Shown here piece by piece: positions 1 through 64,000 of a DNA stretch of 64,000 bases. The position numbers and the translations under genes were made by a program. This DNA is from Actinomycetota bacterium (GTDB lineage: Bacteria > Actinomycetota > Acidimicrobiia > Acidimicrobiales > Microtrichaceae): NCBI GenBank assembly GCA_016870275.1, contig VGBZ01000007.1, positions 1-64,000 of the forward strand, read 5' to 3'. A model generated the notes under the pieces. That model did not search any database. It had not been told where the DNA came from and saw only the letters and a program-made list of their open reading frames with translations. The first letter of the stretch is position 1; each line of letters begins with the position of its first letter.

Positions 1-728
1 TAAGACTCCTCAGATGCCAGGAACAGCGCACCATTGGCGATCTCATCGGGCTCACCGAAGCGGCCCATCGGGATGTGGACCAGACGTCGCTGCTGCTTCT
101 CGGGTGTGTCGAGGTACTTCGCCAGCAGTGGGGTCAACACGGGTCCGGGGCAGAGGGCGTTGACCCGTACTCCATCCCGGGCGTGTACCACGGCGATCTC
201 GCGGGTCATCGACAACACGGCACCCTTCGATGCGGTGTAGGCAACCTGAGGAATGGCTGCTCCGACGTGCGCCACGAAGCTCGCCACGTTGATGATCGAC
301 GTCGTGGCACCGGGTCGGTTCTCCCGGGCGAGTGTGTCACGCATGGCGGGAATGCCGTACTTGCATCCCAGAGCGACGCCGGTGACGTTGATCCGCAGCG
401 TCGTCTCCCAGACCGATTCGCTCGTCTCGATCACTCCATCGTCGTCACCGAGTGACACGCCGGCGTTGTTGTGGAGCACGTGGAGGCCGCCGAACTCGCT
501 CACCGTGGACCTGATGGCATCGCACACGGAGTTCTCGTCGCTCACGTCGACGGGAACGTAACCGCCACGGCCCCCGGCTGCTTCGATCTCCGCCACAGTG
601 CCGGATCCATCCTCTCGGTCGGCAACGACGACGATCCCGCCCTCACTGGCGAACCGCAGCGCAGCCACCCGTCCGAGTCCGGCCGCTGCCCCGGTGATCA
701 CGCACACCTTGTTCTCGAGTCGTCCCAT
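1..728 (-). CDS. SDR-family NAD(P)-dependent oxidoreductase (3' end cut by window edge)
   Basis: This is a classical short-chain dehydrogenase: about 242 codons are visible, read leftward from an ATG at 728, and the C-terminus runs off the window. Near the N-terminus is the Rossmann cofactor loop TGAAAGLG. Further on come the NNAG structural motif, the catalytic Ser region (NVASF) and the YTASK catalytic Tyr/Lys pair, followed by the NALCPGPV segment typical of the family. The substrate cannot be told from sequence; the next gene, divergent, is an aldehyde dehydrogenase, so an alcohol/aldehyde pathway is possible. A TAGCCT box lies 9 bases before the ATG and no clear ribosome site is present, which fits a leaderless transcript. 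Confidence 0.9.
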   Translation of the reverse strand, partial: MGRLENKVCVITGAAAGLGRVAALRFASEGGIVVVADREDGSGTVAEIEAAGGRGGYVPVDVSDENSVCDAIRSTVSEFGGLHVLHNNAGVSLGDDDGVIETSESVWETTLRINVTGVALGCKYGIPAMRDTLARENRPGATTSIINVASFVAHVGAAIPQVAYTASKGAVLSMTREIAVVHARDGVRVNALCPGPVLTPLLAKYLDTPEKQQRRLVHIPMGRFGEPDEIANGALFLASEES

Positions 729-737
729 GGCCTGCGG

Positions 738-763
738 AGGCTAGCGGGCGGAGTACCTACACT
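738..763. promoter_or_regulatory. Divergent leaderless promoters between the SDR and aldehyde dehydrogenase genes
   Basis: The 43-base gap between the two divergent starts holds TAGCCT on the minus strand (743-738), 9 bases before the SDR ATG, and TACACT on the plus strand (758-763), 8 bases before the dehydrogenase ATG at 772. Both fit the actinobacterial TANNNT -10 box at leaderless spacing. Neither has an obvious -35 box. Confidence 0.5.
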
Positions 764-771
764 CCCTCGCC

Positions 772-2247
772 ATGAGCACAGCTGCGACCCCGAGTGGATC
801 TGACGGCACCACGGCGGTTCGGCGACACCACCTCCTGTTGGCCGGCGAACCGGTGACCGCCTCGACCGGGGGGGACCTCGAGATCCGCAACCCCGCCGAC
901 GACACGGTGGTCGATGTCGTCGCCCAAGCTGGTTCCGCCGAACTCGAGGCGGCCCTGGCGGCGGCGAGCGCTGCCGCTGAGGAGAACCTCTGGGGTTCGG
1001 TGAGCGCCACCGATCGCGGGAAGGTGCTCCGCCGGGCCGCCGACCTCATTCGGGAGCGGTCCGAGGAGTTCGCTGCCGCAGAGGTCCGCACCGCCGGTCA
1101 TACGATCGCAGACGCCCGCTGGGAGGCAGGGGCGATGGCGGACGTGTTCGACTACTACGCCGGCGCTGCCAACAAGCACACGGGAGCGGTCGTGCCGACC
1201 CCTGATCCCGGCCTCGGACTCGTGCTGCGCGTGCCGGTGGGCGTGTGTGGCCTCGTCGTTCCGTGGAACTTCCCGATGCTGATCGCATCCTGGAAGCTCG
1301 CTCCGGCACTTGCGTGTGGCAACCCGGTCGTGTTGAAGCCGGCGTCGTTGACCCCGATCACGGCGGTGATGCTCGGCGACGCATTGCTCGCCGCCGGTGT
1401 TCCGCCGGCGGCGGTGAGCGTGCTCCCCGGTCCTGGTTCGAGCATCGGCGAGTCGCTCGTCACCGATCCCCGGGTGGCGAAGGTCTCCTTCACCGGCGAC
1501 TCGTCCACCGGCTCGCACCTCATGGCGCAGGTCGCGCCGAACGTCACCCGCATCTCGCTCGAACTGGGGGGAAAGTCTGCGGCGATTATCTTCTCCGACG
1601 CGGACATCGAAGCTGCGGTCGATGCAGTTCCGTACTCGGTCTTCGCCAACGCCGGCCAGGACTGTTGCGCTCGGAGCCGGATTCTCGTCGAGCGGGACAT
1701 CTACGACGACTTCGTGGCGGGATTCGCCGCCCGTACGGAACGTCTCGCCGTGGGGGACCCGACCGATCCGGCCACTGAGGTTGGACCGATGATCTCCGAG
1801 GCGCAACGGTCCATCAGCCTCGACTATCTGCGCATCGCCACCGACGAGGGTGCAGAGGTGGTGTGCGGTGGAGAGGCGAGTGGGCCGGGGTGGTTCCTGC
1901 GGCCTGCCGTGGTGGCTGGGGTCGACAACGAGATGCGTGTCGCTCGGGAGGAGATCTTCGGGCCCGTCGCCTCGGTCATTCCCTTCGATGATGAGGCTGA
2001 CGCCGTCCGGATCGCCAACGACAGTGAGTACGGGCTGTCCGGCACGCTCTGGACACGTGATCTGGGCCGGGCGGTGCGCGTCGGAACTGCGGTGCGGACC
2101 GGCGTGATGTCGGTCAACACCAATCGGAGCGTTCGCACGGAACTGCCGTTCGGAGGGTTCAAGCGCTCTGGCATCGGCCGGGAGCTCGGTCTGGCGGCAC
2201 TGGATCACTACACAGAGTCCAAGACGCTGTTTCTCTCAGCGGACTGA
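772..2247 (+). CDS. Aldehyde dehydrogenase family protein
   Basis: A 491-residue NAD(P)+-dependent aldehyde dehydrogenase that oxidises an aldehyde to the carboxylic acid. It has the full family length. The PWNFP motif lies near residue 165, the catalytic Glu264 sits in ELGGKS, and the nucleophile is Cys298 in GQDCC. The EEIFGPV motif and the C-terminal PFGGFKRSG segment are also present. The substrate is unknown; the divergent SDR gene suggests an alcohol-to-acid route, but that is only context. The ATG at 772 follows a TACACT box by 8 bases, and there is no ribosome site, so leaderless expression is likely. It ends 41 bases before the LCP gene. Confidence 0.93.
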   Translation: MSTAATPSGSDGTTAVRRHHLLLAGEPVTASTGGDLEIRNPADDTVVDVVAQAGSAELEAALAAASAAAEENLWGSVSATDRGKVLRRAADLIRERSEEFAAAEVRTAGHTIADARWEAGAMADVFDYYAGAANKHTGAVVPTPDPGLGLVLRVPVGVCGLVVPWNFPMLIASWKLAPALACGNPVVLKPASLTPITAVMLGDALLAAGVPPAAVSVLPGPGSSIGESLVTDPRVAKVSFTGDSSTGSHLMAQVAPNVTRISLELGGKSAAIIFSDADIEAAVDAVPYSVFANAGQDCCARSRILVERDIYDDFVAGFAARTERLAVGDPTDPATEVGPMISEAQRSISLDYLRIATDEGAEVVCGGEASGPGWFLRPAVVAGVDNEMRVAREEIFGPVASVIPFDDEADAVRIANDSEYGLSGTLWTRDLGRAVRVGTAVRTGVMSVNTNRSVRTELPFGGFKRSGIGRELGLAALDHYTESKTLFLSAD

Positions 2248-2276
2248 GTGACACGGTTACGGGGCACGTCGTTTGC

Positions 2277-2282
2277 CACAAT
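2277..2282 (+). promoter_or_regulatory. Candidate leaderless -10 box of the LCP gene
   Basis: CACAAT lies 6 bases before the GTG start at 2289 and no ribosome site is present. The spacing matches the other candidate leaderless starts in this window. Confidence 0.35.
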
Positions 2283-2288
2283 GATCAA

Positions 2289-3419
2289 GTGAGCGACGGA
2301 ACCCCGCCCGGGCCGGGCAAGTTCTACGTGCCCGCTCCCGGTCAACCGACTCCTGCTGCAGAGAAGCCGGCGCCACGGAGGCCGGCGACACAGAGGCCGG
2401 CGCCACAGAGGCCGGATCCGCTCGAGCCGGAGCTGCGGAGGCCGGCGTCACGGAAGCCGGCCTCACGCAAGCCCGAGCCGCAGGACCGCTCGACTCGACC
2501 GGTCTGGAAGAAGGCGGCGCTCGCCGTGGCCGTGGTGGCGCTCCTCGGCGGAGCGTGGCTCGCCGGGCGTGCGCTCATCGCCTACAGCCGGATCGAGCGC
2601 GTCGATCTCGCTGACGTCCTCACCCCGGTACAGGGCGACGCTGTGAACTACCTCTTGGTCGGTTCGGACTCGCGTGAGGACTTCGACCCCGACATCGAGC
2701 CCGGTGCAACCACCAGCGTCGAAGGTCGTCGGAGCGACACGATCATCGTCCTGCGCACCACTCCCGAGGGTGCAGCGATGATGTCGATTCCCCGAGACCT
2801 CTACGTGACGTTCCCGGTCTCCCAGCAGCAGGGCCGGATCAACGGTGCCTACGCCAGCGGACCGGCAGCGCTCGTGCGTACGGTGCAGTCCGCCCTCGGG
2901 GTACCCATCAACCACTACGTCGAGATCGGGTTCGGGTCCTTCGGCGGGCTCGTCGATGCCATCGGTGGCGTGACAGTGGACTTTCCCCACCCGGCCAACG
3001 ATCCGAAGTCGGGTCTGCAGGTGGGGGAATCGGGACCGGTGACGCTCGATGGATCCCAGGCACTGGCCTACGTCCGTTCCCGGACCTACACGGAGTTCAT
3101 TGATGGAGAGTTCGTCGTCGAACCCACCGGGGACCTCGGCCGCAACCGGCGCCAGCAGGTCTTCCTGCGCTCTGCCATGGCGAACCTCGGCGCCGAGCGC
3201 AATCCGTTGGCGATCGTCGATGCCATTACGGCGTTGTCCAACGGAGTCGTTCTCGACGATTCCGCCTCGCTGTTCGATCTCGTGAAGCTCGCCCGGAAGT
3301 TGTCGGGCTCAGAGATCCTCACCGTCGTCCTGCCGACGAGACCGGCCACGATCGACGGGGCGGCGGTCCTGTTGTTGGCCGAGCCGGAGGCCGAAGCGGT
3401 GCTCGCAGCGTTCCGCTGA
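2289..3419 (+). CDS. LytR-CpsA-Psr (LCP) family cell-wall glycan ligase
   Basis: A 376-residue membrane-anchored LCP protein. The family transfers polyprenyl-pyrophosphate-linked polymers (teichoic acid, arabinogalactan or capsule) to peptidoglycan outside the cell. A cytoplasmic proline-rich tail (residues 1-70) contains eight 5-residue repeats. One membrane helix follows (about 75-97), then the LCP domain with LVGSDSR, the RSDTIIVL Asp/Arg motif, SIPRDLYV and the C-terminal arginine-rich segment DLGRNRRQQ that binds the lipid phosphate. The GTG start at 2289 has no ribosome site but has a CACAAT box 6 bases upstream. It could attach the glycan made by the island at 20-48 kb; that link is inference, since the genes are not adjacent. 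Confidence 0.9.
   Translation: MSDGTPPGPGKFYVPAPGQPTPAAEKPAPRRPATQRPAPQRPDPLEPELRRPASRKPASRKPEPQDRSTRPVWKKAALAVAVVALLGGAWLAGRALIAYSRIERVDLADVLTPVQGDAVNYLLVGSDSREDFDPDIEPGATTSVEGRRSDTIIVLRTTPEGAAMMSIPRDLYVTFPVSQQQGRINGAYASGPAALVRTVQSALGVPINHYVEIGFGSFGGLVDAIGGVTVDFPHPANDPKSGLQVGESGPVTLDGSQALAYVRSRTYTEFIDGEFVVEPTGDLGRNRRQQVFLRSAMANLGAERNPLAIVDAITALSNGVVLDDSASLFDLVKLARKLSGSEILTVVLPTRPATIDGAAVLLLAEPEAEAVLAAFR
2364..2483 (+). repeat. Eight tandem 15-bp repeats encoding [K/R/E]P-x-x-x pentapeptides in the LCP N-terminus
   Basis: Residues 26-65 of the LCP protein read as eight consecutive five-residue units: KPAPR, RPATQ, RPAPQ, RPDPL, EPELR, RPASR, KPASR, KPEPQ. The DNA repeats with a 15-base period built around GCCGG. 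The tail should be cytoplasmic and strongly basic. Confidence 0.85.
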
Positions 3420-3454
3420 ATCCTGCTGAGTCGTGGGCGCAGGGCGGCCGCCGT

Positions 3455-3460
3455 TAGCAT
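3455..3460 (+). promoter_or_regulatory. Candidate -10 box (TAGCAT) for the cyclophilin / ABC1 kinase unit
   Basis: TAGCAT lies 33 bases before the chosen GTG at 3494, leaving a short leader with a GGAG ribosome site. This contrasts with the leaderless arrangement at neighbouring genes. Confidence 0.4.
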
Positions 3461-3493
3461 GCCGTGAACTCGACCGAAGAGCGGAGATTTCCA

Positions 3494-4051
3494 GTGACGA
3501 GTGAGTGCCCGGCCCCCGATGGATCATCACCGCGAGTGACGAAGTTCAGCGGTGAACCGCCGATGTGCATCGATGTGAGCCACTCCTACGAGGCCACCAT
3601 CGTCACGAACCACGGCACGATGGTGGCGTTCTTGTTCCCGGAGCGTGCGCCCAGGACGGTGAACAGCTTCGTGTTCCTCGCCCGCTACCACTACTTCGAT
3701 GGTCTCACGTTCCACCGGATCATCCGGGACTTCGTCATCCAAGGGGGGTGTCCGGAGGGAACCGGGACCGGAGGGCCGGGTTACCGGTTCGTTGACGAAC
3801 TCCCTGCAGCAGGGGAGTACGCGGTTGGTTCGCTCGCCATGGCGAATGCGGGCCCCAACACCAACGGCAGCCAGTTCTTCGTGATCTCTGGCGGGAGCGG
3901 GATGCGCCTGCCTCCCCAGTACGCCTTGTTCGGCAAGCTGATCAGCGGGCTCGAGGTGCTCGATCAGATCCAGAGCGTCGCCACCGGGCGGGGCGATCGT
4001 CCGAAGGATCCGGTCGTGATCGAGTCCGTCACGATCGCTGAGTCGGAATGA
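3494..4051 (+). CDS. Peptidyl-prolyl cis-trans isomerase, cyclophilin type
   Basis: A 185-residue cyclophilin-like domain with no signal peptide, so cytoplasmic; it catalyses prolyl cis-trans isomerisation in folding proteins. Family motifs are FHRIIRDFVIQGG, the GPGY loop, AMANAGPNTNGSQFF and ALFGKL. In place of the usual Trp near the C-terminal half it has PPQYALFG, so ciclosporin sensitivity would not be expected. I chose GTG 3494 because GGAG lies 7 bases upstream and the TAGCAT box at 3455-3460 predicts transcription from about 3467. An in-frame GTG at 3464 would add 10 residues but lies within 3 bases of that box. Confidence 0.9.
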   Translation: MTSECPAPDGSSPRVTKFSGEPPMCIDVSHSYEATIVTNHGTMVAFLFPERAPRTVNSFVFLARYHYFDGLTFHRIIRDFVIQGGCPEGTGTGGPGYRFVDELPAAGEYAVGSLAMANAGPNTNGSQFFVISGGSGMRLPPQYALFGKLISGLEVLDQIQSVATGRGDRPKDPVVIESVTIAESE

Positions 4052-4074
4052 CGTGACCGGAGCCTGAGTTCATC

Positions 4075-5547
4075 GTGAACATCGCACGGGTCGCTCGTTG
4101 GGCCGGGGTTGCGACGGTCGGAGGGTTGGGTGTCGGCCTGTGGTGGCTGCGGCGCCGCGACGGTGATGAGGTCAGCGGTCCGGTGAGCGCCGCTGATCGG
4201 CTCCAGCGGACCTCCCGCGTGGCATCTGCTGGAGCTCGTGCCGGGGCGGGTTACGTCACGATGCGTGCCAAGGCACTTGGCGCCGACGCCGAGCGTCGCA
4301 GCGAACTCGAAGCCGAGTTCCAGCTGCGTACCGCCGAGCAGGTGGCGGCCACTCTCGGTGGGATGAAGGGCGCCATGATGAAGCTCGGTCAGATGGCGAG
4401 CTACCTCGACCAGGGACTACCGGAACCGGTGCGGGCGGCGCTGGCCGATCTGCAGTCCGACGCCCCGCCCATGGCGCCGGAACTCGTCGTCGAGGTGGTG
4501 ACCTCCGAGCTCGGAGCCCATCCCGAGGCCGTGTTCTCCGAGTGGGACCCGATTCCGCTCGCTGCGGCGTCGATCGGGCAGGTCCATCGGGCCCGAACCC
4601 ATGACGGTGTCGATGTCGCAGTCAAGGTTCAGTACCCGGGAGTGGATCGGGCGATCGCTGCTGACCTCGAGAACACCGACCTGTTGTTCCAGATGATGTC
4701 GTTCCTCTTTCCCGGACTCGAACCGGCACCGATCGTTGCTGAGCTCCACGAGCGGATCGTCGAGGAGCTCGACTATCGGATCGAGGCCACCCACCAACGG
4801 ACGTTCGCCGATCACTACCGCAATCACCCCTTCATCCACGTGCCGGAGGTGATCGACTCCCTCTCGACGTCTCGGATCCTCACCACGGAGTTGGCGGAGG
4901 GGGCGCGCTTCTCCGAGGTGCTCGAGTGGAGCGACGAGGAGCGTCAGCTCGCAGCCGAGTGTCTGTACCGGTTTGCGTTCGGGAGCATCTACGGATTGCG
5001 GGCGTTCAACGGCGATCCTCATCCGGGCAACTATCTCTTCCGGCCCGGCGGGCGGGTGACGTTCCTCGACTTCGGTCTCTGCAAGCGGTTCAGCAATGCC
5101 GAGGTGCGGGTGTTCGAACGCATGATCACAGCGATCGTCCTGCAGGGCGATCTTGCGGCATACCGCCGGATCCTCGCCGAGATCGGGATCCTGCCGGCCT
5201 CGTTCGACATCTCCGACGAACGACTCGCTGCGTACTTCAATCACTTCTACGAGTTCGTCCTCGCCGACGAGGTGCTCGAGATCACGCCGGAGTGGTCCTC
5301 GCGCTCGGTGCGGGCGTTCTTCGATCTCTCCGGCCCGCACGCCGAGATCATGAAGGCTGCCAATCTGCCGCCGTCAATGGTGATCATCCAGCGAATCAAC
5401 CTGGGTCTCTTCGCCCTCTTCGGTGATCTCGGTGCTCGGAACAATTGGCGGCGCATCGCCGAGGAGCTCTGGCCGTTCGTCGATGGCGCTCCATCGACGC
5501 CGATGGGTGCTGCGATTGCGGAGTGGGAGGCGGCGGCCGGCCGATGA
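4075..5547 (+). CDS. ABC1/UbiB-family atypical kinase
   Basis: A 490-residue member of the ABC1 (ADCK/UbiB/AarF) atypical kinase family, linked in other organisms to isoprenoid quinone synthesis and lipid metabolism. It has a short N-terminal hydrophobic stretch, the KxGQ motif (MKLGQMASYL), the Ala-rich loop AAASIGQV, the VAVKVQYPG lysine, the paired acidic EELDY motif, the catalytic NGDPHPGNYLF and the metal-binding FLDFGL. All key residues are intact. The GTG at 4075 comes 23 bases after the cyclophilin stop, so the two genes are probably co-transcribed. Its C-terminus faces the TadG-like gene across 18 bases. Confidence 0.9.
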   Translation: MNIARVARWAGVATVGGLGVGLWWLRRRDGDEVSGPVSAADRLQRTSRVASAGARAGAGYVTMRAKALGADAERRSELEAEFQLRTAEQVAATLGGMKGAMMKLGQMASYLDQGLPEPVRAALADLQSDAPPMAPELVVEVVTSELGAHPEAVFSEWDPIPLAAASIGQVHRARTHDGVDVAVKVQYPGVDRAIAADLENTDLLFQMMSFLFPGLEPAPIVAELHERIVEELDYRIEATHQRTFADHYRNHPFIHVPEVIDSLSTSRILTTELAEGARFSEVLEWSDEERQLAAECLYRFAFGSIYGLRAFNGDPHPGNYLFRPGGRVTFLDFGLCKRFSNAEVRVFERMITAIVLQGDLAAYRRILAEIGILPASFDISDERLAAYFNHFYEFVLADEVLEITPEWSSRSVRAFFDLSGPHAEIMKAANLPPSMVIIQRINLGLFALFGDLGARNNWRRIAEELWPFVDGAPSTPMGAAIAEWEAAAGR

Positions 5548-5565
5548 GGTCGTGGCGGCAGGCGG

Positions 5566-7305
5566 TCACTCCACGATCCTGATCGGATTGCCGAGGATCG
5601 CAGCGCTCCACGTGGTGGCGTCGGTGACATTGGCACCGGCTGGGTACTGGGCCTTGATCCGAATCCAGCAACCGGAGGCGCTGGCCTCGTTGCACGTGTA
5701 GTTGGGCGGGATCGGGACGTCGATCGTGATCAATCGCCCGTTGTAGGAGGAACTCGACACATTGTTGAGCTGGCAGATGCTCGCGTTCACGTTCAGGGCT
5801 GCGCCGTCGTCACGGGTGATCGCACAGCCGGAGAACGTGCTGGCGAACTCCGTCGGCGGGAGAATCTGCAGCGCACCCGCCTGTGATGCCTCCCCCATGT
5901 CGTAGAGATGGATACGCAGAGTGCGGCCGGCGTCGTACGGTCGGACCCTGGCCATATAGAACTGCGTGTCTGCTCCGGTGGAGTTGGCGTAGATCGGGAG
6001 CCGCCCGAGCGCTGCGAGCGTCACGTTGGCGCCGCTCACCTCATTCAGTCCGCTCGTGCCGAACCCCGTCCGGAACGCCATGCGGTTGTGGCCCTCGGTC
6101 GTCACCCCGCTGTTGGCGACCGTCGGAGCGCTCGACAGGGCGTTGGTCCGGACCTGGATGATGTACGTCCCGGTCTGGACCGAACCCGCCGGAATGGAGC
6201 AGAACGTCGTGAACCGTCGGAATGCTTCGGCAAAGGAGATCACGCCATCACTGGGGTTGACCAGTCCCGTGGTCGAACCCATCAGGAGGTCGTAGATGTA
6301 GCGAGAGGGCGTCGAAGCGCTCGACGGGTTGTAGGCCGCCACCGTGACCGGAGCGCACGTGGAGGTGTTGATGACCGGGTTGTCGACGTTGGACCAGGGA
6401 GTCTCGTCGGGTGCTCGTACGATGAAGGAGGTCTGGACGTTCCGGCTTCCCCATCCCTGGTCGCCGGGGCAGTAGCCACCCGTGGTGCCGGAGGCGTAGC
6501 GGGTGGCGGCATCGGGGAACTTCGTCGTGAGTGCCGTGAACCCGCTCCCGCCGTTGATCTGGGAGCTCGTCGGCATGTTGGACGTACAAGTGCTCCCGAC
6601 GTTGACGAAGGCGGCATCGAACACCTGGAACTCGAGCGGTTGCCCGGCCGCGACGGAGAGCACCTCCATGCCGAAGAAGTAGCCGTCGCTGGAGAACTCC
6701 GTGCTGGTCGAACCGCTGCAGCCGTACTCACGGGGACTGGCGTTGCACAAGTTGGTGTGGTGGCGCTCACCCTGTTGCTTGCCGGTCTGGGGACCGGCGA
6801 TGTTGACCCACATCTGGGCGTTCGGGTTGACGCCCTCCGGATCGTTTCCGAGCTTGTTCTGGGGTGAGCCCATCGGGACCGGCGCCACGTACTCCGCAAC
6901 AGATTCGCGGGTCAGCCGGATCGTCTCGATCCCGATGAGATCGAGGAAGAACGAGGGGACGTCGCTGGCGACCCGCACGCGGATTCGGTTCGGATTTGGT
7001 TCCTGTGTGACGGTCACTGCGGTGTTCATTGCTCCGCCGGCAGTGAATCCGTTCTTGGAGGTGCTCGTCGTGGCGGTGGTCCGGGCGTTGTTGAAGTCTG
7101 CGGGCAGGAATGCGGCCCCGGCGTGCGCTCCGGTGTCAGCTGCGGTCTGGATCCTCTGGGCCTGCAGCCACCAATTGGACATGTCGACTGCGAATCCGGC
7201 GAAGAGCAACATGAGCGTGAGGGTCAGCGCCATCCACACCAGCGCCAGCCCCGACTGGTTGCGTCCGGTGACCCAGCGCTGCCTGATTCGAGCGAGTCGT
7301 CGCAT
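5566..7305 (-). CDS. TadG-like pilus-assembly / secreted protein with N-terminal anchor
   Basis: A 579-residue protein with a basic N-terminus followed by one hydrophobic helix (about residues 20-45) and the sequence AADTGAHAGAA, the hallmark of the TadE/TadG 'Flp pilus assembly' N-terminal domain. The remaining 500 or so residues are Ser/Thr/Asn-rich with many cysteines and should be extracytoplasmic; I recognise no named domain there. The ATG at 7305 starts 2 bases after the stop of the TadE-like gene, so the two are translated as a pair. The reading frame stays open upstream to 7515, but that part overlaps the TadE-like gene and reads as shadow. No Tad secretion ATPase or TadB/TadC gene is nearby. 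Confidence 0.75.
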   Translation of the reverse strand: MRRLARIRQRWVTGRNQSGLALVWMALTLTLMLLFAGFAVDMSNWWLQAQRIQTAADTGAHAGAAFLPADFNNARTTATTSTSKNGFTAGGAMNTAVTVTQEPNPNRIRVRVASDVPSFFLDLIGIETIRLTRESVAEYVAPVPMGSPQNKLGNDPEGVNPNAQMWVNIAGPQTGKQQGERHHTNLCNASPREYGCSGSTSTEFSSDGYFFGMEVLSVAAGQPLEFQVFDAAFVNVGSTCTSNMPTSSQINGGSGFTALTTKFPDAATRYASGTTGGYCPGDQGWGSRNVQTSFIVRAPDETPWSNVDNPVINTSTCAPVTVAAYNPSSASTPSRYIYDLLMGSTTGLVNPSDGVISFAEAFRRFTTFCSIPAGSVQTGTYIIQVRTNALSSAPTVANSGVTTEGHNRMAFRTGFGTSGLNEVSGANVTLAALGRLPIYANSTGADTQFYMARVRPYDAGRTLRIHLYDMGEASQAGALQILPPTEFASTFSGCAITRDDGAALNVNASICQLNNVSSSSYNGRLITIDVPIPPNYTCNEASASGCWIRIKAQYPAGANVTDATTWSAAILGNPIRIVE

Positions 7306-7307
7306 GT

Positions 7308-7958
7308 TCAGCACTGGTCCGAGGGCAGCGGCTCGAGTCGCATCGTCGTGTGTCCGTCCACGAGTCGTGTCTCGCCGATGAGACCGGTCACGTAGGTGTG
7401 CTGGACCTGGACGTACACGCCGACGGAATCGACAGTCGTCCCGCAGGCGTCGGGGTCGGACCAACTCCCACCCTGGAACACCATGTTCGACCCGTTCCAG
7501 GTGTAGCGCATGCAACTCGACGAGCAGCCGCCGGCGAGGAGGTCACCGGGGAAGCCACCGGTGGGTGCGCCGTCGGGTGAGGATGGGTTGATCTCGTAGA
7601 TGGCGAGACCGACCGGTTCGGCGTTCTGCAACGCCATCAGGTCAGCAGAGACGGCTGCGGCGATTCCGCTGGCGGCAGTCAACTGGGCCTCTTGCACCGT
7701 GCCGGCTGGGGCGTAGGATGTGGCTGCGAGTCGGGCGCCTGACCGGCTCGCCCCGGTGGTCACCGACCCACTGGCGTAGACCAGTCCGAACTCCATCGTT
7801 CCGAGCAGAATCAACAACATCACCGGAATGGCGAACGCCGCCTCGACCAGCACGGCCCCTCGTGCGGATCGCTTCGTCGAGCGTTGGGCGAGGAGGCGGC
7901 GGAGCACACTGTTGTATCGGCTGGGCCCAATGGCCCCCGAGTAGGCCATTGGGCCCAT
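7308..7958 (-). CDS. TadE-like pseudopilin
   Basis: Up to 216 residues. The core is a TadE motif: a basic N-terminus, then the prepilin-peptidase-type site RG/AVLVE with Glu at +5, and a hydrophobic helix (AIPVMLLILLGTMEFG). The C-terminal part is extracytoplasmic with several cysteines. It probably forms an envelope or pilus component together with the TadG-like protein encoded 2 bases downstream. The start is uncertain: ATG 7958 and ATG 7949 lie inside a perfect inverted repeat, while GTG 7907, just past the repeat, would give a more usual 17-residue leader. No strong ribosome site supports any of the three. Confidence 0.75.
   Translation of the reverse strand: MGPMAYSGAIGPSRYNSVLRRLLAQRSTKRSARGAVLVEAAFAIPVMLLILLGTMEFGLVYASGSVTTGASRSGARLAATSYAPAGTVQEAQLTAASGIAAAVSADLMALQNAEPVGLAIYEINPSSPDGAPTGGFPGDLLAGGCSSSCMRYTWNGSNMVFQGGSWSDPDACGTTVDSVGVYVQVQHTYVTGLIGETRLVDGHTTMRLEPLPSDQC
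7922..7957. promoter_or_regulatory. Perfect 14-bp inverted repeat with 8-base loop at the tadE-like start
   Basis: Arms 7922-7935 (TGGGCCCAATGGCC) and 7944-7957 (its exact reverse complement) are separated by 8 bases. There is no T-run, so it is not a standard terminator. It lies between divergent promoters and the tadE-like coding core, and could be an operator or an RNA hairpin controlling translation. Confidence 0.7.
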
Positions 7959-7998
7959 TCCGAACCCCGGTGACCAGAGCGACTCGACGGCGACATCC

Positions 7999-8007
7999 AG
8001 CTAACGT
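7999..8007. promoter_or_regulatory. Overlapping divergent -10 boxes for the tadE-like and aldehyde dehydrogenase genes
   Basis: TAACGT (8002-8007, plus) lies 7 bases before the dehydrogenase GTG at 8015. TTAGCT on the minus strand (8004-7999) could serve the tadE-like gene with a leader that includes the inverted repeat at 7922-7957. Confidence 0.4.
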
Positions 8008-8014
8008 CGTACGG

Positions 8015-9520
8015 GTGACGGGGAGTGCACCGGCGACGATCACCTGCTCGGATCCGCGAGACGGGTCACTCACGGCGGTCATCGACGTCTCCAGCCCGGC
8101 AGAGGTGATGGCTGCGGTGAGTGATGCCCGCAAGGTGGCACCGGCATGGGCGGAGGCCGCTCCCGAGGATCGAGCGGCATACCTGCTCAGGGTTCGGGAT
8201 CGGATCCTCGATCGGGCGGAGGCGTTGATCGACACGATCTGCGCAGCTACCGGAAAGCAGCCGGCCGAGGCGGCAACGACTGAATTGATGGCGGTGTGCG
8301 AGACGATCGGCTACTACGCCGAGTTCGCCGAACGTTGGTTGCGAGACCAGCCGGTGCACCCCGGCACCCTCTGGCACAAGCGGGCCTGGAAGCGATACGA
8401 GGCGCTCGGCGTGGTCGGGGTGATCAGCCCGTGGAACTACCCGTTCACCTTGTCCATGACGCCCGTCGTGACGGCGCTCGCTGCCGGGAACACCGTCGTG
8501 CTCAAGCCGTCCGATGTGACCGCCACGGTGGGGGAGTCCGTTCGGGAACTGTTCGAGGACTCGTCCTGGCCCGGTCTGGTCGGGGTCGTCCAGGGCGGTG
8601 CTGAGACGGGTGAGGCGCTCGTACGCAGCGACGTGGACAAGATCGCCTTCACCGGTTCGGCGCGCACCGGGAGACGGGTGATGGCCGCCGCTGCTGAGCG
8701 ACTCACGCCGGTGCTGTTGGAACTGGGCGGGAAGGATCCGATGATCGTCTGTGCCGACGCCGACCTCGATCGAGCCACACGGGGCGCCGTATGGGGGTCG
8801 ATGCAGAATTCCGGCCAGACCTGCATGTCGGTCGAACGGGTCTACGTGGACGCTTCGATCCACGACGAGTTCGTCGACCGGGTGGTCGCGCTCGTGGAGC
8901 GGATCCGACAGGATGACTCGGGACGGGGCGACATCGGGGCGATGACGTTCCCGCCTCAGGTCGAGGTGATCGAACGCCACGTTACCGATGCGGTCTCCAA
9001 GGGTGCGCAGGTGCTGACCGGAGGCACGACGCTCGACCGGCCTGGGCTCTGGTATGCGCCGACGGTCCTGGTGGATGTGGATCACACCATGGAGGTGATG
9101 CGTGAGGAGACCTTCGGTCCTGTTCTCCCGATCATGCGAACTGCGTCGATCGACGAGGCGGTCGAGCTGGCCAATGACTCACGGTACGGCTTGAACAGTT
9201 CGGTCTGGTCAGCCGATGAGGCCCACGCCGCAGAGATCGCCGGTCGCATCGAAGCGGGCAACGTGTGCATCAACGATTGCATCGTGTCCTACGCCATCAC
9301 CGGATTGCCGTTTGGCGGGGTGAAGGAGTCCGGAGTTGGTCGGGTTCACGGTCCTGAGGGCCTGCGGGAGTTCACCTCCGTCAAGTCGATCATGGCCACC
9401 CGGGCCCGGCCGCCCCGAGAGCCGTGGTGGTTTCCCGTCCCGGCCCGACTTGCCGACCTTGCGGTTCGGACCATGCGGCTGCGGTTCGCATCGACCTGGC
9501 GCCGACGTCTGGGCCGTTGA
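8015..9520 (+). CDS. Aldehyde dehydrogenase family protein with hydrophobic C-terminal tail
   Basis: A 501-residue aldehyde dehydrogenase with PWNYPF, catalytic Glu236 in ELGGKD, nucleophile Cys270 in GQTCMS, EETFGPV and PFGGVKESG. After the catalytic fold there is a C-terminal extension of about 35 residues rich in Trp, Pro, Arg and hydrophobic residues (from PPREPWWFP to the end). A tail of this kind is seen in membrane-associated fatty aldehyde dehydrogenases, so a long-chain aldehyde substrate is plausible but unproven. I place the start at GTG 8015, 7 bases after a TAACGT box; the frame stays open further upstream but there crosses the tadE-like gene. Confidence 0.9.
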   Translation: MTGSAPATITCSDPRDGSLTAVIDVSSPAEVMAAVSDARKVAPAWAEAAPEDRAAYLLRVRDRILDRAEALIDTICAATGKQPAEAATTELMAVCETIGYYAEFAERWLRDQPVHPGTLWHKRAWKRYEALGVVGVISPWNYPFTLSMTPVVTALAAGNTVVLKPSDVTATVGESVRELFEDSSWPGLVGVVQGGAETGEALVRSDVDKIAFTGSARTGRRVMAAAAERLTPVLLELGGKDPMIVCADADLDRATRGAVWGSMQNSGQTCMSVERVYVDASIHDEFVDRVVALVERIRQDDSGRGDIGAMTFPPQVEVIERHVTDAVSKGAQVLTGGTTLDRPGLWYAPTVLVDVDHTMEVMREETFGPVLPIMRTASIDEAVELANDSRYGLNSSVWSADEAHAAEIAGRIEAGNVCINDCIVSYAITGLPFGGVKESGVGRVHGPEGLREFTSVKSIMATRARPPREPWWFPVPARLADLAVRTMRLRFASTWRRRLGR

Positions 9521-9529
9521 GCAGTCGGC

Positions 9530-10114
9530 TCAGGGCCGGTTGACGCCGAGGGCGTCCTTGAGGGTGCGTTGCAGCAGATTCGTGACGGCCTCGGTCGGTG
9601 GCACCGAACCTCCACTGAGGGGTTCGATCGAGCAGATCGCCTCGGTCTGGCCGGTGCCTCGGCCCTGGAGGTGGATCAGGACCGACGACGTCGGTGCGTC
9701 GAGGAACTCGACGATCACCTCGACGAGTCCGGCGGAGGGATCGAGGTAGGCGACCTCACCGAGACGGTGGGCCACGTCGAGCACGACGAGCAGGGTCTCG
9801 TCGGGAGGCAGGCCCAGGGCGATCGTGTCGGCGTCGACTCGCTCTACGCTCACCGGACCAGCCTCGTCGACGACCTCGTTCCCGACAACCGGATCCGCAC
9901 CGCTGGGATCGGGGGGCACCCGGTCGGTGGGTGCATCGCCGGAACGCAGGACCTCGTAGGCCAACCGCAGTTCGATGGTGCGTTCTGCTGCGTTCGGGGT
10001 CGCAGTCACATCGGGATGCGTGATCCGGATGAGCCGACGATAGGCCGCACGCACCTCCCGCTGGTCAGCCGTCTCGGTGAGGCCGAGCAGGCGACGGGCC
10101 CGTTGGGGATCCAC
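9530..10114 (-). CDS. J-domain protein with uncharacterised C-terminal domain
   Basis: A 194-residue protein starting with a J domain (residues about 3-60) that carries the essential HPD tripeptide (ITHPDV) and should stimulate an Hsp70 ATPase. There is no Gly/Phe-rich region and no zinc finger, so it is not a canonical DnaJ. Residues about 90-194 form a separate acidic domain I do not recognise. The GTG at 10114 lies 10 bases after the hydrolase stop; the longer in-frame start at 10219 would lie within the hydrolase gene. It is the last gene of a four-gene minus-strand unit and ends 9 bases from the converging aldehyde dehydrogenase. Confidence 0.8.
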   Translation of the reverse strand: MDPQRARRLLGLTETADQREVRAAYRRLIRITHPDVTATPNAAERTIELRLAYEVLRSGDAPTDRVPPDPSGADPVVGNEVVDEAGPVSVERVDADTIALGLPPDETLLVVLDVAHRLGEVAYLDPSAGLVEVIVEFLDAPTSSVLIHLQGRGTGQTEAICSIEPLSGGSVPPTEAVTNLLQRTLKDALGVNRP

Positions 10115-10124
10115 GCTTCGCCGT

Positions 10125-10979
10125 TCAGCCCCGCTCGAGGCGGTCGACGAACCCGACCACGGCCTTGGTGAAGAGGTCGTTTCGATCGCCGGCCACCATG
10201 TGGCCCGCGTCGTTGACATCGACGAACTCGGCGTGGGGACAGAGAACGAGGAACTCCCGTGCCGTCTCGACGCTCACCAGGTCTGACAGGCGTCCACGGA
10301 CGAGCATCGTCGGAATGCTGATTCGTCGGGCGGCTGCTTCGAACCGGCCTGCGGTGGCGGCACCGTTGACTGGTGTCGGACCGAGGAAGAAGTCCGGATC
10401 CCAGTGCCAACGCCAGCGTCCATCCGGATCCTGCCGAAGATTCTTGGCGAGCCCGTCGAGGTCCTTCGGTGGTGGACGATGCGGTTGGTACGCGGCGATC
10501 GCCGCAGCGGCCTCCTCGAGGGAGGCGTAGCCCTCTTCGGCCCGTTCGAGCATGAAGCCGACGATCCGAGCGACCCCGTCCGGCTCCATCCTCGGCGTGA
10601 TGTCGACCAGCACCAGCGCACTGATGCTGCCGGGGCGGAGGTCGCCCTCGACGAGGAGTGCTGCGAGCCCTCCGAGCGAGGCGCCGACGACGATCGGTGC
10701 GATGCCATCCTCGGCCTGGACCGCAGCACAGACTGCGGCGCAGTCCTCGGCGAAGCGGAGGTGGGTGTAGTCACGGTCTGGCGCCCGGTCGGAGGTCCCA
10801 TGGCCCCGTTGGTCGTAGGCGATCGTTCGATGGCCGAATTCAGCCAGAGCCGCCGCCGTACCTCCCCACGAGTGCCGAGTCTGTCCTCCGCCGTGGATCA
10901 GGATGATCGTGGGGCGACGTTGGCCTTCCCGCTCGTCGGCTGCGAGTCGCACCCCTCCGGTCCCGTCGAGGTGGATCAT
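10125..10979 (-). CDS. Alpha/beta hydrolase
   Basis: A 284-residue alpha/beta-fold hydrolase without signal peptide. It shows the oxyanion HGGG motif, the nucleophile elbow GASLGG (Ser), an acidic residue in RGRLSDLVS and the catalytic His in DAGHMVAGD, so the triad is complete. The layout resembles esterases and epoxide or haloalkane hydrolases; the substrate is unknown. The start is ATG 10979, whose ATGA overlaps the stop of the aminopeptidase gene by 4 bases, indicating translational coupling. An ATG at 11009 would add 10 residues within the upstream gene and is less likely. Confidence 0.88.
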   Translation of the reverse strand: MIHLDGTGGVRLAADEREGQRRPTIILIHGGGQTRHSWGGTAAALAEFGHRTIAYDQRGHGTSDRAPDRDYTHLRFAEDCAAVCAAVQAEDGIAPIVVGASLGGLAALLVEGDLRPGSISALVLVDITPRMEPDGVARIVGFMLERAEEGYASLEEAAAAIAAYQPHRPPPKDLDGLAKNLRQDPDGRWRWHWDPDFFLGPTPVNGAATAGRFEAAARRISIPTMLVRGRLSDLVSVETAREFLVLCPHAEFVDVNDAGHMVAGDRNDLFTKAVVGFVDRLERG

Positions 10980-12274
10980 GCCTGTCTCCCCAGTGGTGTC
11001 GTCATCCACGCAGTGAAGGAGCTGAGCAGCGAGTCGATGTCGGCGGTGGCGACGAGTTCACGAGCGGAGTGCATGGAGAGGATGGGTGCTCCCACGTCCA
11101 CCGTCTCCACACCGAGTCCGGCAGCGGTGAGCGGGCCGATGGTCGAGCCGCACGGTATGTCGGATCGGTGCGAATAGTGCTGGACGCTGACGCCAACTCG
11201 AGCAGCGCACCGTTGGAACTCTGCGGCACCGACAGCCGTGGTGGCGTAACGGGCGTTGGCGTTGAACTTCACCGCCGGGCCGCTGCCGGCGAGGATCTGG
11301 TGGTCGGGGTCGTGGCGCTCCGGGTAGTTCGGATGCACCGCATGGGCGACGTCCGCTGAGAGGCACACCGACCCGGCAAGTGCCGTCAGGAGATCCGCTC
11401 TCGTGGCGCCGAGCGCATCGTGTCGTCGCTCGAGCACGTTCAGGACAAGGTTCCCACCGGCCCCGGTGGCGGTCTCGCTGCCGACCTCTTCGTGGTCGAC
11501 GAGCACCAACAGTGCGACCGGTGCATCGTTGACCGCTGTGGCGGCAGCAATCGCCTCGACTCCCGCCCAGACGCACAGGAGGTCGTCGAGACGACCGGAG
11601 GCCAGCAACTCGGCATCCGGGCCGATCCGTGCCGGGGCCTGGGCGTCGACGAAGCCGACGTCCCAGGAGCGGACGGAACCGACCGGAACCTCTGCGAGGT
11701 CGGCGAGCAGCCGGGCGACGTCACCGGATCGAGGGGTGCCGAGTCCCCAGACGGGCGTCAAGTGGGTCTGGGGATCGAGCCGCAGACCTCCGCTGTTGAC
11801 CTCACGGTCGAGGTGGATGGCGAGTTGAGGGATCCGTGCGACAGCGTGGACCGAGTCGACGAGGATCGACTCGACACCATCAGCCCGCTCCACCGCAATG
11901 CGGCCCGCCAACCGGAGATCGCGGTCCAACCAGGAGTTCCACAGCGCACCGCCGTAGACCTCCACGGAGATCTGGCGCCAGCCGAGTCGCCCGTGGTCGG
12001 GGTTCGGTCGGACTCGGAGGCCGGGTGAGTCGGTGTGAGCGCCGATGAGTCGAACCCCGTCGGTCGGTCGCCCACGGTTCTCCGTCCAGGCCACCAGGCT
12101 CCCGTCGCGTCGCACGAACGCAGGGCCGGTCGCGGCCTCGTGGGACCATCTTGCGGCGGGATCCAACTCGATGAACCCCGCGGTCCGAAGTGCCTCGGCC
12201 GCGGTGGCGCTGGCGTGGAACGGAGACGGGGAACTCTCGATGGCTCCAGCGAGTCGGTTGACGGGGTCGCTCAC
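10976..12274 (-). CDS. M18-family zinc aminopeptidase
   Basis: A 432-residue M18 metallo-aminopeptidase (aspartyl aminopeptidase type) that removes N-terminal residues, preferentially acidic ones in known members. Zinc-binding and catalytic motifs are in order: GAHTDSP near residue 85, DHEEVGS near the middle, and DVAHAVHPNYPERHD in the C-terminal half. Length and motifs match the family. The start is GTG 12274, whose GTGA overlaps the stop of the capA-like gene by 4 bases. The neighbouring capA-like gene makes a role in glutamate-rich peptide turnover conceivable, but nothing in the sequence proves it. Confidence 0.92.
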   Translation of the reverse strand: MSDPVNRLAGAIESSPSPFHASATAAEALRTAGFIELDPAARWSHEAATGPAFVRRDGSLVAWTENRGRPTDGVRLIGAHTDSPGLRVRPNPDHGRLGWRQISVEVYGGALWNSWLDRDLRLAGRIAVERADGVESILVDSVHAVARIPQLAIHLDREVNSGGLRLDPQTHLTPVWGLGTPRSGDVARLLADLAEVPVGSVRSWDVGFVDAQAPARIGPDAELLASGRLDDLLCVWAGVEAIAAATAVNDAPVALLVLVDHEEVGSETATGAGGNLVLNVLERRHDALGATRADLLTALAGSVCLSADVAHAVHPNYPERHDPDHQILAGSGPAVKFNANARYATTAVGAAEFQRCAARVGVSVQHYSHRSDIPCGSTIGPLTAAGLGVETVDVGAPILSMHSARELVATADIDSLLSSFTAWMTTPLGRQA

Positions 12275-13416
12275 GGGTTTCCTCCGGTGTCGGACGGCGA
12301 GGCCGTCAGGCCGGCGCACTCCCGGCGTTCATCCATCTGGTTCAGGGCGGCCTCGGCTGCGTCACCCGTGAGCGGCACCGGGACGCCATTGTCGATCCGT
12401 GCCGGGATCCACTCGTAGTCGTCGATCTGTCGCCCGGTGGCGGTCACGATGAGCACCCCGGAAGCCCGTCCCGCTTCTGAGGGAGCGGCGAAGATGAAGT
12501 TCCCGAGTCCATACGCCACGAACTGCTGGCCGAGGTAACCCAGGCCCTGTAACCGGTGGGCGTGGGCACCGACCACGATGTCGGCACCGGCATCGACGAG
12601 CAGGTCGACGAGTTCCCGCTGTCGCGAATTCGGGCAGGTCTCCTCCTCCACTCCGTAGTGGAGGAACACCACGAGCGTGTCGATGTTCGGTCGCAACTCC
12701 GCCACCTCGGCGGCCAGTCGCTCCTGCTCGGGTTCCTCGGCGCTCGCAATCCCCGGCATGGAATCGGTGGCCACCCAGGTGGATCGCAGCTCGGTGTCGA
12801 TCACGTCGCTCGCAGCAATGATCCCGATCCGTTGGCCGTTGATCTCGGTCACGAACGGCTCGTAGGCCTCCTCGGCATCTCGGCCCGCTCCGATCACCGG
12901 AAAGCCCGACTCCTCTTCGATGGCGAGGGATTCGCTGAGCCCGACCTGTCCGTAGTCGAGACCGTGGTTGTTGGCCATGGACACGACGTCCACACCGGCG
13001 TCGGAGAGGGTGATCGTGACCTCGGCCGGAACCCGGAAGTTGAATCCCTTGGGGACCGGACTGCCCGCTGTGCCGAGGGCTGCCTCGAGGTTGACGACGG
13101 TCAGGTCGGCGTTACGCAGTACCGGAGCGATTGCCGTGAGTACGCCTGTCGGGTCGGCTTCGACGGCGCTACCGAGTCCCTCGAACGAGGCGTCGCCGGC
13201 GAAGGCGATCCGGACTGGTTCTCCGGAAGGTGGGTTGGGATCAACCGTCTGGCCGGGCACTGGCAACTGGGTCGAATTGGGTTGTCCCACCGACGGGTCT
13301 CCGCACGACACCACGATCGCAACGGTCAACGCCGCCGCTGCGACAGCGACCGCCGGTCGTCGATGGAGACGACGGGGGCCACGAACTGATCCGTGACCGG
13401 AGGGTTCACAGGACAT
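12271..13416 (-). CDS. CapA-family lipoprotein (metallophosphatase fold)
   Basis: A 381-residue CapA/PgsA-type protein, a family associated with poly-gamma-glutamate synthesis but found widely with unknown function. The N-terminus has basic residues, a hydrophobic segment and a lipobox ending VVSC, so it is predicted to be an outer-face lipoprotein. The metallophosphatase-like core shows GDASFEG, NLEAALG, NNHGLDYG, FLHYGVE and GAHAHRLQG. The start could be ATG 13416 or GTG 13422; the latter lies 6 bases after a TACGCT box (13434-13429), which favours leaderless expression. It is the first gene of the unit running down to the J-domain gene. Confidence 0.88.
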   Translation of the reverse strand: MSCEPSGHGSVRGPRRLHRRPAVAVAAAALTVAIVVSCGDPSVGQPNSTQLPVPGQTVDPNPPSGEPVRIAFAGDASFEGLGSAVEADPTGVLTAIAPVLRNADLTVVNLEAALGTAGSPVPKGFNFRVPAEVTITLSDAGVDVVSMANNHGLDYGQVGLSESLAIEEESGFPVIGAGRDAEEAYEPFVTEINGQRIGIIAASDVIDTELRSTWVATDSMPGIASAEEPEQERLAAEVAELRPNIDTLVVFLHYGVEEETCPNSRQRELVDLLVDAGADIVVGAHAHRLQGLGYLGQQFVAYGLGNFIFAAPSEAGRASGVLIVTATGRQIDDYEWIPARIDNGVPVPLTGDAAEAALNQMDERRECAGLTASPSDTGGNP

Positions 13417-13459
13417 TGGCACCGCGTGAGCGTACGCGCTGTTGTCCGGGGTGAATGGA

Positions 13460-13488
13460 TTGGGATCTGGGCTCCAAGCGGCTATCTT
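13460..13488 (+). promoter_or_regulatory. Promoter of gltB (TTGGGA-17-TATCTT)
   Basis: TTGGGA at 13460-13465 and TATCTT at 13483-13488 are spaced by 17 bases. Transcription would start near 13495 and give a leader of about 105 bases ahead of the AGGAG ribosome site of gltB. I saw no convincing riboswitch in that leader. Confidence 0.5.
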
Positions 13489-13600
13489 TTGCACTGCGCT
13501 GGTGCGTCCGTCCGATCGGGACAGGACCCCATCCGCAACGGCAGCGTGGCCGTCGTGCAGTCAGCGTGGACTGCTCCCCGTTCAGAGTCACAGGAGCAGC

Positions 13601-16600
13601 ATGTCGCGACGTCAGGGCCTCTACGACCCCAGTTTCGAGCACGATTCGTGCGGGGTCTCGTTCGTCGTGGACCTGTACGGCCGGGCTTCCCACGATCTCG
13701 TGCGCGCCGGACTCACGTCGCTGTGTCACCTCGAGCACCGGGGAGCGAAGGGCGCCGAGGAGAACACCGGGGACGGGGCTGGGATCCTCTTGCAGGTTCC
13801 CGACAGGTTCCTCCGGGAGTCAGTCGACTTCGCCCTGCCCGCAGTCGGTTCCTACGCCGTCGGCATGGCGTTCCTGCCAGCCTCGCCGGCAGCGGCTGAC
13901 GCCGCAGTCGCTGCGATCGAGAAGATCTGCGAGGAGGAGGCGGTCACAGTTCTCGGATGGCGTGACGTTCCGGTCGATCCTTCGGGCATTGGCCAGAGCG
14001 CCCGTGACGTCATGCCGTCGTTCCGTCAGCTCTTCCTCGCCGATGCAGCCAGAGAGCGCAGCGGGATAGCGCTCGATCGCCTCGCATACATCGTTCGCAA
14101 GCGCACCGAGCACGAAGTGCTCGACGAGAACGGTGATGCGTCGGTGTACTTCCCATCGCTCTCCGCACGCACGCTCGTCTACAAGGGCATGCTCACCACG
14201 CCGCAACTCGAGGAGTTCTTCGCTGATCTGTCCGATGAGCGTCTGGAGTCGGCCCTGGCGCTGGTTCACAGTCGCTTCTCGACCAACACCTTCCCATCGT
14301 GGCCGCTGGCGCATCCCTACCGGTTCGTGGCCCACAACGGTGAGATCAACACTGTCCAGGGCAATCAGAACTGGATGCGCGCCCGGGAGGCACTGCTCGC
14401 CTCGCCGATGCTCGACCCAGACGGTCGGGGTGATCTCGAACGGATCTTCCCGATCTGCACCCCCGGTGCCTCCGACACGGCCCGCCTCGATGAGGCGCTC
14501 GAACTGCTGCACCTCGGCGGCTACTCGCTGCCCCACGCCATGTTGATGATGATTCCGGAGGCGTGGGAGAACCACCAGCACATGGACCCGGCTGTGCGTG
14601 ACTTCTATCGCTTCCACTCCTGCGTGATGGAACCGTGGGACGGGCCGGCATCGGTGACGTTCACCGACGGGACGATCGTGGGTGCGGTGCTCGACCGCAA
14701 CGGCCTCCGGCCCTCGCGCTACTGGGTGTGCGACGACGGACTCGTCGTGATGGCCTCGGAGGTCGGAACGCTCGGGATCGATCCAGAGCGCGTGATCCAG
14801 CGGGGTCGTCTCCAGCCGGGAAGGATGTTCCTGATCGACACCACCCAGGGTCGGATCATCGACGACGCCGAGATCAAGGCCGATCTCGCCGCCGCCCACC
14901 CCTACGGCGAGTGGCTCGAGCAGTACCTCATCGAGGTTGACGACCTGCCCGAGGTGCTCCACATCCGCGAGCCCAAGTCGGATGTGGTGTCGGCCCAGCA
15001 AGCGTTCGGCTACACCCACGAGGACCTCAAGTTCCTGATCCGCCCCATGGCGCTCAACGGTGCCGAGGCTCTCGGATCCATGGGCACCGACACGCCCCTC
15101 GCAGTCCTGTCGGATCGATCGAGGTTGTTGTACGACTACTTCAAGCAGCTCTTCGCCCAGGTGACCAACCCACCTCTGGACGCAATCCGAGAAGAGCTCG
15201 TCACGTCGCTCGCCAAGGCTGTCGGACCGGAGGGCAACATCCTCGAACCCGCCGCCGACTCGTGTCACCTGCTGACGTTGCCTCATCCGGTGATCGACAA
15301 CGACACGCTCGACCGCATCCTGCACATCGAGGAGGCCGATCCGCACTTCAGGGCCCACACGGTGCGCTGTCTGTTCCCGGCGTTCTCCGGTGGCGACGGG
15401 CTCGAGCGGGCGATCGAGCGCATCCGCAAGGAGGTTTCGGCGGCGATTGCCGAGGGCGCCAACATGCTCGTGCTCTCCGACGCCGACTCCACTGAGGAAC
15501 TCGCTCCCATCCCCATGTTGCTCGTCACCTCGGCGGTGCATCATCACCTGATCCGGGAGAAGACCCGGACCCAGGTGGGGCTGATCATCGAGACCGGGGA
15601 GGCCCGCGAGGTTCACCACTTCGCCCTGCTCCTCGGTTACGGCGCTGCTGCCATCAATCCGTATCTGGCGTTCGATTCGATCGAGCAGATGGTCGCCGCC
15701 GGCGAGCTCGGTGACCTGAACTACGACCAGGCGGTTCGCAACTACATCAAAGCGACTGGCAAGGGAATCCTCAAGATCATGTCCAAGATGGGCATCTCGA
15801 CAGTGGCCTCCTACACGGGTGCCCAGATCTTCGAGGCCATCGGGCTGGGCCGGGAACTCGTCGACGAGTACTTCACCGGCACTGTCAGCCGACTCGGGGG
15901 AGTCGGACTGGCCGAGATCGCCGAGGAGTCCCGCCGTCGGCACGCACGAGCACATCCGCTCCGCGCCGAGGAGTTGGCCCACCGGGATCTCGACTACGGC
16001 GGCGAGTACCAGTGGCGTCGTGAGGGCGAGTACCACTTGTTCAACCCGAAGACGGTGTTCAAGTTGCAACATGCCACCCGCTCCGGGCGTTACGACGTGT
16101 TCCGCGAGTACAGCGATCTGGTGAACGACCAGTCCGAGCACCTCGCCACCCTGCGCGGTCTGTTCCGGTTCCGCAACGGCGTCCGTCCGTCGGTGCCGAT
16201 CGAGGAGGTCGAGCCGGCCGAGTCGATCGTCAAGCGGTTCTCTACCGGAGCGATGAGCTACGGATCGATCTCCGCCGAGGCCCACGAGACCCTGGCGATC
16301 GCCATGAACCGGCTCGGAGGCAAGTCGAACACCGGCGAGGGCGGAGAGGACCGGGAGCGCTTCACGCCCGATGAGAACGGCGATCTGCGACGTTCAGCCA
16401 TCAAGCAGGTGGCCTCCGGACGCTTCGGAGTGACGTCGGAGTACCTGACGAACGCTGATGACATCCAGATCAAGATGGCTCAGGGAGCCAAGCCGGGGGA
16501 GGGCGGCCAACTCCCTGGTCACAAGGTGTACCCGTGGATCGCAGAGACGCGGCACTCCACTCCGGGGGTGGGCCTGATCTCGCCTCCACCGCACCACGAC

Positions 16601-18160
16601 ATCTACTCGATCGAGGACCTCGCCCAGCTCATCCACGACCTCAAGAACTCCAACCCGGATGCACGGGTGCACGTGAAGCTCGTGGCCGAGGTCGGCGTCG
16701 GAACAGTTGCTGCTGGTGTGGCCAAGGCCAAGTCCGATGTCGTGTTGATCTCTGGCCACGACGGCGGCACCGGTGCCAGCCCGCTCACATCGATCAAGCA
16801 CGCCGGAGCCCCGTGGGAACTCGGACTCGCCGAGACGCAGCAGACCCTCCTCCTCAACGGTCTCCGCGACCGGATCGTGGTGCAGGTGGACGGTCAGTTG
16901 AAGACTGGCCGGGACGTGGTGGTCGCTGCGCTCCTCGGTGCCGAGGAGTACGGGTTCGCGACCGCCCCGCTCGTCGTGTCAGGTTGCGTGATGATGCGGG
17001 TGTGTCACCTCGACACGTGCCCCGTGGGAATCGCCACCCAGAATCCTGAGCTCCGAGCCCGGTTCACCGGGCAGCCCGAGTTCGTCGAGCACTTCATGAC
17101 GTTCATCGCCGAGGAGGTTCGGGAACTGCTCGCCGAACTCGGTTTCCGCACGCTGTCTGAGGCCATCGGTCATGCTGAACTGCTCGACACCGAAGCAGCC
17201 CTCGAGCACTGGAAGGCCTCCGGCCTCGATCTCAGCCCGATCCTCCACGCCATCGAGCCTCGCCCGGGTGACCATCTGCACCAGGTGCGCCCACAGGATC
17301 ACGGCCTCGATGCTGCACTCGATGTCGAACTCGTCGAACGGGCCCGGCCAGCGATCGACGACGCCACCCCGGTGCACATCGAGATCGGAGTTCGCAACGT
17401 CAACCGGACGGTAGGAACGCTCCTCGGTCACGAGATCACCAAACGGCACGGCGCTGCGGGGCTCCCGGACAACACCATCGTCATCGACTTCACCGGGTCC
17501 GCAGGAAACAGTTTCGGAGCGTTCGTCCCGGCCGGCGTCACCATGCGTCTCGCAGGGGATGCCAACGACTACGTCGGGAAGGGTCTCTCCGGTGGACGGA
17601 TCATCATTCGTCCCAGCGAGGATTCCCCAGCCGGCTTCGTTGCCGCTGACAACATCATTGCGGGCAACGTCCTGCTCTACGGGGCGACTGCCGGCGAAGC
17701 GTTCTTCAACGGGATCGTCGGCGAGCGCTTCGCTGTTCGCAACTCCGGTGCAGTTGCGGTGGTCGAAGGACTCGGGGACCACGGTTGTGAGTACATGACC
17801 GGCGGTGTCGTCGTGGTGCTCGGTCCCACCGGGCGGAACTTCGGTGCCGGCATGTCGGGTGGGGTGGCCTACGTCCACGATCCGGATGGCACCTTCCCGT
17901 CCATGGTGAACTTTGAGATGCTCGCACTCGAGGAACCGACCGATGAGGAACTCGCTGAGCTCCGGGTCCTCATCGAGACGCACGTGGGTCACACCGACTC
18001 AGCTCGTGGTGGACGTCTGCTCGAGGACTGGGAGACCACTGCGTCGCAGTTCGTCAAGGTCATGCCCAACGACCTGCGCCGCGTACTCGACGCCGTGGCG
18101 CTCGCAGAGGCAAAGGGCCTCGATGTGGTCGAGACGATCATGGCCTCGAGTCAGAGATGA
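13601..18160 (+). CDS. gltB: Glutamate synthase, large (alpha) subunit
   Basis: A 1519-residue glutamate synthase large subunit, full length for the family. It takes ammonia from glutamine and transfers it to 2-oxoglutarate. The N-terminal glutaminase domain has its nucleophile at Cys17 (DSCGVSF), preceded by a short propeptide. The central and FMN-binding domains follow, including [11 protein letters not shown] and the [10 protein letters not shown] loop. Cys1129, Cys1135 and Cys1140 (ending in CPVGIATQ) bind the 3Fe-4S cluster. A C-terminal beta-helix domain (GAFVPAGVT through GVAYVHD) closes the protein. ATG 13601 is preceded by AGGAG. gltD follows 56 bases later. Confidence 0.97.
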
Positions 18161-18216
18161 TCAGGCCCTCGAACTGCATGAGATGGGGGATTCCCGAGTG
18201 ACGATGTGGAGTGACC

Positions 18217-19686
18217 GTGGGTGATGTCCGAGGGTTCTTGAAGCACGATCGCTCGCTGCCCTCTCGGCGGCCGGTCCCGGTGCGACTGCTCGACTGGCAG
18301 GAGGTCTACGAGGCCCCCGAGCCGGGAGCGATCGAGTTGCAGGCCAGTCGGTGCATGGACTGCGGAATCCCCTTTTGCAACAACGGGTGTCCGCTGGGGA
18401 ACATCATCCCCGACTGGAACGACATGGTGTACCGGGATGAGTGGCGTCAGGCCATCGACCGCCTGCATGCGACCAACAACTTCCCGGAGTTCACCGGGCG
18501 CCTGTGCCCGGCTCCGTGTGAGGCGGCATGCGTCCTCGGGATCAACGCCGATCCGGTCACGATCAAGCAGGTCGAGGTGTCGATCATCGATCGGGCCTGG
18601 GACGAGGGATGGGTCGTTCCGGTCCGACCCGCCCAGATGACCGGACGCAGCGTGGCGGTGATCGGCTCAGGTCCCGCTGGGCTCGCTGCGGCTCAACAAC
18701 TCACGCGTGCCGGTCATCGAGTGGTCGTGCTCGAACGAGCGGACCGGATCGGTGGCCTCCTTCGCTACGGGATTCCAGAGTTCAAGATGGAGAAGCGGGT
18801 GCTCGACCGGCGCCTCGCACAGATGCGGGCCGAGGGCACCGAGTTCCGGACCGGGGTGGAGATCGGCGTCGACGTGAGCGTCGAGAGCGTCCGGCGTGAG
18901 TTCGACGCCATCGTCATCGCCACCGGTTCGACGGCTTGGCGGGATCTGCCGATCCCCGGCCGGGACCTCAGCGGAATCCATCAGGCCATGGAGTACCTCC
19001 CGTGGGCGAATCGGGCCCAGGAGGGTGATCTCGAAGTCGATACCGTCCCAATCCATGCCGGCGGCAAGCGGGTGGTGATCATCGGCGGTGGCGACACCGG
19101 CGCCGACTGCCTCGGAACCGCACATCGGCAGGGTGCGGCGCACATCTCGCAGTTCGAGATCATGCCCCGACCTCCGGTAGATCGGCCTGACGCCAACCCG
19201 TGGCCGACGTGGCCGTTCATCTACCGAACGTCCTCGGCGCACGAGGAGGGCGGCGATCGGGTCTACTCGGTGAACACCGTCGAGTTCGTCGATGACGGCT
19301 CGGGTGCGCTGTGCGGCCTGCGATTGGTCGACGTCGAACAGCAGGTCGTGGACGGCCGTCCATCGTTCGTCCCTGTTGATGGCAGCGAACGGATCCTCGA
19401 AGCGGATCTCGTGTTCCTGGCCATGGGGTTCGTGGGGCCGGAACGTCCCGGACTACTCGAGCAACTCGACGTCGAACTCGACGACCGGGGGAACGTCACC
19501 CGCAGTGCGGACTGGTCGACCAGCATCGACGGCGTGTTCGTCTGTGGCGATGCCGGACGCGGGCAGAGCCTGATCGTGTGGGCAATCGCCGAGGGTCGGT
19601 CCTGTGCTGCCTCGGTGGACCGTCACCTGATGGGGGAGACCGACCTTCCGAGCCCGGTGGCACCAACCGACCGACCGCTCGTCTGA
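18217..19686 (+). CDS. gltD: Glutamate synthase, small (beta) subunit
   Basis: A 489-residue NADPH-dependent small subunit that feeds electrons to GltB. The N-terminal domain has two cysteine clusters for 4Fe-4S centres (CMDCGIPFCNNGCPLG and CPAPCEAAC). It is followed by the FAD-binding VIGSGPAGLAAAQQL, the NADPH-binding IIGGGDTGADC, and a C-terminal FAD-contacting segment with VCGDAGRGQSL. I prefer GTG 18217, which gives the usual MGDVRGFL start and has GGAG 5 bases upstream, over GTG 18211. The glycosyltransferase gene begins 9 bases after its stop, so read-through into the glycan island is likely. Confidence 0.96.
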   Translation: MGDVRGFLKHDRSLPSRRPVPVRLLDWQEVYEAPEPGAIELQASRCMDCGIPFCNNGCPLGNIIPDWNDMVYRDEWRQAIDRLHATNNFPEFTGRLCPAPCEAACVLGINADPVTIKQVEVSIIDRAWDEGWVVPVRPAQMTGRSVAVIGSGPAGLAAAQQLTRAGHRVVVLERADRIGGLLRYGIPEFKMEKRVLDRRLAQMRAEGTEFRTGVEIGVDVSVESVRREFDAIVIATGSTAWRDLPIPGRDLSGIHQAMEYLPWANRAQEGDLEVDTVPIHAGGKRVVIIGGGDTGADCLGTAHRQGAAHISQFEIMPRPPVDRPDANPWPTWPFIYRTSSAHEEGGDRVYSVNTVEFVDDGSGALCGLRLVDVEQQVVDGRPSFVPVDGSERILEADLVFLAMGFVGPERPGLLEQLDVELDDRGNVTRSADWSTSIDGVFVCGDAGRGQSLIVWAIAEGRSCAASVDRHLMGETDLPSPVAPTDRPLV

Positions 19687-19695
19687 CGGCATCTC

Positions 19696-20649
19696 GTGCC
19701 GTCGACCCGGCCTGCGCCGTCGCCGCTCCGCGTCGTCGTGGTCCACTGGAACCAGCCGGAACGCTGCGTCGACACCGTGCGTCGGCTCGTGGGTGACCGG
19801 GTGCCGGTGCGGGTCACGGTGGTCGACAACGGGTCCGCAACGGAACATCTGGCCCACGTCCGTGACGGTCTCGCCGACCTGGTGGACGCTGGACGGGTGG
19901 AGGTGGTGCCGGTCGGGGTGAACGCCGGGTTCGGGCCGGGCGCCAACGTCGGGTTGCGCCGGTTCCTGGAGCGGGACGGTGACGGCGAATGGGTCGGTCT
20001 GTGTCCCCACGACGTCGGCCTCGCCGACGACTGTCTCGGGCTGCTGCTGGCAGCGGTCGCAGGTGTGCCGGGTGCCGGCCTGGCATGCGCGGACGTCGGT
20101 GACGGGATGGTGCCGGTGATCGACCCCTACTTCGGTGGCCTCACCGTGCCCGCCCGTCGGTGGAGCCCCGGTGCCGGCGAGATCGTCGAGCCGGTCGGAT
20201 GGGAGGACGTGGCGTACCCCCACGGGACGTTCATGCTGCTCCGACGCGGTTGCATCGCGGAGGTCGGGGTCTTCGACGAGCGCTACTTCTCGTACTGCGA
20301 GGAGGCCGACCTGGCCGTCCGCGCGCGTCGTGCTGGCTGGCAGGTGGGGCTGGTCCGGGGTGCCCGGGTGAGGAATCAGCACCTGGGGTCGTCTGTGCCG
20401 CTCGTGGACTACCTCCAGACCCGGAACACGATCCTGCTGGTCCGGGAGGTCAGCGGTCGGTACCACGCTGCGGTGCGGACGGTCATCTCGCTCGTTCAGG
20501 TGTTGCTCGGCACCCTCTGGCCGGCACGACGTCCGCTCGTGTTCGACGCCGACGCCCGTCGGCGAGGTGTCCTGGACGCCCTGCGGGGTCGGTACGGCCC
20601 GCCGCCGGCGGACCTGGGTCGGCCTCAGGCGGTGACGGGCTCGTCCTGA
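19696..20649 (+). CDS. Glycosyltransferase family 2, rhamnosyltransferase-like
   Basis: A 317-residue GT-A fold transferase, predicted cytoplasmic or membrane-associated, that adds a sugar from a nucleotide donor to a growing glycan. It has VVDNGS, NAGFGPGANVG and an aspartate in PHDVG. The FDERYFSYCEEADL motif in the acceptor half is typical of WbbL-like rhamnosyltransferases. The donor and acceptor are not provable from sequence. GTG 19696 lies 9 bases after gltD, so it may be transcribed with gltBD although its role fits the genes downstream. Its last 25 bases overlap the 3' end of the converging spermidine-synthase-like gene. Confidence 0.88.
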   Translation: MPSTRPAPSPLRVVVVHWNQPERCVDTVRRLVGDRVPVRVTVVDNGSATEHLAHVRDGLADLVDAGRVEVVPVGVNAGFGPGANVGLRRFLERDGDGEWVGLCPHDVGLADDCLGLLLAAVAGVPGAGLACADVGDGMVPVIDPYFGGLTVPARRWSPGAGEIVEPVGWEDVAYPHGTFMLLRRGCIAEVGVFDERYFSYCEEADLAVRARRAGWQVGLVRGARVRNQHLGSSVPLVDYLQTRNTILLVREVSGRYHAAVRTVISLVQVLLGTLWPARRPLVFDADARRRGVLDALRGRYGPPPADLGRPQAVTGSS

Positions 20650-23144
20650 ACGGCGGTCGGACCGGCGGGCGCCCCCGAGACCCGGTCGTGGACCGAACGC
20701 AGTCGCCACAGCGTCGCGCCGGCCACCAGGTAGAGGCACAGTGCGAGCAACTGCACGGCCCGGAACCCGAACGACATGGACAGGATCGTCGTCAGCACCG
20801 ACCCGATGACCGAGAACACGCCGTTGATCGCCCAGGCCCAGGCGACGTACTCGTCAGGATGGCTCGTCATGCCGCCCACGGTCCGCAGTCCGAGCGGCAT
20901 GAACATCCCGAGGCAGAGTCCGAGCGGCGCCAGGATCACGAACGCGAGCAGCACCCGCACCGCGAACGGCGCAGAAAGCGTGGACTCGGTGATGGGTGAG
21001 AGTGCGAACCGGTAGAAGATGGTCAGGAGCACCAGGAGGCCGAGCAGCGGACCGATGGCCGCCTTGGGGTTGTCGGCGAACCGGTTGGAGAGCAGGGCGC
21101 CGAGTCCGGTGAAGACCAGGATCGAGGCGAGCGTCACGGTGAGGGAGTAGGTCGGAAAGCCGAGGTACTCGGTGAGCCGTTGGATCATGGTGATCTCGTA
21201 GAGCATGAACGCCAGTCCGAGCGCCGCGAAGTAGATCGCTGACGGGCCCTTCGCAGGCATCGCCCGCCACTCCTGCTTCACCACCAGGAACGGGAGGATC
21301 AGGAAGAGCACTGCGAAGACGGCGGCGATCAGGAGGAGCAGCAACAGGACGCGCTCACCGACGCCCGTCTCGCGGTCCTGCGGATCGACTCGCTCGGTGA
21401 TCGAGCCGACCACGTCGGAGAACGGTACGAAGTGCCAGAAGAACGGTCCGTCGTCGGTGATCGCGTCGACGTCGTAGGGGTAGTCTGCGAGCAGGGCCTC
21501 GATCTCCTGGTCACTCGCCGTCGGGATGGCCGACACCAGGCCCGGCGGTACCTCGAACCCGGGCGCGTAGATCAGCGTGCCGCCGTCGGCGTCGGGCACG
21601 TTGGCCACGAACCGCTCCACCTCCTCGGGGGTGAACGGCTCGCGCTTCAACATGATCGTCGACACCGCTGGTGCGTAGACGTCGGTCGACGTCGCGACGA
21701 GCACGTGCTGGCTCATGTCCTCGATGCCGATCCGTCGGAAGGCCTCCCGCGCCGTGAGCAGGTAGCGAGCAGTGCGGTTGGGCCGGTCGGCGAACGAGAC
21801 CTCGCCGAACTGCGCCACTGCGATGCCTCGGTCGCTCAGGTGGTCGAGCGTGGTCTCGATCATGTCGGCGGTGTACAGGTACGACTCCGACAGGACGAAG
21901 GCACCCGACGACGCGGCGTTGCTGGCCGCGTAGCTGTCGGGAGCGACGTACCAGATCAGGTCGTAACGGTCGGGCGAGCGGGCCAGGAACGACCGGCCGT
22001 CTCCCTGGGTCAGGTTGACCTGCGGATAGGAGGTGAGGTCACCGGTGAAGTCGGCGAACCGCTCGCGGACCAGCCCGACGGTGACCGGGTTCAACTCGAC
22101 GGCGTCGATCCGGCGTGACTCACGGTTGAGCGAGGCCACGATCTCGTTGCCACCGGCTGAGCCGATGATGAGTTGACGGTCGGGAGGCGTCTGCAGGACG
22201 TCGAACGGCCAGGCCCGGGGATCGGTCTCGAAGCGGGTCTCCTCGGCGGGTGTCCCGTCGAGACGGATGAGCCCTGATCCGGGGGTGCCGTCGTGCACCA
22301 GGATCTTGATCCGGTCCGCGATCTCGGGGTTGACCTCTGGCGGGACCTCGTTGACGTCGACCCGGAACACCGGCCCCCAGTCGGAGAACACCCGGCTGGG
22401 TCCCGGCTGGACCTTGGAGTCCTCGGGCCGGATGTCCGGGAGCACGCCGGACGCGAGCGACGGAACGAGGAGCAGGATGGCCAGGGCCGCAGCGGCGATC
22501 CGTGGTGTCCGGGCGGCGGCCGGGAGCAACCAGGCGCCGAGACCAGCGAGCAGGGCGGCCGAGAGCATCACCACCGACGGCGGGCCGAGCCAGGTGATGA
22601 GGAACACGACCACGAGCGCGGCGATGCCTGCGCCGAGGAGGTCGGAGAAGTAGAGGCGTCCGATGTCGTCCCCGCCCCGCCCCAGGAGCACGGCGATCGC
22701 GACCCCGATCGCGATGAACGTGGCGAACAGGGCCAGGCAGATCACGACCAGTGTGGCGAGTGCCCGGAACGACCCGCCGCTCCCGTAGTCCCACAGCGCC
22801 AGGGTGTCGACCGGGATCTGGGACACCACGAGGTAGCCCACCACGATGCTGACGGCACCGAGCACGCTCGTCCACGAGAGGATCCGCCGGGTTCCGGTGC
22901 TGCGGAGCCTCGCCGACAGGACGACCAGGGTTGCGCCGCTGCCGATCCCGAGGAGTGCCAGCCCGATCACGAGGTACGTGTAGTAGTACCAGAGCTTGTA
23001 GGAGATGATCCGGGTGTAGGAGACCTCGAGCAGCAGTCCGGCGAGACTCACCACGAAGATGGCAACGAGGGCCTCCCGTCGGCTCACCGCCACCCCGTCG
23101 GGTTCGTCGATCGTGGTGTCGGTGGACTGCTCAGGACTGCTCAC
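20625..23144 (-). CDS. Membrane protein with embedded spermidine-synthase-like domain
   Basis: An 839-residue protein with about seven N-terminal membrane segments (residues about 25-245), a soluble Rossmann-type domain resembling spermidine synthases (about 255-590), and about six further membrane segments at the C-terminus. The domain keeps a cofactor-loop-like IIGSAGG (326-332) and an acidic VELNP strand end. The aminopropyltransferase active-site DxxDP-type motif is replaced by WYVAPDS (398-404), so polyamine synthesis is doubtful. Fused proteins of this type are common and uncharacterised. The GTG at 23144 overlaps the 3' end of the HAD gene by 14 bases. It is the third gene of a minus-strand unit with that gene and a GT4 gene. 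Confidence 0.8.
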   Translation of the reverse strand: MSSPEQSTDTTIDEPDGVAVSRREALVAIFVVSLAGLLLEVSYTRIISYKLWYYYTYLVIGLALLGIGSGATLVVLSARLRSTGTRRILSWTSVLGAVSIVVGYLVVSQIPVDTLALWDYGSGGSFRALATLVVICLALFATFIAIGVAIAVLLGRGGDDIGRLYFSDLLGAGIAALVVVFLITWLGPPSVVMLSAALLAGLGAWLLPAAARTPRIAAAALAILLLVPSLASGVLPDIRPEDSKVQPGPSRVFSDWGPVFRVDVNEVPPEVNPEIADRIKILVHDGTPGSGLIRLDGTPAEETRFETDPRAWPFDVLQTPPDRQLIIGSAGGNEIVASLNRESRRIDAVELNPVTVGLVRERFADFTGDLTSYPQVNLTQGDGRSFLARSPDRYDLIWYVAPDSYAASNAASSGAFVLSESYLYTADMIETTLDHLSDRGIAVAQFGEVSFADRPNRTARYLLTAREAFRRIGIEDMSQHVLVATSTDVYAPAVSTIMLKREPFTPEEVERFVANVPDADGGTLIYAPGFEVPPGLVSAIPTASDQEIEALLADYPYDVDAITDDGPFFWHFVPFSDVVGSITERVDPQDRETGVGERVLLLLLLIAAVFAVLFLILPFLVVKQEWRAMPAKGPSAIYFAALGLAFMLYEITMIQRLTEYLGFPTYSLTVTLASILVFTGLGALLSNRFADNPKAAIGPLLGLLVLLTIFYRFALSPITESTLSAPFAVRVLLAFVILAPLGLCLGMFMPLGLRTVGGMTSHPDEYVAWAWAINGVFSVIGSVLTTILSMSFGFRAVQLLALCLYLVAGATLWRLRSVHDRVSGAPAGPTAVQDEPVTA

Positions 23145-23835
23145 GGGCCTCCTCGGGACTGCTCGACGCTAACGCGTCGCCGGCGGCCGGGGGCTCACCC
23201 CCGAGTCGGTCGCCCGCACCTGCCAGCCCGACCAGGGGGAGAGGACTCGGGTACGCCCGGCCGGAGTCGACGACGGACCCGACGACCACATCCTCGACCT
23301 CGGCCCACGTCCGGGCGCGGAGTCCGCCGAGGCTCCTGTTGTACGGCTGGTCGAAGACCAGCACCCGTGCAGCCGAGGCCCGGAGGGCCTCCACGTTGTG
23401 TGGGGCGTCCTCCACGTACAGGTCGGCTCCCACCTGCGGCTTGGCCCCGAGGAAGCAGATGTCGCGGTAGGGGACACGGTTGGTGTCGAGCCAGCCCACG
23501 GTGTCGGCGACCGCCGTGGCGTGGTTCCAGTTCGACACCAGACGGTGGGTGATGATGCGGATCCACACCCCTGCGTCGGAGAGCCGCCAGAGCGTGTCGG
23601 AGACCCCGTCGATCGGCGGCATGGTGGCGAAGAGGTGGTCCTCGACGACCGCACGCCGGTGGTGCTCCAGGAACGAGGTGCGGTCGAGCCCCCACTCGGC
23701 GAAGTCCCAGGTGACATCGTCGGTCAGGCTCGAGGGATCCACCTCCCGGTGCCGGGCGACGGCGGCCCGGAAGGCGGCGGTGTAGTCCGCGCACACGCCG
23801 TCGAGGTCGACGCCGAGCACGAACGGAGAGGTCAC
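23131..23835 (-). CDS. HAD-family phosphatase, 5'(3')-deoxyribonucleotidase-like
   Basis: A 234-residue HAD hydrolase. The N-terminal GVDLDGVCADYTAAF has the nucleophile Asp and acid/base Asp. Then come IRIITHR (motif II Thr), the Lys of GAKPQV and the acidic YVEDAPHN motif; together these resemble the NT5C 5'(3')-deoxyribonucleotidase group. About 45 C-terminal residues after VVGSVVDSG look disordered. The GTG at 23835 overlaps the GT4 stop by 4 bases. Within a glycan operon it could act on a nucleotide or sugar phosphate by-product; that is inference. Confidence 0.8.
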   Translation of the reverse strand: MTSPFVLGVDLDGVCADYTAAFRAAVARHREVDPSSLTDDVTWDFAEWGLDRTSFLEHHRRAVVEDHLFATMPPIDGVSDTLWRLSDAGVWIRIITHRLVSNWNHATAVADTVGWLDTNRVPYRDICFLGAKPQVGADLYVEDAPHNVEALRASAARVLVFDQPYNRSLGGLRARTWAEVEDVVVGSVVDSGRAYPSPLPLVGLAGAGDRLGGEPPAAGDALASSSPEEAREQS

Positions 23836-25040
23836 CTCGAGGGCACCAGCGCGTGGTCAAGTCGGGCGGTGCCGCGACGCTCGGCGGCGTCGGCGGCGAG
23901 GACCTCGAAGTTGCTCAGCGCCGCGTGCTCCCACGTGAGGGTCGCCGAGCGGTCCAGGGCGCCCCGCCCCAGCCGGTCCCGTTCCGCCGGGTCGCCGAGG
24001 ACCCGGACGAGGCCACCGACGAGCGCCTCCTCGTCGACGGCGAGCAGCCCGGAGGTGCCCTGCACGACGGCGTCGGCGTGGCCGGCGATGTCGCTGACCA
24101 CAGCAGGGGTTCCGCACGCCCCTGCCTCGGTGATCGTCATGCCCCAGCCCTCCCGGATCGACGCGGAGGTCACGGTCCACGCGCGCCGGTACAGGTCGAG
24201 CAGTTCGGCGTCGGAGATCCGCCCGAGCAGGCGGACGTACCCCTCGGCGTCGTGGTCGGCGATCGCCGCGGCGATGGTGGGTCGTTCGTATCCCTCGCCG
24301 ACGATGTGGAGCTCGGCGCCGTCGACACGCTCGCGTACCCGGGCGAAGGCGGCGACCAGCCGGGGGAAGTCCTTGACGGGAACCAGCCGGCCGACGGCGA
24401 CGGCGAGCGGCGTGGACGAGCGGGACCCACCGGGCGTGAAGCCGGGGTCGACCCCGGGCGGGATCACCTCCACGAGCTCCGGCCGGAACCCGTGTTCGAG
24501 GAGCTCCTCGCGGGAGGTGTGGGACAACGTCACCACGTGCTGGCGACGGTAGAGCCGAGGTGCGATCCGCTCCTCCAGCGCAACGCCGGCCGCAGCGATC
24601 GGTCCCGGCTGACTCATGGCCCACATCGGACCGTGGATGTGGTGCAGCCAGATCATCCTGGGTCCACGGCGCCAGAGCGGGGAGAGGAACGGCATGCCGT
24701 TCCAGATCTCCACCAGTCCGTCGCACGGTCCCAGTCGCCCGGTGACCTCGGCCAGTGCGGAGCGCGGGAACACGGTGTAGCGGTTGCCGCGCCGGCTCAC
24801 CGAGTAGCCGTCCCGGGACGCCGTGGGGGGACGACCGACCGACGCAGAGGTGCGCATCGTCACGCTCAGCCCCGACTGCGTCCAGATCGAGCTGATGTTG
24901 TGGGCGTGGATCTCGCTGCCGCCGGCCTCCGGGTCGTCGAGGTCCCGCCACCCGAGCAGGTGGACCGTCCCGATCCCGCTGTCGGCCGCCAGGTCGGCGA
25001 TCTTGCGGCGAGTCTCCTCGCTGGCAACGGGCGTGTTCAC
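23832..25040 (-). CDS. Glycosyltransferase family 4
   Basis: A 402-residue GT-B fold retaining transferase. The N-terminal half has the GGSEIHAHNI loop, typical of GT4 enzymes that bind donor and acceptor, and the C-terminal half has VGRLVPVKDF, HIVGEG, SIREGWGMTITEAGACGTPAV. No membrane segment is visible, so it should act at the inner face of the membrane. It is the first gene of a minus-strand unit with the HAD phosphatase (4-base overlap) and the spermidine-synthase-like protein. The GTG start at 25040 lies 9 bases after a minus-strand TAGTGT box. Confidence 0.9.
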   Translation of the reverse strand: MNTPVASEETRRKIADLAADSGIGTVHLLGWRDLDDPEAGGSEIHAHNISSIWTQSGLSVTMRTSASVGRPPTASRDGYSVSRRGNRYTVFPRSALAEVTGRLGPCDGLVEIWNGMPFLSPLWRRGPRMIWLHHIHGPMWAMSQPGPIAAAGVALEERIAPRLYRRQHVVTLSHTSREELLEHGFRPELVEVIPPGVDPGFTPGGSRSSTPLAVAVGRLVPVKDFPRLVAAFARVRERVDGAELHIVGEGYERPTIAAAIADHDAEGYVRLLGRISDAELLDLYRRAWTVTSASIREGWGMTITEAGACGTPAVVSDIAGHADAVVQGTSGLLAVDEEALVGGLVRVLGDPAERDRLGRGALDRSATLTWEHAALSNFEVLAADAAERRGTARLDHALVPSR

Positions 25041-25048
25041 GACCCGCC

Positions 25049-25055
25049 TACACTA
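25049..25055. promoter_or_regulatory. Bidirectional -10 element (TACACTA / TAGTGTA)
   Basis: Seven bases read TACACT on the plus strand and TAGTGT on the minus strand. They serve the methyltransferase gene (GTG 25084, with AGGAGG at 25075-25080) and the GT4 gene (GTG 25040) respectively. The two starts are only 43 bases apart. Confidence 0.45.
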
Positions 25056-25083
25056 CGCGGCCGTCGTCGGCCCGAGGAGGATC

Positions 25084-25866
25084 GTGAAGCTCACCGGTGA
25101 GCGCCCCATCGAGGGCGAGACGCCCGACTCCCTGCTGGCGCTCCACGCCGCCGGGTATCGTGAGGTGCGGGCCCGGCTGGGCCCCGGCCGGCTGCTCGAC
25201 GTCGGGTGCGGTCTGGGCGACGAGAGCGTCGGATTCACCTCGTCGGACCGGTCCGTGGTCGGCGTCGACTACGACCCGGCCACAGCGGCCGCTGCCGTCC
25301 GGGCGCACGGTCGCTCAGGGCTGGAGGCGGTGTGTGGCGACGGATCGCGCCTCGGCCTACGTGACGGCGCCTTCGACGCCGTGTGCTCGTCGCACCTGAT
25401 CGAGCACTTCGTCGATCCCGAACTGCACGTTCGCGAGGTGTCACGGGTGTTGGCCGACGACGGCACGGCGTTCTTCCTGACGCCCAACGCCCCGGCGGAC
25501 TTCGAGAACCCGTACCACGTGTATCTCTTCACCCCGGAGGACCTGCGGGCCACGCTCCGGCGGCATTTCGGGTCGGTCGAGGTGCTGGGTCTCGACGCCA
25601 ACGAGACCGCCAAGGCCGACTTCGAGCAGCGTCGGGCGATGGCCGATCGGCTGCTCCGGCTGGACCCGCTCGGACTGCGTCACCGGCTCCCACGGCAGGC
25701 CTTCGTCTGGCTCCACGCCACGGGACGCCGACTGGCCTACCGCTACACGTCGACGTCGCAGACCGGCGGGAGCTCGGGGATCACCGAGGCGGACTTCGCA
25801 ACGACGGACTCGATCGACGAGACCACGCTCGTGCTCTTCGCCGTCTGCCGTCAACCGCTCGACTGA
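25084..25866 (+). CDS. Class I SAM-dependent methyltransferase
   Basis: A 260-residue methyltransferase with the SAM-binding motif LLDVGCGLGDES near the N-terminus, VVGVDYD (acidic strand-2 end), and the HLIEHFVDP post-motif, as in O-methyltransferases of the UbiG/Methyltransf_11 type. In a glycan island it probably methylates a sugar or lipid-linked intermediate, though the substrate is not provable. GTG 25084 has an unusually close AGGAGG, three bases away. It forms a single-gene unit whose last 16 bases overlap the end of the AftD-like gene. Confidence 0.85.
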   Translation: MKLTGERPIEGETPDSLLALHAAGYREVRARLGPGRLLDVGCGLGDESVGFTSSDRSVVGVDYDPATAAAAVRAHGRSGLEAVCGDGSRLGLRDGAFDAVCSSHLIEHFVDPELHVREVSRVLADDGTAFFLTPNAPADFENPYHVYLFTPEDLRATLRRHFGSVEVLGLDANETAKADFEQRRAMADRLLRLDPLGLRHRLPRQAFVWLHATGRRLAYRYTSTSQTGGSSGITEADFATTDSIDETTLVLFAVCRQPLD

Positions 25867-28800
25867 CCGTCCCGTCGGCCCCGCAGGGCGGACACGACGG
25901 GGTCGGCCACCAGCGCCACGACGACGATCAGCGTCCAGGCGTGGGTCAGCTCGAACTGGTTCATCCAGTTGAAGTCGAGGACGTAGCCGTTGCGAACCTG
26001 CTTGGCGACGACGAACCCCGCGGCGGCCGCCCACGGGAGCACGACTGCAGCCCTGAGCAGCAGCTGGCCCCGGGGGAGGGCGCCGGCCGCCGCCAGCAGC
26101 ACTGCGAGTGCCAGGCCCACGGCCGGCCCCGCTGCGAGTCCCGCCAGGAGCCCTCCTCCCAAGGTCAGGGCCAGCGTTGCCCGCGGGGCCAGGGTCGGAC
26201 CCGTCGGCTCCCACGGCCGCACCAGCTCGGGGCGCAGCGACGGCCGATCGTCGGAGGGCACCGCGCGACGCCGCGGGAGGAACACGAGCGCCAGGCACAC
26301 GAGGGCGCCCACGGCGGACAGCGCCAGCCCGATCCAGACCGCCGTCTGGGGTGTCCAACTGACCACCACGGTGGTGTCAGCTCCGACGACGGTCGGGTCG
26401 ACGAGCCAACCGGCGGCGTAGCCGTTGACCAGCGTCGGGGGACCGAGGTCGACTCCGTCCGCTGCGGTGGCGACGAAGCCGTCGCTCACGGACTGGCCGA
26501 GCACGATCCAGTACGGCGACCCGGCACCGGTGACCGAGTAGCGCCACGTGAGCCGGCCGGGCTGTTCGACCGAGGTCGACGGACCTGCGGGCACCGTTCG
26601 AGGTCCGACGGTGAGCGTGTCGGCGCCGGGGCCCCCGCCGGGTGCGGAGGCCAGGACCACGGAGTCCACGGCGAGGCCCGTGCTCACCCCCGGAGTGGTC
26701 TCGAGCAGTGAGCGACCCGCAGGCAGCCGGACGCCCGCAGGATCACACGACCGGTAGCGGACCGGGGCCCGGCCGAGCAGCTCACTGACGGTGCCGACCA
26801 CCTCCACCGTGACCGGGATCCCATCGAGTCCCACCAGGTCGGAGCGGCAGCCCGAGGACCAGGGGGCGTCGGCGTCGGGCGCGGACACGGTCGGTCCCAC
26901 CCCCAGCTCCACGATCCCGACCGGGAGCACGGTCGGCGAACCGGTGAACCAGTCCGAGGAGGTGGCCTCCTCGACCTCGTCGACGCGCACCTGGACGCGG
27001 TCCGTGCTGGCCGTCGGGAGGGGGACCCGAACGGTCGACGTGGCACCGTCGACCCGGTCACCCACGCCGGTCGACGGCACATCCACCGTGGTCGAGGTGC
27101 CGTCGCCGTAGGCCACCGTGAGCCGCGTGGGTACCGAGTGGCGACCGTCGCGCCGGACGACCAAGTCGAGTCCGTCCACCGTGAACGGCGCAGCTGCGGC
27201 GACCTGCACCCACTGTCCGCGGGGGTCACCCAGCGGGGTCTGCCAGGCCGTGTCGGCACGGCCGTCGACCGCGGCGGTGGCCCGGCTCCACGGGTCGCCG
27301 GGGAGCGACTCGCTCGCGATGACGTCCAGGCCACCGTCCCGGGCCTCCGGCAGTCCGAGCAACGTGTCGATCTGCCGCGCGCTCCGGCGGGGGTCCAGTC
27401 GCACCGTGCCGGACGTCGTGGCCCTCCGCTCGAGCGGTCCCTCCACCCAGCGCACGATGCGTGACTCCTCGTCGCCGACGACGACCTCGGCGGGGTCGGC
27501 GGCGCGACGCTGGAAGAGGTAGGTCAGCGGCCGTTGGATCGAGGTCGCGGGTGGCACGGTGCGGAGCAGGTCGACCGGGGGTCGCACGACCTCGGCGATC
27601 GGGTCCACGCCGGGGATCGTGACCTCGGCCAGCCCGACGTCGGAGACGCCGACGTAGCGGTCGAGCCGCGGCACATCGGTCTCGGTGACCGTGATCCGCA
27701 CTCGGGCGAGGGTCTGGGGTTCGAGGTCGACCCGTTGGCCGGGCAACGTCCGCGACCGCTCGTCGAGGTCGACCACGACGGGCTCGCGGTCGTCGATGCG
27801 CAACTCGACTCGCGTGATCCACCGGTTCGCCGGACGCTGCGGCTGGAGCAGCACCAGGTGGTCCACCGTCACCGGCTCTCGTGGTGTGATCTCGAGGTAC
27901 TCGCCACGCGGTTCGCCGAACGCAGCAACACGCCAGGCGGTGGCCGGGTCGCCGTCGAATGCCCGGGCCGCCCGGTCGGCCGGGGTGTAGGAGACCGGGT
28001 TGCCGAAGGAGGACGCCTGCACGGTCGCGCCCCCGACCTGCTCGGTGACGGTCGCGGCGTCGTCGCCGGCGTCGGGGAACACCTCCAGACGGTTGTCGGT
28101 GGGGTCGTCCTCGAGTGCCTGCTCGCCCACCTGCTCGGTGACGCCCTCGTTCTCGCGCACCGACCCCCACCGTCGCGCCGCACGGCGGTTCGTGTCGGTG
28201 ACGACCAGTTGGCTGCCGGTCTCGTCAGCCTGGGCGCGCAGGGCGTCGGGGTCGCCGGCGAAGGATGCGCTGTAGAGGATCGGGCTGGCGGGGTCCAGCG
28301 CGTCCGCGGCTGCCCACTGGACGATCCCGGCGCCGTCGCCGGCGAGGAGGGTCGGCGCCGCGGCCGACACCGTCCGGGCGATCGGCACCGGGTCCTCGAC
28401 GTCGAACAGGCTGAGTGCCGGCGCCCTCGGGGTGCCGGGCGGGAAACCGAGCTGGACCTCGTCGACGAGCGGCAGCCGGGGGTCGGCGTCGTTGGGAACC
28501 CGCTCGCCGAAGGTGGTGGACCGCCGCAGGCCTGGCGTCGACGACAGCTCGGCCGCTGTCGGGTCGGGTCTGGGCGTGCGGAAGCGCTCGTACTGCAGGT
28601 CCCCCCGGTGCAGGATCGAGCCGACGCCGAACAGCCGGGCGACCGGTGCCAGGGCTCGCGGGTCGGAGGTGCCCTGCTGGAGCGGCAGGTCGAGTGCGTT
28701 GAGCAGGTTGGCCGACGCCGGGGTCCCGTAGGGGATCAACTCGCGGGCCAGGTAGGGGCGGTCGGTCAGCCCCGGGGTGACCGGGTCGACGGTCTCGCCC

Positions 28801-30197
28801 CACCGGTAGGAGGCGAAGTCGGTTCCCGGGACCTCCAGGACACGGGTGTCGGGGTCTCCCAGGTCGAGGGCACGGGCGGCCTCGAGCCAGTACCCCGGGA
28901 GCTGCTCGGGGCGACGCAGGTTGCGGTCGACGAGCTCTCCACCGAACAGCGCCCACTGGTTGAGGCACACCATGATCAGCACCATCGCGGCGACAGGTCG
29001 GTGCCACGCCGGCCGGAACCGACTCAGCGCGGCCACGCCCGCACCGAGGAACACGGCGAGCCCGAGCGCGACCAACGGGATTGCCCGGGGCGTCGAGCGG
29101 AAGGCCAGCCCCGCGTCGGTCCCCGTCCACGCCCGGAAGATCCCGCCGGCCGGACTCGGCGCATCCCACGGGTGGGCTCCGACACCGACCAGCACGCCGA
29201 GGAGCACCAGGAGGGCGAAGTAGCCCCGGTGCCGGAACCGGGTGGCGACGGCGGCGACCAGGGCGAGTCCCGGGACGAGGAACGACAGCAGGAGACCGGG
29301 GATCGACTCGGTCATTCGTTCCGCTGCGGAGATCCACGACCCGAGCGCGTCCCGTCCGTAGAAGAACCAGTAGCCGAGTCCGCGCAGGATCTCGGTCGAA
29401 CTCGAGGCATTGGCCACGGTCGCGTAGGTCTCGGTGTACCGGAGGATCGGGATCCCGAACGCGCCCTGCAGCGCCAGGCCGACGACCCACCACGCCGAGG
29501 TGGCCACGGTGAGCGCGGTGATCCGGAGGCCGGCGGCCAGGGCCTGGCCCAAGCTGGCCGTGCGGGCGACGAGCACCGAGTGGAGCATCCACAGGAGCGG
29601 CCCGGCCATGACGAGCAGTAGGGAGGTGGCGTTGACGCCGCCCACGGTCACCGTGACCAGCGCGAACACGGCGGGCCATCGCCAGCCGCCGAGTCGGACC
29701 GACCGGGAGGCCAGCCCGACGAGCCACGGCAGTCCGGCGAACGGCAGGAGGATCACCGAGATCCGGGCGCCGTAGTGCAGGAGGTACGGGCTGAGGGCGT
29801 AGGCGAAGGACGCCACGGTGACACCGGCACCCTCCCAGCGGAGCTCCCGCAGCATGAACCTGACCCCGAGCCCGGCGGCGGCGATGATCGTGCCGAGCCA
29901 GATCCGCTGGGCGATCCAGTCCGGCACACCCAGGGTGTCGAGGAGCCAGTAGTAGGGCCCCATCGGCCAGAGATAGCCGATGTTCTGGTGGGTGACCGTC
30001 CCGGCGCCGATGCTGGTGTCCCACATCCACGCGGCGCGGCTCAGCAGCCGGCCCGGGTCGAGGTACAGGTAGGTCTTGGTGTCGGCGCCGACGTCGCCGG
30101 GCCTGGTGAGGAGCAGCGGGACGTACGCAACGACGAGCAGCGCGACCGTGCCGATCGGCACGCGGCGGGGTTCTCGGACGGCGGCGGTGGCACCCAT
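25851..30197 (-). CDS. AftD-like alpha-(1->3)-arabinofuranosyltransferase (GT-C)
   Basis: A 1448-residue membrane protein with the AftD architecture. A GT-C transferase half (residues about 15-440) has roughly ten membrane spans and a first-loop acidic motif GDVGADTK (34-41). A very long extracytoplasmic part follows, with two F5/8 type C (discoidin-like) modules at about 723-868 and 958-1110, and further membrane segments at the C-terminus (about 1330-1440). In mycobacteria AftD adds alpha-(1->3) arabinofuranose branches to arabinogalactan and lipoarabinomannan from decaprenyl-phosphoarabinose. The donor in this organism is an inference. It is a single-gene unit; its end overlaps the methyltransferase gene by 16 bases. 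Confidence 0.85.
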   Translation of the reverse strand: MGATAAVREPRRVPIGTVALLVVAYVPLLLTRPGDVGADTKTYLYLDPGRLLSRAAWMWDTSIGAGTVTHQNIGYLWPMGPYYWLLDTLGVPDWIAQRIWLGTIIAAAGLGVRFMLRELRWEGAGVTVASFAYALSPYLLHYGARISVILLPFAGLPWLVGLASRSVRLGGWRWPAVFALVTVTVGGVNATSLLLVMAGPLLWMLHSVLVARTASLGQALAAGLRITALTVATSAWWVVGLALQGAFGIPILRYTETYATVANASSSTEILRGLGYWFFYGRDALGSWISAAERMTESIPGLLLSFLVPGLALVAAVATRFRHRGYFALLVLLGVLVGVGAHPWDAPSPAGGIFRAWTGTDAGLAFRSTPRAIPLVALGLAVFLGAGVAALSRFRPAWHRPVAAMVLIMVCLNQWALFGGELVDRNLRRPEQLPGYWLEAARALDLGDPDTRVLEVPGTDFASYRWGETVDPVTPGLTDRPYLARELIPYGTPASANLLNALDLPLQQGTSDPRALAPVARLFGVGSILHRGDLQYERFRTPRPDPTAAELSSTPGLRRSTTFGERVPNDADPRLPLVDEVQLGFPPGTPRAPALSLFDVEDPVPIARTVSAAAPTLLAGDGAGIVQWAAADALDPASPILYSASFAGDPDALRAQADETGSQLVVTDTNRRAARRWGSVRENEGVTEQVGEQALEDDPTDNRLEVFPDAGDDAATVTEQVGGATVQASSFGNPVSYTPADRAARAFDGDPATAWRVAAFGEPRGEYLEITPREPVTVDHLVLLQPQRPANRWITRVELRIDDREPVVVDLDERSRTLPGQRVDLEPQTLARVRITVTETDVPRLDRYVGVSDVGLAEVTIPGVDPIAEVVRPPVDLLRTVPPATSIQRPLTYLFQRRAADPAEVVVGDEESRIVRWVEGPLERRATTSGTVRLDPRRSARQIDTLLGLPEARDGGLDVIASESLPGDPWSRATAAVDGRADTAWQTPLGDPRGQWVQVAAAAPFTVDGLDLVVRRDGRHSVPTRLTVAYGDGTSTTVDVPSTGVGDRVDGATSTVRVPLPTASTDRVQVRVDEVEEATSSDWFTGSPTVLPVGIVELGVGPTVSAPDADAPWSSGCRSDLVGLDGIPVTVEVVGTVSELLGRAPVRYRSCDPAGVRLPAGRSLLETTPGVSTGLAVDSVVLASAPGGGPGADTLTVGPRTVPAGPSTSVEQPGRLTWRYSVTGAGSPYWIVLGQSVSDGFVATAADGVDLGPPTLVNGYAAGWLVDPTVVGADTTVVVSWTPQTAVWIGLALSAVGALVCLALVFLPRRRAVPSDDRPSLRPELVRPWEPTGPTLAPRATLALTLGGGLLAGLAAGPAVGLALAVLLAAAGALPRGQLLLRAAVVLPWAAAAGFVVAKQVRNGYVLDFNWMNQFELTHAWTLIVVVALVADPVVSALRGRRDGQSSG

Positions 30198-30254
30198 CGG
30201 GCGTGCCCGACGCTACTCGCCCGCCGGGTCGCCGGGGGGCTGCCCCCGAGCGCC

Positions 30255-30260
30255 TAGCGT
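30255..30260 (+). promoter_or_regulatory. Candidate -10 box (TAGCGT) of the GT-C / methyltransferase unit
   Basis: TAGCGT lies 10 bases before the ATG at 30271 in the 73-base gap between divergent genes. No ribosome site is seen. Confidence 0.4.
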
Positions 30261-30270
30261 GGTCGTCGCC

Positions 30271-31665
30271 ATGACGGACACGCCGACGCTTGCTGACGCC
30301 GGTGCCGACCACCTGCCGGCCCGAAGGTTCGCGTCCTGGTTGGCGGGGATCGCCGTGGTCGCGCTGGTCGTGCGGGTGCTGTTCGTCCTGCTCCGGCAGT
30401 CCTCGGTGGTGCTGACCACCGGCGACGCGTTCTGGTACCACTTCCAGGCGCAGTTGGTCGCGGATGGTCGTGGCTTCCTCCACCCGTTCGACTACTTCGT
30501 CGATGGGGTCGTCGCCCCCGGGGCCGACCACCCGCCAGGGTTCGTGCTCGTCCTGGCCGCCCTCGACGTCCTGGGCCTGTCCACGCCCCAGGGGCAGCGG
30601 CTCGTCATGTGCCTGGTGGGCACGGCGACGGTGGTGCTCGTCGGGCTGCTCGGCCGTCGTCTCGCAGGCGACCGGGTCGGACTGGTCGCCGCAGGGATCG
30701 CTGCGCTCTACCCGAACTTCTGGATCAACGACGGCATGCTCATGGTCGAGACCGTCTACATGCTGGCCTCGGTCGTGGCGCTCATCGGCTGCTACGCCTA
30801 CCTGCGTCGTCCTGGGTGGGGCGCGCTGTTGCTCACTGCGGTGTCCGTGACCGTCGCAGGGATGCACCGCCCCGAGGCGCTCGCCCTGTTCGCCCTGATG
30901 GTCCTCCCGATGGTCTGGGGCCGCCGGAGCCTGTCGGTGCCGCTCCGGTTCGGCCACCTGGTCGCCTCTGCAGGGGTGGTGGTGCTCGCCTTCGCGCCGT
31001 GGGCTGCGTACAACCAGGGACGCTTCGACGCCTTCGTGCCGATCAGTACCGGTGCGGGCCAGACGCTCGTGGCGGCGAACTGCGACCTCACCTACTCCGG
31101 CCCGGCGCTCGGCTTCTACGACACCGACTGCCTGCTCGCCCCGCAGATCGAGGAGCCGACGACGTCCAGCCGGTCCGAGCGTGACCGCGAGTACAACCGG
31201 ATCGCCCGGGCCTACATGGCGGAGCACGCCGGGGAGCTGCCTCGAGTCGTCGCTGCCCGGGTCGGTCGCCTCTGGCACCTGTTCCGCCCCGGGCAGAGTC
31301 TGGGTCTCGACGGCTTCGTGGAGGGTCGTTCCGGCGGTCAGCCGGGGAGCAGCTTCTGGCCCGTCCGTGAGGCGCTGTGGTCCTACTTCGTCCTGGCCCC
31401 GTTGTCGCTCGCTGGCCTGTGGATCCTGCACCGGCGGCAGCGGGCCGTCTACCCGCTCCTGGCCCAGCCGGTCCTCGCGACCGTGGTGGCGGCCACCACG
31501 TTCGGGATCACCAGGTACCGCGCCGGCGCAGAGATCACGATCGCCGTCGCCGCTGCGGTGGCCGTCGTAGCCGGGATCGACTGGCTGCTCGGGCGGGGCT
31601 CCCGCACGGTCGACGTCCCCGGATCGGCTGAGGTCGCCGCCGACCGGGTGGGGGTGGCACCGTGA
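30271..31665 (+). CDS. GT-C membrane glycosyltransferase (GT39/ArnT-like)
   Basis: A 464-residue polytopic protein with about ten membrane helices. The first outside loop carries TTGDAFWYH near residue 50 and is followed by GADHPPGF, as in polyprenyl-phosphate-dependent GT39/ArnT-like enzymes. It would transfer a sugar from a lipid-phosphate donor to an acceptor outside the membrane. The C-terminal third has a soluble loop before the last helices. ATG 30271 is the start; the frame remains open upstream but overlaps the AftD-like gene. The stop overlaps the next methyltransferase gene by 4 bases. Confidence 0.82.
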   Translation: MTDTPTLADAGADHLPARRFASWLAGIAVVALVVRVLFVLLRQSSVVLTTGDAFWYHFQAQLVADGRGFLHPFDYFVDGVVAPGADHPPGFVLVLAALDVLGLSTPQGQRLVMCLVGTATVVLVGLLGRRLAGDRVGLVAAGIAALYPNFWINDGMLMVETVYMLASVVALIGCYAYLRRPGWGALLLTAVSVTVAGMHRPEALALFALMVLPMVWGRRSLSVPLRFGHLVASAGVVVLAFAPWAAYNQGRFDAFVPISTGAGQTLVAANCDLTYSGPALGFYDTDCLLAPQIEEPTTSSRSERDREYNRIARAYMAEHAGELPRVVAARVGRLWHLFRPGQSLGLDGFVEGRSGGQPGSSFWPVREALWSYFVLAPLSLAGLWILHRRQRAVYPLLAQPVLATVVAATTFGITRYRAGAEITIAVAAAVAVVAGIDWLLGRGSRTVDVPGSAEVAADRVGVAP

Positions 31666-32393
31666 GTGAGGAAGAGGCCATCACGCAGGTCGAGATGATC
31701 CAGCGTCTCCCCCGGGCCCAGGTTGTCGACCGAGTGCCGTTCCTCGTCGATGCGGTCCGCTGTCGCCGGGCGGCGCACGTGGGGTTCGTCGACGCCGGGT
31801 GCTGGCAGCTGCACGAGCGGCTCGACCGCTGGATCCACGCCCACCTCGACCGTGCCGCAGCCCACCTGATCGGTGTCGACATCGACGCCGCCGGCGTCGA
31901 GCGTGCTCGGTCGAACGGCTTCGAGGCCTACGTCGCCGACTGCCGTGACGGCGCCGCGCTCGCGGCGCTGCCGGTCGACCCCGTGGAGGTGGTCGTCGCC
32001 GGCGAGGTGATCGAGCACGTCGACGAGCCGGGTCCGTTCCTGGCGGGACTCCGGTCGCTCACCGAGTCCGGTGGCCGCCTGGTGCTGACCACACCCAACG
32101 CCAGCGGCCTGCTCAACTCGGCGGCCGCCGTGGCCGGGTTCGAGGTGAACCACCCCGACCACGTGGTGGCGTTCACCTGGTTCACGCTGTCCAACCTGCT
32201 CGAACGGCACGGGTGGACGGTCCGGCAGGTGGCGACGTACGTCCCGGAGGTGAAGGACCCGAAGGGTCTCCGAGGGCGGGATCGGGTGCTGGCGGCCGGC
32301 GCCGGGACGCTCCTGGCCCTCGAGCGACTGCTCGGGCGCTTCGGTCGGCCGTTCGCTGCGGACGGGCTCGTCGTGGTCGCCGAGCGGCGCTGA
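31662..32393 (+). CDS. SAM-dependent methyltransferase
   Basis: A 243-residue class I methyltransferase. The SAM-loop region is less canonical (HVGFVDAGCWQ) but IGVDIDAAG, EVIEHVDEP and LTTPNASG match Methyltransf_23-type enzymes found in polysaccharide clusters. The C-terminal segment has some hydrophobicity but no clear membrane helix. GTGA at 31662 overlaps the GT-C stop, so the two proteins are translated together. The stop faces the DUF2304 gene with 11 bases between. Confidence 0.83.
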   Translation: MSEEEAITQVEMIQRLPRAQVVDRVPFLVDAVRCRRAAHVGFVDAGCWQLHERLDRWIHAHLDRAAAHLIGVDIDAAGVERARSNGFEAYVADCRDGAALAALPVDPVEVVVAGEVIEHVDEPGPFLAGLRSLTESGGRLVLTTPNASGLLNSAAAVAGFEVNHPDHVVAFTWFTLSNLLERHGWTVRQVATYVPEVKDPKGLRGRDRVLAAGAGTLLALERLLGRFGRPFAADGLVVVAERR

Positions 32394-32404
32394 ACCGGCG
32401 CCAC

Positions 32405-32884
32405 TCACTCGGTCGGGTCGGCGGACTCCGTGTGCACCGCAGGCTCTGTGTGCCCTGCGGGTCCCGTGTGCGCTGCGGGTTCCGTGTCGTTCGTCCGCTC
32501 CGTGCGTTCACGGAGCAACGCGAGCTCCTCGGCGAGTACCCGCACGCGCTCCTCCGAGCGGGACATCTCCCACGAGAAGTGCACCACCACCAGGAAGAGG
32601 AACCCCACGGCGAGCAGCAGGAGCGTGGCGGGCGGGTAGTAGATCCCGAGCAGCTCGGACACCACGGTGAGGAGGTCGGGGAAGACGGCCAACGTGGCGA
32701 GCGCGGCACCGACGGTGATCCACAGGAGCGAGTACTTGGTCCGGAGTCCGTGTCGACGGACGAGCCGGACGATGAAGGCCAGGACGCCGACGGCGGCGAG
32801 GGCGACGAAGAGGTGGGCCCGTGGTGTCACGGAGCCGACCTCCGTGCTCGGATCGGCGACGGCGAGCAGCGTGGCGGCGTTCAC
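32405..32884 (-). CDS. DUF2304 domain membrane protein
   Basis: A 159-residue small membrane protein with three hydrophobic segments (about 25-40, 53-70 and 85-107) and the conserved RTKYSLLW motif of DUF2304. A predicted coiled coil (SRSEERVRVLAEELALLRERTE) and a repetitive acidic tail follow. DUF2304 genes are regularly found next to GT2 genes of the polyprenyl-phosphate type, as here, and a role as accessory membrane partner has been proposed by analogy. Its GTG at 32884 overlaps the GT2 stop by 4 bases. Confidence 0.82.
   Translation of the reverse strand: MNAATLLAVADPSTEVGSVTPRAHLFVALAAVGVLAFIVRLVRRHGLRTKYSLLWITVGAALATLAVFPDLLTVVSELLGIYYPPATLLLLAVGFLFLVVVHFSWEMSRSEERVRVLAEELALLRERTERTNDTEPAAHTGPAGHTEPAVHTESADPTE
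32411..32482 (-). repeat. Four tandem 18-bp units encoding a hexapeptide tail in the DUF2304 protein
   Basis: Residues 135-158 read EPAAHT, GPAGHT, EPAVHT, ESADPT. The coding DNA repeats with an 18-base period; the last unit is diverged. Confidence 0.75.
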
Positions 32885-33651
32885 GTCCCGGTCCCCGGAT
32901 CGTCGCCCGCCGCGTCACGCTCGACGTCGTGGTCGATGGCGAGCGGTGCCGGTCGACGTCGACTCGTCCGGACGAACAGGGTCACGAGCACCCGGAGGTA
33001 GTGGTAGGCGAGTCCGAGCCGCAAGGTCGAGGGCCGCCCGCCGGCACGGGGGTTCATGCGGACCGGGACCTCGGCGATTCGGAACCCCTCGTAGGTCGCC
33101 TGGAGCAGCACCTCGACGGACTCCATGTACTCGGAGGGATAGGTGACGGCGAAGTACTCGAGCACCGACCGGTCGAATGCCCGGAACCCGGAGCTGGTGT
33201 CGCTGAACCGGCGGCCCGTGAGCAGATGCAGTGCCAGTTGGAGCACGCGCATCGCCCCCCGCCGGGTGTGCCCGACCTCGTAGGTCGTGGCACCCCTGCC
33301 GAACCGACTCCCGACCACGAGGTCGGCGCCGTCGAGCGCCTCGAGCAGTCGTGGCACCTCCCCCGGATCGTGCTGGCCGTCGGCGTCGAGCTGGACGGCC
33401 CGCTGGTAGCCCTCGGCGACGGCGTACCGGAAGCCGGTCCGCAGGGCGCTCCCGATGCCCAGGTTGAACGGCAGTCGGAGCACCGTCACCCCGGGCGACG
33501 CTGCGGCCACCCTGGCGGTGTCGTCGCTCGACCCGTCGTCGACGACGACGACGTCGATCCCGGGCAGCACCCTGCGGAGGTCCGCCAGCACGGACGGGAG
33601 GGTCTCCGACTCGTTGAACGCCGGGATGATCACGAGGTCCTTGGCGTTCAC
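32881..33651 (-). CDS. GT2 polyprenyl-phosphate glycosyltransferase-like
   Basis: A 256-residue GT-A fold enzyme of the DPM1-like group, without membrane helices. The motifs are IIPAFNE, VVVDDGSSDDT, the metal-binding QLDADGQHDP, GSRFGRG and SGFRAFD. It likely makes a polyprenyl-phosphate sugar at the inner membrane face or extends a lipid-linked glycan, with the DUF2304 protein as partner (4-base overlap). The GTG at 33651 has no ribosome site, and a GATAAT box lies about 30 bases upstream on the minus strand. Confidence 0.88.
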   Translation of the reverse strand: MNAKDLVIIPAFNESETLPSVLADLRRVLPGIDVVVVDDGSSDDTARVAAASPGVTVLRLPFNLGIGSALRTGFRYAVAEGYQRAVQLDADGQHDPGEVPRLLEALDGADLVVGSRFGRGATTYEVGHTRRGAMRVLQLALHLLTGRRFSDTSSGFRAFDRSVLEYFAVTYPSEYMESVEVLLQATYEGFRIAEVPVRMNPRAGGRPSTLRLGLAYHYLRVLVTLFVRTSRRRPAPLAIDHDVERDAAGDDPGTGT

Positions 33652-33679
33652 CGGGACCCCCGAGCGTCCGACACGGATC

Positions 33680-33686
33680 TATTATC
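33680..33686. promoter_or_regulatory. Overlapping divergent -10 boxes (TATTAT plus, GATAAT minus)
   Basis: TATTAT at 33680-33685 on the plus strand would serve the GT-C gene at 33723. GATAAT on the minus strand (33686-33681) would serve the GT2 gene at 33651. The AT-rich patch stands out in this GC-rich DNA. Confidence 0.5.
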
Positions 33687-33722
33687 CCATCCGCCCCGGA
33701 CAGGTGCGAGGATCAGGAGGTC

Positions 33723-35831
33723 ATGGCGACCGGTGTCCCGACCAGCGCGTTGACGGAGGGTCCGTCAGGGGACGGGCCCGATCCGCTGCGGTCCGACTCC
33801 CGGCTGCGTGCGTCCGTGACGGTGGCGGCCGTGATGGTGTGGACCTTGTTCGCGGTGCTGGTGACGTACGGCCGGTTCGACGTGGTCCACCCGGAGACCT
33901 TCGGAAACTTCTACGACGCCCAGGCGCGGGCTCTGCTCGACGGGCGCCTGGCGGTCGACCCGAACCAGGTCGGGTTCGAGGGATTCCAGATGGACGGCGC
34001 CACCCACATCTACCAGGGCCTGGTCCCGACGATCGGCCGGCTGCCGGTGATGGTGGTGACCGACCGCCTCGACGGTCGTCTGACCTCGCTCTCGATGCTC
34101 GCAGCGATGGCCGTCGCCCTGGGTCACGTGGCCGTGCTCGTGCTGGTGGCGCGTCGACTCGTGCGCGGTCCGGCACCGGTCGGCCGCGGCGAGGTCGTGG
34201 CCCTGGGTGCGACGGTCGCCGCCGCCGGTGGGTCCTCGCTGCTGTTCCTGGGTTCGAAGGCCTGGGTGTACCACGAGGCCCTGCTGTGGGGCGTGGCGTT
34301 CGCGCTGGCCTCCGGAACCCATCTGCTGCGGTGGATCGAGCGAGGACGACTGGGTCGGGCGGACCTGGCGCCGCTCGTCTGGTCCGGGGGGTTCGCCGTG
34401 CTCGCCGTGCACAGCCGATTCTCCACGGGGCTCGGCGCACTCGTGTCGCTCGGCCTCGTGGGTCTGACGGTCGCTGCGGTGGCGCTCCGCCCGGCGCTGC
34501 AGGACCGGGTGGGCCGGATCGCCGGCCTGTCGGTCCCCGTCCGCCCCCTGCCGGTGCTGGCGGTGCTGGTGGCCACGGCCGTGGTGTCGCTGGGGAGCTA
34601 CGCCGCGGTGAACCAGGCCCGGTTCCAGACCCCGTTCGGCCTTCCGATCGAGCGTCAGGGGGTGGCGTCGTCGGACCCGGAGTTCCGGGCGGCGCTCGCC
34701 GCCAACGGCGGGTCGCTGTTCGGACTCCGCTACAGCCCGTCGGTGCTCGTCCAGCTGCTCCGTCCCGACGCGCTGCGCCTGCGCGGCGAGTTCCCGTACC
34801 TCGGCCTCCCCCTCGACCGACCGACCGTGGTGGGGGATGCACTGTTCGCCGAGCGGGACCGATCGACCAGCCTGCCGGTGGCGGCGCCGTGGGTCCTCGC
34901 AACGGCGGTCCTGGGACTGTGGGCGGCATTCGGTCCCCGACGCTGGTCGCACGACGGGGCTGCGGCTGCCGCCCGGCCGGTGGTCGTCGGTGCGGCCACG
35001 GCCGCCGGTGGCATCGTCGTCCTCGGCTACATCGCCAACCGCTACCAGGCCGACCTGCTCCCGGCGCTCGCCGTCGCATCGGCAGTGGGCGCGGCGGCGT
35101 TGGTCGGCCGCACTCGTCCCGGAGGTCGAGGACGCCGGGTGGTCGCTGGTCTGGCGGTCCTCGGCGCGCTCTGGGGAATCTGGGTCAACGCTGCGACCGC
35201 AGTCGAGTACCAGCGGGAGGTCGCCGCCGGGGCGTGGGACGGGTCGAGGTCGGCGTGGCTCTCGTTGCAGACCCGGCTCGGCCCTGCCCCCGACGTGTTG
35301 CGGGTCCCGGAGTCCGCACCGCTGCCACCCGCCGGTCCGTTGGGCCGTGTGGCGGTGGTGGGGGACTGCGACGCGGTCTACCGCTCGAACGGCGACATCT
35401 GGATCCTCATCGACGGTGGACCGGCCGCCGGGGCCTTCCGCCTGACGATCCGCTCCACCGGCGACCTGACCGGTCCCGTGCCGATCCTCGAGGGGGTCGG
35501 ACCGGAGGGGAGCAACCGGCTGGTGGTCGAGCCCGACGGACCACCCGGGCTGGCCCACCTCCAGATCGAGGTCGACGACGGGACCGAGGTGCGCAAGTCC
35601 TTCCCCGGCCCGGCGTTCCGGTGGACACCCGGGACGGAGCTCGAGCTCTCCACTGAACTCGACTGGCGGACCGACACCGTCGAGGTACGCGACAGCTCCG
35701 ACCGGCGGCTCCTCGGGGCGACGGTGGACCTGCTACCGACCGGGGACGTGACGCCGGCCGGCGGCCCAGAGGTCGAGGTGTCGGCCTCAGCCCGGGGCTT
35801 CGACCGCTGCGGTCGACTCGTCGGACCCTGA
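33723..35831 (+). CDS. Large polytopic membrane protein, putative GT-C glycosyltransferase
   Basis: A 702-residue protein with about ten membrane segments between residues 30 and 480 and a soluble C-terminal beta-rich domain (about 510-700), probably extracytoplasmic. The first loop reads NFYDAQARALLDGRLAV, followed by DGATHIYQG, a pattern shared by a family of uncharacterised GT-C-like proteins. The catalytic base would be the Asp of YDAQ. ATG 33723 follows AGGAGG at 33715-33720, an unusually short spacing of two bases. The last 45 bases overlap the end of the converging acyltransferase gene. Confidence 0.75.
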   Translation: MATGVPTSALTEGPSGDGPDPLRSDSRLRASVTVAAVMVWTLFAVLVTYGRFDVVHPETFGNFYDAQARALLDGRLAVDPNQVGFEGFQMDGATHIYQGLVPTIGRLPVMVVTDRLDGRLTSLSMLAAMAVALGHVAVLVLVARRLVRGPAPVGRGEVVALGATVAAAGGSSLLFLGSKAWVYHEALLWGVAFALASGTHLLRWIERGRLGRADLAPLVWSGGFAVLAVHSRFSTGLGALVSLGLVGLTVAAVALRPALQDRVGRIAGLSVPVRPLPVLAVLVATAVVSLGSYAAVNQARFQTPFGLPIERQGVASSDPEFRAALAANGGSLFGLRYSPSVLVQLLRPDALRLRGEFPYLGLPLDRPTVVGDALFAERDRSTSLPVAAPWVLATAVLGLWAAFGPRRWSHDGAAAAARPVVVGAATAAGGIVVLGYIANRYQADLLPALAVASAVGAAALVGRTRPGGRGRRVVAGLAVLGALWGIWVNAATAVEYQREVAAGAWDGSRSAWLSLQTRLGPAPDVLRVPESAPLPPAGPLGRVAVVGDCDAVYRSNGDIWILIDGGPAAGAFRLTIRSTGDLTGPVPILEGVGPEGSNRLVVEPDGPPGLAHLQIEVDDGTEVRKSFPGPAFRWTPGTELELSTELDWRTDTVEVRDSSDRRLLGATVDLLPTGDVTPAGGPEVEVSASARGFDRCGRLVGP

Positions 35832-37019
35832 GCCAGGCCCGGGGCCGTCCGCTCGTTGCTCCCGGCGGACTGTCCGCCGTCCCCAGCCCATGGCGGGACG
35901 CTCGACCAGGTACCAGCTCGCCGCCCCGGCGACGATCGAGAGGACCAGCGTCCACACGAGCATCCCGAGGAACGGTGCCCGTAGCGGCTCGTCACCGGTC
36001 CAGCGCAGGAACAGGTCCTGGAATGCCTCGTGCCAGAGGTAGATCCCGTACGAGATGAGTCCGAGCCAGATCGCGACCCGGTTGGCCAGCACCGTCCGGG
36101 CCAGTTGTCCACGTCCGGCGGCCAGGACGGCGGGCAGCACGACGAGGATCGCCACGAGCGAGTACATGCCGCGCATGGCGGTCGCCTCACGGGCGGAGAG
36201 GACCGGGCTGGGGGGCAGACCGAGTCGGGTCGCGGTGATCCAGAACAGCAGCGACGCGACCGACCAGCTGGCCAGCGTCGTCCAGCCCGTCCGCAGCCAT
36301 GCCGGCCGCACGCGACCGACCCGATCCCAGTGGGCGACAGCCACTGCGAGACCCATGCCGAGGGCGAACTCGTCGAGCCGGAACGGTAGCCACGTGTTGA
36401 CCTGCCCGAACCGGACAGCGCCCATCCCCGAGGCCAGCGCAGCGACCTTGAGCAGGTTGGAGCCGATCCACAGTGCGGCCACGCCGGCGACCTCGAACCG
36501 GAGCTGCCGGGCACCGTTGCGCCGACCCCGGGCGAGCAGCCACGCGTAGCACGGGAGGAACGCGTAGAAGGCGAGCTCAGTGGCGAGCGTCCACGACTGC
36601 TGGATCGGTCCGCCGACCACCTGGTCGCCGTCGTACACCTGGAGCAGCAGCGCGTGTGCCACGAAGCTGTGTGGCTGCTCGAAGGGCGGGGCGCGGAGGA
36701 CGAACGCCACGATCACCAGGGCGACCCAGTACGCCGGGAAGATCCGCAGCAGGCGCCGCCTGGCGTAGGACGACACGTCCTGGTGCGGGTCGCCGGCCAG
36801 ATGGCGGGTGACGAAGGGCCGGTAGAGCAGGAACCCCGAGAGGACGAAGAACACCGACACCCCGACGTCGGCACGCGCCAGGTACGGACCCAGGTCGAGG
36901 GAGCGGCCGTTGAAGCCGCTGAGGACGCCCACGTGGTTGACCAGCACGGCGAGCGCGGCGAGCGCACGGCACCCGTCCAACGCGGGGAGGCGCTGATCGA
37001 CGGCGGTCGGTGTGGGCAC
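35787..37019 (-). CDS. Acyltransferase family 3 membrane protein
   Basis: A 410-residue acyltransferase-3 protein with about ten membrane helices and no extra domain. It has the N-terminal LDGCRALAALAVLVNH with the catalytic His, VFFVLSGFLLYRPF, and RRLLRIFPAYW. Such proteins move acetyl or other acyl groups to sugars outside the membrane. The start is GTG 37019, 8 bases after a TAGACT box on the minus strand; the frame is open for another 980 codons upstream but that part is antisense shadow of the plus-strand genes. The next gene is divergent, 60 bases away. Confidence 0.9.
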   Translation of the reverse strand: MPTPTAVDQRLPALDGCRALAALAVLVNHVGVLSGFNGRSLDLGPYLARADVGVSVFFVLSGFLLYRPFVTRHLAGDPHQDVSSYARRRLLRIFPAYWVALVIVAFVLRAPPFEQPHSFVAHALLLQVYDGDQVVGGPIQQSWTLATELAFYAFLPCYAWLLARGRRNGARQLRFEVAGVAALWIGSNLLKVAALASGMGAVRFGQVNTWLPFRLDEFALGMGLAVAVAHWDRVGRVRPAWLRTGWTTLASWSVASLLFWITATRLGLPPSPVLSAREATAMRGMYSLVAILVVLPAVLAAGRGQLARTVLANRVAIWLGLISYGIYLWHEAFQDLFLRWTGDEPLRAPFLGMLVWTLVLSIVAGAASWYLVERPAMGWGRRTVRREQRADGPGPGSGSDESTAAVEAPG

Positions 37020-37027
37020 CGTGGGAC

Positions 37028-37072
37028 AGTCTACGAGGGGTACCGAATCCGATCGGTGACCGGCAGTACCAT
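37028..37072. promoter_or_regulatory. Divergent leaderless promoters of the acyltransferase and GT2-methyltransferase genes
   Basis: TAGACT on the minus strand (37033-37028) is 8 bases before GTG 37019. TACCAT on the plus strand (37067-37072) is 7 bases before GTG 37080. No ribosome sites are seen for either gene. Confidence 0.5.
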
Positions 37073-37079
37073 CTGCGGG

Positions 37080-38540
37080 GTGAGCGAGCCCCGGATCGGC
37101 GTCCTCGTCGTCGCCTACAACGCTGCCGGGACCCTGGCCGGGGTCCTCGACCGCATCCCTGAGGACTTCCGGTCTGCCATCACGACCGTCCTGATCGGCG
37201 ACGACGCCAGCTCCGACAGCACCCACCTGGTCGCAGTGGGTTACCAGCAGATCGCACCGGAGCTCCCGATCGTGGCGGTCCGCCACCCCGAGAACCTGGG
37301 GTACGGGGGCAACCAGAAGTGGGGGTACCGCTGGGCGGTCGAGCACGACCTGGACGTCGTGGTGCTCCTGCACGGCGACGGCCAGTACGCGCCCGAGATG
37401 CTCCCCGACATGGTCGCCCCGATCATCTCGGGCGAGGCCGACGCCGTGTTCGGCTCCCGCATGCTCGACGACGGCGCCGCCCGGCGGGGCGGGATGCCGC
37501 TGTACAAGTACGTCGGCAACCGGATTCTCACCACCGTCCAGAACGCCGCCGCCGGAGCCGAGCTCTCGGAGTGGCACTCGGGCTACCGGGCGTACTCCGT
37601 CCGGGCGCTCGCGGACGTCCCGTTCGAGTCCAACAGCGACGACTTCGACTTCGACACCGAGATCATCATCCAGATGATCGAGGCAGGGAAGCGGATCGTG
37701 GAGATACCGATTCCCACCTACTACGGCGACGAGATCTGCCACGTCAACGGCCTGGCCTACGCACGCGACGTCACGGTGGACACCCTGCGTTACCGTGCGC
37801 ACAAGATGGGGTTCGGGACCGGGGAACTGGCGTTCGCCAGCACCGGGTACGAACACAAGGAGGACGTCGACTCCTCCCACGTACGGTTGGTCGAGTGGGC
37901 GTCGACGATCCCTCCTGGCCGCGTGCTCGACCTGGGGTGCGGCGACGGTGTCCTCGCTGAGCAACTGCGTGCCGTCGGGCACGAGGTGACCGGTGTGGAC
38001 CTGCAGCCGTGGGGCGACGTCAAGGAACGCGTCGACCGGTTCGTCCAGGCCGACCTGGACCAGGGGTTGCCGACCAGCCTCGATGGCCCCTTCGATCTGG
38101 TGCTGGCCGCTGACGTCCTCGAGCACGTTCGCCGTCCGGCTGAGCTGCTCGCGGACCTGATCCGCGTGGTCCCGCCGACGGGCCACGTGGTGGTGAGCGT
38201 CCCCAACTTCGGCCACTGGTACCCCAGGCTGCGGGTGCTGCTCGGACGGTTCGACTACGACCGTCGGGGCATCCTGGACCAGGACCACGTCCGGTTCTTC
38301 ACGCGTCGCAGCGTGGAACGGCTGCTGCAGGGCGCCGGATTCCGGATCGAGCGCCGCGACACCACGGGCCTCCCGGTGGAGGTGGTCGAGCGGGGCGGGA
38401 CCTCCGGCTCCGTCGGCGGTGCCCGGCGACTCGTCGCAGCAGTGGACCGGGTGCTGCGGTCCGTCCGTCCCGAGGTGTTCGCCTACCAGTTCCTCTACGA
38501 CCTCCGGCCGGCTCCGCAGCGAGCGCGGAGGTCTCAGTGA
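37080..38540 (+). CDS. Bifunctional GT2 glycosyltransferase - SAM methyltransferase
   Basis: A 486-residue fusion. Residues 1 to about 255 are a DPM1-like GT2 domain with VLVVAYN, IGDDASSDST, the acidic LLHGDGQYAP metal site and SEWHSGYRAYS. Residues about 275-430 are a class I methyltransferase with LDLGCGDG at 283-290, VTGVDLQ and AADVLEHVRRP. A hydrophobic/basic tail follows. This suggests that one protein adds and methylates, or couples lipid-phosphate sugar synthesis with methylation. GTG 37080 follows TACCAT by 7 bases. It heads a unit of four genes with 0-4 base overlaps. Confidence 0.87.
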   Translation: MSEPRIGVLVVAYNAAGTLAGVLDRIPEDFRSAITTVLIGDDASSDSTHLVAVGYQQIAPELPIVAVRHPENLGYGGNQKWGYRWAVEHDLDVVVLLHGDGQYAPEMLPDMVAPIISGEADAVFGSRMLDDGAARRGGMPLYKYVGNRILTTVQNAAAGAELSEWHSGYRAYSVRALADVPFESNSDDFDFDTEIIIQMIEAGKRIVEIPIPTYYGDEICHVNGLAYARDVTVDTLRYRAHKMGFGTGELAFASTGYEHKEDVDSSHVRLVEWASTIPPGRVLDLGCGDGVLAEQLRAVGHEVTGVDLQPWGDVKERVDRFVQADLDQGLPTSLDGPFDLVLAADVLEHVRRPAELLADLIRVVPPTGHVVVSVPNFGHWYPRLRVLLGRFDYDRRGILDQDHVRFFTRRSVERLLQGAGFRIERRDTTGLPVEVVERGGTSGSVGGARRLVAAVDRVLRSVRPEVFAYQFLYDLRPAPQRARRSQ

Positions 38541-39929
38541 GTGGCCCCCCAGTCGGAGACACTCGGAGCTGAGTCGGCCCGGCTCGATCCGCCGACGGTG
38601 ACGGCCGTGTCTCCGTCGGTCCGGGTCCCGGACCGTCGTGACCTGCTCCTGGTGGCTGCGGTGGCCGTGGGCCTCCGGCTGGTCGCAGCCGTCCTGCTCG
38701 TCGAGTCCCCCCGTGGACTGGCCGATCCGTTCCTGTACCAGGCGTTCGGACAGGCCATCGCTGCCGGGTACGGCTACATCTCGTTGCTCGGCCAGCCGAC
38801 GGCCTACTACCCGCCCGGCTACCCCTTCACGCTGGCCGTGCTGCAGTGGCCCCTGGATCGGCTCGGCGTCCCCGAGGCCCTGCCCGCAGTCGCCGCGGTC
38901 GGCCAGGCGCTCCTGGGTGGCGTCACGGCGGCGGCGGTCGCCGTGGGCGGAGGTCGTCTCGCTGCGTCGCTGCGCACCGGCCCCGCACCGCGCGCCGTGG
39001 GTCTGGCTGCCGGGTTGCTGGTCGCAGCGTGGCCCAACCTGGTCGTGTACTCGACGGTGCTGCTGTCCGAGACGCTGTTCGTCGCCCTGGTGTCCGTCGC
39101 CCTGGCCGCGGTGCTCACCGTGGGACGCGACGTCCGGTGGGGTGCCCCGTTGGCGGTGGCGGCCGTGGTGACCGGTCTCGCCACGACGGTGCGCCCGCAG
39201 GCTCTGCTGTACGTCCCGGCGGTGGCCGCCGCGTGGGCGGTCGGCCGGGTCCCGTGGCGCAGGATCGTGCTCGGCACGGCGGTGCTGCTCGCTGGGGCGG
39301 CCGTGGTGGTGGCGCCCTGGACACTGCGCAACGTCGTGGTGATGGGTGCACCTGTCGCGGTGTCGACCAACCTCGGCGACAACCTCTGCATCGGCTTCCA
39401 GGACGGTGCCAGCGGCGGCTTCTCGATGAACGCGGCCTGTGGGACGGGCACGACCTACGTCGACGGACCGGCGGTGGAGGTGGCCCGAAACGACGAACTC
39501 CAGCGCCGCGCCGTGGCCTGGGTCGGAGACCACCTTGGTGAACTCCCGGGTCTGTCGGTACGGAAGCTCTGGATCACATTCGGCAGCGACTGGGACGCCG
39601 TGAGGGCCGCCGAGTCCTACGGCGCCGCGCCCCAGTTGTCGGACGGCGTGCGCCCGGTGGTGCACGCAGCGTTCGACTTGACCTGGTGGTTGTTGGTCGC
39701 CGTAGCCGGGGTCGGGCTCGTCGTGGTGGGACGGTCCGAGGGGCGCCGCGACGTCGCCGGACCTGTCGTGATCCTCACCGGGTTGGCCGGAGCGGTGGTG
39801 CCGGTGCTGTTCTTCGGTGACCCGCGATTCAAGATGGGTGTTGCGCCGTCGTTGATCCTGCTCGCCGGCGTGGGCGTGGTGGCGGTGCTCGGACGGCTGC
39901 ACCCCCGGCAGCGAGGGTCGACGACATGA
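38541..39929 (+). CDS. GT-C membrane glycosyltransferase (GT39-like)
   Basis: A 462-residue protein with about ten membrane helices. The first loop has LADPFLYQAFGQAIAAG and YYPPGYPF, resembling polyprenyl-phosphate-mannose-type transferases. The predicted catalytic Asp is in the LADP segment, though the second acidic residue common in GT39 is absent. A soluble loop of about 90 residues (NLGDNLCIGFQDG to about residue 370) lies before the last helices. GTG 38541 follows the previous stop directly, and the stop overlaps the acyltransferase ATG by 4 bases. Confidence 0.78.
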   Translation: MAPQSETLGAESARLDPPTVTAVSPSVRVPDRRDLLLVAAVAVGLRLVAAVLLVESPRGLADPFLYQAFGQAIAAGYGYISLLGQPTAYYPPGYPFTLAVLQWPLDRLGVPEALPAVAAVGQALLGGVTAAAVAVGGGRLAASLRTGPAPRAVGLAAGLLVAAWPNLVVYSTVLLSETLFVALVSVALAAVLTVGRDVRWGAPLAVAAVVTGLATTVRPQALLYVPAVAAAWAVGRVPWRRIVLGTAVLLAGAAVVVAPWTLRNVVVMGAPVAVSTNLGDNLCIGFQDGASGGFSMNAACGTGTTYVDGPAVEVARNDELQRRAVAWVGDHLGELPGLSVRKLWITFGSDWDAVRAAESYGAAPQLSDGVRPVVHAAFDLTWWLLVAVAGVGLVVVGRSEGRRDVAGPVVILTGLAGAVVPVLFFGDPRFKMGVAPSLILLAGVGVVAVLGRLHPRQRGSTT

Positions 39930-41974
39930 GGTGGGACGTCGTCGACCGGACGACCCCGGCACCACCACCGCAGGCGGCCGTCGCGAGCCGGCGTCGGCCG
40001 TCGCTCGACGGGCTCCGTTGCCTGGCGGTGCTGTCGGTGGTCGTCTACCACGCCGAGGACGGTTACCTGCCGGGGGGATTCGTCGGCGTCGACGTGTTCT
40101 TCGCGCTCTCCGGGTACCTGATCACTGCGCTCCTGCTCGCTGAGCGCGAGCGTGACGGACGCGTGTCCCTCGGAAGCTTCTGGGTGCGCCGCATCCGGAG
40201 GCTCTGGCCGCTCGCGTGGTTGACGCTGGCGGTGGTGGCGGTCGTCGGCCTGCTGGGGGTCTGGGGTGCGGACCAGGAGCGCCTCCTGCCCGCGGAGACG
40301 CTCGCAGCCCTGGCGAACGTCTCCAACTGGTGGCAGATGGCGAACGGCGGGTACGTGACCGTCGGCGTCGCACCGTCGCCACCGTCGCCACTGCGGCACT
40401 TCTGGTCGCTGGCGGTCGAGGAACAGTTCTACCTGGTCTGGCCGCTCGTGCTCGTCGGCCTGCTGGGCTGGGGTGCCCGGACCGCCCGGACCGGCAGCTC
40501 GTCGCCGGACCGAGGCGTGCTGTTCGCAGCGGTCGGTGTCGGCGTGCTGTTCGTGGCCTCGGCCCTCTCCGCCGCCGTGGCCTCGCCGGAGGTGGCCTAC
40601 CTCTCGACGCACACCCGCGCCGTGGCGTTGCTCGCCGGCGCCGCTCTGGCGTTGGCGTTGCGCCGTTCGCCGCTGTCCGGCCCGTCCTCGCAGGGCGTGC
40701 GTCGCCTGGTCTCGGCGGCCGGTGCGGTCGGCGCCGTCGTCCTGGTGGTCGTCGCCCTCGTCGCCACTCCATCGTGGCCGGTGCTCCACCGGGGAGGTTT
40801 CTCCTTGGTGGCCGTCGCCGCGACGGCGGTGGTGGCGGTCGCGCTGGTCCCGGGTCCCGCCCGTGGTGTTCTCTCGCTCGCCCCGCTCGTGTGGATCGGC
40901 CGCCGGAGCTACGCCATCTACCTGTTCCACTGGCCGCTCGTCGTGGCGATGGGACCTGAGGCTCCGGGCTGGGTCGTGATCGCACTCGTCCTGCCCGTCT
41001 CGGTGGCCCTGGCGGCGCTGGCCCACCAGTTGGTGGAGCTGCCGGTCCAACTCGGCCGACCGACGCCCCGGGCCCTCGCCGCAACGGGGTCTCTGGTGCT
41101 CGCCGTGATCGGAGTCGCGCTCTGGACGGGACGGCCCGACGGTCCCACGGCCGGGCAGCAGGTCGCGGCCAGTCTCGAGCGTGTCGCCGACCCCGTGGTG
41201 GCTCCGTCCCCAGCGGGTGTGACGACCACGACGGTGCCGTGCGTGCCGACCGCTGGTCCAGTGCGGTTGTTCCTGGGGAGCACGGACCGCTTCGATGCCT
41301 CGACGGTCGGGGAGGTGGCGGACCCGACCGCCGGTTGCGCAGGCCAGACCCGGGTGCTGGTGTTCGGTGACTCGCTCGGTCGTGGCGCGGCCAACGGTCT
41401 GGTGTCGCTGGGCGACCCGAGCGTCCTGCTCTGGGACCGCACCATTCTCGGGTGCTCGTTCGGGACCACCTCCGCCACCGACGAGCCCTGCCCGGACTGG
41501 CGCCAGGCCTGGCCTGTCTCGGTGCTCGGAGTCCAGCCGGACGTCGTCCTGGTGTTCTCGCGGATCCTCGGGGACCTGCCGGGTGGCAGCGATGCTCCGT
41601 TCCTGTCGCCGGAGGCCGACGCCGAGCGGGTCGCTGCCTTCACGGAGGCAGCGCAGCGTCTCGGCGCGACCGGGGCCCGGGTCCTGCTGGTGACCGCCGC
41701 GGTCCCGGGTGAGCCGAACGGCCGCTTCTACTGCGACGGCCGTGGTCGCAACAGCCCGTGTGACCCCGAGTGGGTGGCGGCATGGAACCGATCGCTCGTC
41801 GCCGGTGCGGCCGCCGGTGGCGCAGGCGTCGTCGACGCTGCCTCGTGGACCGCCGCGCGGTCCGCCACCGACCGGATCGATCGTCCCGACGGCCTGCACT
41901 ACTCCGGAGGCGCACTGTTCGAGCACGCCACCTGGTTGCTCGCCGAGATCCGTCGGACTGCGGGGCGCAGGTGA
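39926..41974 (+). CDS. Acyltransferase 3 - SGNH fusion (OatA-like O-acyltransferase)
   Basis: A 682-residue two-domain protein. The N-terminal acyltransferase-3 domain (about 25-400) has LDGLRCLAVLSVVVYHAE with the His, DVFFALSGYLITALLL and FWSLAVEEQFYLVWP. The C-terminal SGNH hydrolase-like domain (about 470-680) has Ser483 in VFGDSLG and the Asp655/His658 pair in PDGLHYS, so its catalytic residues are intact. As in OatA, the membrane domain brings an acyl group outside and the SGNH domain transfers it to a glycan. ATGA overlaps the previous stop; GTGA at its end overlaps the next gene. Confidence 0.92.
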   Translation: MRWDVVDRTTPAPPPQAAVASRRRPSLDGLRCLAVLSVVVYHAEDGYLPGGFVGVDVFFALSGYLITALLLAERERDGRVSLGSFWVRRIRRLWPLAWLTLAVVAVVGLLGVWGADQERLLPAETLAALANVSNWWQMANGGYVTVGVAPSPPSPLRHFWSLAVEEQFYLVWPLVLVGLLGWGARTARTGSSSPDRGVLFAAVGVGVLFVASALSAAVASPEVAYLSTHTRAVALLAGAALALALRRSPLSGPSSQGVRRLVSAAGAVGAVVLVVVALVATPSWPVLHRGGFSLVAVAATAVVAVALVPGPARGVLSLAPLVWIGRRSYAIYLFHWPLVVAMGPEAPGWVVIALVLPVSVALAALAHQLVELPVQLGRPTPRALAATGSLVLAVIGVALWTGRPDGPTAGQQVAASLERVADPVVAPSPAGVTTTTVPCVPTAGPVRLFLGSTDRFDASTVGEVADPTAGCAGQTRVLVFGDSLGRGAANGLVSLGDPSVLLWDRTILGCSFGTTSATDEPCPDWRQAWPVSVLGVQPDVVLVFSRILGDLPGGSDAPFLSPEADAERVAAFTEAAQRLGATGARVLLVTAAVPGEPNGRFYCDGRGRNSPCDPEWVAAWNRSLVAGAAAGGAGVVDAASWTAARSATDRIDRPDGLHYSGGALFEHATWLLAEIRRTAGRR

Positions 41975-43632
41975 CGGAGGACGCGGCACGGACGCCGTGG
42001 GACCGCCGTGACGCGCTCGGAATGGCGGTCGTGCTCGGAGCCCTGCTGCTGCCGGTGGTGGGGTTGATGCGGTACCAGGGACCACCCATGGAGGAGGGGT
42101 TCATGCTCGTGTTCCCCGAGCAGATCCTCCAGGGTCGGCTCCCGCACCGTGACTTCCTCCACCTCTACGGTCCCGGGTCGGTCTACGTGCTGGCAGCGAT
42201 CTACGGAGTCCTGGGTGTGGACATCACCGTGGAACGACTCGTCGGCCTCCTCCAGCACGCGGTCGTCGCAGTGGCCCTCTACGCGCTCCTGCGGCCGTGG
42301 GGCCGCCGGGTCGCCACACCGGCGTGCGTCGTCGCCGTGTTGATCCTCCTGCTGCCCATGGGGCTCGTCGCCATGGCGTGGAACGGGTCGCTGGCGTTCG
42401 CCACCGCTGGTCTGGCGGTGGGGGTGGCCGGCGCCCGTCGGGCCGGCGACGACCACGGCGGTACTCGCCTGCTGGCCCTCGCCGGGGTGTGCGCGGGCGC
42501 GGCGCTGCTGTACCGCCCCGACCTGGTGCTGGCCGTGGTCGTCGGGTTCGGGCTGCTCCTCTGGCCACTGCCGTGGTCACGCCGTCGGCCGTTCCTCGTG
42601 GCCGGCGGCCTGACCCTCCTGTTGTACGTGCCCCACGTCCTCCTGAGCGGCCTCGGCGCGTCGTTCCGGGGCATGTTCCTCGAGCCGGTGTTCGAGCTCA
42701 GGCCGGGCCGGGCGCTCCCGGTGCCGCCGTCGTGGGGCGAGATCGACGGGTTCCTGCAGAAGGCCGGGGCGTTGCGAACGACCGGCTGGCCGTTCCCGAT
42801 ACCTGCGCTCTCCCAGCAGATCGTCCTGTGGTTCTGGCTGGTGCCGGCGTCGATCCTGCTCGTGGTGGTCGTGGCCGTGCTCCTGTGGCGCCGGGAGCGG
42901 GGCACGCCACGGGCGGTGGCCTTCGTGCCGAGCGCAGGGTTCTCGGCGTTGCTGGTGACCCAGGCGCTGCAGCGACCCGACACCACGCACCTGGCGTGGG
43001 TGACCTGCATCTCATTCCCCTTGGCCATGGCGGCGATCGCCTACCTGGTCGAGCGACGGGTGGGGGAGTCGAGGGCGTGGTTGCCGCCGACCGTGGCCGC
43101 AGGGGTGATGGCCCTGGTCCTCCTGGTGGTCGTGCCCTTCTACCCGGTCCGCACCTACCTGGACGCCGTCGGGCAGACGTTCGGACGCAACCAGTTCGGC
43201 TCGCCGATCACCAACGGCGAGCGAACCTTCTGGTTCGGGAGCCCAGAGGGTGCGGCCGACGCCCAGACAGTGGTCGACGCGCTCGCCGCACGGGCACAGC
43301 CGGGGGACCGCCTGATCGCCGGACCCGGCGACCTCTCGAGGACCAACTACAGCGACGCGTTCTTCTACCACCTGTTCCCCGACCTGGTCCCGGGCACCCG
43401 GTACATCGAGATGGACCCCGGGCTGGCCGACGCCGAGGGCTCAGGGCTGGCCGAGGAGGTCGCAGCCGCTGACTGGCTCGTGCTCACCGACGCCGCCGAC
43501 GCATGGACGGAACCCAACACCTCGGCGGGGTCCCGCAGCGACGCCCCCAACCGGGTCGTCCGGGAGCAGTTCTGCGAGGTGGTGGTCACCCCCACGGTCC
43601 GCCTCATGGAGCGGTGCCGACCAGCGACCTGA
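41971..43632 (+). CDS. Polytopic membrane protein, putative GT-C glycosyltransferase
   Basis: A 553-residue protein with about ten membrane helices. The first loop reads GPPMEEGFMLVFPEQILQG with acidic residues, then HRDFLHLYGPGSV, a pattern of GT-C-like membrane proteins. A soluble C-terminal domain of about 130 residues (after the helix near residue 390) should lie outside the membrane. I do not recognise a closer family. GTG 41971 overlaps the acyltransferase stop by 4 bases. It is the last gene of the unit that begins at 37080; a gap of 60 bases with its own promoter follows. Confidence 0.75.
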   Translation: MTEDAARTPWDRRDALGMAVVLGALLLPVVGLMRYQGPPMEEGFMLVFPEQILQGRLPHRDFLHLYGPGSVYVLAAIYGVLGVDITVERLVGLLQHAVVAVALYALLRPWGRRVATPACVVAVLILLLPMGLVAMAWNGSLAFATAGLAVGVAGARRAGDDHGGTRLLALAGVCAGAALLYRPDLVLAVVVGFGLLLWPLPWSRRRPFLVAGGLTLLLYVPHVLLSGLGASFRGMFLEPVFELRPGRALPVPPSWGEIDGFLQKAGALRTTGWPFPIPALSQQIVLWFWLVPASILLVVVVAVLLWRRERGTPRAVAFVPSAGFSALLVTQALQRPDTTHLAWVTCISFPLAMAAIAYLVERRVGESRAWLPPTVAAGVMALVLLVVVPFYPVRTYLDAVGQTFGRNQFGSPITNGERTFWFGSPEGAADAQTVVDALAARAQPGDRLIAGPGDLSRTNYSDAFFYHLFPDLVPGTRYIEMDPGLADAEGSGLAEEVAAADWLVLTDAADAWTEPNTSAGSRSDAPNRVVREQFCEVVVTPTVRLMERCRPAT

Positions 43633-43680
43633 CGGTTCGGGCCGCTGGTCGGTGCCCCCGTCGGGCCACCGACACCACGC

Positions 43681-43686
43681 TAGTGT
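43681..43686 (+). promoter_or_regulatory. Leaderless -10 box (TAGTGT) of the polyprenol-phosphate sugar synthase gene
   Basis: TAGTGT lies exactly 6 bases before GTG 43693 with no ribosome site in between, one of the clearest leaderless patterns in the window. Confidence 0.55.
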
Positions 43687-43692
43687 TGACCG

Positions 43693-44520
43693 GTGCGGTC
43701 GGTCGTCGTCGTGCCCACGTTCTATGAGGCGGAGAACATCGTCGACCTCCTGCGGGCCGTCCGGCGTGCAGCTCCCGACACCGACGTGCTGGTCGTCGAC
43801 GACGACAGCCCCGACGGCACGGGGCGACTGGCCGGAGAGGTCGGGGCCGAACTCGGCGGCGTCGAGGTCCTCCACCGGACCCGCAAGGAGGGTCTGGGTG
43901 CGGCGTACCGTCACGGGTTCCGGGTGGCCCTGGACGGTGGCTACGACGTCGTCGCGCAGATGGACGCCGACCTCTCGCACGACCCGGAGGTGCTGCCCCG
44001 GTTGCTCGACGCGCTCCGCGACGGGGCCGAGGTCGCCGTGGGGTCCCGGTACGTGCCCGGTGGCTCCATCCTGAACTGGACGTGGTTCCGCCGGGGGCTG
44101 TCCCGGTGGGGGAACGGCTACGCCCGGTGGATGCTCCGCCTCAGCGTGCGTGACGCAACCAGCGCCTTCCGGGCGTACCGGGCCGAGGTGCTGGAGCAGA
44201 TCGACATCGACGGCACCCGGGCCAACGGCTACCTGTTCCAGATCGAGACGGCGTACCGGTTGTCCGCCGCCGGTGCCCGGGTTCGTGAGTTGCCGATCAC
44301 CTTCGTCGACCGTGTGGCCGGTCAGTCGAAGATGGCCGTCGTCCGTACCATGGTGGAGACCGAACTCCGGGTGACGTGGTGGGGCCTGTCGCTCCGGGCG
44401 CCTCGGATCAGCTCGGCGTTCCGACGGACCTCGGGCGGGCGCTACCTGGCGGGTCGGGTGGCACCCATGCCGTTGCCGCCAGCCCGGGCCGGCGACGCCG
44501 TCCGGGATCAGGGGTCCTGA
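43693..44520 (+). CDS. Polyprenol-phosphate mannose synthase-like GT2
   Basis: A 275-residue DPM1/Ppm1-type transferase, with VVVPTFYEAENI, VVDDDSPDGTG, metal-binding QMDADLSHDPE, GSRYVPGGSI and the C-terminal RVAGQSKM segment. The match to polyprenol-phosphate mannose synthases is close along the whole length. It would make the lipid-phosphate sugar donor used by the GT-C enzymes of this island outside the membrane. It has no membrane domain of its own. About 45 residues at the C-terminus are Pro/Arg-rich. The next gene starts 6 bases after its stop. Confidence 0.9.
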   Translation: MRSVVVVPTFYEAENIVDLLRAVRRAAPDTDVLVVDDDSPDGTGRLAGEVGAELGGVEVLHRTRKEGLGAAYRHGFRVALDGGYDVVAQMDADLSHDPEVLPRLLDALRDGAEVAVGSRYVPGGSILNWTWFRRGLSRWGNGYARWMLRLSVRDATSAFRAYRAEVLEQIDIDGTRANGYLFQIETAYRLSAAGARVRELPITFVDRVAGQSKMAVVRTMVETELRVTWWGLSLRAPRISSAFRRTSGGRYLAGRVAPMPLPPARAGDAVRDQGS

Positions 44521-44526
44521 TCCGTC

Positions 44527-47352
44527 GTGGCGGCGCCGTCGTCGACCGTGACCCCGCCGGTCGGACCGGGCCACCGTCGGCTGGTCCGGCGACGCTCCGG
44601 TTCGGCCGAGCTCGGCTACGAGCCGGCGCTCGACGGGCTGAGGGCGCTCGCCGTCCTGGCCGTCTGCCTCTACCACGCCCGCTTCGAATGGATTCCCGGC
44701 GGGTTCCTGGGCGTGTCGGCGTTCTTCACGCTCTCCGGGTTCCTCATCACGACGCTGCTGTTGTCCGAGTGGCGACGCTCGGGTGGGGTGGACCTGCGCC
44801 GGTTCACCTCCCGGCGGTTCCGTCGGCTGCTGCCGGCAGCGTGGACGACCCTCCTGCTGATCCTGGTGATGGGCGCGCTCGGCGTGTGGGACGCCACCCA
44901 GCTCCGCTCGCTGCGTGGCGACGTGCCGGCGGCTCTGCTCGAGGTGAGCAACTGGTGGTTCATCGTGCAGGACCGCTCCTATGGGGCGCTCTTCGACGCG
45001 CCGTCGCCAACGGAGCACTTCTGGTCGCTGGCGATCGAGCAGCAGTTCTACCTGCTCTACCCGCTGGTGATCGTCGGCGTGGTCGCACTCGCCCGTCGTC
45101 GGCGTGGCCCGGGCCCCGTCACCACCCTGGCCAGGGCCCTGGTGGGGCTCACCGTCCTCTCGGCCGTGCTCAACTGGCGCGCCGCCGGCGTGTCGGTGCC
45201 CCGCGCCTACTTCGGGACCGACACCCGGCTGGCCGAGCTCACGATCGGAGGACTGCTGGCGACGGTGGGGGTCCGTCGGCTCCGACCCACCTCGGCGACG
45301 ACCCGGCTGTGGCTGGCGGCTCTGGCGGTCCCCGCGATCGTGGGGACGCTGGTGCTCTGGCACACGGCCTCGGTCACGAGCGGCTGGATGTACCCCGCCG
45401 GTCTGCTCACCACGAGCGCCTGCACGGTCGGTCTGATCGTCGCAGCGATGCAGCCGGGACCGTGGCGCAGCCTGCTCGGCGGCCGACCGCTGGTCGCCCT
45501 CGGCCGGATCAGCTACGGCGTGTACCTGCTGCACTGGCCGGTGTTCCTGTGGCTCACCCCGGTGCGGACCGGGCTCGCGCCCTGGCCGCTGTTCGGACTG
45601 CGCATGGCGGTCACCATCGCCGCAGCGGTGGTGCTCCAACGGCTGGTCGAGCGGCCGGTGCGCGAGGGTGCCGGCGCAGCGAGGCGCTGGGCGCCACGGG
45701 TCGCCCTGCCGGCCGCTGCTGCGCTGGTGGTCCTGACGCTGGTGCTCACCGCGGCTGCGCCGGCACCTGCGGGCGGGACGCTCGAGGAGGTGGCGTCCAA
45801 CGCGCCACCAGCAGCGCCCGCACCGCTTCGGACCACCGTGATCGGCGACGCGTCGGCCGCGGCGTGGGGTCCGGCCTGGACCGGCACGAGCGAGGACCCG
45901 CTCGCCGTCAGGGCCGTGGCCGACCCGGGGTGCGGTCTGGTGGCAGTCGGGTTCGTCGCCATGCCCGACGGCACCGCTGAGCGGAACTCCGACCGCTGCG
46001 GGTCGCTCCAGGAACAGTGGCTGGCAGAGGTCACGGTGAACCGTCCGGAGCTGGTCGTGGTGAGCGGGGGGATGCGTGACGTGGCCGACCGTCGGACCGA
46101 ACCCGACCAGCCGTGGCGTTCACTCGGCGACCCGGCGCTCGACGAGCTGCTCGCCCTCGAGCTGCGGGACTTCCTGGGCGAACTCACCGACACGGGCGTA
46201 CCTGTCGCCGTGGCGACCCTGCCCAGGATGGACAACCGGTCCGCGCCCCCGCCGCCACCGCCGGCCCGTGGTCTCCCGCAGGGCGAGATAGAGCGGGCGT
46301 TGTTCGTCCTGTCGGGGAGCGAGGCCGTGGAGGGCGGACCCGGACCGGGGTTCCCCGAGAACGATCCGGGCCGCATCGACAGGTGGAACCAGATCCTCCG
46401 GGAGGCCGCCGGTGCCACTGGCCTGCCGGTGCTCGACGTGGCGGCCGTGACGAACGCCTGGCCGGGCGGCCCCTTCGATCCGGCCCGGCGTGCTCCTGAC
46501 GGCGTCGGCTACACCGAGCTCGGGCAGCGTGAGCTCGCCGCATCGCTCGCCCCCGCCATGCGGGACGTCCGTCCGCCGGTGCCTGCGCCGGACCAGCTCG
46601 GCGCGGTCTCGGCCGTGCTGCCCCTCCCAGCCGCGCCCCAGGCGGTGCCACGGCGGACGGTGCCGCCCGGCTCGCCCGTGCCCGTCCTGGTGGTCGGGGA
46701 CTCCGTTGCGGTCGACCTAGGGGTCGGGCTCCGCGACAGCCGGGTACCGAGTGCGCAGCTCAAGGTCTCCATCGGGGCACAGCTCGGCTGCCCGGTTGCC
46801 CGGGGTGGCGAGTACCGGTTCATGCGCGACATCGTCCGGTTCGCGGACCGGTGCGACTGGGCCACGCTGTTTCCCGGGCTGCTCGACTCCTACGATCCAG
46901 CAGTGGTCGTGCTGGGCACGGGCATCTGGGACGTCGTCGATCGTCGTCTGCCCGGCGACGACCGGATCCGTTCGATCGGCGAGCCCGTCTCGGACCGGTA
47001 CTTCCTCACCGAGCTCCTCTCGGCCATCGACCTGCTGGGCTCGCGCGGCGCCACGGTGGCCCTGGTCACCTACCCGTTGATCGAGTCGGGCCGTGGACAG
47101 GGCTTCACCGGCCTGCCCGAGTCGGATCCGGCGCGGATGGAGCGGCTGAACGAGTTGATCAGGGAGGCGGCCTCCCTGCGGCCCGGGGTGGCCACGGTCG
47201 TGGACTTCGGCGGCTGGATGGCCACCCAGCCCGGTGGGGGGCTCGATCCGTCCATCCGCAGCGACGGGGTACACCTCAGCGAACCGTTCATCGCCGTCAC
47301 CGGCGACTGGCTCGCACCGCAGGTCGACGTGCTCGCCCGTCCCGCCGGCTGA
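44527..47352 (+). CDS. Acyltransferase 3 fused to two tandem SGNH-like domains, the first degenerate
   Basis: A 941-residue protein. Residues about 30-400 form an acyltransferase-3 membrane domain (LDGLRALAVLAVCLYH, VSAFFTLSGFLITTLLL, HFWSLAIEQQFYLLYP). An SGNH-like domain (about 435-690) follows in which the nucleophile position after GD is Ala442 (GDASAA) and the His position of the DxxH block is Gly661 (DGVGY). A second SGNH domain (about 720-941) is intact: Ser726 in VVGDSVA and Asp913/His916 in DGVHLS. The dead copy may bind glycan or position the substrate. GTG 44527 follows the GT2 stop by 6 bases. Confidence 0.88.
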   Translation: MAAPSSTVTPPVGPGHRRLVRRRSGSAELGYEPALDGLRALAVLAVCLYHARFEWIPGGFLGVSAFFTLSGFLITTLLLSEWRRSGGVDLRRFTSRRFRRLLPAAWTTLLLILVMGALGVWDATQLRSLRGDVPAALLEVSNWWFIVQDRSYGALFDAPSPTEHFWSLAIEQQFYLLYPLVIVGVVALARRRRGPGPVTTLARALVGLTVLSAVLNWRAAGVSVPRAYFGTDTRLAELTIGGLLATVGVRRLRPTSATTRLWLAALAVPAIVGTLVLWHTASVTSGWMYPAGLLTTSACTVGLIVAAMQPGPWRSLLGGRPLVALGRISYGVYLLHWPVFLWLTPVRTGLAPWPLFGLRMAVTIAAAVVLQRLVERPVREGAGAARRWAPRVALPAAAALVVLTLVLTAAAPAPAGGTLEEVASNAPPAAPAPLRTTVIGDASAAAWGPAWTGTSEDPLAVRAVADPGCGLVAVGFVAMPDGTAERNSDRCGSLQEQWLAEVTVNRPELVVVSGGMRDVADRRTEPDQPWRSLGDPALDELLALELRDFLGELTDTGVPVAVATLPRMDNRSAPPPPPPARGLPQGEIERALFVLSGSEAVEGGPGPGFPENDPGRIDRWNQILREAAGATGLPVLDVAAVTNAWPGGPFDPARRAPDGVGYTELGQRELAASLAPAMRDVRPPVPAPDQLGAVSAVLPLPAAPQAVPRRTVPPGSPVPVLVVGDSVAVDLGVGLRDSRVPSAQLKVSIGAQLGCPVARGGEYRFMRDIVRFADRCDWATLFPGLLDSYDPAVVVLGTGIWDVVDRRLPGDDRIRSIGEPVSDRYFLTELLSAIDLLGSRGATVALVTYPLIESGRGQGFTGLPESDPARMERLNELIREAASLRPGVATVVDFGGWMATQPGGGLDPSIRSDGVHLSEPFIAVTGDWLAPQVDVLARPAG

Positions 47353-47388
47353 GCCTGTCCCGAGCTGGCCGCAGGAGCCAGGCTGGCC

Positions 47389-48942
47389 TCAGGAGGACGG
47401 GACGACCGGTGCGTCGCGTCCGGTCCCGTCCCCGTCGCTGCCGATCCAGTCCGAGGCGACCGACGGGGTGTCGGCGTCGACCTCGTGGTAGTCGGCTTCG
47501 ACGTTGACGGACCACACGTCATGGTGTGAGCCGGTCACGATGTTTTCGACGCTCAACATGGCGGTGAGCATGGAGTGGTCCTGATTGTTGTACTTGTGCA
47601 TGCCGTTGCGGCCGACCGGGTGTGCGTTCGGCGCCGCTTCCGCCAACCAGTCGCGTAGCACGGCCACCTTTGCCTGGTAGCCCTCGTCGTAGACGGGGTA
47701 GGCCCGGGGCATCCGCACGACGTACCCCGACTCGACGGCACTGGCCCGGGCGAGACCGAGTAACTCGAGTTCCCGCTTCGCAAGCTCGACGAGGTCCTCG
47801 TCGGCCTTGGTCCACATGCCGTCGCCCTCGAAGACGAAGTACTCGAGGCCCAGACACGTACGGCCGTTCTTCACGAGGTACGGCGACCAGGAACCGAAGT
47901 TCTGGATGCGCCCGACGGCGACCTCGGAGGAGTGGATGTAGATCCAGTTGTCGGGAAAGCCGTCGACCTCGGGGACGACGAGCGCAACGGTCAGGAAGTC
48001 GCGGAACCCGAGGCCGGAGGCCGCTTCGAGCACCTCGGCGGGTGCCGGTGGGTCGAGTGCTTCGACGAAGTACGGCAGTGGCATGGTCGACACCACGTGA
48101 TCGGCTGGGTAGGTCGTGGTCCGACCGGCGCTGTCGACGGCGACGACGGCAGTGACGCCGGCTTCGTTGCGCTCGATGCGCTGGGCTCGTTGGTCGAACA
48201 CCACGGCGCTACCTGTGGCCTCGACGAGTTCGGCGCAGCGCTCCCACATCATGCCGGGTCCGTACTTCGGGTACTGGAAGTCCTCGATGAGGCTGGTGAC
48301 CTGCTTGGTCCGGTCGGCTCGGCGACCGAGGAGCCGGGAACGGATGGGCTCCCACACGGCGTGCCAGAGCGACATGCCCTTGATGCGCTGCGCTCCGAAG
48401 TCAGCGGAGAGCTGGGCCGGGTCGACACCCCACACCTTGATGTTGTAGGTCCGGAAGAAGTGCTCGTAGAGCCGGCGGCCGTAGTCGGCGACCACGTAAC
48501 CCTCGAGCGTGCTCTGGTCCTTGGGCGGACGGACCCTGGCCCACAGGTAGGACAACACGCAGCGCACTGCCTCGAGGAATCCGAGGTTGCGCAACGCGTT
48601 GATCGGCTTGATCGGGTAGTCGTAGTACTTGCCCTGGTAGTAGATCCGGCTCATCCGTGGGCGCAGGAGGAACTCGTCGTCGTCAAGGATCTCGTGCCAG
48701 AGGGCCTCGACCGGCTGCACCTTGGTGAAGAAGCGGTGGCCGCCGATGTCGAAGCGCCAACCGTCACGTTCGGCGGTCTGCGAGATCCCGCCGACGACGT
48801 CGGTGGCCTCGAGGATGGTGCTGGTGATGTTCGCCTTGGAGAGCTGGTAGGCGGCGGTGAGGCCGGCCGGTCCGGCGCCGATCACGACGACATTGGGTGG
48901 ACCGATCGGATCGGGCTGCTCGGGGGAGTCTGATTCATTCAT
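47389..48942 (-). CDS. FAD/NAD(P)-dependent oxidoreductase, amine-oxidase/UGM-like superfamily
   Basis: A 517-residue flavoprotein with the N-terminal dinucleotide motif VVIGAGPAGLTAAYQL, the GG doublet VVGGISQ and FDIGGHRFF. It has the general layout of the protoporphyrinogen oxidase / amine oxidase / UDP-galactopyranose mutase superfamily, and homologues recur in polysaccharide loci, but the substrate is unknown. It is not a canonical UDP-galactopyranose mutase by motif. I use ATG 48942; a TTG at 48945 directly before it is ignored. It converges on the acyltransferase gene across 36 bases and marks the right end of the glycan island. Confidence 0.82.
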   Translation of the reverse strand: MNESDSPEQPDPIGPPNVVVIGAGPAGLTAAYQLSKANITSTILEATDVVGGISQTAERDGWRFDIGGHRFFTKVQPVEALWHEILDDDEFLLRPRMSRIYYQGKYYDYPIKPINALRNLGFLEAVRCVLSYLWARVRPPKDQSTLEGYVVADYGRRLYEHFFRTYNIKVWGVDPAQLSADFGAQRIKGMSLWHAVWEPIRSRLLGRRADRTKQVTSLIEDFQYPKYGPGMMWERCAELVEATGSAVVFDQRAQRIERNEAGVTAVVAVDSAGRTTTYPADHVVSTMPLPYFVEALDPPAPAEVLEAASGLGFRDFLTVALVVPEVDGFPDNWIYIHSSEVAVGRIQNFGSWSPYLVKNGRTCLGLEYFVFEGDGMWTKADEDLVELAKRELELLGLARASAVESGYVVRMPRAYPVYDEGYQAKVAVLRDWLAEAAPNAHPVGRNGMHKYNNQDHSMLTAMLSVENIVTGSHHDVWSVNVEADYHEVDADTPSVASDWIGSDGDGTGRDAPVVPSS

Positions 48943-48998
48943 CAAGATCGCCCGATGAAACTACCCCGTACCCCGCAGCGCAACCGGTACTGCACCGG

Positions 48999-49238
48999 TC
49001 AGGGCTCGAGGCGCCGTACGGCGAGGATCTCCTCGGTACGGAAGCTCGCAATGCGGGTGGCCCAGCAGTCGATTCCGCGCTGGCCCGATGTTCGGAAGAA
49101 CGTGGTCATGCTCTGCTCCTGCTGGTACGCATCGGCGCCGGTGACCATCTCGACGGAGCGGTCCCGGAGCCGGACCTCGAAACTGGGGGTCGACAACTGA
49201 TATTGGGGGGTGTCCGGCGGACCGCAGGTGATCAACAT
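48999..49238 (-). CDS. Small hypothetical protein (79 residues)
   Basis: A 79-residue acidic-to-neutral soluble protein that I do not recognise. It is supported by a well-placed GGAGG seven bases before ATG 49238, unusual in this window where most genes lack a ribosome site, and by an open frame with high-GC codon use. It has no membrane segment and only two cysteines (Cys5, Cys58). The middle reads SFEVRLRDRSVEMV and the C-terminus ASFRTEEILAVRRLE. It lies upstream of the FAD oxidoreductase gene on the same strand, with a 56-base gap, so the two may be co-transcribed. Confidence 0.6.
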   Translation of the reverse strand: MLITCGPPDTPQYQLSTPSFEVRLRDRSVEMVTGADAYQQEQSMTTFFRTSGQRGIDCWATRIASFRTEEILAVRRLEP

Positions 49239-49425
49239 GTCTCTGCCTCCAGATCTGCAGCGCCCTTGGCTTGCGGGGCACCGATTCCGGACCGTAACGC
49301 CGGCCTGATGTGGATCACCAGAGCCACATGGTGTGAATTCACGCCTCGTCGCTGTGTTCAGGCAGGGGAGGAGCTGGGGACCGACGATCCACGATCTCCG
49401 GTGACCGCAGCGCGATGCTCTGTCG
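49239..49425. other. Intergenic stretch between the 79- and 61-residue genes
   Basis: About 187 bases separate the divergent small genes. They contain GATGCT 6 bases before GTG 49426, a possible leaderless -10 box. I see no other feature. Confidence 0.4.
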
Positions 49426-49611
49426 GTGGAGTCGCTCCGGTTCAACTGTCCTCGATGTGGTGAACCAGATGAAGCACCGTTCTACGGGCCCTGTGCCTCA
49501 TGTGTGACGGCACTCCGTTCGACGGTGGCAGCGGTCTCGCGCACCGTCGCAGAGGTCGCCTACGAGCCCAAGATGAACGTCACTCCGAACGCAGTGGCCC
49601 TCAAGGACTGA
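49426..49611 (+). CDS. Small zinc-ribbon protein (61 residues)
   Basis: A 61-residue protein whose N-terminal half has two CxxC pairs, CPRC at 8-11 and CASC at 23-26, spaced as in a small zinc ribbon, with FYGPC between. The C-terminal half is a short basic/hydrophobic stretch ending in PKMNVTPNAVALKD. I do not know its role; a nucleic-acid or protein-binding adaptor is plausible. GTG 49426 lies 6 bases after GATGCT. The last 11 bases overlap the end of the converging acyl-CoA synthetase gene. Confidence 0.68.
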   Translation: MESLRFNCPRCGEPDEAPFYGPCASCVTALRSTVAAVSRTVAEVAYEPKMNVTPNAVALKD

Positions 49612-51250
49612 GCTCGCCGGTGGCGACGGCTCGGGCCCAGCGGTAGTCGGCCTTGCCCGACGGTGAGCGCAGCACACGGCCCACCCGCACGATCTCCTTG
49701 GGGAGCTTGAACCGGGCGATCGACCTGCTGGCGACCTCGGTGAGCTCGTCGTCGCTCGGGTGCTCCCCGTCACGCAGGGCGACCACGGCCACGACCTCCT
49801 CGCCCCACCGCTGTGACGGACGGCCGCAGACCACGACGTCGAGCACGCCGGGGTGGCGCGCGAGCGCCTGTTCGACCTCCTCGACGAAGACCTTCTCGCC
49901 GCCGGTGTTGACGCAGACCGAGTCCCGGCCGAGCAACCGGACGCGACCGTCGGCCAGCCACTGGGCCCGGTCGCCCGGCACGGCGTAGCGCACGCCGTCC
50001 ACGACCGGGAACGTGGCGTCGGTCCGGTCCGGGTCGCCGAGGTAGCCGAGCGGGACACGACCAGAGCGGGCGAGCCAGCCGACCGCCTCGTCGCCGGGTC
50101 GGAGCAGGCGCCTCCGGTCCTCGGCGAGGACGACGCCGTCGGCCGACGGGGTGAACGGTGCGTCGGCCTCCTCGGGGCGATGCACCCGGGCCACGCCCTG
50201 TCGCCCGGACTCGGTGGAGCCCAGGACGTCCACCACCGACACCCCTGGGAGCAGCTCGAGCAGCGCTCGTCGGGTGTCTGGGGAGAGGACCGCGCCCCCC
50301 GACAGCACGTGACGCAACGACGGCACCTCGACCGGGCGGCTCCGGAGTTCGTCGACGAGCGGACGGGCCATCGGGTCGCCGACCAGCAGTAGCGATGTGA
50401 CCTCGTGGGTCCGCACGGTCCGGAGGAGGTCGCCCGGATCCACCGTGTCCGTCCGGTCCTGGACGACCACCGTGCCGCCGTCCGTCCAGCACGACAGCGC
50501 GTTCCAGTGGGCGGCACCGTGCATGAACGGCGGCGCCGGCAACGCCCGGAGCCGGTTGCCGGCGGCCGTGACCACTTCGTCGAGGCCCCCGAACTCACAC
50601 CCGTCGGCCCGCTGGACCCCGAGGGCGCCCACCAGGAAGTCGGCCTGGCGCCACGTGGCACCCTTGGGCAGCCCGGTGGTGCCGCCCGTGTAGCAGACGT
50701 ACAGGTCGTCGCCGCTCCACGCCGAGACGACATCCGTCGGCAGGGTGGGCTCCGCTGTGGCGAGCGCAGACTCGTACTCGACGGCACCGGGGAGGAGGGG
50801 AGCGCCGGAGCCGTCCTCCACCCAGAGCAGCAGGCGGGCACCCGGGACCGGGGACTCGAGCACGGGAGCGAGCGTGGGTCCGAACTGGCGCTCGAACACC
50901 ACGGCTTCCGACCGGCTGTCCACCAGGACGTGACGGAGCTCGTCGGCGACGTAGCGGTAGTTGACGTTGACGGGGACGGCCCGTGCCTTCCAGGCGCCCA
51001 CCATCCCCTCGAGGTACTCGGGTCGGTTGTGGAGGTATAGCGCCACGTGGGAGTGGACGGACTCCCAGCGCGGCACCTCGCCGAAGGCCCCGTGGGCTCC
51101 GAGGTCGTGGCGCAGCAGCACCGAGGCGAGACGCCGGGTCCGGTCGCCGAACTCGTGTCGGCTCCAGGTGCGACCACGGTGGACCAGCGTGGGGTGGTCA
51201 GGCCGGTCGGCCTCGAGCGCCTCGAGGATCGAGGGGATGTCGAGTTCCAC
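49601..51250 (-). CDS. Acyl-CoA synthetase (AMP-forming, ANL superfamily)
   Basis: A 549-residue adenylate-forming enzyme that activates a carboxylic or fatty acid to its CoA thioester. The P-loop-like YTGGTTGLPKGA, PPFMHGAAHW, GSTESG, the adenylate-binding and hinge region (GRDSVCVNTGGEKV) and the C-terminal catalytic lysine segment (SPSGKADYRW) are present and in order. The chain-length preference cannot be told. GTG 51250 is the start; it lies 16 bases after the stop of the oppF-like gene on the same strand, so it may be transcribed with the ABC operon. Confidence 0.93.
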   Translation of the reverse strand: MELDIPSILEALEADRPDHPTLVHRGRTWSRHEFGDRTRRLASVLLRHDLGAHGAFGEVPRWESVHSHVALYLHNRPEYLEGMVGAWKARAVPVNVNYRYVADELRHVLVDSRSEAVVFERQFGPTLAPVLESPVPGARLLLWVEDGSGAPLLPGAVEYESALATAEPTLPTDVVSAWSGDDLYVCYTGGTTGLPKGATWRQADFLVGALGVQRADGCEFGGLDEVVTAAGNRLRALPAPPFMHGAAHWNALSCWTDGGTVVVQDRTDTVDPGDLLRTVRTHEVTSLLLVGDPMARPLVDELRSRPVEVPSLRHVLSGGAVLSPDTRRALLELLPGVSVVDVLGSTESGRQGVARVHRPEEADAPFTPSADGVVLAEDRRRLLRPGDEAVGWLARSGRVPLGYLGDPDRTDATFPVVDGVRYAVPGDRAQWLADGRVRLLGRDSVCVNTGGEKVFVEEVEQALARHPGVLDVVVCGRPSQRWGEEVVAVVALRDGEHPSDDELTEVASRSIARFKLPKEIVRVGRVLRSPSGKADYRWARAVATGELSP

Positions 51251-51266
51251 TGCGCCCGGCGACTGT

Positions 51267-52286
51267 TCAGCGAACGCCGGGTGCGGCCACCGGGGTCACG
51301 AGCGGTGCGTGGCAGGCGACGTAGTGATCGTCTCCGACTCGCTGCATCTGGGGTTCGACCTGCGCACAGACGTCGTGTGCCCGCGGGCACCTGGTTCGGA
51401 ACCGACAGCCCGACGGTGGATCGAGTGGCGATGGCAGGTCCCCGCCGAGGTGTTCGGTGGCTGCCGGGTCGACGGCGGGATCCGGGAGGGGGATGGCGGC
51501 GAGGAGCGCCGCTGTGTACGGGTGGGCCGGCTGGGCGTACATCGTGTCGGGCGGCCCGATCTCGCACATCTTGCCGAGGTACATCACGGCGACACGGTCG
51601 GAGACGTTCTTGACCACGGCGAGGTCGTGGGCGACGAACACGAGCGTCAGCCGATAGCGCTCCTTCATGTCCTCGAGAAGGTTCAGGATCTGCGCCTGGA
51701 CCGACACATCGAGCGCAGAGACCGGCTCGTCACAGATGATCAAACGCGGATCGGTGATCACGGCCCGGGCGATCGAGATTCGTTGGCACTGACCCCCGGA
51801 GAACTCGAACGGTTTCCGGGATCGGGCAGCCTCGGGGTCGATGCCGACGGTGGTGAGCACCTCATCGACCTTGGCTCGTCGGTCATCGGCGGTGCCGATC
51901 TTCCAGACGTTGAGTGGCTCGACGACGATGTCGCTCACGTGTCGGCGGGGATTCAGTGATGAGATCGGATCCTGGAAGATCATCTGGAACCCTGGGCGTG
52001 CGCTGCGGAGGGCCTCGCCGGAGAGTCCGGTCAATTCCCGGCCGTCGAGTTGGACGGACCCACGTGTGGGGCGAGGCAACTGCATGATGGCCTTCCCCGT
52101 GGTCGACTTGCCGCAGCCGGACTCGCCCACGAGACCAAGGGTCTCGCCCTCGGCAACGTCGAAGGAGATGTTCGACACGGCCGAGACCACACGACGTCGG
52201 GCGACCTTGAACTCCACGACGAGGTTCTCCACTCGGAGGAGAACATCCTCTGGTGGTCGAAGGTGGGCGGTGCCGCTGCCGGCCAT
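51267..52286 (-). CDS. Peptide ABC importer ATPase (OppF-like)
   Basis: A 339-residue ABC ATPase with Walker A GESGCGKST, the Q-loop, the signature FSGGQCQR, Walker B LIICDEPVSALD and the His-switch FVAHDL. A C-terminal oligopeptide/dipeptide extension with four cysteines (GCRFRTRCPRAHDVC and later) follows. It energises import of peptides or related solutes together with the adjacent ATPase. ATG 52286 overlaps the previous stop by one base (TGATG). Confidence 0.93.
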   Translation of the reverse strand: MAGSGTAHLRPPEDVLLRVENLVVEFKVARRRVVSAVSNISFDVAEGETLGLVGESGCGKSTTGKAIMQLPRPTRGSVQLDGRELTGLSGEALRSARPGFQMIFQDPISSLNPRRHVSDIVVEPLNVWKIGTADDRRAKVDEVLTTVGIDPEAARSRKPFEFSGGQCQRISIARAVITDPRLIICDEPVSALDVSVQAQILNLLEDMKERYRLTLVFVAHDLAVVKNVSDRVAVMYLGKMCEIGPPDTMYAQPAHPYTAALLAAIPLPDPAVDPAATEHLGGDLPSPLDPPSGCRFRTRCPRAHDVCAQVEPQMQRVGDDHYVACHAPLVTPVAAPGVR

Positions 52287-53470
52287 CAGTGAGCCTCGGG
52301 AAACGGCGGAGGTGTCGCCGATGGCGGGTCGACCGGCGGTGGCTGGAACGGCGGGGGTGTTTCGGCAGGCGAGTCGAGCGACGGCTGCTGGAACGGGGGT
52401 GGGAGCGCGGACGCTGAGGCAGCAGCGATCCGATCCCTTGCTGCCCGTGTCTCCGGAGAGGACATCGGATAGAAGCAGGCGAAGTAGTGGCCGGGTGTGG
52501 CGGCTTCCTGCAGAACCGGGCGCTCAGCGAAGCACCGATCACGGGCGTAGGGACAACGTGGACTGAACGCACACCCGGTTGGCGGGTTGACGAGGTCGGG
52601 TGGTCGACCGCCGATCGCGGTCAGGCGTGTGTGCGAGCGTTGATCGAGCTTCGGGATGGCCGCTAGCAACGCCTCGGTGTAGGGCATCTGCATCTCGTTG
52701 AACAACACGGCGGTGGGTGCTGACTCGACGATGCGTCCGGCGTACATGACGGCGATGTGGTCGGCTCGGCCGGCGACCACACCGAGATCGTGCGTGACGA
52801 GGATGACCGTCATGTAGCGCTCTCGCTGCTGTTCAGCGAGCAGGTCGAGGATCTGCGCCTGAACGGTCACGTCGAGGGCTGTGGTTGGTTCATCCGCGAG
52901 GAGGAGCTTCGGTCCACAAGCGAGAGCGACGGCGATCACGACTCTCTGTCGCATGCCGCCGGACATCTCGTGGGGGTAGGAGTCGAAGCGCTTCTCCGCT
53001 TCGGGAATCCGAACCGACCGCAGGAGAGCGACTGCGGTGTCTCGGGCCTCGGCCTTGGACATCCCCAGATGGAACCGGAGCGACTCGGTGATCTGGTGTC
53101 CGACCTTCATTACCGGGTTGAGGGCCGTCATGGGATCCTGGAAGACCATCGCCATGTCAGTGCCCCACAACTCCCGATACCCCTCACCGGTGAGGTTGGA
53201 GATGTCCCGGCCCTCGAACACCACCTGGCCGGAGCGTTCTGCATTGGAGGGAAGCAGTCCCATGATCGAACGGGACAGGACCGACTTGCCCGAACCGGAC
53301 TCACCGACGATCCCGAGCGTGGTGCCGCGTCCGAGGGTGAACGAGATCCCATCGACGGATCGCACCAGGCCCCGGGGTGTGCGAAACGAGGTTCGGAGGT
53401 CGACGAGCTCGAGCAGCGGACCGTCCCAGGGAAGCGGAGCGACGGCGGTGGCGGGAGTCGGGGCGCTCAC
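52286..53470 (-). CDS. Peptide ABC importer ATPase (OppD-like) with proline-rich tail
   Basis: A 394-residue ABC ATPase with Walker [10 protein letters not shown], signature MSGGMRQR, Walker [13 protein letters not shown] and LVTHDL. The Cys-rich oligopeptide-type extension ([15 protein letters not shown]) follows. After residue 340 there is a tail not found in the family's usual length, with three PPPF units at 15-residue spacing. GTG 53470 overlaps the permease stop by 4 bases. Confidence 0.93.
52289..52402 (-). repeat. 45-bp period PPPF repeats in the OppD-like C-terminus
   Basis: PPPF occurs at residues 357, 372 and 387, each followed by a Pro/Ser/Asp-rich spacer. The coding DNA repeats with a 45-base period. 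Confidence 0.75.
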
Positions 53471-54612
53471 AGCACCGACTCCCTGACCTCGAATCGCTTG
53501 GCCACGACATCGGCGAGGTAGTTGAGCGCCAGCACCGTGATGAACAACACGATGATCGTGATCATCACCATGTGCGGTGAACGGCGGAGTTGGTCGCGAT
53601 TCTCGGCGATGATGTTCCCCCACGATGGGGTCGGGAGTTGCACGCCGACGCCGAACAGGCTCAGCCCACCCTCGGCCACGATCGCAATGCCCACACCGAG
53701 CAGGGCGATGGACATCATGGCGGGCACCACGTTCGGGAGCACCTCTCGGAACATGGTGCGCCAACTCTTGGCGCCCATGGCCTTGGAGGCGAGCACGAAC
53801 TCGCGCTCGGACCACACGAGTGTGTTCGCTCGAGTGATGCGGCCGAGGATCGGGATGGAGACGATCCCGAGCCCAAGAATCACGACACCGATGCGCTTCG
53901 AGCTGCTCGTGTCGTCGCTGGATGCCAGGACCGTCACGAGTGCGAGTGCGAGCACGAACTGTGGAATGGCGAGCAGGATCGTCATGGCCGGGGTGATGAC
54001 GCCGTCGACGCGCCCGCGGAAGAATCCGGTGACGAGCCCGAGGAATCCGCCGATGATCAGGCCGAACCCTACAGCGCCGAAGCCGATGGCGAAGGACGAG
54101 CGGGTGCCGTAGATGATCCGGCTCAGCATGTCGCGTCCGATCGTGTCGCCCCCGAGCAGCGAACCCTGGTTGCGGCTCACGTGAACTGCGAGCGTGGCGA
54201 TCACGATCACTGCGGCGATCACGCCGATGACCACCCGGATCGTGCGGACCCGGACCCCGGAGTCATCGGAGCGTCGGACCATCGATGTCAGGAGGACGCT
54301 GACCACCCCGAGCACGACGAGCGCGAGCAGTGCGATGAGCCACTGGTTGACGACCGGACCCTGACGGGCGAGAGCTGCCACCGACTCGCTGGGATCGGGA
54401 AACGGGAGGAACGGGGCGATGACGGACAGCGTCGCCAAGCCGACGATCCACCCGAGGGACAGCCATGCGCCGGCACCGAGTCCTCCCTTCCTGGCGTCGG
54501 GGTCTGCGGGCTCGAGTTCTTCGGCGGTGATGGCGAGCGCTGTGACCTCGAGCGACGGATCGAGGTGCGTGATGCTGGTGTCTCGTCCAGTCGGGTACTG
54601 CTCGGTGCTCAT
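53467..54612 (-). CDS. Peptide ABC importer permease (OppC-like), N-terminally expanded
   Basis: A 381-residue permease, longer than the roughly 300 residues usual for OppC/DppC. TM1 is at about 50-68. Two further hydrophobic segments (about 91-110 and 126-145) lie before the conserved GGDTIGRDMLSRI region (154-166), where family members normally have only a short loop. The transmembrane domain with five segments and the EAA-like motif (KAMGAKSWRTMFREVLPN) follows. ATG 54612 overlaps the upstream permease stop by 4 bases. Confidence 0.9.
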   Translation of the reverse strand: MSTEQYPTGRDTSITHLDPSLEVTALAITAEELEPADPDARKGGLGAGAWLSLGWIVGLATLSVIAPFLPFPDPSESVAALARQGPVVNQWLIALLALVVLGVVSVLLTSMVRRSDDSGVRVRTIRVVIGVIAAVIVIATLAVHVSRNQGSLLGGDTIGRDMLSRIIYGTRSSFAIGFGAVGFGLIIGGFLGLVTGFFRGRVDGVITPAMTILLAIPQFVLALALVTVLASSDDTSSSKRIGVVILGLGIVSIPILGRITRANTLVWSEREFVLASKAMGAKSWRTMFREVLPNVVPAMMSIALLGVGIAIVAEGGLSLFGVGVQLPTPSWGNIIAENRDQLRRSPHMVMITIIVLFITVLALNYLADVVAKRFEVRESVL

Positions 54613-55547
54613 CGTCGGATCCTGGGATCGAGGACGCTGTAGAGGATGTCGACGCTGAAGTTCACCAGCACGTAGAAGATCGCGATGATGGCCACCATCG
54701 ACTGGAACGCCACAACCTGACGGGTGGCGATCGCCTCGGCGAGCAGGAATCCCATGCCGGGGATCCCGAAGACCACCTCGACGATGAGGGCGCCGCCGAT
54801 CAGCGTGCCGACGTTGAGGCCCGCAACGGTGAGCAGGGTCAACGACGATGGTCGGAGCGCATGGCGGAACAGGATGCGCTTGTTCCTCAGACCCTTCGCC
54901 TTGGCCATCGTGATGAAGTCCTGCTGGAGCGTGGCGATCATGTCGCTGCGGAGGAGGCGCATGTAGACGGCCACCTGGCCCACGGCGAGGGTGATGACTG
55001 GCAGTACGACCGTCTGGAGATGCTCCGAGGGGTTCTCCGTGATCGGGGTGTATCCCGTGGCCTTGAACCACCCGAGCTTCACTCCGAGGTAGTACTGGAG
55101 CACGAATCCCAGAGCGAAGGTCGGTATGGCCAACATGGCGAACGCAGAGGTGTTCGAGAGTCGGTCGAAGAACGTGTCCTTGCGGTAGGCAGCGATCACG
55201 CCGACCGGGATGGCGATCAGCAGAGCGATCACCTGGGCGTAGATCATCAACACGAGCGAGACCGGCAGAGCGTCGGCGACCCGTTCGGACACCGGGCGGG
55301 TGGAACTCACCGTGTAGTAGTTCCCGAGGTCGCCGGTGACGAACCCGCCCAACCACGACCCGTATCGCGCCACGAACGGCTGATCGAGTTCGAGGTCGGC
55401 CCGCACGGCCTCACGTTGCTCGTCGCTCCCGAACGGCACCAGCACCTGAACGGGGTCACCGGGCAGCAACTCGAGCAGGAGTGACGCAAAGAGCGTCACG
55501 AGCACCACCGTGACGAGTAGTTGACCGAGCTTTCGGAGGGCGACCAT
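54609..55547 (-). CDS. Peptide ABC importer permease (OppB-like)
   Basis: A 312-residue permease with six membrane segments and the EAA loop (AKAKGLRNKRILFRHALRPS) that contacts the ATPases. Length and TM pattern match the OppB/DppB family. ATG 55547 lies 39 bases after the stop of the binding-protein gene, with a strong stem-loop in the gap. It is the second gene of the ABC operon. Confidence 0.92.
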   Translation of the reverse strand: MVALRKLGQLLVTVVLVTLFASLLLELLPGDPVQVLVPFGSDEQREAVRADLELDQPFVARYGSWLGGFVTGDLGNYYTVSSTRPVSERVADALPVSLVLMIYAQVIALLIAIPVGVIAAYRKDTFFDRLSNTSAFAMLAIPTFALGFVLQYYLGVKLGWFKATGYTPITENPSEHLQTVVLPVITLAVGQVAVYMRLLRSDMIATLQQDFITMAKAKGLRNKRILFRHALRPSSLTLLTVAGLNVGTLIGGALIVEVVFGIPGMGFLLAEAIATRQVVAFQSMVAIIAIFYVLVNFSVDILYSVLDPRIRR

Positions 55548-55554
55548 GGGCTCA

Positions 55555-55580
55555 GGGGCCCGGACCGAGGTCCGGGCCCC
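55555..55580 (-). ncRNA. Intercistronic stem-loop between binding-protein and permease genes
   Basis: Arms 55555-55566 and 55569-55580 are perfectly complementary (GGGGCCCGGACC and its reverse complement), with 2 bases between, so the inner pairs open into a loop of about six. No T-run follows. In other bacteria such hairpins after the binding-protein gene stabilise its mRNA or attenuate the permease genes. Confidence 0.7.
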
Positions 55581-55586
55581 AATTGC

Positions 55587-57242
55587 TCAGTTCTTCTTGT
55601 AGAGCCCGAGGACCGGATGGCCGGTGGCGAGGCCGGGGAATGGCTCGCTGCCGTCGGGGTTGTTGGGTCCGTAGACGCCTGAGATCCCCTTCGAGGCCAC
55701 GTTCCACTGGGTCCAGTTGAGCCAGATGTTGTACACCTCCGACCCGAAGCGTCGGTTGATTTCCTCGTAGATGGCAGCCGCCTTGGCCTGATCGGGCTCG
55801 GCTCGGCCGGCGTCGAGGAGACGATCGATCTCAGGATCGGAGAACTTCCCGAAGTTCACCGGTGAGCCCGACTTCCACCAGTTGTACTGCCCGTCCGGGT
55901 TCCCGCCGGGGTGATTCCGCCAACTGAGCGCCTGCCAGTCGCCACCGAGCGCAGTGTTGATGAGGGCAGCCTGCTCAACCTGCTTGAGATTGACCTTGGC
56001 ACCGATCTTCTCGGCCTGCTGCTGGATCAACTGGACGGTCTTGACCACGCCTGGATCCGGGGTCGACACAAGCGTGAACTCGAGTGGAGCCCCGGTCTCC
56101 TGCTGGCAGAGAGCGGCGTACTCCTTCGCCTTCTCCAGATCGAACTCGGGGTAGCCAGAGTTCTCGAGGTAGCCGACGTCGCCCTTCCCGAACGGCCCCG
56201 ACGCCATGGTCAACACGTCGAGGTTGATGATCTTGTTGATCTCGTTGCGGTCGACGGCGGTTGCCGCTGCGAGTCGGCAGTTCCTGTTGTTGAACGGTGG
56301 CTTGGAGGCGTTCAGCATCCCGTAGCTCACCTCGGCGAACTGGTCGGACTCGACGAGTTCGATCTCGCCGGAGTCGCGCTGGTCCCGCAGATCGAGCAGA
56401 TCCTCTGCACCAGAGGTGTGCATCACGTTGATCTCTCCGGAGTTGAAGGCATTCAGCCGGGCGATGCCATCCGGGTAGGGCTTGAAGGTGATCTTGTCGA
56501 GGTAGGGGAGTTGAGTTCCTGCGGCGTCCTTCTGCCAGTAGTTGGGGTTCTTGACAGCGACGAAGCTGTCGTTGACCTTCCAGTCCTGGAGTTGGAACGG
56601 TCCGGTTCCGATCAACTTGGTGTCGCAGGTCTCGGTGTCGTCGAGTTGGGCCTGCCCCATGATTCCCATGCGTCCGGACTGGAACAACGCTGCAGGCAGC
56701 CCCGGCCAGGGCGTCTTGGTGGTGATCACGACCGTCGACGGGTCCGCCACCGAGACATCGGCGATGGGTTCGAAGACGAAACGGAACAGCAGTGGTGAGC
56801 GGGCCGGGTAGGTGCCGCGGTAGGCGTCGATGTTGTTCTTGACCACCTGGGCGTCGAGCGGAGAACCGTCGTGGAAGGTGATCCCGGGCCGGAGTTTCAC
56901 GGTCCACTGCGTGTAGTCGGCATTCGGCGTGACGGACTCTGCCAGCGACCCAGTGAAGTTGCCCTGGTTGTCAGGAATCGTGAGCGTGTCGTAGACGGAC
57001 CGAGCGACCTGAATCCCGGATGCGGCAAGTTGAGCCTCGGCGAGGCAGTAGCCACCGGATGTCTCAGCCTCGAGTCCGTACACCGCCTCGCCGCCAGGGG
57101 TCGGAACCTCAGTCTCACTCCCGCCGCCGGAGGCGCTCGGGTCCTCTGAGCCGGATCCGCCACCGCAAGCAGTGGCGAGTACTGCGACCGCAGCGATCAT
57201 CACGATGGCGACCTTGCGGATCATTCCCGAATCTGGCGTCAC
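55587..57242 (-). CDS. Peptide/solute-binding lipoprotein of the ABC importer (SBP family 5)
   Basis: A 551-residue extracytoplasmic binding protein of SBP family 5. The N-terminal signal (basic start, hydrophobic segment, ATAC lipobox) is followed by a Gly/Ser linker and the two-lobed domain, with the family signature around TVKLRPGITFHDGSPL. The ligand is unknown. GTG 57242 has GGGGG four bases upstream; an in-frame ATG 57224 is also possible and gives a shorter signal peptide. It is the first gene of the operon and is followed by a stem-loop. Confidence 0.92.
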   Translation of the reverse strand: MTPDSGMIRKVAIVMIAAVAVLATACGGGSGSEDPSASGGGSETEVPTPGGEAVYGLEAETSGGYCLAEAQLAASGIQVARSVYDTLTIPDNQGNFTGSLAESVTPNADYTQWTVKLRPGITFHDGSPLDAQVVKNNIDAYRGTYPARSPLLFRFVFEPIADVSVADPSTVVITTKTPWPGLPAALFQSGRMGIMGQAQLDDTETCDTKLIGTGPFQLQDWKVNDSFVAVKNPNYWQKDAAGTQLPYLDKITFKPYPDGIARLNAFNSGEINVMHTSGAEDLLDLRDQRDSGEIELVESDQFAEVSYGMLNASKPPFNNRNCRLAAATAVDRNEINKIINLDVLTMASGPFGKGDVGYLENSGYPEFDLEKAKEYAALCQQETGAPLEFTLVSTPDPGVVKTVQLIQQQAEKIGAKVNLKQVEQAALINTALGGDWQALSWRNHPGGNPDGQYNWWKSGSPVNFGKFSDPEIDRLLDAGRAEPDQAKAAAIYEEINRRFGSEVYNIWLNWTQWNVASKGISGVYGPNNPDGSEPFPGLATGHPVLGLYKKN

Positions 57243-57256
57243 GAATTCCCCCTGGA

Positions 57257-57272
57257 TTGGTTTAGTGACCAA
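57257..57272 (-). promoter_or_regulatory. Operator-like inverted repeat upstream of the binding-protein gene
   Basis: On the minus strand the 16 bases read TTGGTCACTAAACCAA, with 5-base arms TTGGT/ACCAA. It lies in the leader between the promoter and the GTG at 57242, where a repressor could act. No regulator gene is adjacent. Confidence 0.45.
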
Positions 57273-57333
57273 CCGATGTCTCGACGGCCGGTTTGCCTCA
57301 CGTGATGCCTGAGTGACAAGCATCACACTCTGG

Positions 57334-57361
57334 AATCTACTCCACGGCAACTCGCTGTCAA
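57334..57361 (-). promoter_or_regulatory. Promoter of the ABC importer operon (TTGACA-16-TAGATT)
   Basis: The -35 box TTGACA (57361-57356) matches the consensus fully and is followed after 16 bases by TAGATT (57339-57334). Transcription would start near 57327, giving a leader of about 85 bases that includes the inverted repeat at 57257-57272. Confidence 0.65.
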
Positions 57362-57406
57362 CGCGGCCTCACTCGTGATCGAGTCTGCGAGTGGTGAGGT
57401 TCGGTT

Positions 57407-58183
57407 TCAGTTCGTCCACTCACCTCGACGCCGCAGCACCGTTCGCAGCACCGTCGGGTGGTCGGTCATGACTCCGTCCACGCCCATGTCGAGCACACGA
57501 TTCATCTCCAGCGGCTCGTCGATGGTCCAGACGTGGACATCGATTCCTCGGAGGTGCGCCTGATGGACGAGTTCCGGCGTGAGGATCTCGAGTTGGCGAT
57601 GGCGGACGGGTACCTGCAGACACCGATACGGCGTGGCGACCGGACGGGAGAGCGATCGGTCGTTGGGCGAACGACGTAGTCGTGCCCGGGCGACCTCACG
57701 GGCGATCTCCCTCGGTCCGGCCGACGTGCACAGCCCGGGGCCGGCGAGGGCTCTGATGCGGCCGAGTCGCTGATCGGAGAACCCACCCACGCAGACTCGT
57801 CCGAGGGCCCCGTGGCGCCGCAGCGTCCAGACGAGCGCTACGGCGGCGTCGTCGTGTTTGGCATCGATGTTGAAGCGTGCGTCTGGGAACTCCTCGAGCA
57901 GCTCCTCGAGGGTCGGGATGGCGTGGACGCCGTGGATCCGTGCTCCGGACACCTCGGCCCACGGGAGCGAGGCGATCGAGCCGGTGTGGTCGGTCACACG
58001 GTCGAGTTGGTCGTCGTGGAACGCCACGAGGGTTCCGTCGGCAGTCAGGTGGACGTCGGTCTCGAGGTAGTTGAACCCGAGTTCCCAGGCACTCCTGAAC
58101 GCAGCGATCGTGTTTTCCGGTGCGATCTCGGTCCCGCCACGGTGGGCGATCGCAATCGGTCGAGTGCCGTCGAGGAATGCCAT
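57407..58183 (-). CDS. Glycerophosphodiester phosphodiesterase
   Basis: A 258-residue GDPD-family enzyme that cleaves glycerophosphodiesters to glycerol 3-phosphate and an alcohol. It has HRGGTEIAPENT with the catalytic His and the Glu of PENT, ETDVHLTADG with the metal-binding Glu/Asp, the second catalytic His in AFHDDQLDR, and a C-terminal VWTIDEPLEM segment. No signal peptide is present, so it acts in the cytoplasm. ATG 58183 is the start; TAACTT lies about 50 bases upstream. It is divergent from the SirB1-like gene. Confidence 0.92.
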   Translation of the reverse strand: MAFLDGTRPIAIAHRGGTEIAPENTIAAFRSAWELGFNYLETDVHLTADGTLVAFHDDQLDRVTDHTGSIASLPWAEVSGARIHGVHAIPTLEELLEEFPDARFNIDAKHDDAAVALVWTLRRHGALGRVCVGGFSDQRLGRIRALAGPGLCTSAGPREIAREVARARLRRSPNDRSLSRPVATPYRCLQVPVRHRQLEILTPELVHQAHLRGIDVHVWTIDEPLEMNRVLDMGVDGVMTDHPTVLRTVLRRRGEWTN

Positions 58184-58257
58184 GGCGGGTGCGTCGTCGT
58201 GCCCGCCGTGGGGGACGACCTGGACTGAAGTTACTCCGGTGCGTCGGTGCGCAGCGT

Positions 58258-58263
58258 TACCGT
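58258..58263 (+). promoter_or_regulatory. Candidate -10 box (TACCGT) of the SirB1-like gene
   Basis: TACCGT lies 5 bases before GTG 58269, without a ribosome site. Spacing is at the short end for leaderless starts. Confidence 0.35.
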
Positions 58264-58268
58264 GTCGT

Positions 58269-59045
58269 GTGGAGATCCCGGAGCAGTTCGCCCAGCTGTG
58301 GGCCGCTGAACGGCCGGACCTCGAGGAACTGGTGTGCGCCGTGAGCGCCAATGGGCGCCCTGATGCTGCCGACCCCCGGGTCCTGCTCGATGACCTCGTG
58401 CTGTCGATCACGGAGAGGTCGGGCGAACCATCCGGCCCCGGAGCCCTGGTGAAGGCGTTGTGCGGGAGCGGTGTGCTCCGCGGCGACACGCAGACCTACG
58501 ACTCGCCCGAGAACAGCCTCCTCGACCGGGTACTCGAGCGTGGGTGCGGCATCCCGCTGTCGGTGGCGGTGGTCGTGGTGCTCCTCGGTCGCCGTCTGGG
58601 CGTGGATCTCGAGATCATCGGCCTCCCCGGACACGTCGTCGCCCGTGATCCGCTCGGCGGGTCCGTCTTCGACGTGTTCGACGGGGGCCGGGTCCTCGAT
58701 GCACCGAGTGTCGTTGCCCTGGCGCGCCGGTATGAACCGGCGTGGCAGCCCCGACCCGGGGGTGAGGTCGCCCTCGACGTCCGCTCGGTGGTCGACCGGT
58801 GGTGCCGCAACCTCCGATCGGCCTACGTCCGCCTCGGTGATGACTCCGGTCTCGAGCGGGTGCTCGCCCTCGAGCTCCGACGTCGGCCCCCTCCGAGCGA
58901 TGCGCTGGGAGCGGCAACCACCAGGCTCGTGGCGCGGGGCGCCTACCTCGAAGCGGCGGGCCTCCTGGAGGAGCATGCGCTGCCCGGACCGACCGGCGAT
59001 GCACTCCGCAGCAGCGCCCAACGTCTGCGGGCTCTGCTCAACTAG
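58269..59045 (+). CDS. SirB1/transglutaminase-like protein
   Basis: A 258-residue protein whose middle part (about 85-135) matches the Transglut_core2 (SirB1) signature: SPENSLLDRVLERG, GIPLSVAVV, RRLGVDLEIIGLPGHVV. The function of this family is not established; a catalytic cysteine is not obvious at the GIPLS position, though Cys93 lies nearby. A helical C-terminal region (about 180-258) reads like a TPR-type repeat pair. GTG 58269 follows TACCGT by 5 bases. Confidence 0.8.
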   Translation: MEIPEQFAQLWAAERPDLEELVCAVSANGRPDAADPRVLLDDLVLSITERSGEPSGPGALVKALCGSGVLRGDTQTYDSPENSLLDRVLERGCGIPLSVAVVVVLLGRRLGVDLEIIGLPGHVVARDPLGGSVFDVFDGGRVLDAPSVVALARRYEPAWQPRPGGEVALDVRSVVDRWCRNLRSAYVRLGDDSGLERVLALELRRRPPPSDALGAATTRLVARGAYLEAAGLLEEHALPGPTGDALRSSAQRLRALLN

Positions 59046-59053
59046 CGGGGTCG

Positions 59054-59059
59054 TAGGCT
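59054..59059 (+). promoter_or_regulatory. Leaderless -10 box (TAGGCT) of the flavin reductase-like gene
   Basis: TAGGCT lies 6 bases before GTG 59066 with no ribosome site. Confidence 0.5.
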
Positions 59060-59065
59060 CCGGAC

Positions 59066-59674
59066 GTGATCGACCGGGAGATCAAAAGAACGCTCGGACA
59101 GATGATGCACGGCGTCCAAGTGGTCGCAGCAGCGCACGACGGTCTGGTCCGGGCCTACTGCTCTCACTGGGTGATGCAGGTGAGTTTCGACGACCCGATC
59201 ATCTTGGCATCGGTGTCGCCCCGCCATGACACCTACCCGCTGATCTGCGCCAGCGGTCGCTTCACTGTCTCACTCCTCACGGGTGATCAGGTCGATGCCG
59301 GGCAGTACTTCTCGTACCCGGGCCGGCGGTTCCATCACATCGCCGAGGAGTTCCTCGAGTTGAGCGGCGACGGTCAACCGTTCGTCCCCGACTCGCTCGG
59401 TTGGCTCTCCTGTGAGGTGCTCGAGGTCCGGGACCGCTGGGAGAGTGGCGAGCCCATCGACCATCACCTGTGTTTTGCCCGCGTCACAGCAGTGACCGCC
59501 GGCCGACTCCGTCAGGCGCCGCTTTTGTACTCCTCGCGGCTGGGTTGGCGGGTGTCAGGCGAGCGGGCCCGTGAGGCCGGACGGTCGATCCGTGACGAGT
59601 TGCTCCAACGCCTGAGCGAGGCCGGGTTCGATGAGCCCCCTCCCGATGACGAGTCGGCGAGCGTCGGTACGTGA
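59066..59674 (+). CDS. Flavin reductase-like / FMN-binding split-barrel protein
   Basis: A 202-residue protein of the flavin reductase-like FMN-binding fold (DIM6/NTAB type). It opens with a GVQVVAAAHDG segment; then YCSHWVMQVSFDDPIILASVSP and FTVSLLTGDQ match the FMN-binding region, and LGWLSCEVLEVRDR the later strand. It could supply reduced flavin to an oxygenase or bind flavin as a redox protein. GTG 59066 follows TAGGCT by 6 bases. The acyl-CoA dehydrogenase gene begins 65 bases further on with its own promoter, so the two are probably separately controlled. Confidence 0.83.
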   Translation: MIDREIKRTLGQMMHGVQVVAAAHDGLVRAYCSHWVMQVSFDDPIILASVSPRHDTYPLICASGRFTVSLLTGDQVDAGQYFSYPGRRFHHIAEEFLELSGDGQPFVPDSLGWLSCEVLEVRDRWESGEPIDHHLCFARVTAVTAGRLRQAPLLYSSRLGWRVSGERAREAGRSIRDELLQRLSEAGFDEPPPDDESASVGT

Positions 59675-59703
59675 CCGACTCGGCCCCGGATTCGCCCGAA
59701 GAG

Positions 59704-59709
59704 TAACTT
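59704..59709 (+). promoter_or_regulatory. Candidate -10 box (TAACTT) of the acyl-CoA dehydrogenase gene
   Basis: TAACTT would start transcription near 59716, giving a leader of about 24 bases with a GGGGGG ribosome site before ATG 59740. Confidence 0.45.
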
Positions 59710-59739
59710 TGGGATGTTCCTGAGCCACCGGGGGGTTTG

Positions 59740-60912
59740 ATGTCCGACGAAACACTCGTTAACGACGCAGTCGACGGCTTGCTCGCAAACCACGATCCCT
59801 CAGCCACCGACGAACGTGCGTTCCTCGAAGCGCAGTACGACTCGGGATTGGCCTGGGTGCACTTCCCGGTCGGCTGGGGTGGTCTCGGCGTGACGCCGAA
59901 GCTCCAGAGGACCGTGATCGAACGAGTGGCTCGTGCCGGGGGGCCGATCGGTGGCGCACGCAACCCCATCGGTTACGGGATGTGCGCACCCGCAGTCGTG
60001 ACCCACGGGACCGACGGGCAGCGTGGTCTCCTTCGGTCGTTGTTCTCCAACGAACACATCTGGTGCCAGTTGTTCTCCGAACCCGGTGCCGGTTCCGACG
60101 TGGCATCCCTGGCCATGCGGGCCGATCGTGACGGTGACGAGTGGGTCATCAACGGACAGAAGGTCTGGACGACGCTCGCCCACATCTCCCGATACGGCCT
60201 CCTGATTGCCCGTTCCAACCCGGACGTGCCCAAGCACCGGGGAATCACTGCGTTCATCGTCGACATGGAGGCCGAGGGTGTCGAGGTTCGTCCGCTTCGC
60301 CAGATGACCGGAGATGCGGAGTTCAACGAGGTCTACTTCACCGACGTCCGGGTTCCCGACTCGATGCGCCTCGACGCCGAAGGGCAGGGTTGGGCGGTCT
60401 CGATCACCACCCTGATGAACGAACGAGTATCCATCGGTGGCGGGACCCCGCCCCGGGGCTCCGGTCCGATCGGTCACCTCGTCGATCTCTGGACCAAGCA
60501 CGCCTCCACCGATCCCGTGATGCGCGACCGGGTGACCAACCTGTGGATTCAGGCCGAGGTCAACCGCCTCAACAACATGCGGGCCGCTGCCAACCGGCGC
60601 TCGGGTACACCCGGCCCCGAGGGTTCTGTGGCCAAGTTGGCCATGGCCGAATTGAACAAGGCGATCTACGACACCGCAGTGGAGATCCTTGGCGCCGAGG
60701 GGATGCTGTACGGCTCCTACGAGTTTGCTCGCCCTCGCCATGCTCTGTTCACCGACGACATTCCCAAGAACTTCCTTCGCTCTCGGGCGAACTCGATCGA
60801 GGGTGGAACCAGTGAGGTGTTGCGCAACATCCTCGGTGAGCGTGTGCTCGGCCTGCCCGGTGATGTGCGAGTGGACAAGGAACTCCCCTGGAAGGACGTT
60901 CCGCGGTCCTGA
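59740..60912 (+). CDS. Acyl-CoA dehydrogenase family protein
   Basis: A 390-residue FAD flavoprotein of the acyl-CoA dehydrogenase family, which introduces a trans-2 double bond into acyl-CoA. It has FSEPGAGSDVASL (FAD/substrate loop), INGQKVWTT, and near the C-terminus SIEGGTSEVLRNILGERVLGLP, whose Glu is at the position of the catalytic base. Family members of this type are often annotated for side-chain or short-chain acyl-CoA. ATG 59740 follows GGGGGG by four bases; a TTG directly upstream at 59737 is not used. Confidence 0.92.
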   Translation: MSDETLVNDAVDGLLANHDPSATDERAFLEAQYDSGLAWVHFPVGWGGLGVTPKLQRTVIERVARAGGPIGGARNPIGYGMCAPAVVTHGTDGQRGLLRSLFSNEHIWCQLFSEPGAGSDVASLAMRADRDGDEWVINGQKVWTTLAHISRYGLLIARSNPDVPKHRGITAFIVDMEAEGVEVRPLRQMTGDAEFNEVYFTDVRVPDSMRLDAEGQGWAVSITTLMNERVSIGGGTPPRGSGPIGHLVDLWTKHASTDPVMRDRVTNLWIQAEVNRLNNMRAAANRRSGTPGPEGSVAKLAMAELNKAIYDTAVEILGAEGMLYGSYEFARPRHALFTDDIPKNFLRSRANSIEGGTSEVLRNILGERVLGLPGDVRVDKELPWKDVPRS

Positions 60913-60923
60913 TGCTCAACCCC

Positions 60924-60929
60924 TAGCCT
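60924..60929 (+). promoter_or_regulatory. Leaderless -10 box (TAGCCT) of the pyruvate kinase gene
   Basis: TAGCCT lies 7 bases before GTG 60937 with no ribosome site. Confidence 0.5.
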
Positions 60930-60936
60930 CAGCAGG

Positions 60937-62373
60937 GTGACCCGCAGAACCAAGATCGTCGCCACCATCGGTCCGGCGTCGGACTCGCCCGAAATCCTCG
61001 AGGCCATGGTGCTCGGCGGTGTCGACGTCGCTCGGATCGGTCTGGCGCACGGCACCCTCGACGAGGCCCTCGCCCGGTACCGCACCGTGCGGGCTGTCTC
61101 GGAGCGGCTCAGGCGACCGGTTGGGACGATGGTCGACCTACCCGGCCCGAAGGTCCGCCTCGCATCGTTCGGCTCGACGCAAGTTTTGCTGTCGGCCGAC
61201 TCGTTGATCGAGCTGGTTCCAGGACTCGACTCGTCGAGCCCAGAAGTGGTCGGAGTCGACTACCCCGACCTGTTGAACGACGTGCATCCGGGCGATCTGC
61301 TCGCAGTCGGCGACGGGAGCGTCTCGTTGCAGGTGGAGTCGATCGACGGAAACCGCGCCCTCGCCCGGGTGGCTCACGGTGGCCTGACGCAGGGACGCCC
61401 GGGTCTGCACATCCCGAGCGATCGCCTCGGAATCACCTCACCGACCGAGGAGGACCTCCGATACCTCGACGCCTTCGTCGATGCCGGAGTCGACATCGTT
61501 GCGGTCAGCTTCGTGCGATCGGCCCACGACATCCGCCGGCTCGGCACCGAACCTCATCCACGGGGACCACTCGTCGTGGCGAAGATCGAAACCCGAGCCG
61601 CAGTGGAGAACCTGACGGGAATCATCGCCGAGGCGGGCGCGATCATGATCGCCCGAGGCGATCTCGGAGCCGAACTCGGCATCGAGGAACTACCTCACCT
61701 CCAGAAGCGCATCACCCGTGACTGCATCTCCGGGGGCAAGCCGGTGATCACCGCCACGCAGATGTTCGAGTCGATGATCACGGCTCCGGCGCCGACGAGG
61801 GCCGAGGTCTCCGATGTCGCCAACGCCATCTCCGACGGCACCTCGGCGGTGATGCTCTCGGCGGAGACCGCTGTCGGGCACGATCCGGTGGGTGCCGTCT
61901 CGGCCATGGCCCGGGTGGCTGCCCGAGCAGATCAGGAGTTCGACTTCGATGCGTGGGCCCGTCGCATTCGACTGCTCCGACAATCGGCAGTGGGTGAGTC
62001 CGTCGGTGCCAGGATCACCGATGCCATGACTGCTGCGGCGTGGCGAGCCGCAACAGAGATGGACGTCGCAGCAATCATCTGCATCTCGGACACAGGGTTC
62101 ACCGTGCGGTCCATGGCGCGGTTCCGGCCATCCATGCCGATCGTGGCGTTCAGCCCAGAGGAACGCACCGTTGCACAGCTCACGCTGAGTTGGGGGGCGG
62201 TGCCGCTGCGGACAGATCACCGGGTGGACACATCGGACCGCATGGACGAGTTGATCACTGCGGCACGGGCCCAGGGACTCGTGCAGTCGGGTCAGTTGGT
62301 CGCCGTGCTCGCCGGCGCCGGTGATCGGTCGATACGCGCCACCGACGTCCTCCGGCTGTCGCGGGTTCCGTGA
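60937..62373 (+). CDS. pyk: Pyruvate kinase, with altered monovalent-cation site
   Basis: A 478-residue pyruvate kinase of normal length, converting phosphoenolpyruvate and ADP to pyruvate and ATP. The catalytic core is recognisable: Arg33 (ARIG), the LVVAKIETRAAVEN lysine/glutamate, the metal-binding ARGDLGAELG and PVITATQMFESM. Two sites differ from the textbook enzyme: ARLNFSHG is ARIGLAHG, so the Asn and Ser K+ ligands are Gly35 and Ala37, and the GPEIR motif is GPKVR with Lys72, the signature of K+-independent enzymes. GTG 60937 follows TAGCCT by 7 bases. Its stop overlaps the hydrolase GTG by 4 bases. Confidence 0.93.
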   Translation: MTRRTKIVATIGPASDSPEILEAMVLGGVDVARIGLAHGTLDEALARYRTVRAVSERLRRPVGTMVDLPGPKVRLASFGSTQVLLSADSLIELVPGLDSSSPEVVGVDYPDLLNDVHPGDLLAVGDGSVSLQVESIDGNRALARVAHGGLTQGRPGLHIPSDRLGITSPTEEDLRYLDAFVDAGVDIVAVSFVRSAHDIRRLGTEPHPRGPLVVAKIETRAAVENLTGIIAEAGAIMIARGDLGAELGIEELPHLQKRITRDCISGGKPVITATQMFESMITAPAPTRAEVSDVANAISDGTSAVMLSAETAVGHDPVGAVSAMARVAARADQEFDFDAWARRIRLLRQSAVGESVGARITDAMTAAAWRAATEMDVAAIICISDTGFTVRSMARFRPSMPIVAFSPEERTVAQLTLSWGAVPLRTDHRVDTSDRMDELITAARAQGLVQSGQLVAVLAGAGDRSIRATDVLRLSRVP

Positions 62374-63116
62374 TCGCCCAGCGCCGTTGGGGAGCGATTC
62401 CCGCCCGCGTGGGCTTCGTCCTCGTACACGGTGTGATGGATCGCTCCGCAAGCTTCAATCGTCTCGCACGTCGGCTCGTCGAAGCGACCGAAGTTGGCGC
62501 AGTCTCCTACGATCGCCGCGGATACGCCGAGTCCATCTCCGCCGGGCCGGGGTCTCTCGATCAGCACGCAGGGGATCTCGCTGAGGTGATCGACACGTTC
62601 GATGCCGAGCGGATCGTGATCCTCGGCCACTCATTCGGGGGCACGGTGGCCTGGCATGCAGTCGGCAACGGTCTCCGCCCGGACCTGTTGGCCACCTACG
62701 AGGCGCCTCTTCCGCAACTGCCCGGCTATCGAAACGACCTCGCCGATTCCACACTCGCAGTGGCATCGAGCGATGGAACCGACGCTGCGGTGGTCCACTT
62801 CGCCCGGAGCGTTCTCGGTTCGGACAACTGGAGCAACCTCCGCACCACGTTCCAGGAGGCTCGGATCGATGAGGGCCCGGCGATCGTGGCCGACCTCGAG
62901 GAACTCAGCCACTCGGAGCCGCTGTCGCCGCCGGTCGAGGTCCGCCGGGCCGTGGCCTACGGTGAGCTGAGCGGCAGCTACGAGGCGCAGATGGCGGCTG
63001 CGCTCGCGGAACTGCTCGCAGTTGCCCCGACCGTGATCGATGGCGCTTCCCACGGGGTTCATCTGACTCACCCCGGAGCCTGTCGTCACTGGCTCGTCGA
63101 TTCATACGGATCGTGA
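62370..63116 (+). CDS. Alpha/beta hydrolase
   Basis: A 248-residue alpha/beta-fold hydrolase. The N-terminal VLVHGVMDRSASF and the nucleophile elbow LGHSFGG (Ser) are intact, and the catalytic His is in GASHGVHLTHPG. No signal peptide is present. The substrate is unknown. GTG 62370 overlaps the pyruvate kinase stop by 4 bases (GTGA), so translation is coupled to that gene. The patatin-like gene follows after 40 bases. Confidence 0.88.
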   Translation: MIAQRRWGAIPARVGFVLVHGVMDRSASFNRLARRLVEATEVGAVSYDRRGYAESISAGPGSLDQHAGDLAEVIDTFDAERIVILGHSFGGTVAWHAVGNGLRPDLLATYEAPLPQLPGYRNDLADSTLAVASSDGTDAAVVHFARSVLGSDNWSNLRTTFQEARIDEGPAIVADLEELSHSEPLSPPVEVRRAVAYGELSGSYEAQMAAALAELLAVAPTVIDGASHGVHLTHPGACRHWLVDSYGS

Positions 63117-63143
63117 CCGTGCCGGTCCGTTGCGACGCCTCAA

Positions 63144-63149
63144 TAGGAT
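63144..63149 (+). promoter_or_regulatory. Leaderless -10 box (TAGGAT) of the patatin-like gene
   Basis: TAGGAT lies 7 bases before GTG 63157 with no ribosome site in between. Confidence 0.5.
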
Positions 63150-63156
63150 CGTCGGC

Positions 63157-64000
63157 GTGGTCGCACTGAAGCCCCGTCTGCGTCGCCGGCTGCGCCGGGC
63201 GTTCGTGCTCTCTGGTGGAGGGAACCTCGGGGCTCTACAGGTGGGCATGCTCAAGGCGCTCGCCGAGTTCGAGCTCGAACCCGATGTGATCCTCGGCTGC
63301 TCGGTCGGAGCGATCAATGGCGCCGGCGCAGCGCTGATGCCAGGGTTTGAAGGAGTCCGACGCCTCGAGGAGTTCTGGACCCGTCCCGATGGCGAGGACG
63401 TCATGCCCGGTTCCCGTCTCCCTCCGATCGTGCAGATGCTTCGGCGGGGGGAAGCGCTGCACACCGGGTCGGGTTTGCGGGCACGACTCGCCGAGCTACT
63501 CGGTCCCGAGTCGACCTTCGACGACCTCAAGGTGCCGTTCCAGTGTGTCGCTGCGGACGTCGACAGTGCTGTGGAGACGTGGTTCGAGGAGGGCGAACTG
63601 ATCCCGCCGATCGTGGCGTCGGCCGCCATGCCGGCGGTGTTCCCGACCGTGGTGATCGGGGGGCGCAGATACCTCGATGGTGGTGCGATCAACAACGTGC
63701 CCATCTCCCGAGCGATCGATCTCGGCTGCCGCGAGATCTACGTGCTGCACGTCGGCGTCCACGGACGACCCGACACCACGATCCGTCGACCGCTCGATGC
63801 GGCACTGCAGGCGTACTGGGTCGCTCGGAACGCCCGATTCGCCAACGATCTCGCCAACCTGCCCGATGGCGTGGAGGCAGTGATCCTGCCGCCGGGCGAG
63901 CGGCCGGAGGTGCGATTCGACGACTTCAGCCAGAGTGCGGAGCTGATGCGGCGCGGTCATCGAAACGCCGTCCGGTTCCTCGAACACAGAGTCGGCGATC
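63157..64000 (+). CDS. Patatin-like phospholipase (3' end cut by window edge)
   Basis: A patatin-type lipid acyl hydrolase of the RssA group; 281 codons are visible. It shows the oxyanion glycine motif SGGGNLGALQ, the nucleophile Ser in GCSVGAING and the catalytic Asp in YLDGGAINN, so the Ser-Asp dyad is complete. A basic N-terminal segment of about 15 residues (LKPRLRRRLRRAF) precedes the domain and may contact the membrane surface. GTG 63157 follows TAGGAT by 7 bases. The protein continues beyond base 64000. Confidence 0.9.
   Translation, partial: MVALKPRLRRRLRRAFVLSGGGNLGALQVGMLKALAEFELEPDVILGCSVGAINGAGAALMPGFEGVRRLEEFWTRPDGEDVMPGSRLPPIVQMLRRGEALHTGSGLRARLAELLGPESTFDDLKVPFQCVAADVDSAVETWFEEGELIPPIVASAAMPAVFPTVVIGGRRYLDGGAINNVPISRAIDLGCREIYVLHVGVHGRPDTTIRRPLDAALQAYWVARNARFANDLANLPDGVEAVILPPGERPEVRFDDFSQSAELMRRGHRNAVRFLEHRVGD

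Follow-up and report, generated by a model that had tools for sequence, protein, structure and literature searches.

A probable membrane acyltransferase of the AT3–SGNH kind with a retained, catalytically dead SGNH domain ahead of a live one

The AT3 literature (PMC9833829 among others) describes as open the question of how AT3–SGNH enzymes recognize glycans and hand over acyl groups. In the known kind, exemplified by OatA and OafB, one SGNH domain accompanies each AT3 protein, as the initial annotation of the locus analysed here stated and as the relevant parts of PMC9558356, PMC7448272, PMC9833829 and PMC12423673 agree. The window, a 64,000-nucleotide stretch of an Actinomycetota bacterium (contig VGBZ01000007.1, positions 1 to 64,000), contains a gene that departs from this plan: its AT3 domain is followed by two SGNH domains, the first of which (D1) has lost its catalytic residues and the second of which (D2) has kept them. 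What appears from the sequence to be new is this doubling with one dead copy retained, and the question that it raises is what the dead copy does. Because one copy is chemically stripped yet selected, a single chain of this kind lets a non-catalytic role be told apart from catalysis.

Architecture of the tandem protein

The frame is open from a GTG at 44527 to the stop at 47350–47352, and a promoter and terminator scan found neither. The features are as follows.

44527..47352, + strand: whole gene, AT3, then pseudo-SGNH (D1), then SGNH (D2); 941 aa, GTG start, residues 1–28 with pLDDT <50
44614..45750, + strand: AT3 membrane domain and predicted eleventh helix, residues 30–408 (PF01757, motifs and model; last helix modelled at 385–408)
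45769..45810, + strand: linker of low confidence, residues 415–428, pLDDT <50
45826..46572, + strand: D1, pseudo-SGNH domain, residues 434–682 (Pfam, D1–D2 alignment and model)
45844..45855, + strand: D1 block I, GDAS 440–443, Ala442 in place of the nucleophile Ser
45931..45999, + strand: D1 cysteine pair, C469 and C491, both in 23/23 tandem proteins
46498..46509, + strand: D1 block V, DGVG 658–661, Gly661 in place of His
46573..46677, + strand: inter-domain stretch, residues 683–717, with a modelled helix at 690–697
46678..47337, + strand: D2, catalytic SGNH domain, residues 718–937 (PF19040 and PatB match)
46696..46707, + strand: D2 block I, GDSV 724–727, nucleophile Ser726
47263..47274, + strand: D2 block V, DGVH 913–916, Asp913 and His916

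The membrane part is recognized by PF01757 (AT3) at residues 34–370 (E 3.6e-31, 108.9 bits against a cut-off of 31), and residues 26–379 of the predicted model match the fold of human HGSNAT (Z 16.1). The signature given for OafA/OafB-type AT3 domains in PMC7448272, namely R/K-X10-H in TM1, FFxxSG, RxxR and a Glu after TM10, is present in full: R39-X10-H50, F66-F67-x-x-S70-G71 and R97-x-x-R100 occur in all 22 proteins that cover these positions, and E375 is kept in all 23 tandem proteins. In the full-length predicted model, the helix at 385–408 comes after a helix at 352–380. In OatA an eleventh helix and a linker join the AT3 domain to an SGNH domain that has Ser-Asp-His, and the helix and linker modelled here would give the same order. 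OatA differs in having one SGNH domain rather than two with the first dead; its acceptor is peptidoglycan.

Further along the chain, PF19040, an AT3-fused SGNH family, matches at 1.3e-07 with its best stretch at 714–899 (32 bits for the whole protein against a cut-off of 27), and GDSL_2 (PF13472) reaches 9e-13 in the whole protein, spread over two stretches. The protein is probably an AT3–SGNH surface-glycan O-acyltransferase of the OatA/OafB type, with acyl transfer to an extracytoplasmic glycan as its predicted activity. We rejected a narrower identity as SucT (NCBIfam NF058601), to which residues 30–405 only score 83.4 bits against an equivalog cut-off of 1275.

D1 has a predicted SGNH fold without the active site

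Modelled alone (pLDDT 89.7), D1 is predicted to adopt an SGNH fold (Foldseek E 4.6e-07, probability 1.00; Z 17.3 over 190 residues), and comparison with solved structures gives PatB (8tlb, Z 17.2), Staphylococcus aureus OatA (6vjp, Z 14.1) and OafB (6se1, Z 13.5). The GDSL_2 profile detects D1 alone at 1.6e-07 with 32.4 bits, half a bit below the Pfam cut-off of 32.9, and detects 20 of the 23 D1s of the tandem family at E<=0.01. A two-sequence blastp run without composition statistics aligns D1 with D2 over 163 aa at 32% identity (E 3e-17). A single-sequence PDB search with D1–D2 returned nothing reliable (best E 0.27). Because profile searches gave only partial GDSL matches (best E 2.4e-4 for D1, over its last 70 positions, and 0.022 for D2), the evidence for the D1 fold is mainly the model and Pfam. 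Together they bear out the proposal in the initial annotation of one AT3 domain followed by two tandem SGNH domains.

The same annotation had called D1 catalytically dead, and the residues that it named are exact: G440-D441-A442 places Ala442 at the nucleophile position, and D658-G659-V660-G661 places Gly661 at that of the general base. Residues 430–700 of this protein contain no histidine, which rules out a hidden alternative Ser/His pair. Block III reads GGMRD (514–518) and lacks GxND, but the live D2 lacks it too, so that this feature is not informative alone. The predicted D1 is thus a member of the SGNH superfamily as a fold, not as an enzyme. Its two cysteines, present throughout the family, probably form a disulfide.

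The second copy is intact, again as annotated. G724-D725-S726 and D913-G914-V915-H916 are numbered exactly, and Ser726, Asp913 and His916 are all retained, with the corresponding Ser, Asp and His present in 23/23 tandem proteins. Block III of D2 is GTGIWD, and the absence of GxND is shared with OafA/OafB as far as these are described. In the predicted structure D2 matches Campylobacter jejuni PatB (Z 18.1), and PatB ranks with the nearest solved SGNH structures for D1 and D2 alike; it differs in being a separate one-SGNH protein whose partner is the MBOAT protein PatA.

The dead copy is conserved and under selection

Loss of the D1 active site extends across the tandem family (n = 23, this protein included). 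The D1 Ser is found in 0/23 and the His in 1/23 (L032, which keeps DGVH); in single-SGNH AT3 relatives the Ser occurs in 75/75 and the His in 73/75. The contrast of the D1s with these relatives, and with the D2s of their own chains, exceeds chance. Two single-SGNH relatives, L179 and L162, lack the block V His, so loss of a catalytic residue is not wholly confined to pairs.

Could D1 still be an enzyme through other residues, for example by relaying the acyl group via another nucleophile? Asp441 (23/23) and Asp658 (19/23) are widely kept and Ser443 adjoins the lost nucleophile in this protein. However, position 442 is Glu, Ala, Gly, Gln, His or Arg among the 23 proteins and position 443 is Ser, Thr, Leu, Phe or Gly; D1 has 12 fully invariant residues, among which, the two cysteines aside, there is no Ser, Thr, Cys or His; and the domain here is free of histidine. 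We consider a catalytic D1 very improbable.

We attach just as little weight to the idea that D1 is a functionless, decaying relic or that the pair reflects an assembly or frame artefact. A domain stripped of its catalytic residues might be taken for a relic, and other AT3 proteins have eroded first copies, but open frames of the same build occur in 23 genomes of one bacterial family, with matches in 20 named records (partly the same genomes), and this recurrence rules out an assembly artefact. Furthermore, D1 evolves under constraint: dN/dS (NG86), computed for four pairs each drawn from one genus (three of them with members in common), is 0.142–0.242 for D1, far below 1, against 0.144–0.239 for the AT3 domain and 0.069–0.103 for D2. 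Judged from these sequences, D1 is under purifying selection comparable to that on the AT3 domain, and the dead D1 is a fixed trait of the tandem family, kept in most sampled members of one bacterial family.

The pattern of conservation bears on what is being selected. Mean column identity is 45% in D1 against 67% in D2. Within D1, conservation is 0.677 in the former active-site blocks against 0.569 outside them, a value reached by 36 of 5,000 random window sets; the live D2 shows a block contrast as well (0.838 against 0.699). The block conservation of D1 leans towards a binding cleft, but could also reflect the fold.

In a phylogenetic tree, the D1s form one clade and the D2s another (SH-aLRT 99 and 100; 13 proteins each), the two being separate with no supported sister relation. 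Since D1 and D2 are each monophyletic in the tandem family, the two were probably passed on together. Of 87 domains chosen (14 of the 23 family pairs, the seven other pairs and, from the 75 single domains, the 45 that scored best), 14 were dropped as near copies, as the L020 pair (first domain badly cut) or, in the case of some singles, because of their size, and the tree was built on 73 rows. A quick method was used; L181_C, L168_N and L158b_C are long branches, and we do not trust the grouping of L181_C with L190.

A proposed division of labour

Two neighbours of the gene recur in related loci.

43693..44520, + strand: family 2 glycosyltransferase, upstream neighbour, in 26/30 related loci
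47389..48945, − strand: FAD oxidoreductase, convergent neighbour, NCBIfam PRK07208.1-4 above cut-off, in 30/30 related loci

The glycosyltransferase resembles polyprenyl-phosphate sugar synthases and lies far under every equivalog cut-off. By its gene content the locus is a conserved one of glycan type.

The account that we favour, and to which we give about an even chance, is that a single SGNH domain became a pair in which D2 performs the last acyl-transfer step and D1 has been retained as a pseudo-enzyme domain that positions the acceptor glycan. From what is known of the family, we infer a relay in which the acyl group of a cytoplasmic acyl-CoA would cross the membrane via the AT3 domain, be accepted by Ser726 of D2 and pass to a hydroxyl of the acceptor glycan, itself presumably the product of the neighbouring glycosyltransferases. 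D1, having kept the SGNH fold, the cysteine pair and the frame of the old cleft while losing the nucleophile and the general base, would act non-catalytically, holding the acceptor chain or positioning D2, as the SGNH extension does in OafB. In that extension (SGNHext) there is a precedent for acceptor choice being set by an accessory part in the periplasm (PMC7448272), although in OafB it is a short structured extension and here a whole pseudo-SGNH domain.

Other systems offer partial parallels. AlgJ and AlgX likewise represent two SGNH units serving one acylation system, AlgX being thought to act on the polymer (PMC9487903), but they are separate, circularly permuted proteins, each with a Ser-His-Asp triad. 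Oskar is a eukaryotic RNA-binding protein. Its OSK domain is described as an SGNH fold without catalytic residues and is not known to have an acyltransferase partner; the literature that we found on 'inactive SGNH' concerns Oskar or germ cells.

D1 might instead be an allosteric or assembly partner that packs on D2 or the AT3 domain and controls acyl handover without touching the acceptor. The apparent joint inheritance of D1 and D2 would suit such a partner, as would two features of OafB: its SGNHext packs on and stabilizes its SGNH domain (PMC7448272), and limited but important contacts with the AT3 domain are proposed for its mobile SGNH part (PMC9833829). The full-length model (pTM 0.56), in which the domain arrangement is not trustworthy, does not fix how D1 lies against D2 or the AT3 domain, and we judge this alternative unlikely.

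It is also conceivable, and in our view somewhat less unlikely, that D1 is a folded spacer that lifts D2 off the membrane towards a distant wall acceptor, for which any stable fold would suffice. The faster evolution of D1 relative to D2 and the low-confidence, probably flexible linker ahead of D1 are what a spacer would predict; conservation of the old cleft blocks above the rest of the domain and a dN/dS as low as that of the AT3 domain are not. With regard to acceptor binding by D1, its 12 invariant residues could all be structural, in which case a pure spacer would look alike.

Live and dead SGNH pairs recur in the order

Beyond the 23 tandem proteins of one family, the two-copy form extends to at least seven further AT3 proteins of the order (Acidimicrobiales) among the matches listed, counted where the open frame was at least about 784 aa, so that shorter tandem proteins fall outside the count. 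At least five of them pair one live and one dead copy, in both orders (L150, L158 with two genes, L168 and L181); L190, with Ser replaced by Thr, is a further case, and both copies of L191 are apparently live. In L158 and L181, the second domains match the SGNH profile only in part. Genome scans scored few candidates per genome (3, 6 or 9 by scan, up to 6 in one), and absence elsewhere is weakly tested.

In four of these proteins (L150, L158 with two genes and L181) the dead copy is C-terminal to the live one, where spacing from the membrane is impossible, and this argues against the spacer. It also divides the suggestion in the initial annotation that an inactive copy placed between membrane domain and active domain has a glycan-binding or spacer role: some function for D1 is supported, indirectly, by its conservation and purifying selection, but the middle position is not essential to the pattern. 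The reversed order in relatives provides a built-in control.

In at least six other AT3 proteins of the order, a live SGNH domain is preceded by an eroded SGNH-like stretch; in relatives the first copy can shrink to roughly 200 residues and become barely recognizable. Erosion of a copy at the same position is what loose demands on a spacer would allow. We make no claim for three of nine such stretches: L189 (i-E 0.012, 0/300 shuffles as good), L166 (0.05, 4/300) and L161 (2.7, 123/300). Eroded first copies are easier to reconcile with loose constraint than with a specific binding site.

Returning to D1 as an acceptor-positioning domain, the recurrence of pairs allows a broader proposal, which we put forward tentatively. 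Live/dead SGNH pairing may be a repeated solution in AT3 acyltransferases of this order, with several origins and the dead copy first or last, each dead copy having been made an acceptor-binding subunit; the proteins would then be in-chain transferase/pseudo-transferase dimers that hold on to a long glycan at two sites, only one of which is acylated. For annotation, the pairs are a caution: when an AT3 protein gives an SGNH match, the matched copy may be a dead one.

Outside the order, long frames seen among the PF19040 matches were rejected as tandems: the frames are merely extended upstream, and 280 to 352 residues follow the AT3 domain (15 loci: L220-L222, L224-L230 and L234-L238); another such match, L223, has a different C-terminal extension. 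In another family of the order, L231 and L232 have about 230–240 residues between the AT3 domain and the live SGNH domain, and of these two only L231 shows a faint SGNH match in that stretch.

Architecture and predicted fold of the tandem protein

The gene under study encodes an acyltransferase-3 (AT3) membrane domain followed by two SGNH domains, here D1 and D2.

Features of the tandem gene and its product
44527-47352, + strand: tandem AT3-SGNH-SGNH gene, open frame of 941 codons
residues 34-370, + strand: AT3 membrane domain (Pfam PF01757)
from residue 434, + strand: D1, first SGNH domain (full-length model)
residues 718-937, + strand: D2, second SGNH domain (full-length model)

The protein contains the AT3 hallmark residues, and the full-length model (alignment of 22 sequences; mean pLDDT 84.9) shows membrane helices, the last at residues 385–408, a low-confidence linker (415–428) and another helix at 690–697; its pTM of 0.56 is too low for relative domain placement.

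By prediction, D1 is an SGNH domain. A D1-only model of 269 residues, built on an alignment of 23 sequences, reached a mean pLDDT of 89.7 and a pTM of 0.86, and its top Foldseek matches in the PDB were GDSL/SGNH enzymes (8gr2, E = 4.6e-07, probability 1.00). VIA-align Z scores were 17.3 for 8gr2, 17.2 for PatB (8tlb), 14.1 for Staphylococcus aureus OatA (6vjp) and 13.5 for the periplasmic part of Salmonella OafB (6se1). Structure prediction, including the match to OatA, thus bears out the proposal of the initial annotation that the first of the two SGNH-like domains adopts this fold. At the sequence level, GDSL_2 matches 20 of 23 D1s (E up to 0.01), with the D1 studied here, taken alone, scoring just below the Pfam cut-off (32.4; cut-off 32.9), and D1 and D2 share 32% identity across 163 residues.

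Loss of catalytic residues in D1

Across the 23 tandem proteins of this architecture, the one studied here among them, position 442, formerly the catalytic serine, is Glu (9), Ala (4), Gly (4), Gln (4), His (1) or Arg (1) and never Ser, and position 661, formerly the histidine, is Gly (16), Ala (3), His (1), Thr (1), Pro (1) or Glu (1). The protein studied here has no histidine in residues 430–700. D2 retains Ser, Asp and His in all 23. Its block III Trp, W801, is invariant; at the equivalent D1 position, 517, this Trp is mostly lost (Arg 20, Trp 2, His 1). The earlier description of a catalytically dead D1 (Ala442, Gly661) beside an intact D2 triad is confirmed for the protein studied here, and its residue numbers are exact on the translation of 44527-47352. 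Of 75 AT3 relatives with a single SGNH domain (those of 81 matched over almost the full length of the profile), all 75 have Ser and 73 have His.

The one D1 of the 23 that retains DGVH in block V, at locus L032 (L032:1327-2943), has GDAL in block I; these motifs would fit either a half-dead state or a regained histidine. Two single-SGNH AT3 proteins, at loci L179 and L162, lack the block V His (EGRD and EGGD) and are possible cases of dead SGNH domains with no live partner in the same chain.

Selection and conservation

In four same-genus pairs, three of which have members in common, NG86 dN/dS was 0.142–0.242 for D1, 0.144–0.239 for AT3 and 0.069–0.103 for D2. Cysteines 469 and 491 of D1 occur in all 23 tandem proteins. 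D1 is overall more variable than D2 (mean column identity 45% versus 67%), and its conservation in the regions of the old blocks I, II, III and V is 0.677 versus 0.569 elsewhere, a value reached in 36 of 5,000 random window sets; live D2 shows a similar contrast (0.838 versus 0.699).

Distribution of the tandem protein

The initial annotation had proposed following the spread of the two-copy form, and the tandem protein proved to occur in 23 genomes of one family. A search of 33 family genomes with a D1 profile gave strong matches (E below 1e-50) in 24, namely the 23 proteins analysed and one split across two contigs (genome G019). Three of the other nine genomes carry a contig-end fragment, with the D2 part only (G016) or the AT3 part only (G030 and G031), which may belong to the same tandem gene. 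The remaining six (G007, G008, G012, G022, G023 and G026), two of which are less than 85% complete, gave no strong D1-profile match. Class-wide, hits at E up to 1e-25 came from 10 of 395 genomes; nine belong to the same family, and in the tenth, G368, the hit falls within the live SGNH domain of L165, an AT3 protein whose first stretch is eroded. A scan of named genomes yielded 20 loci, titled Actinomycetota, with six from Microthrixaceae, one from Acidimicrobiaceae and one from strain IMCC26207. One record (L053), titled Bifidobacterium breve (MAG MiH-22jul19-91), shares its locus with the Microthrixaceae entries and is probably mistitled. Among the AT3 frames matched in the genome studied here, the tandem protein is the only one with a pair of SGNH domains; a single one occurs in two others, and the rest have none visible to the profile.

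Other SGNH pairs

We compared 137 distinct AT3 frames reaching the end of the AT3 domain, from loci collected as relatives and for long frames rather than as a random sample. At least 400 residues follow AT3 in 39 of them; setting aside the 23 tandem proteins leaves 16, of which seven have two SGNH matches.

Further AT3 proteins carrying an SGNH pair
L150: live domain (GDST/DGIH) before a dead one (GDGT/DGVG)
L158, two genes: live domain before one lacking Ser and DxxH
L181: live domain before a dead one (GDAP)
L168: dead domain (GDRN/NGVK) before a live one
L190:515-3670, - strand: live domain before one with GDTN and DGVH (Ser to Thr)
L191:1-2979, - strand: both domains appear live; the second is cut by the end of the retrieved sequence

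Among the matches listed, L150, L158, L181 and L168 belong to genomes from two of the order's other families; L190 and L191 are both from G012, of the same family as the tandem proteins. Pfam recovers SGNH-type families (E up to 0.01) in six of these seven proteins; the exception is the second L158 gene, where it detects the AT3 domain alone. The gathered AT3 proteins with an SGNH pair thus number 30: 24 dead-live, four live-dead, one live-Thr and one live-live. Live and dead here refer to whether Ser and His are present, not to measured activity. In the remaining nine long frames, a stretch of 150–266 residues separates AT3 from one live SGNH domain and in six matches an SGNH profile (i-E 1.7e-6 or better; none of 300 shuffles as good).

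In a tree, family D1s form one clade (support 99) and family D2s another (100), the two L191 domains are sisters (100), and the L190 domains group with the long-branched second domain of L181 (99). We read this as at least three apparent origins of the pair: family, L190 and L191. Because the dead copy comes first in some proteins and last in others, the inactivations appear to be separate. The two L191 copies are 51% identical, and this live-live pair may represent the process at an early stage.

Beyond the order, PF19040 matches from 396 genomes of the same phylum (frames of at least 791 aa retrieved and checked, or already known) yielded no AT3-SGNH-SGNH protein. One AT3-SGNH protein of the phylum (L223:1260-4457, genome G696) is extended C-terminally by about 300 residues that include a GELDVMES motif resembling that of family 16 glycoside hydrolases; Pfam gives nothing more than a weak match to SKN1/KRE6 (7e-4, under the cut-off), and a transferase-glycosidase fusion is possible.

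Proposed roles of D1 and D2

In the established AT3-SGNH model (PMC7448272, PMC9833829, PMC9558356), AT3 makes the acyl group available on the outer side of the membrane, and SGNH performs the final transfer. Because of its catalytic residues, D2 is the only candidate for this last step, which it would carry out; its block III lacks GxND, as in OafA and OafB (PMC7448272). D1 is best compared with OafB's SGNH extension; OafB that lacks it is reported to be promiscuous in vitro (PMC7448272). By this analogy, D1 may hold the acceptor or place D2. That D1 is a spacer is possible for the dead-first proteins, but less likely for the live-first ones.

Fusions of AT3 to a single SGNH domain or to an alanine racemase, and the SGNH-TmAT protein CASD1, are described in PMC9558356, PMC9833829 and PMC12423673. 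Searches of an open-licence library gave no title or abstract on an AT3 protein with a pair of SGNH domains, and the papers on inactive SGNH domains among the results concern Oskar or germ cells.

Genomic locus

Genes around the tandem gene
35790-36983, - strand: AT3-only gene
36999-38537: glycosyltransferase-methyltransferase fusion
38541-39929: protein without Pfam match over cut-off
39926-41974, + strand: single AT3-SGNH gene (SGNH match below cut-off)
41971-43632: protein without Pfam match over cut-off
47389-48945, - strand: FAD oxidoreductase (PRK07208 group), convergent to the tandem gene

Across 30 related loci, several genomes being present twice from two sources, the convergent FAD oxidoreductase recurs in all 30 and the family 2 glycosyltransferase, directly upstream here, in 26. 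Three AT3 gene types (AT3 only, AT3-SGNH and AT3-pseudoSGNH-SGNH) lie inside 12 kb of one glycan-type locus. The gene content speaks for assembly and decoration of a putative envelope glycan.
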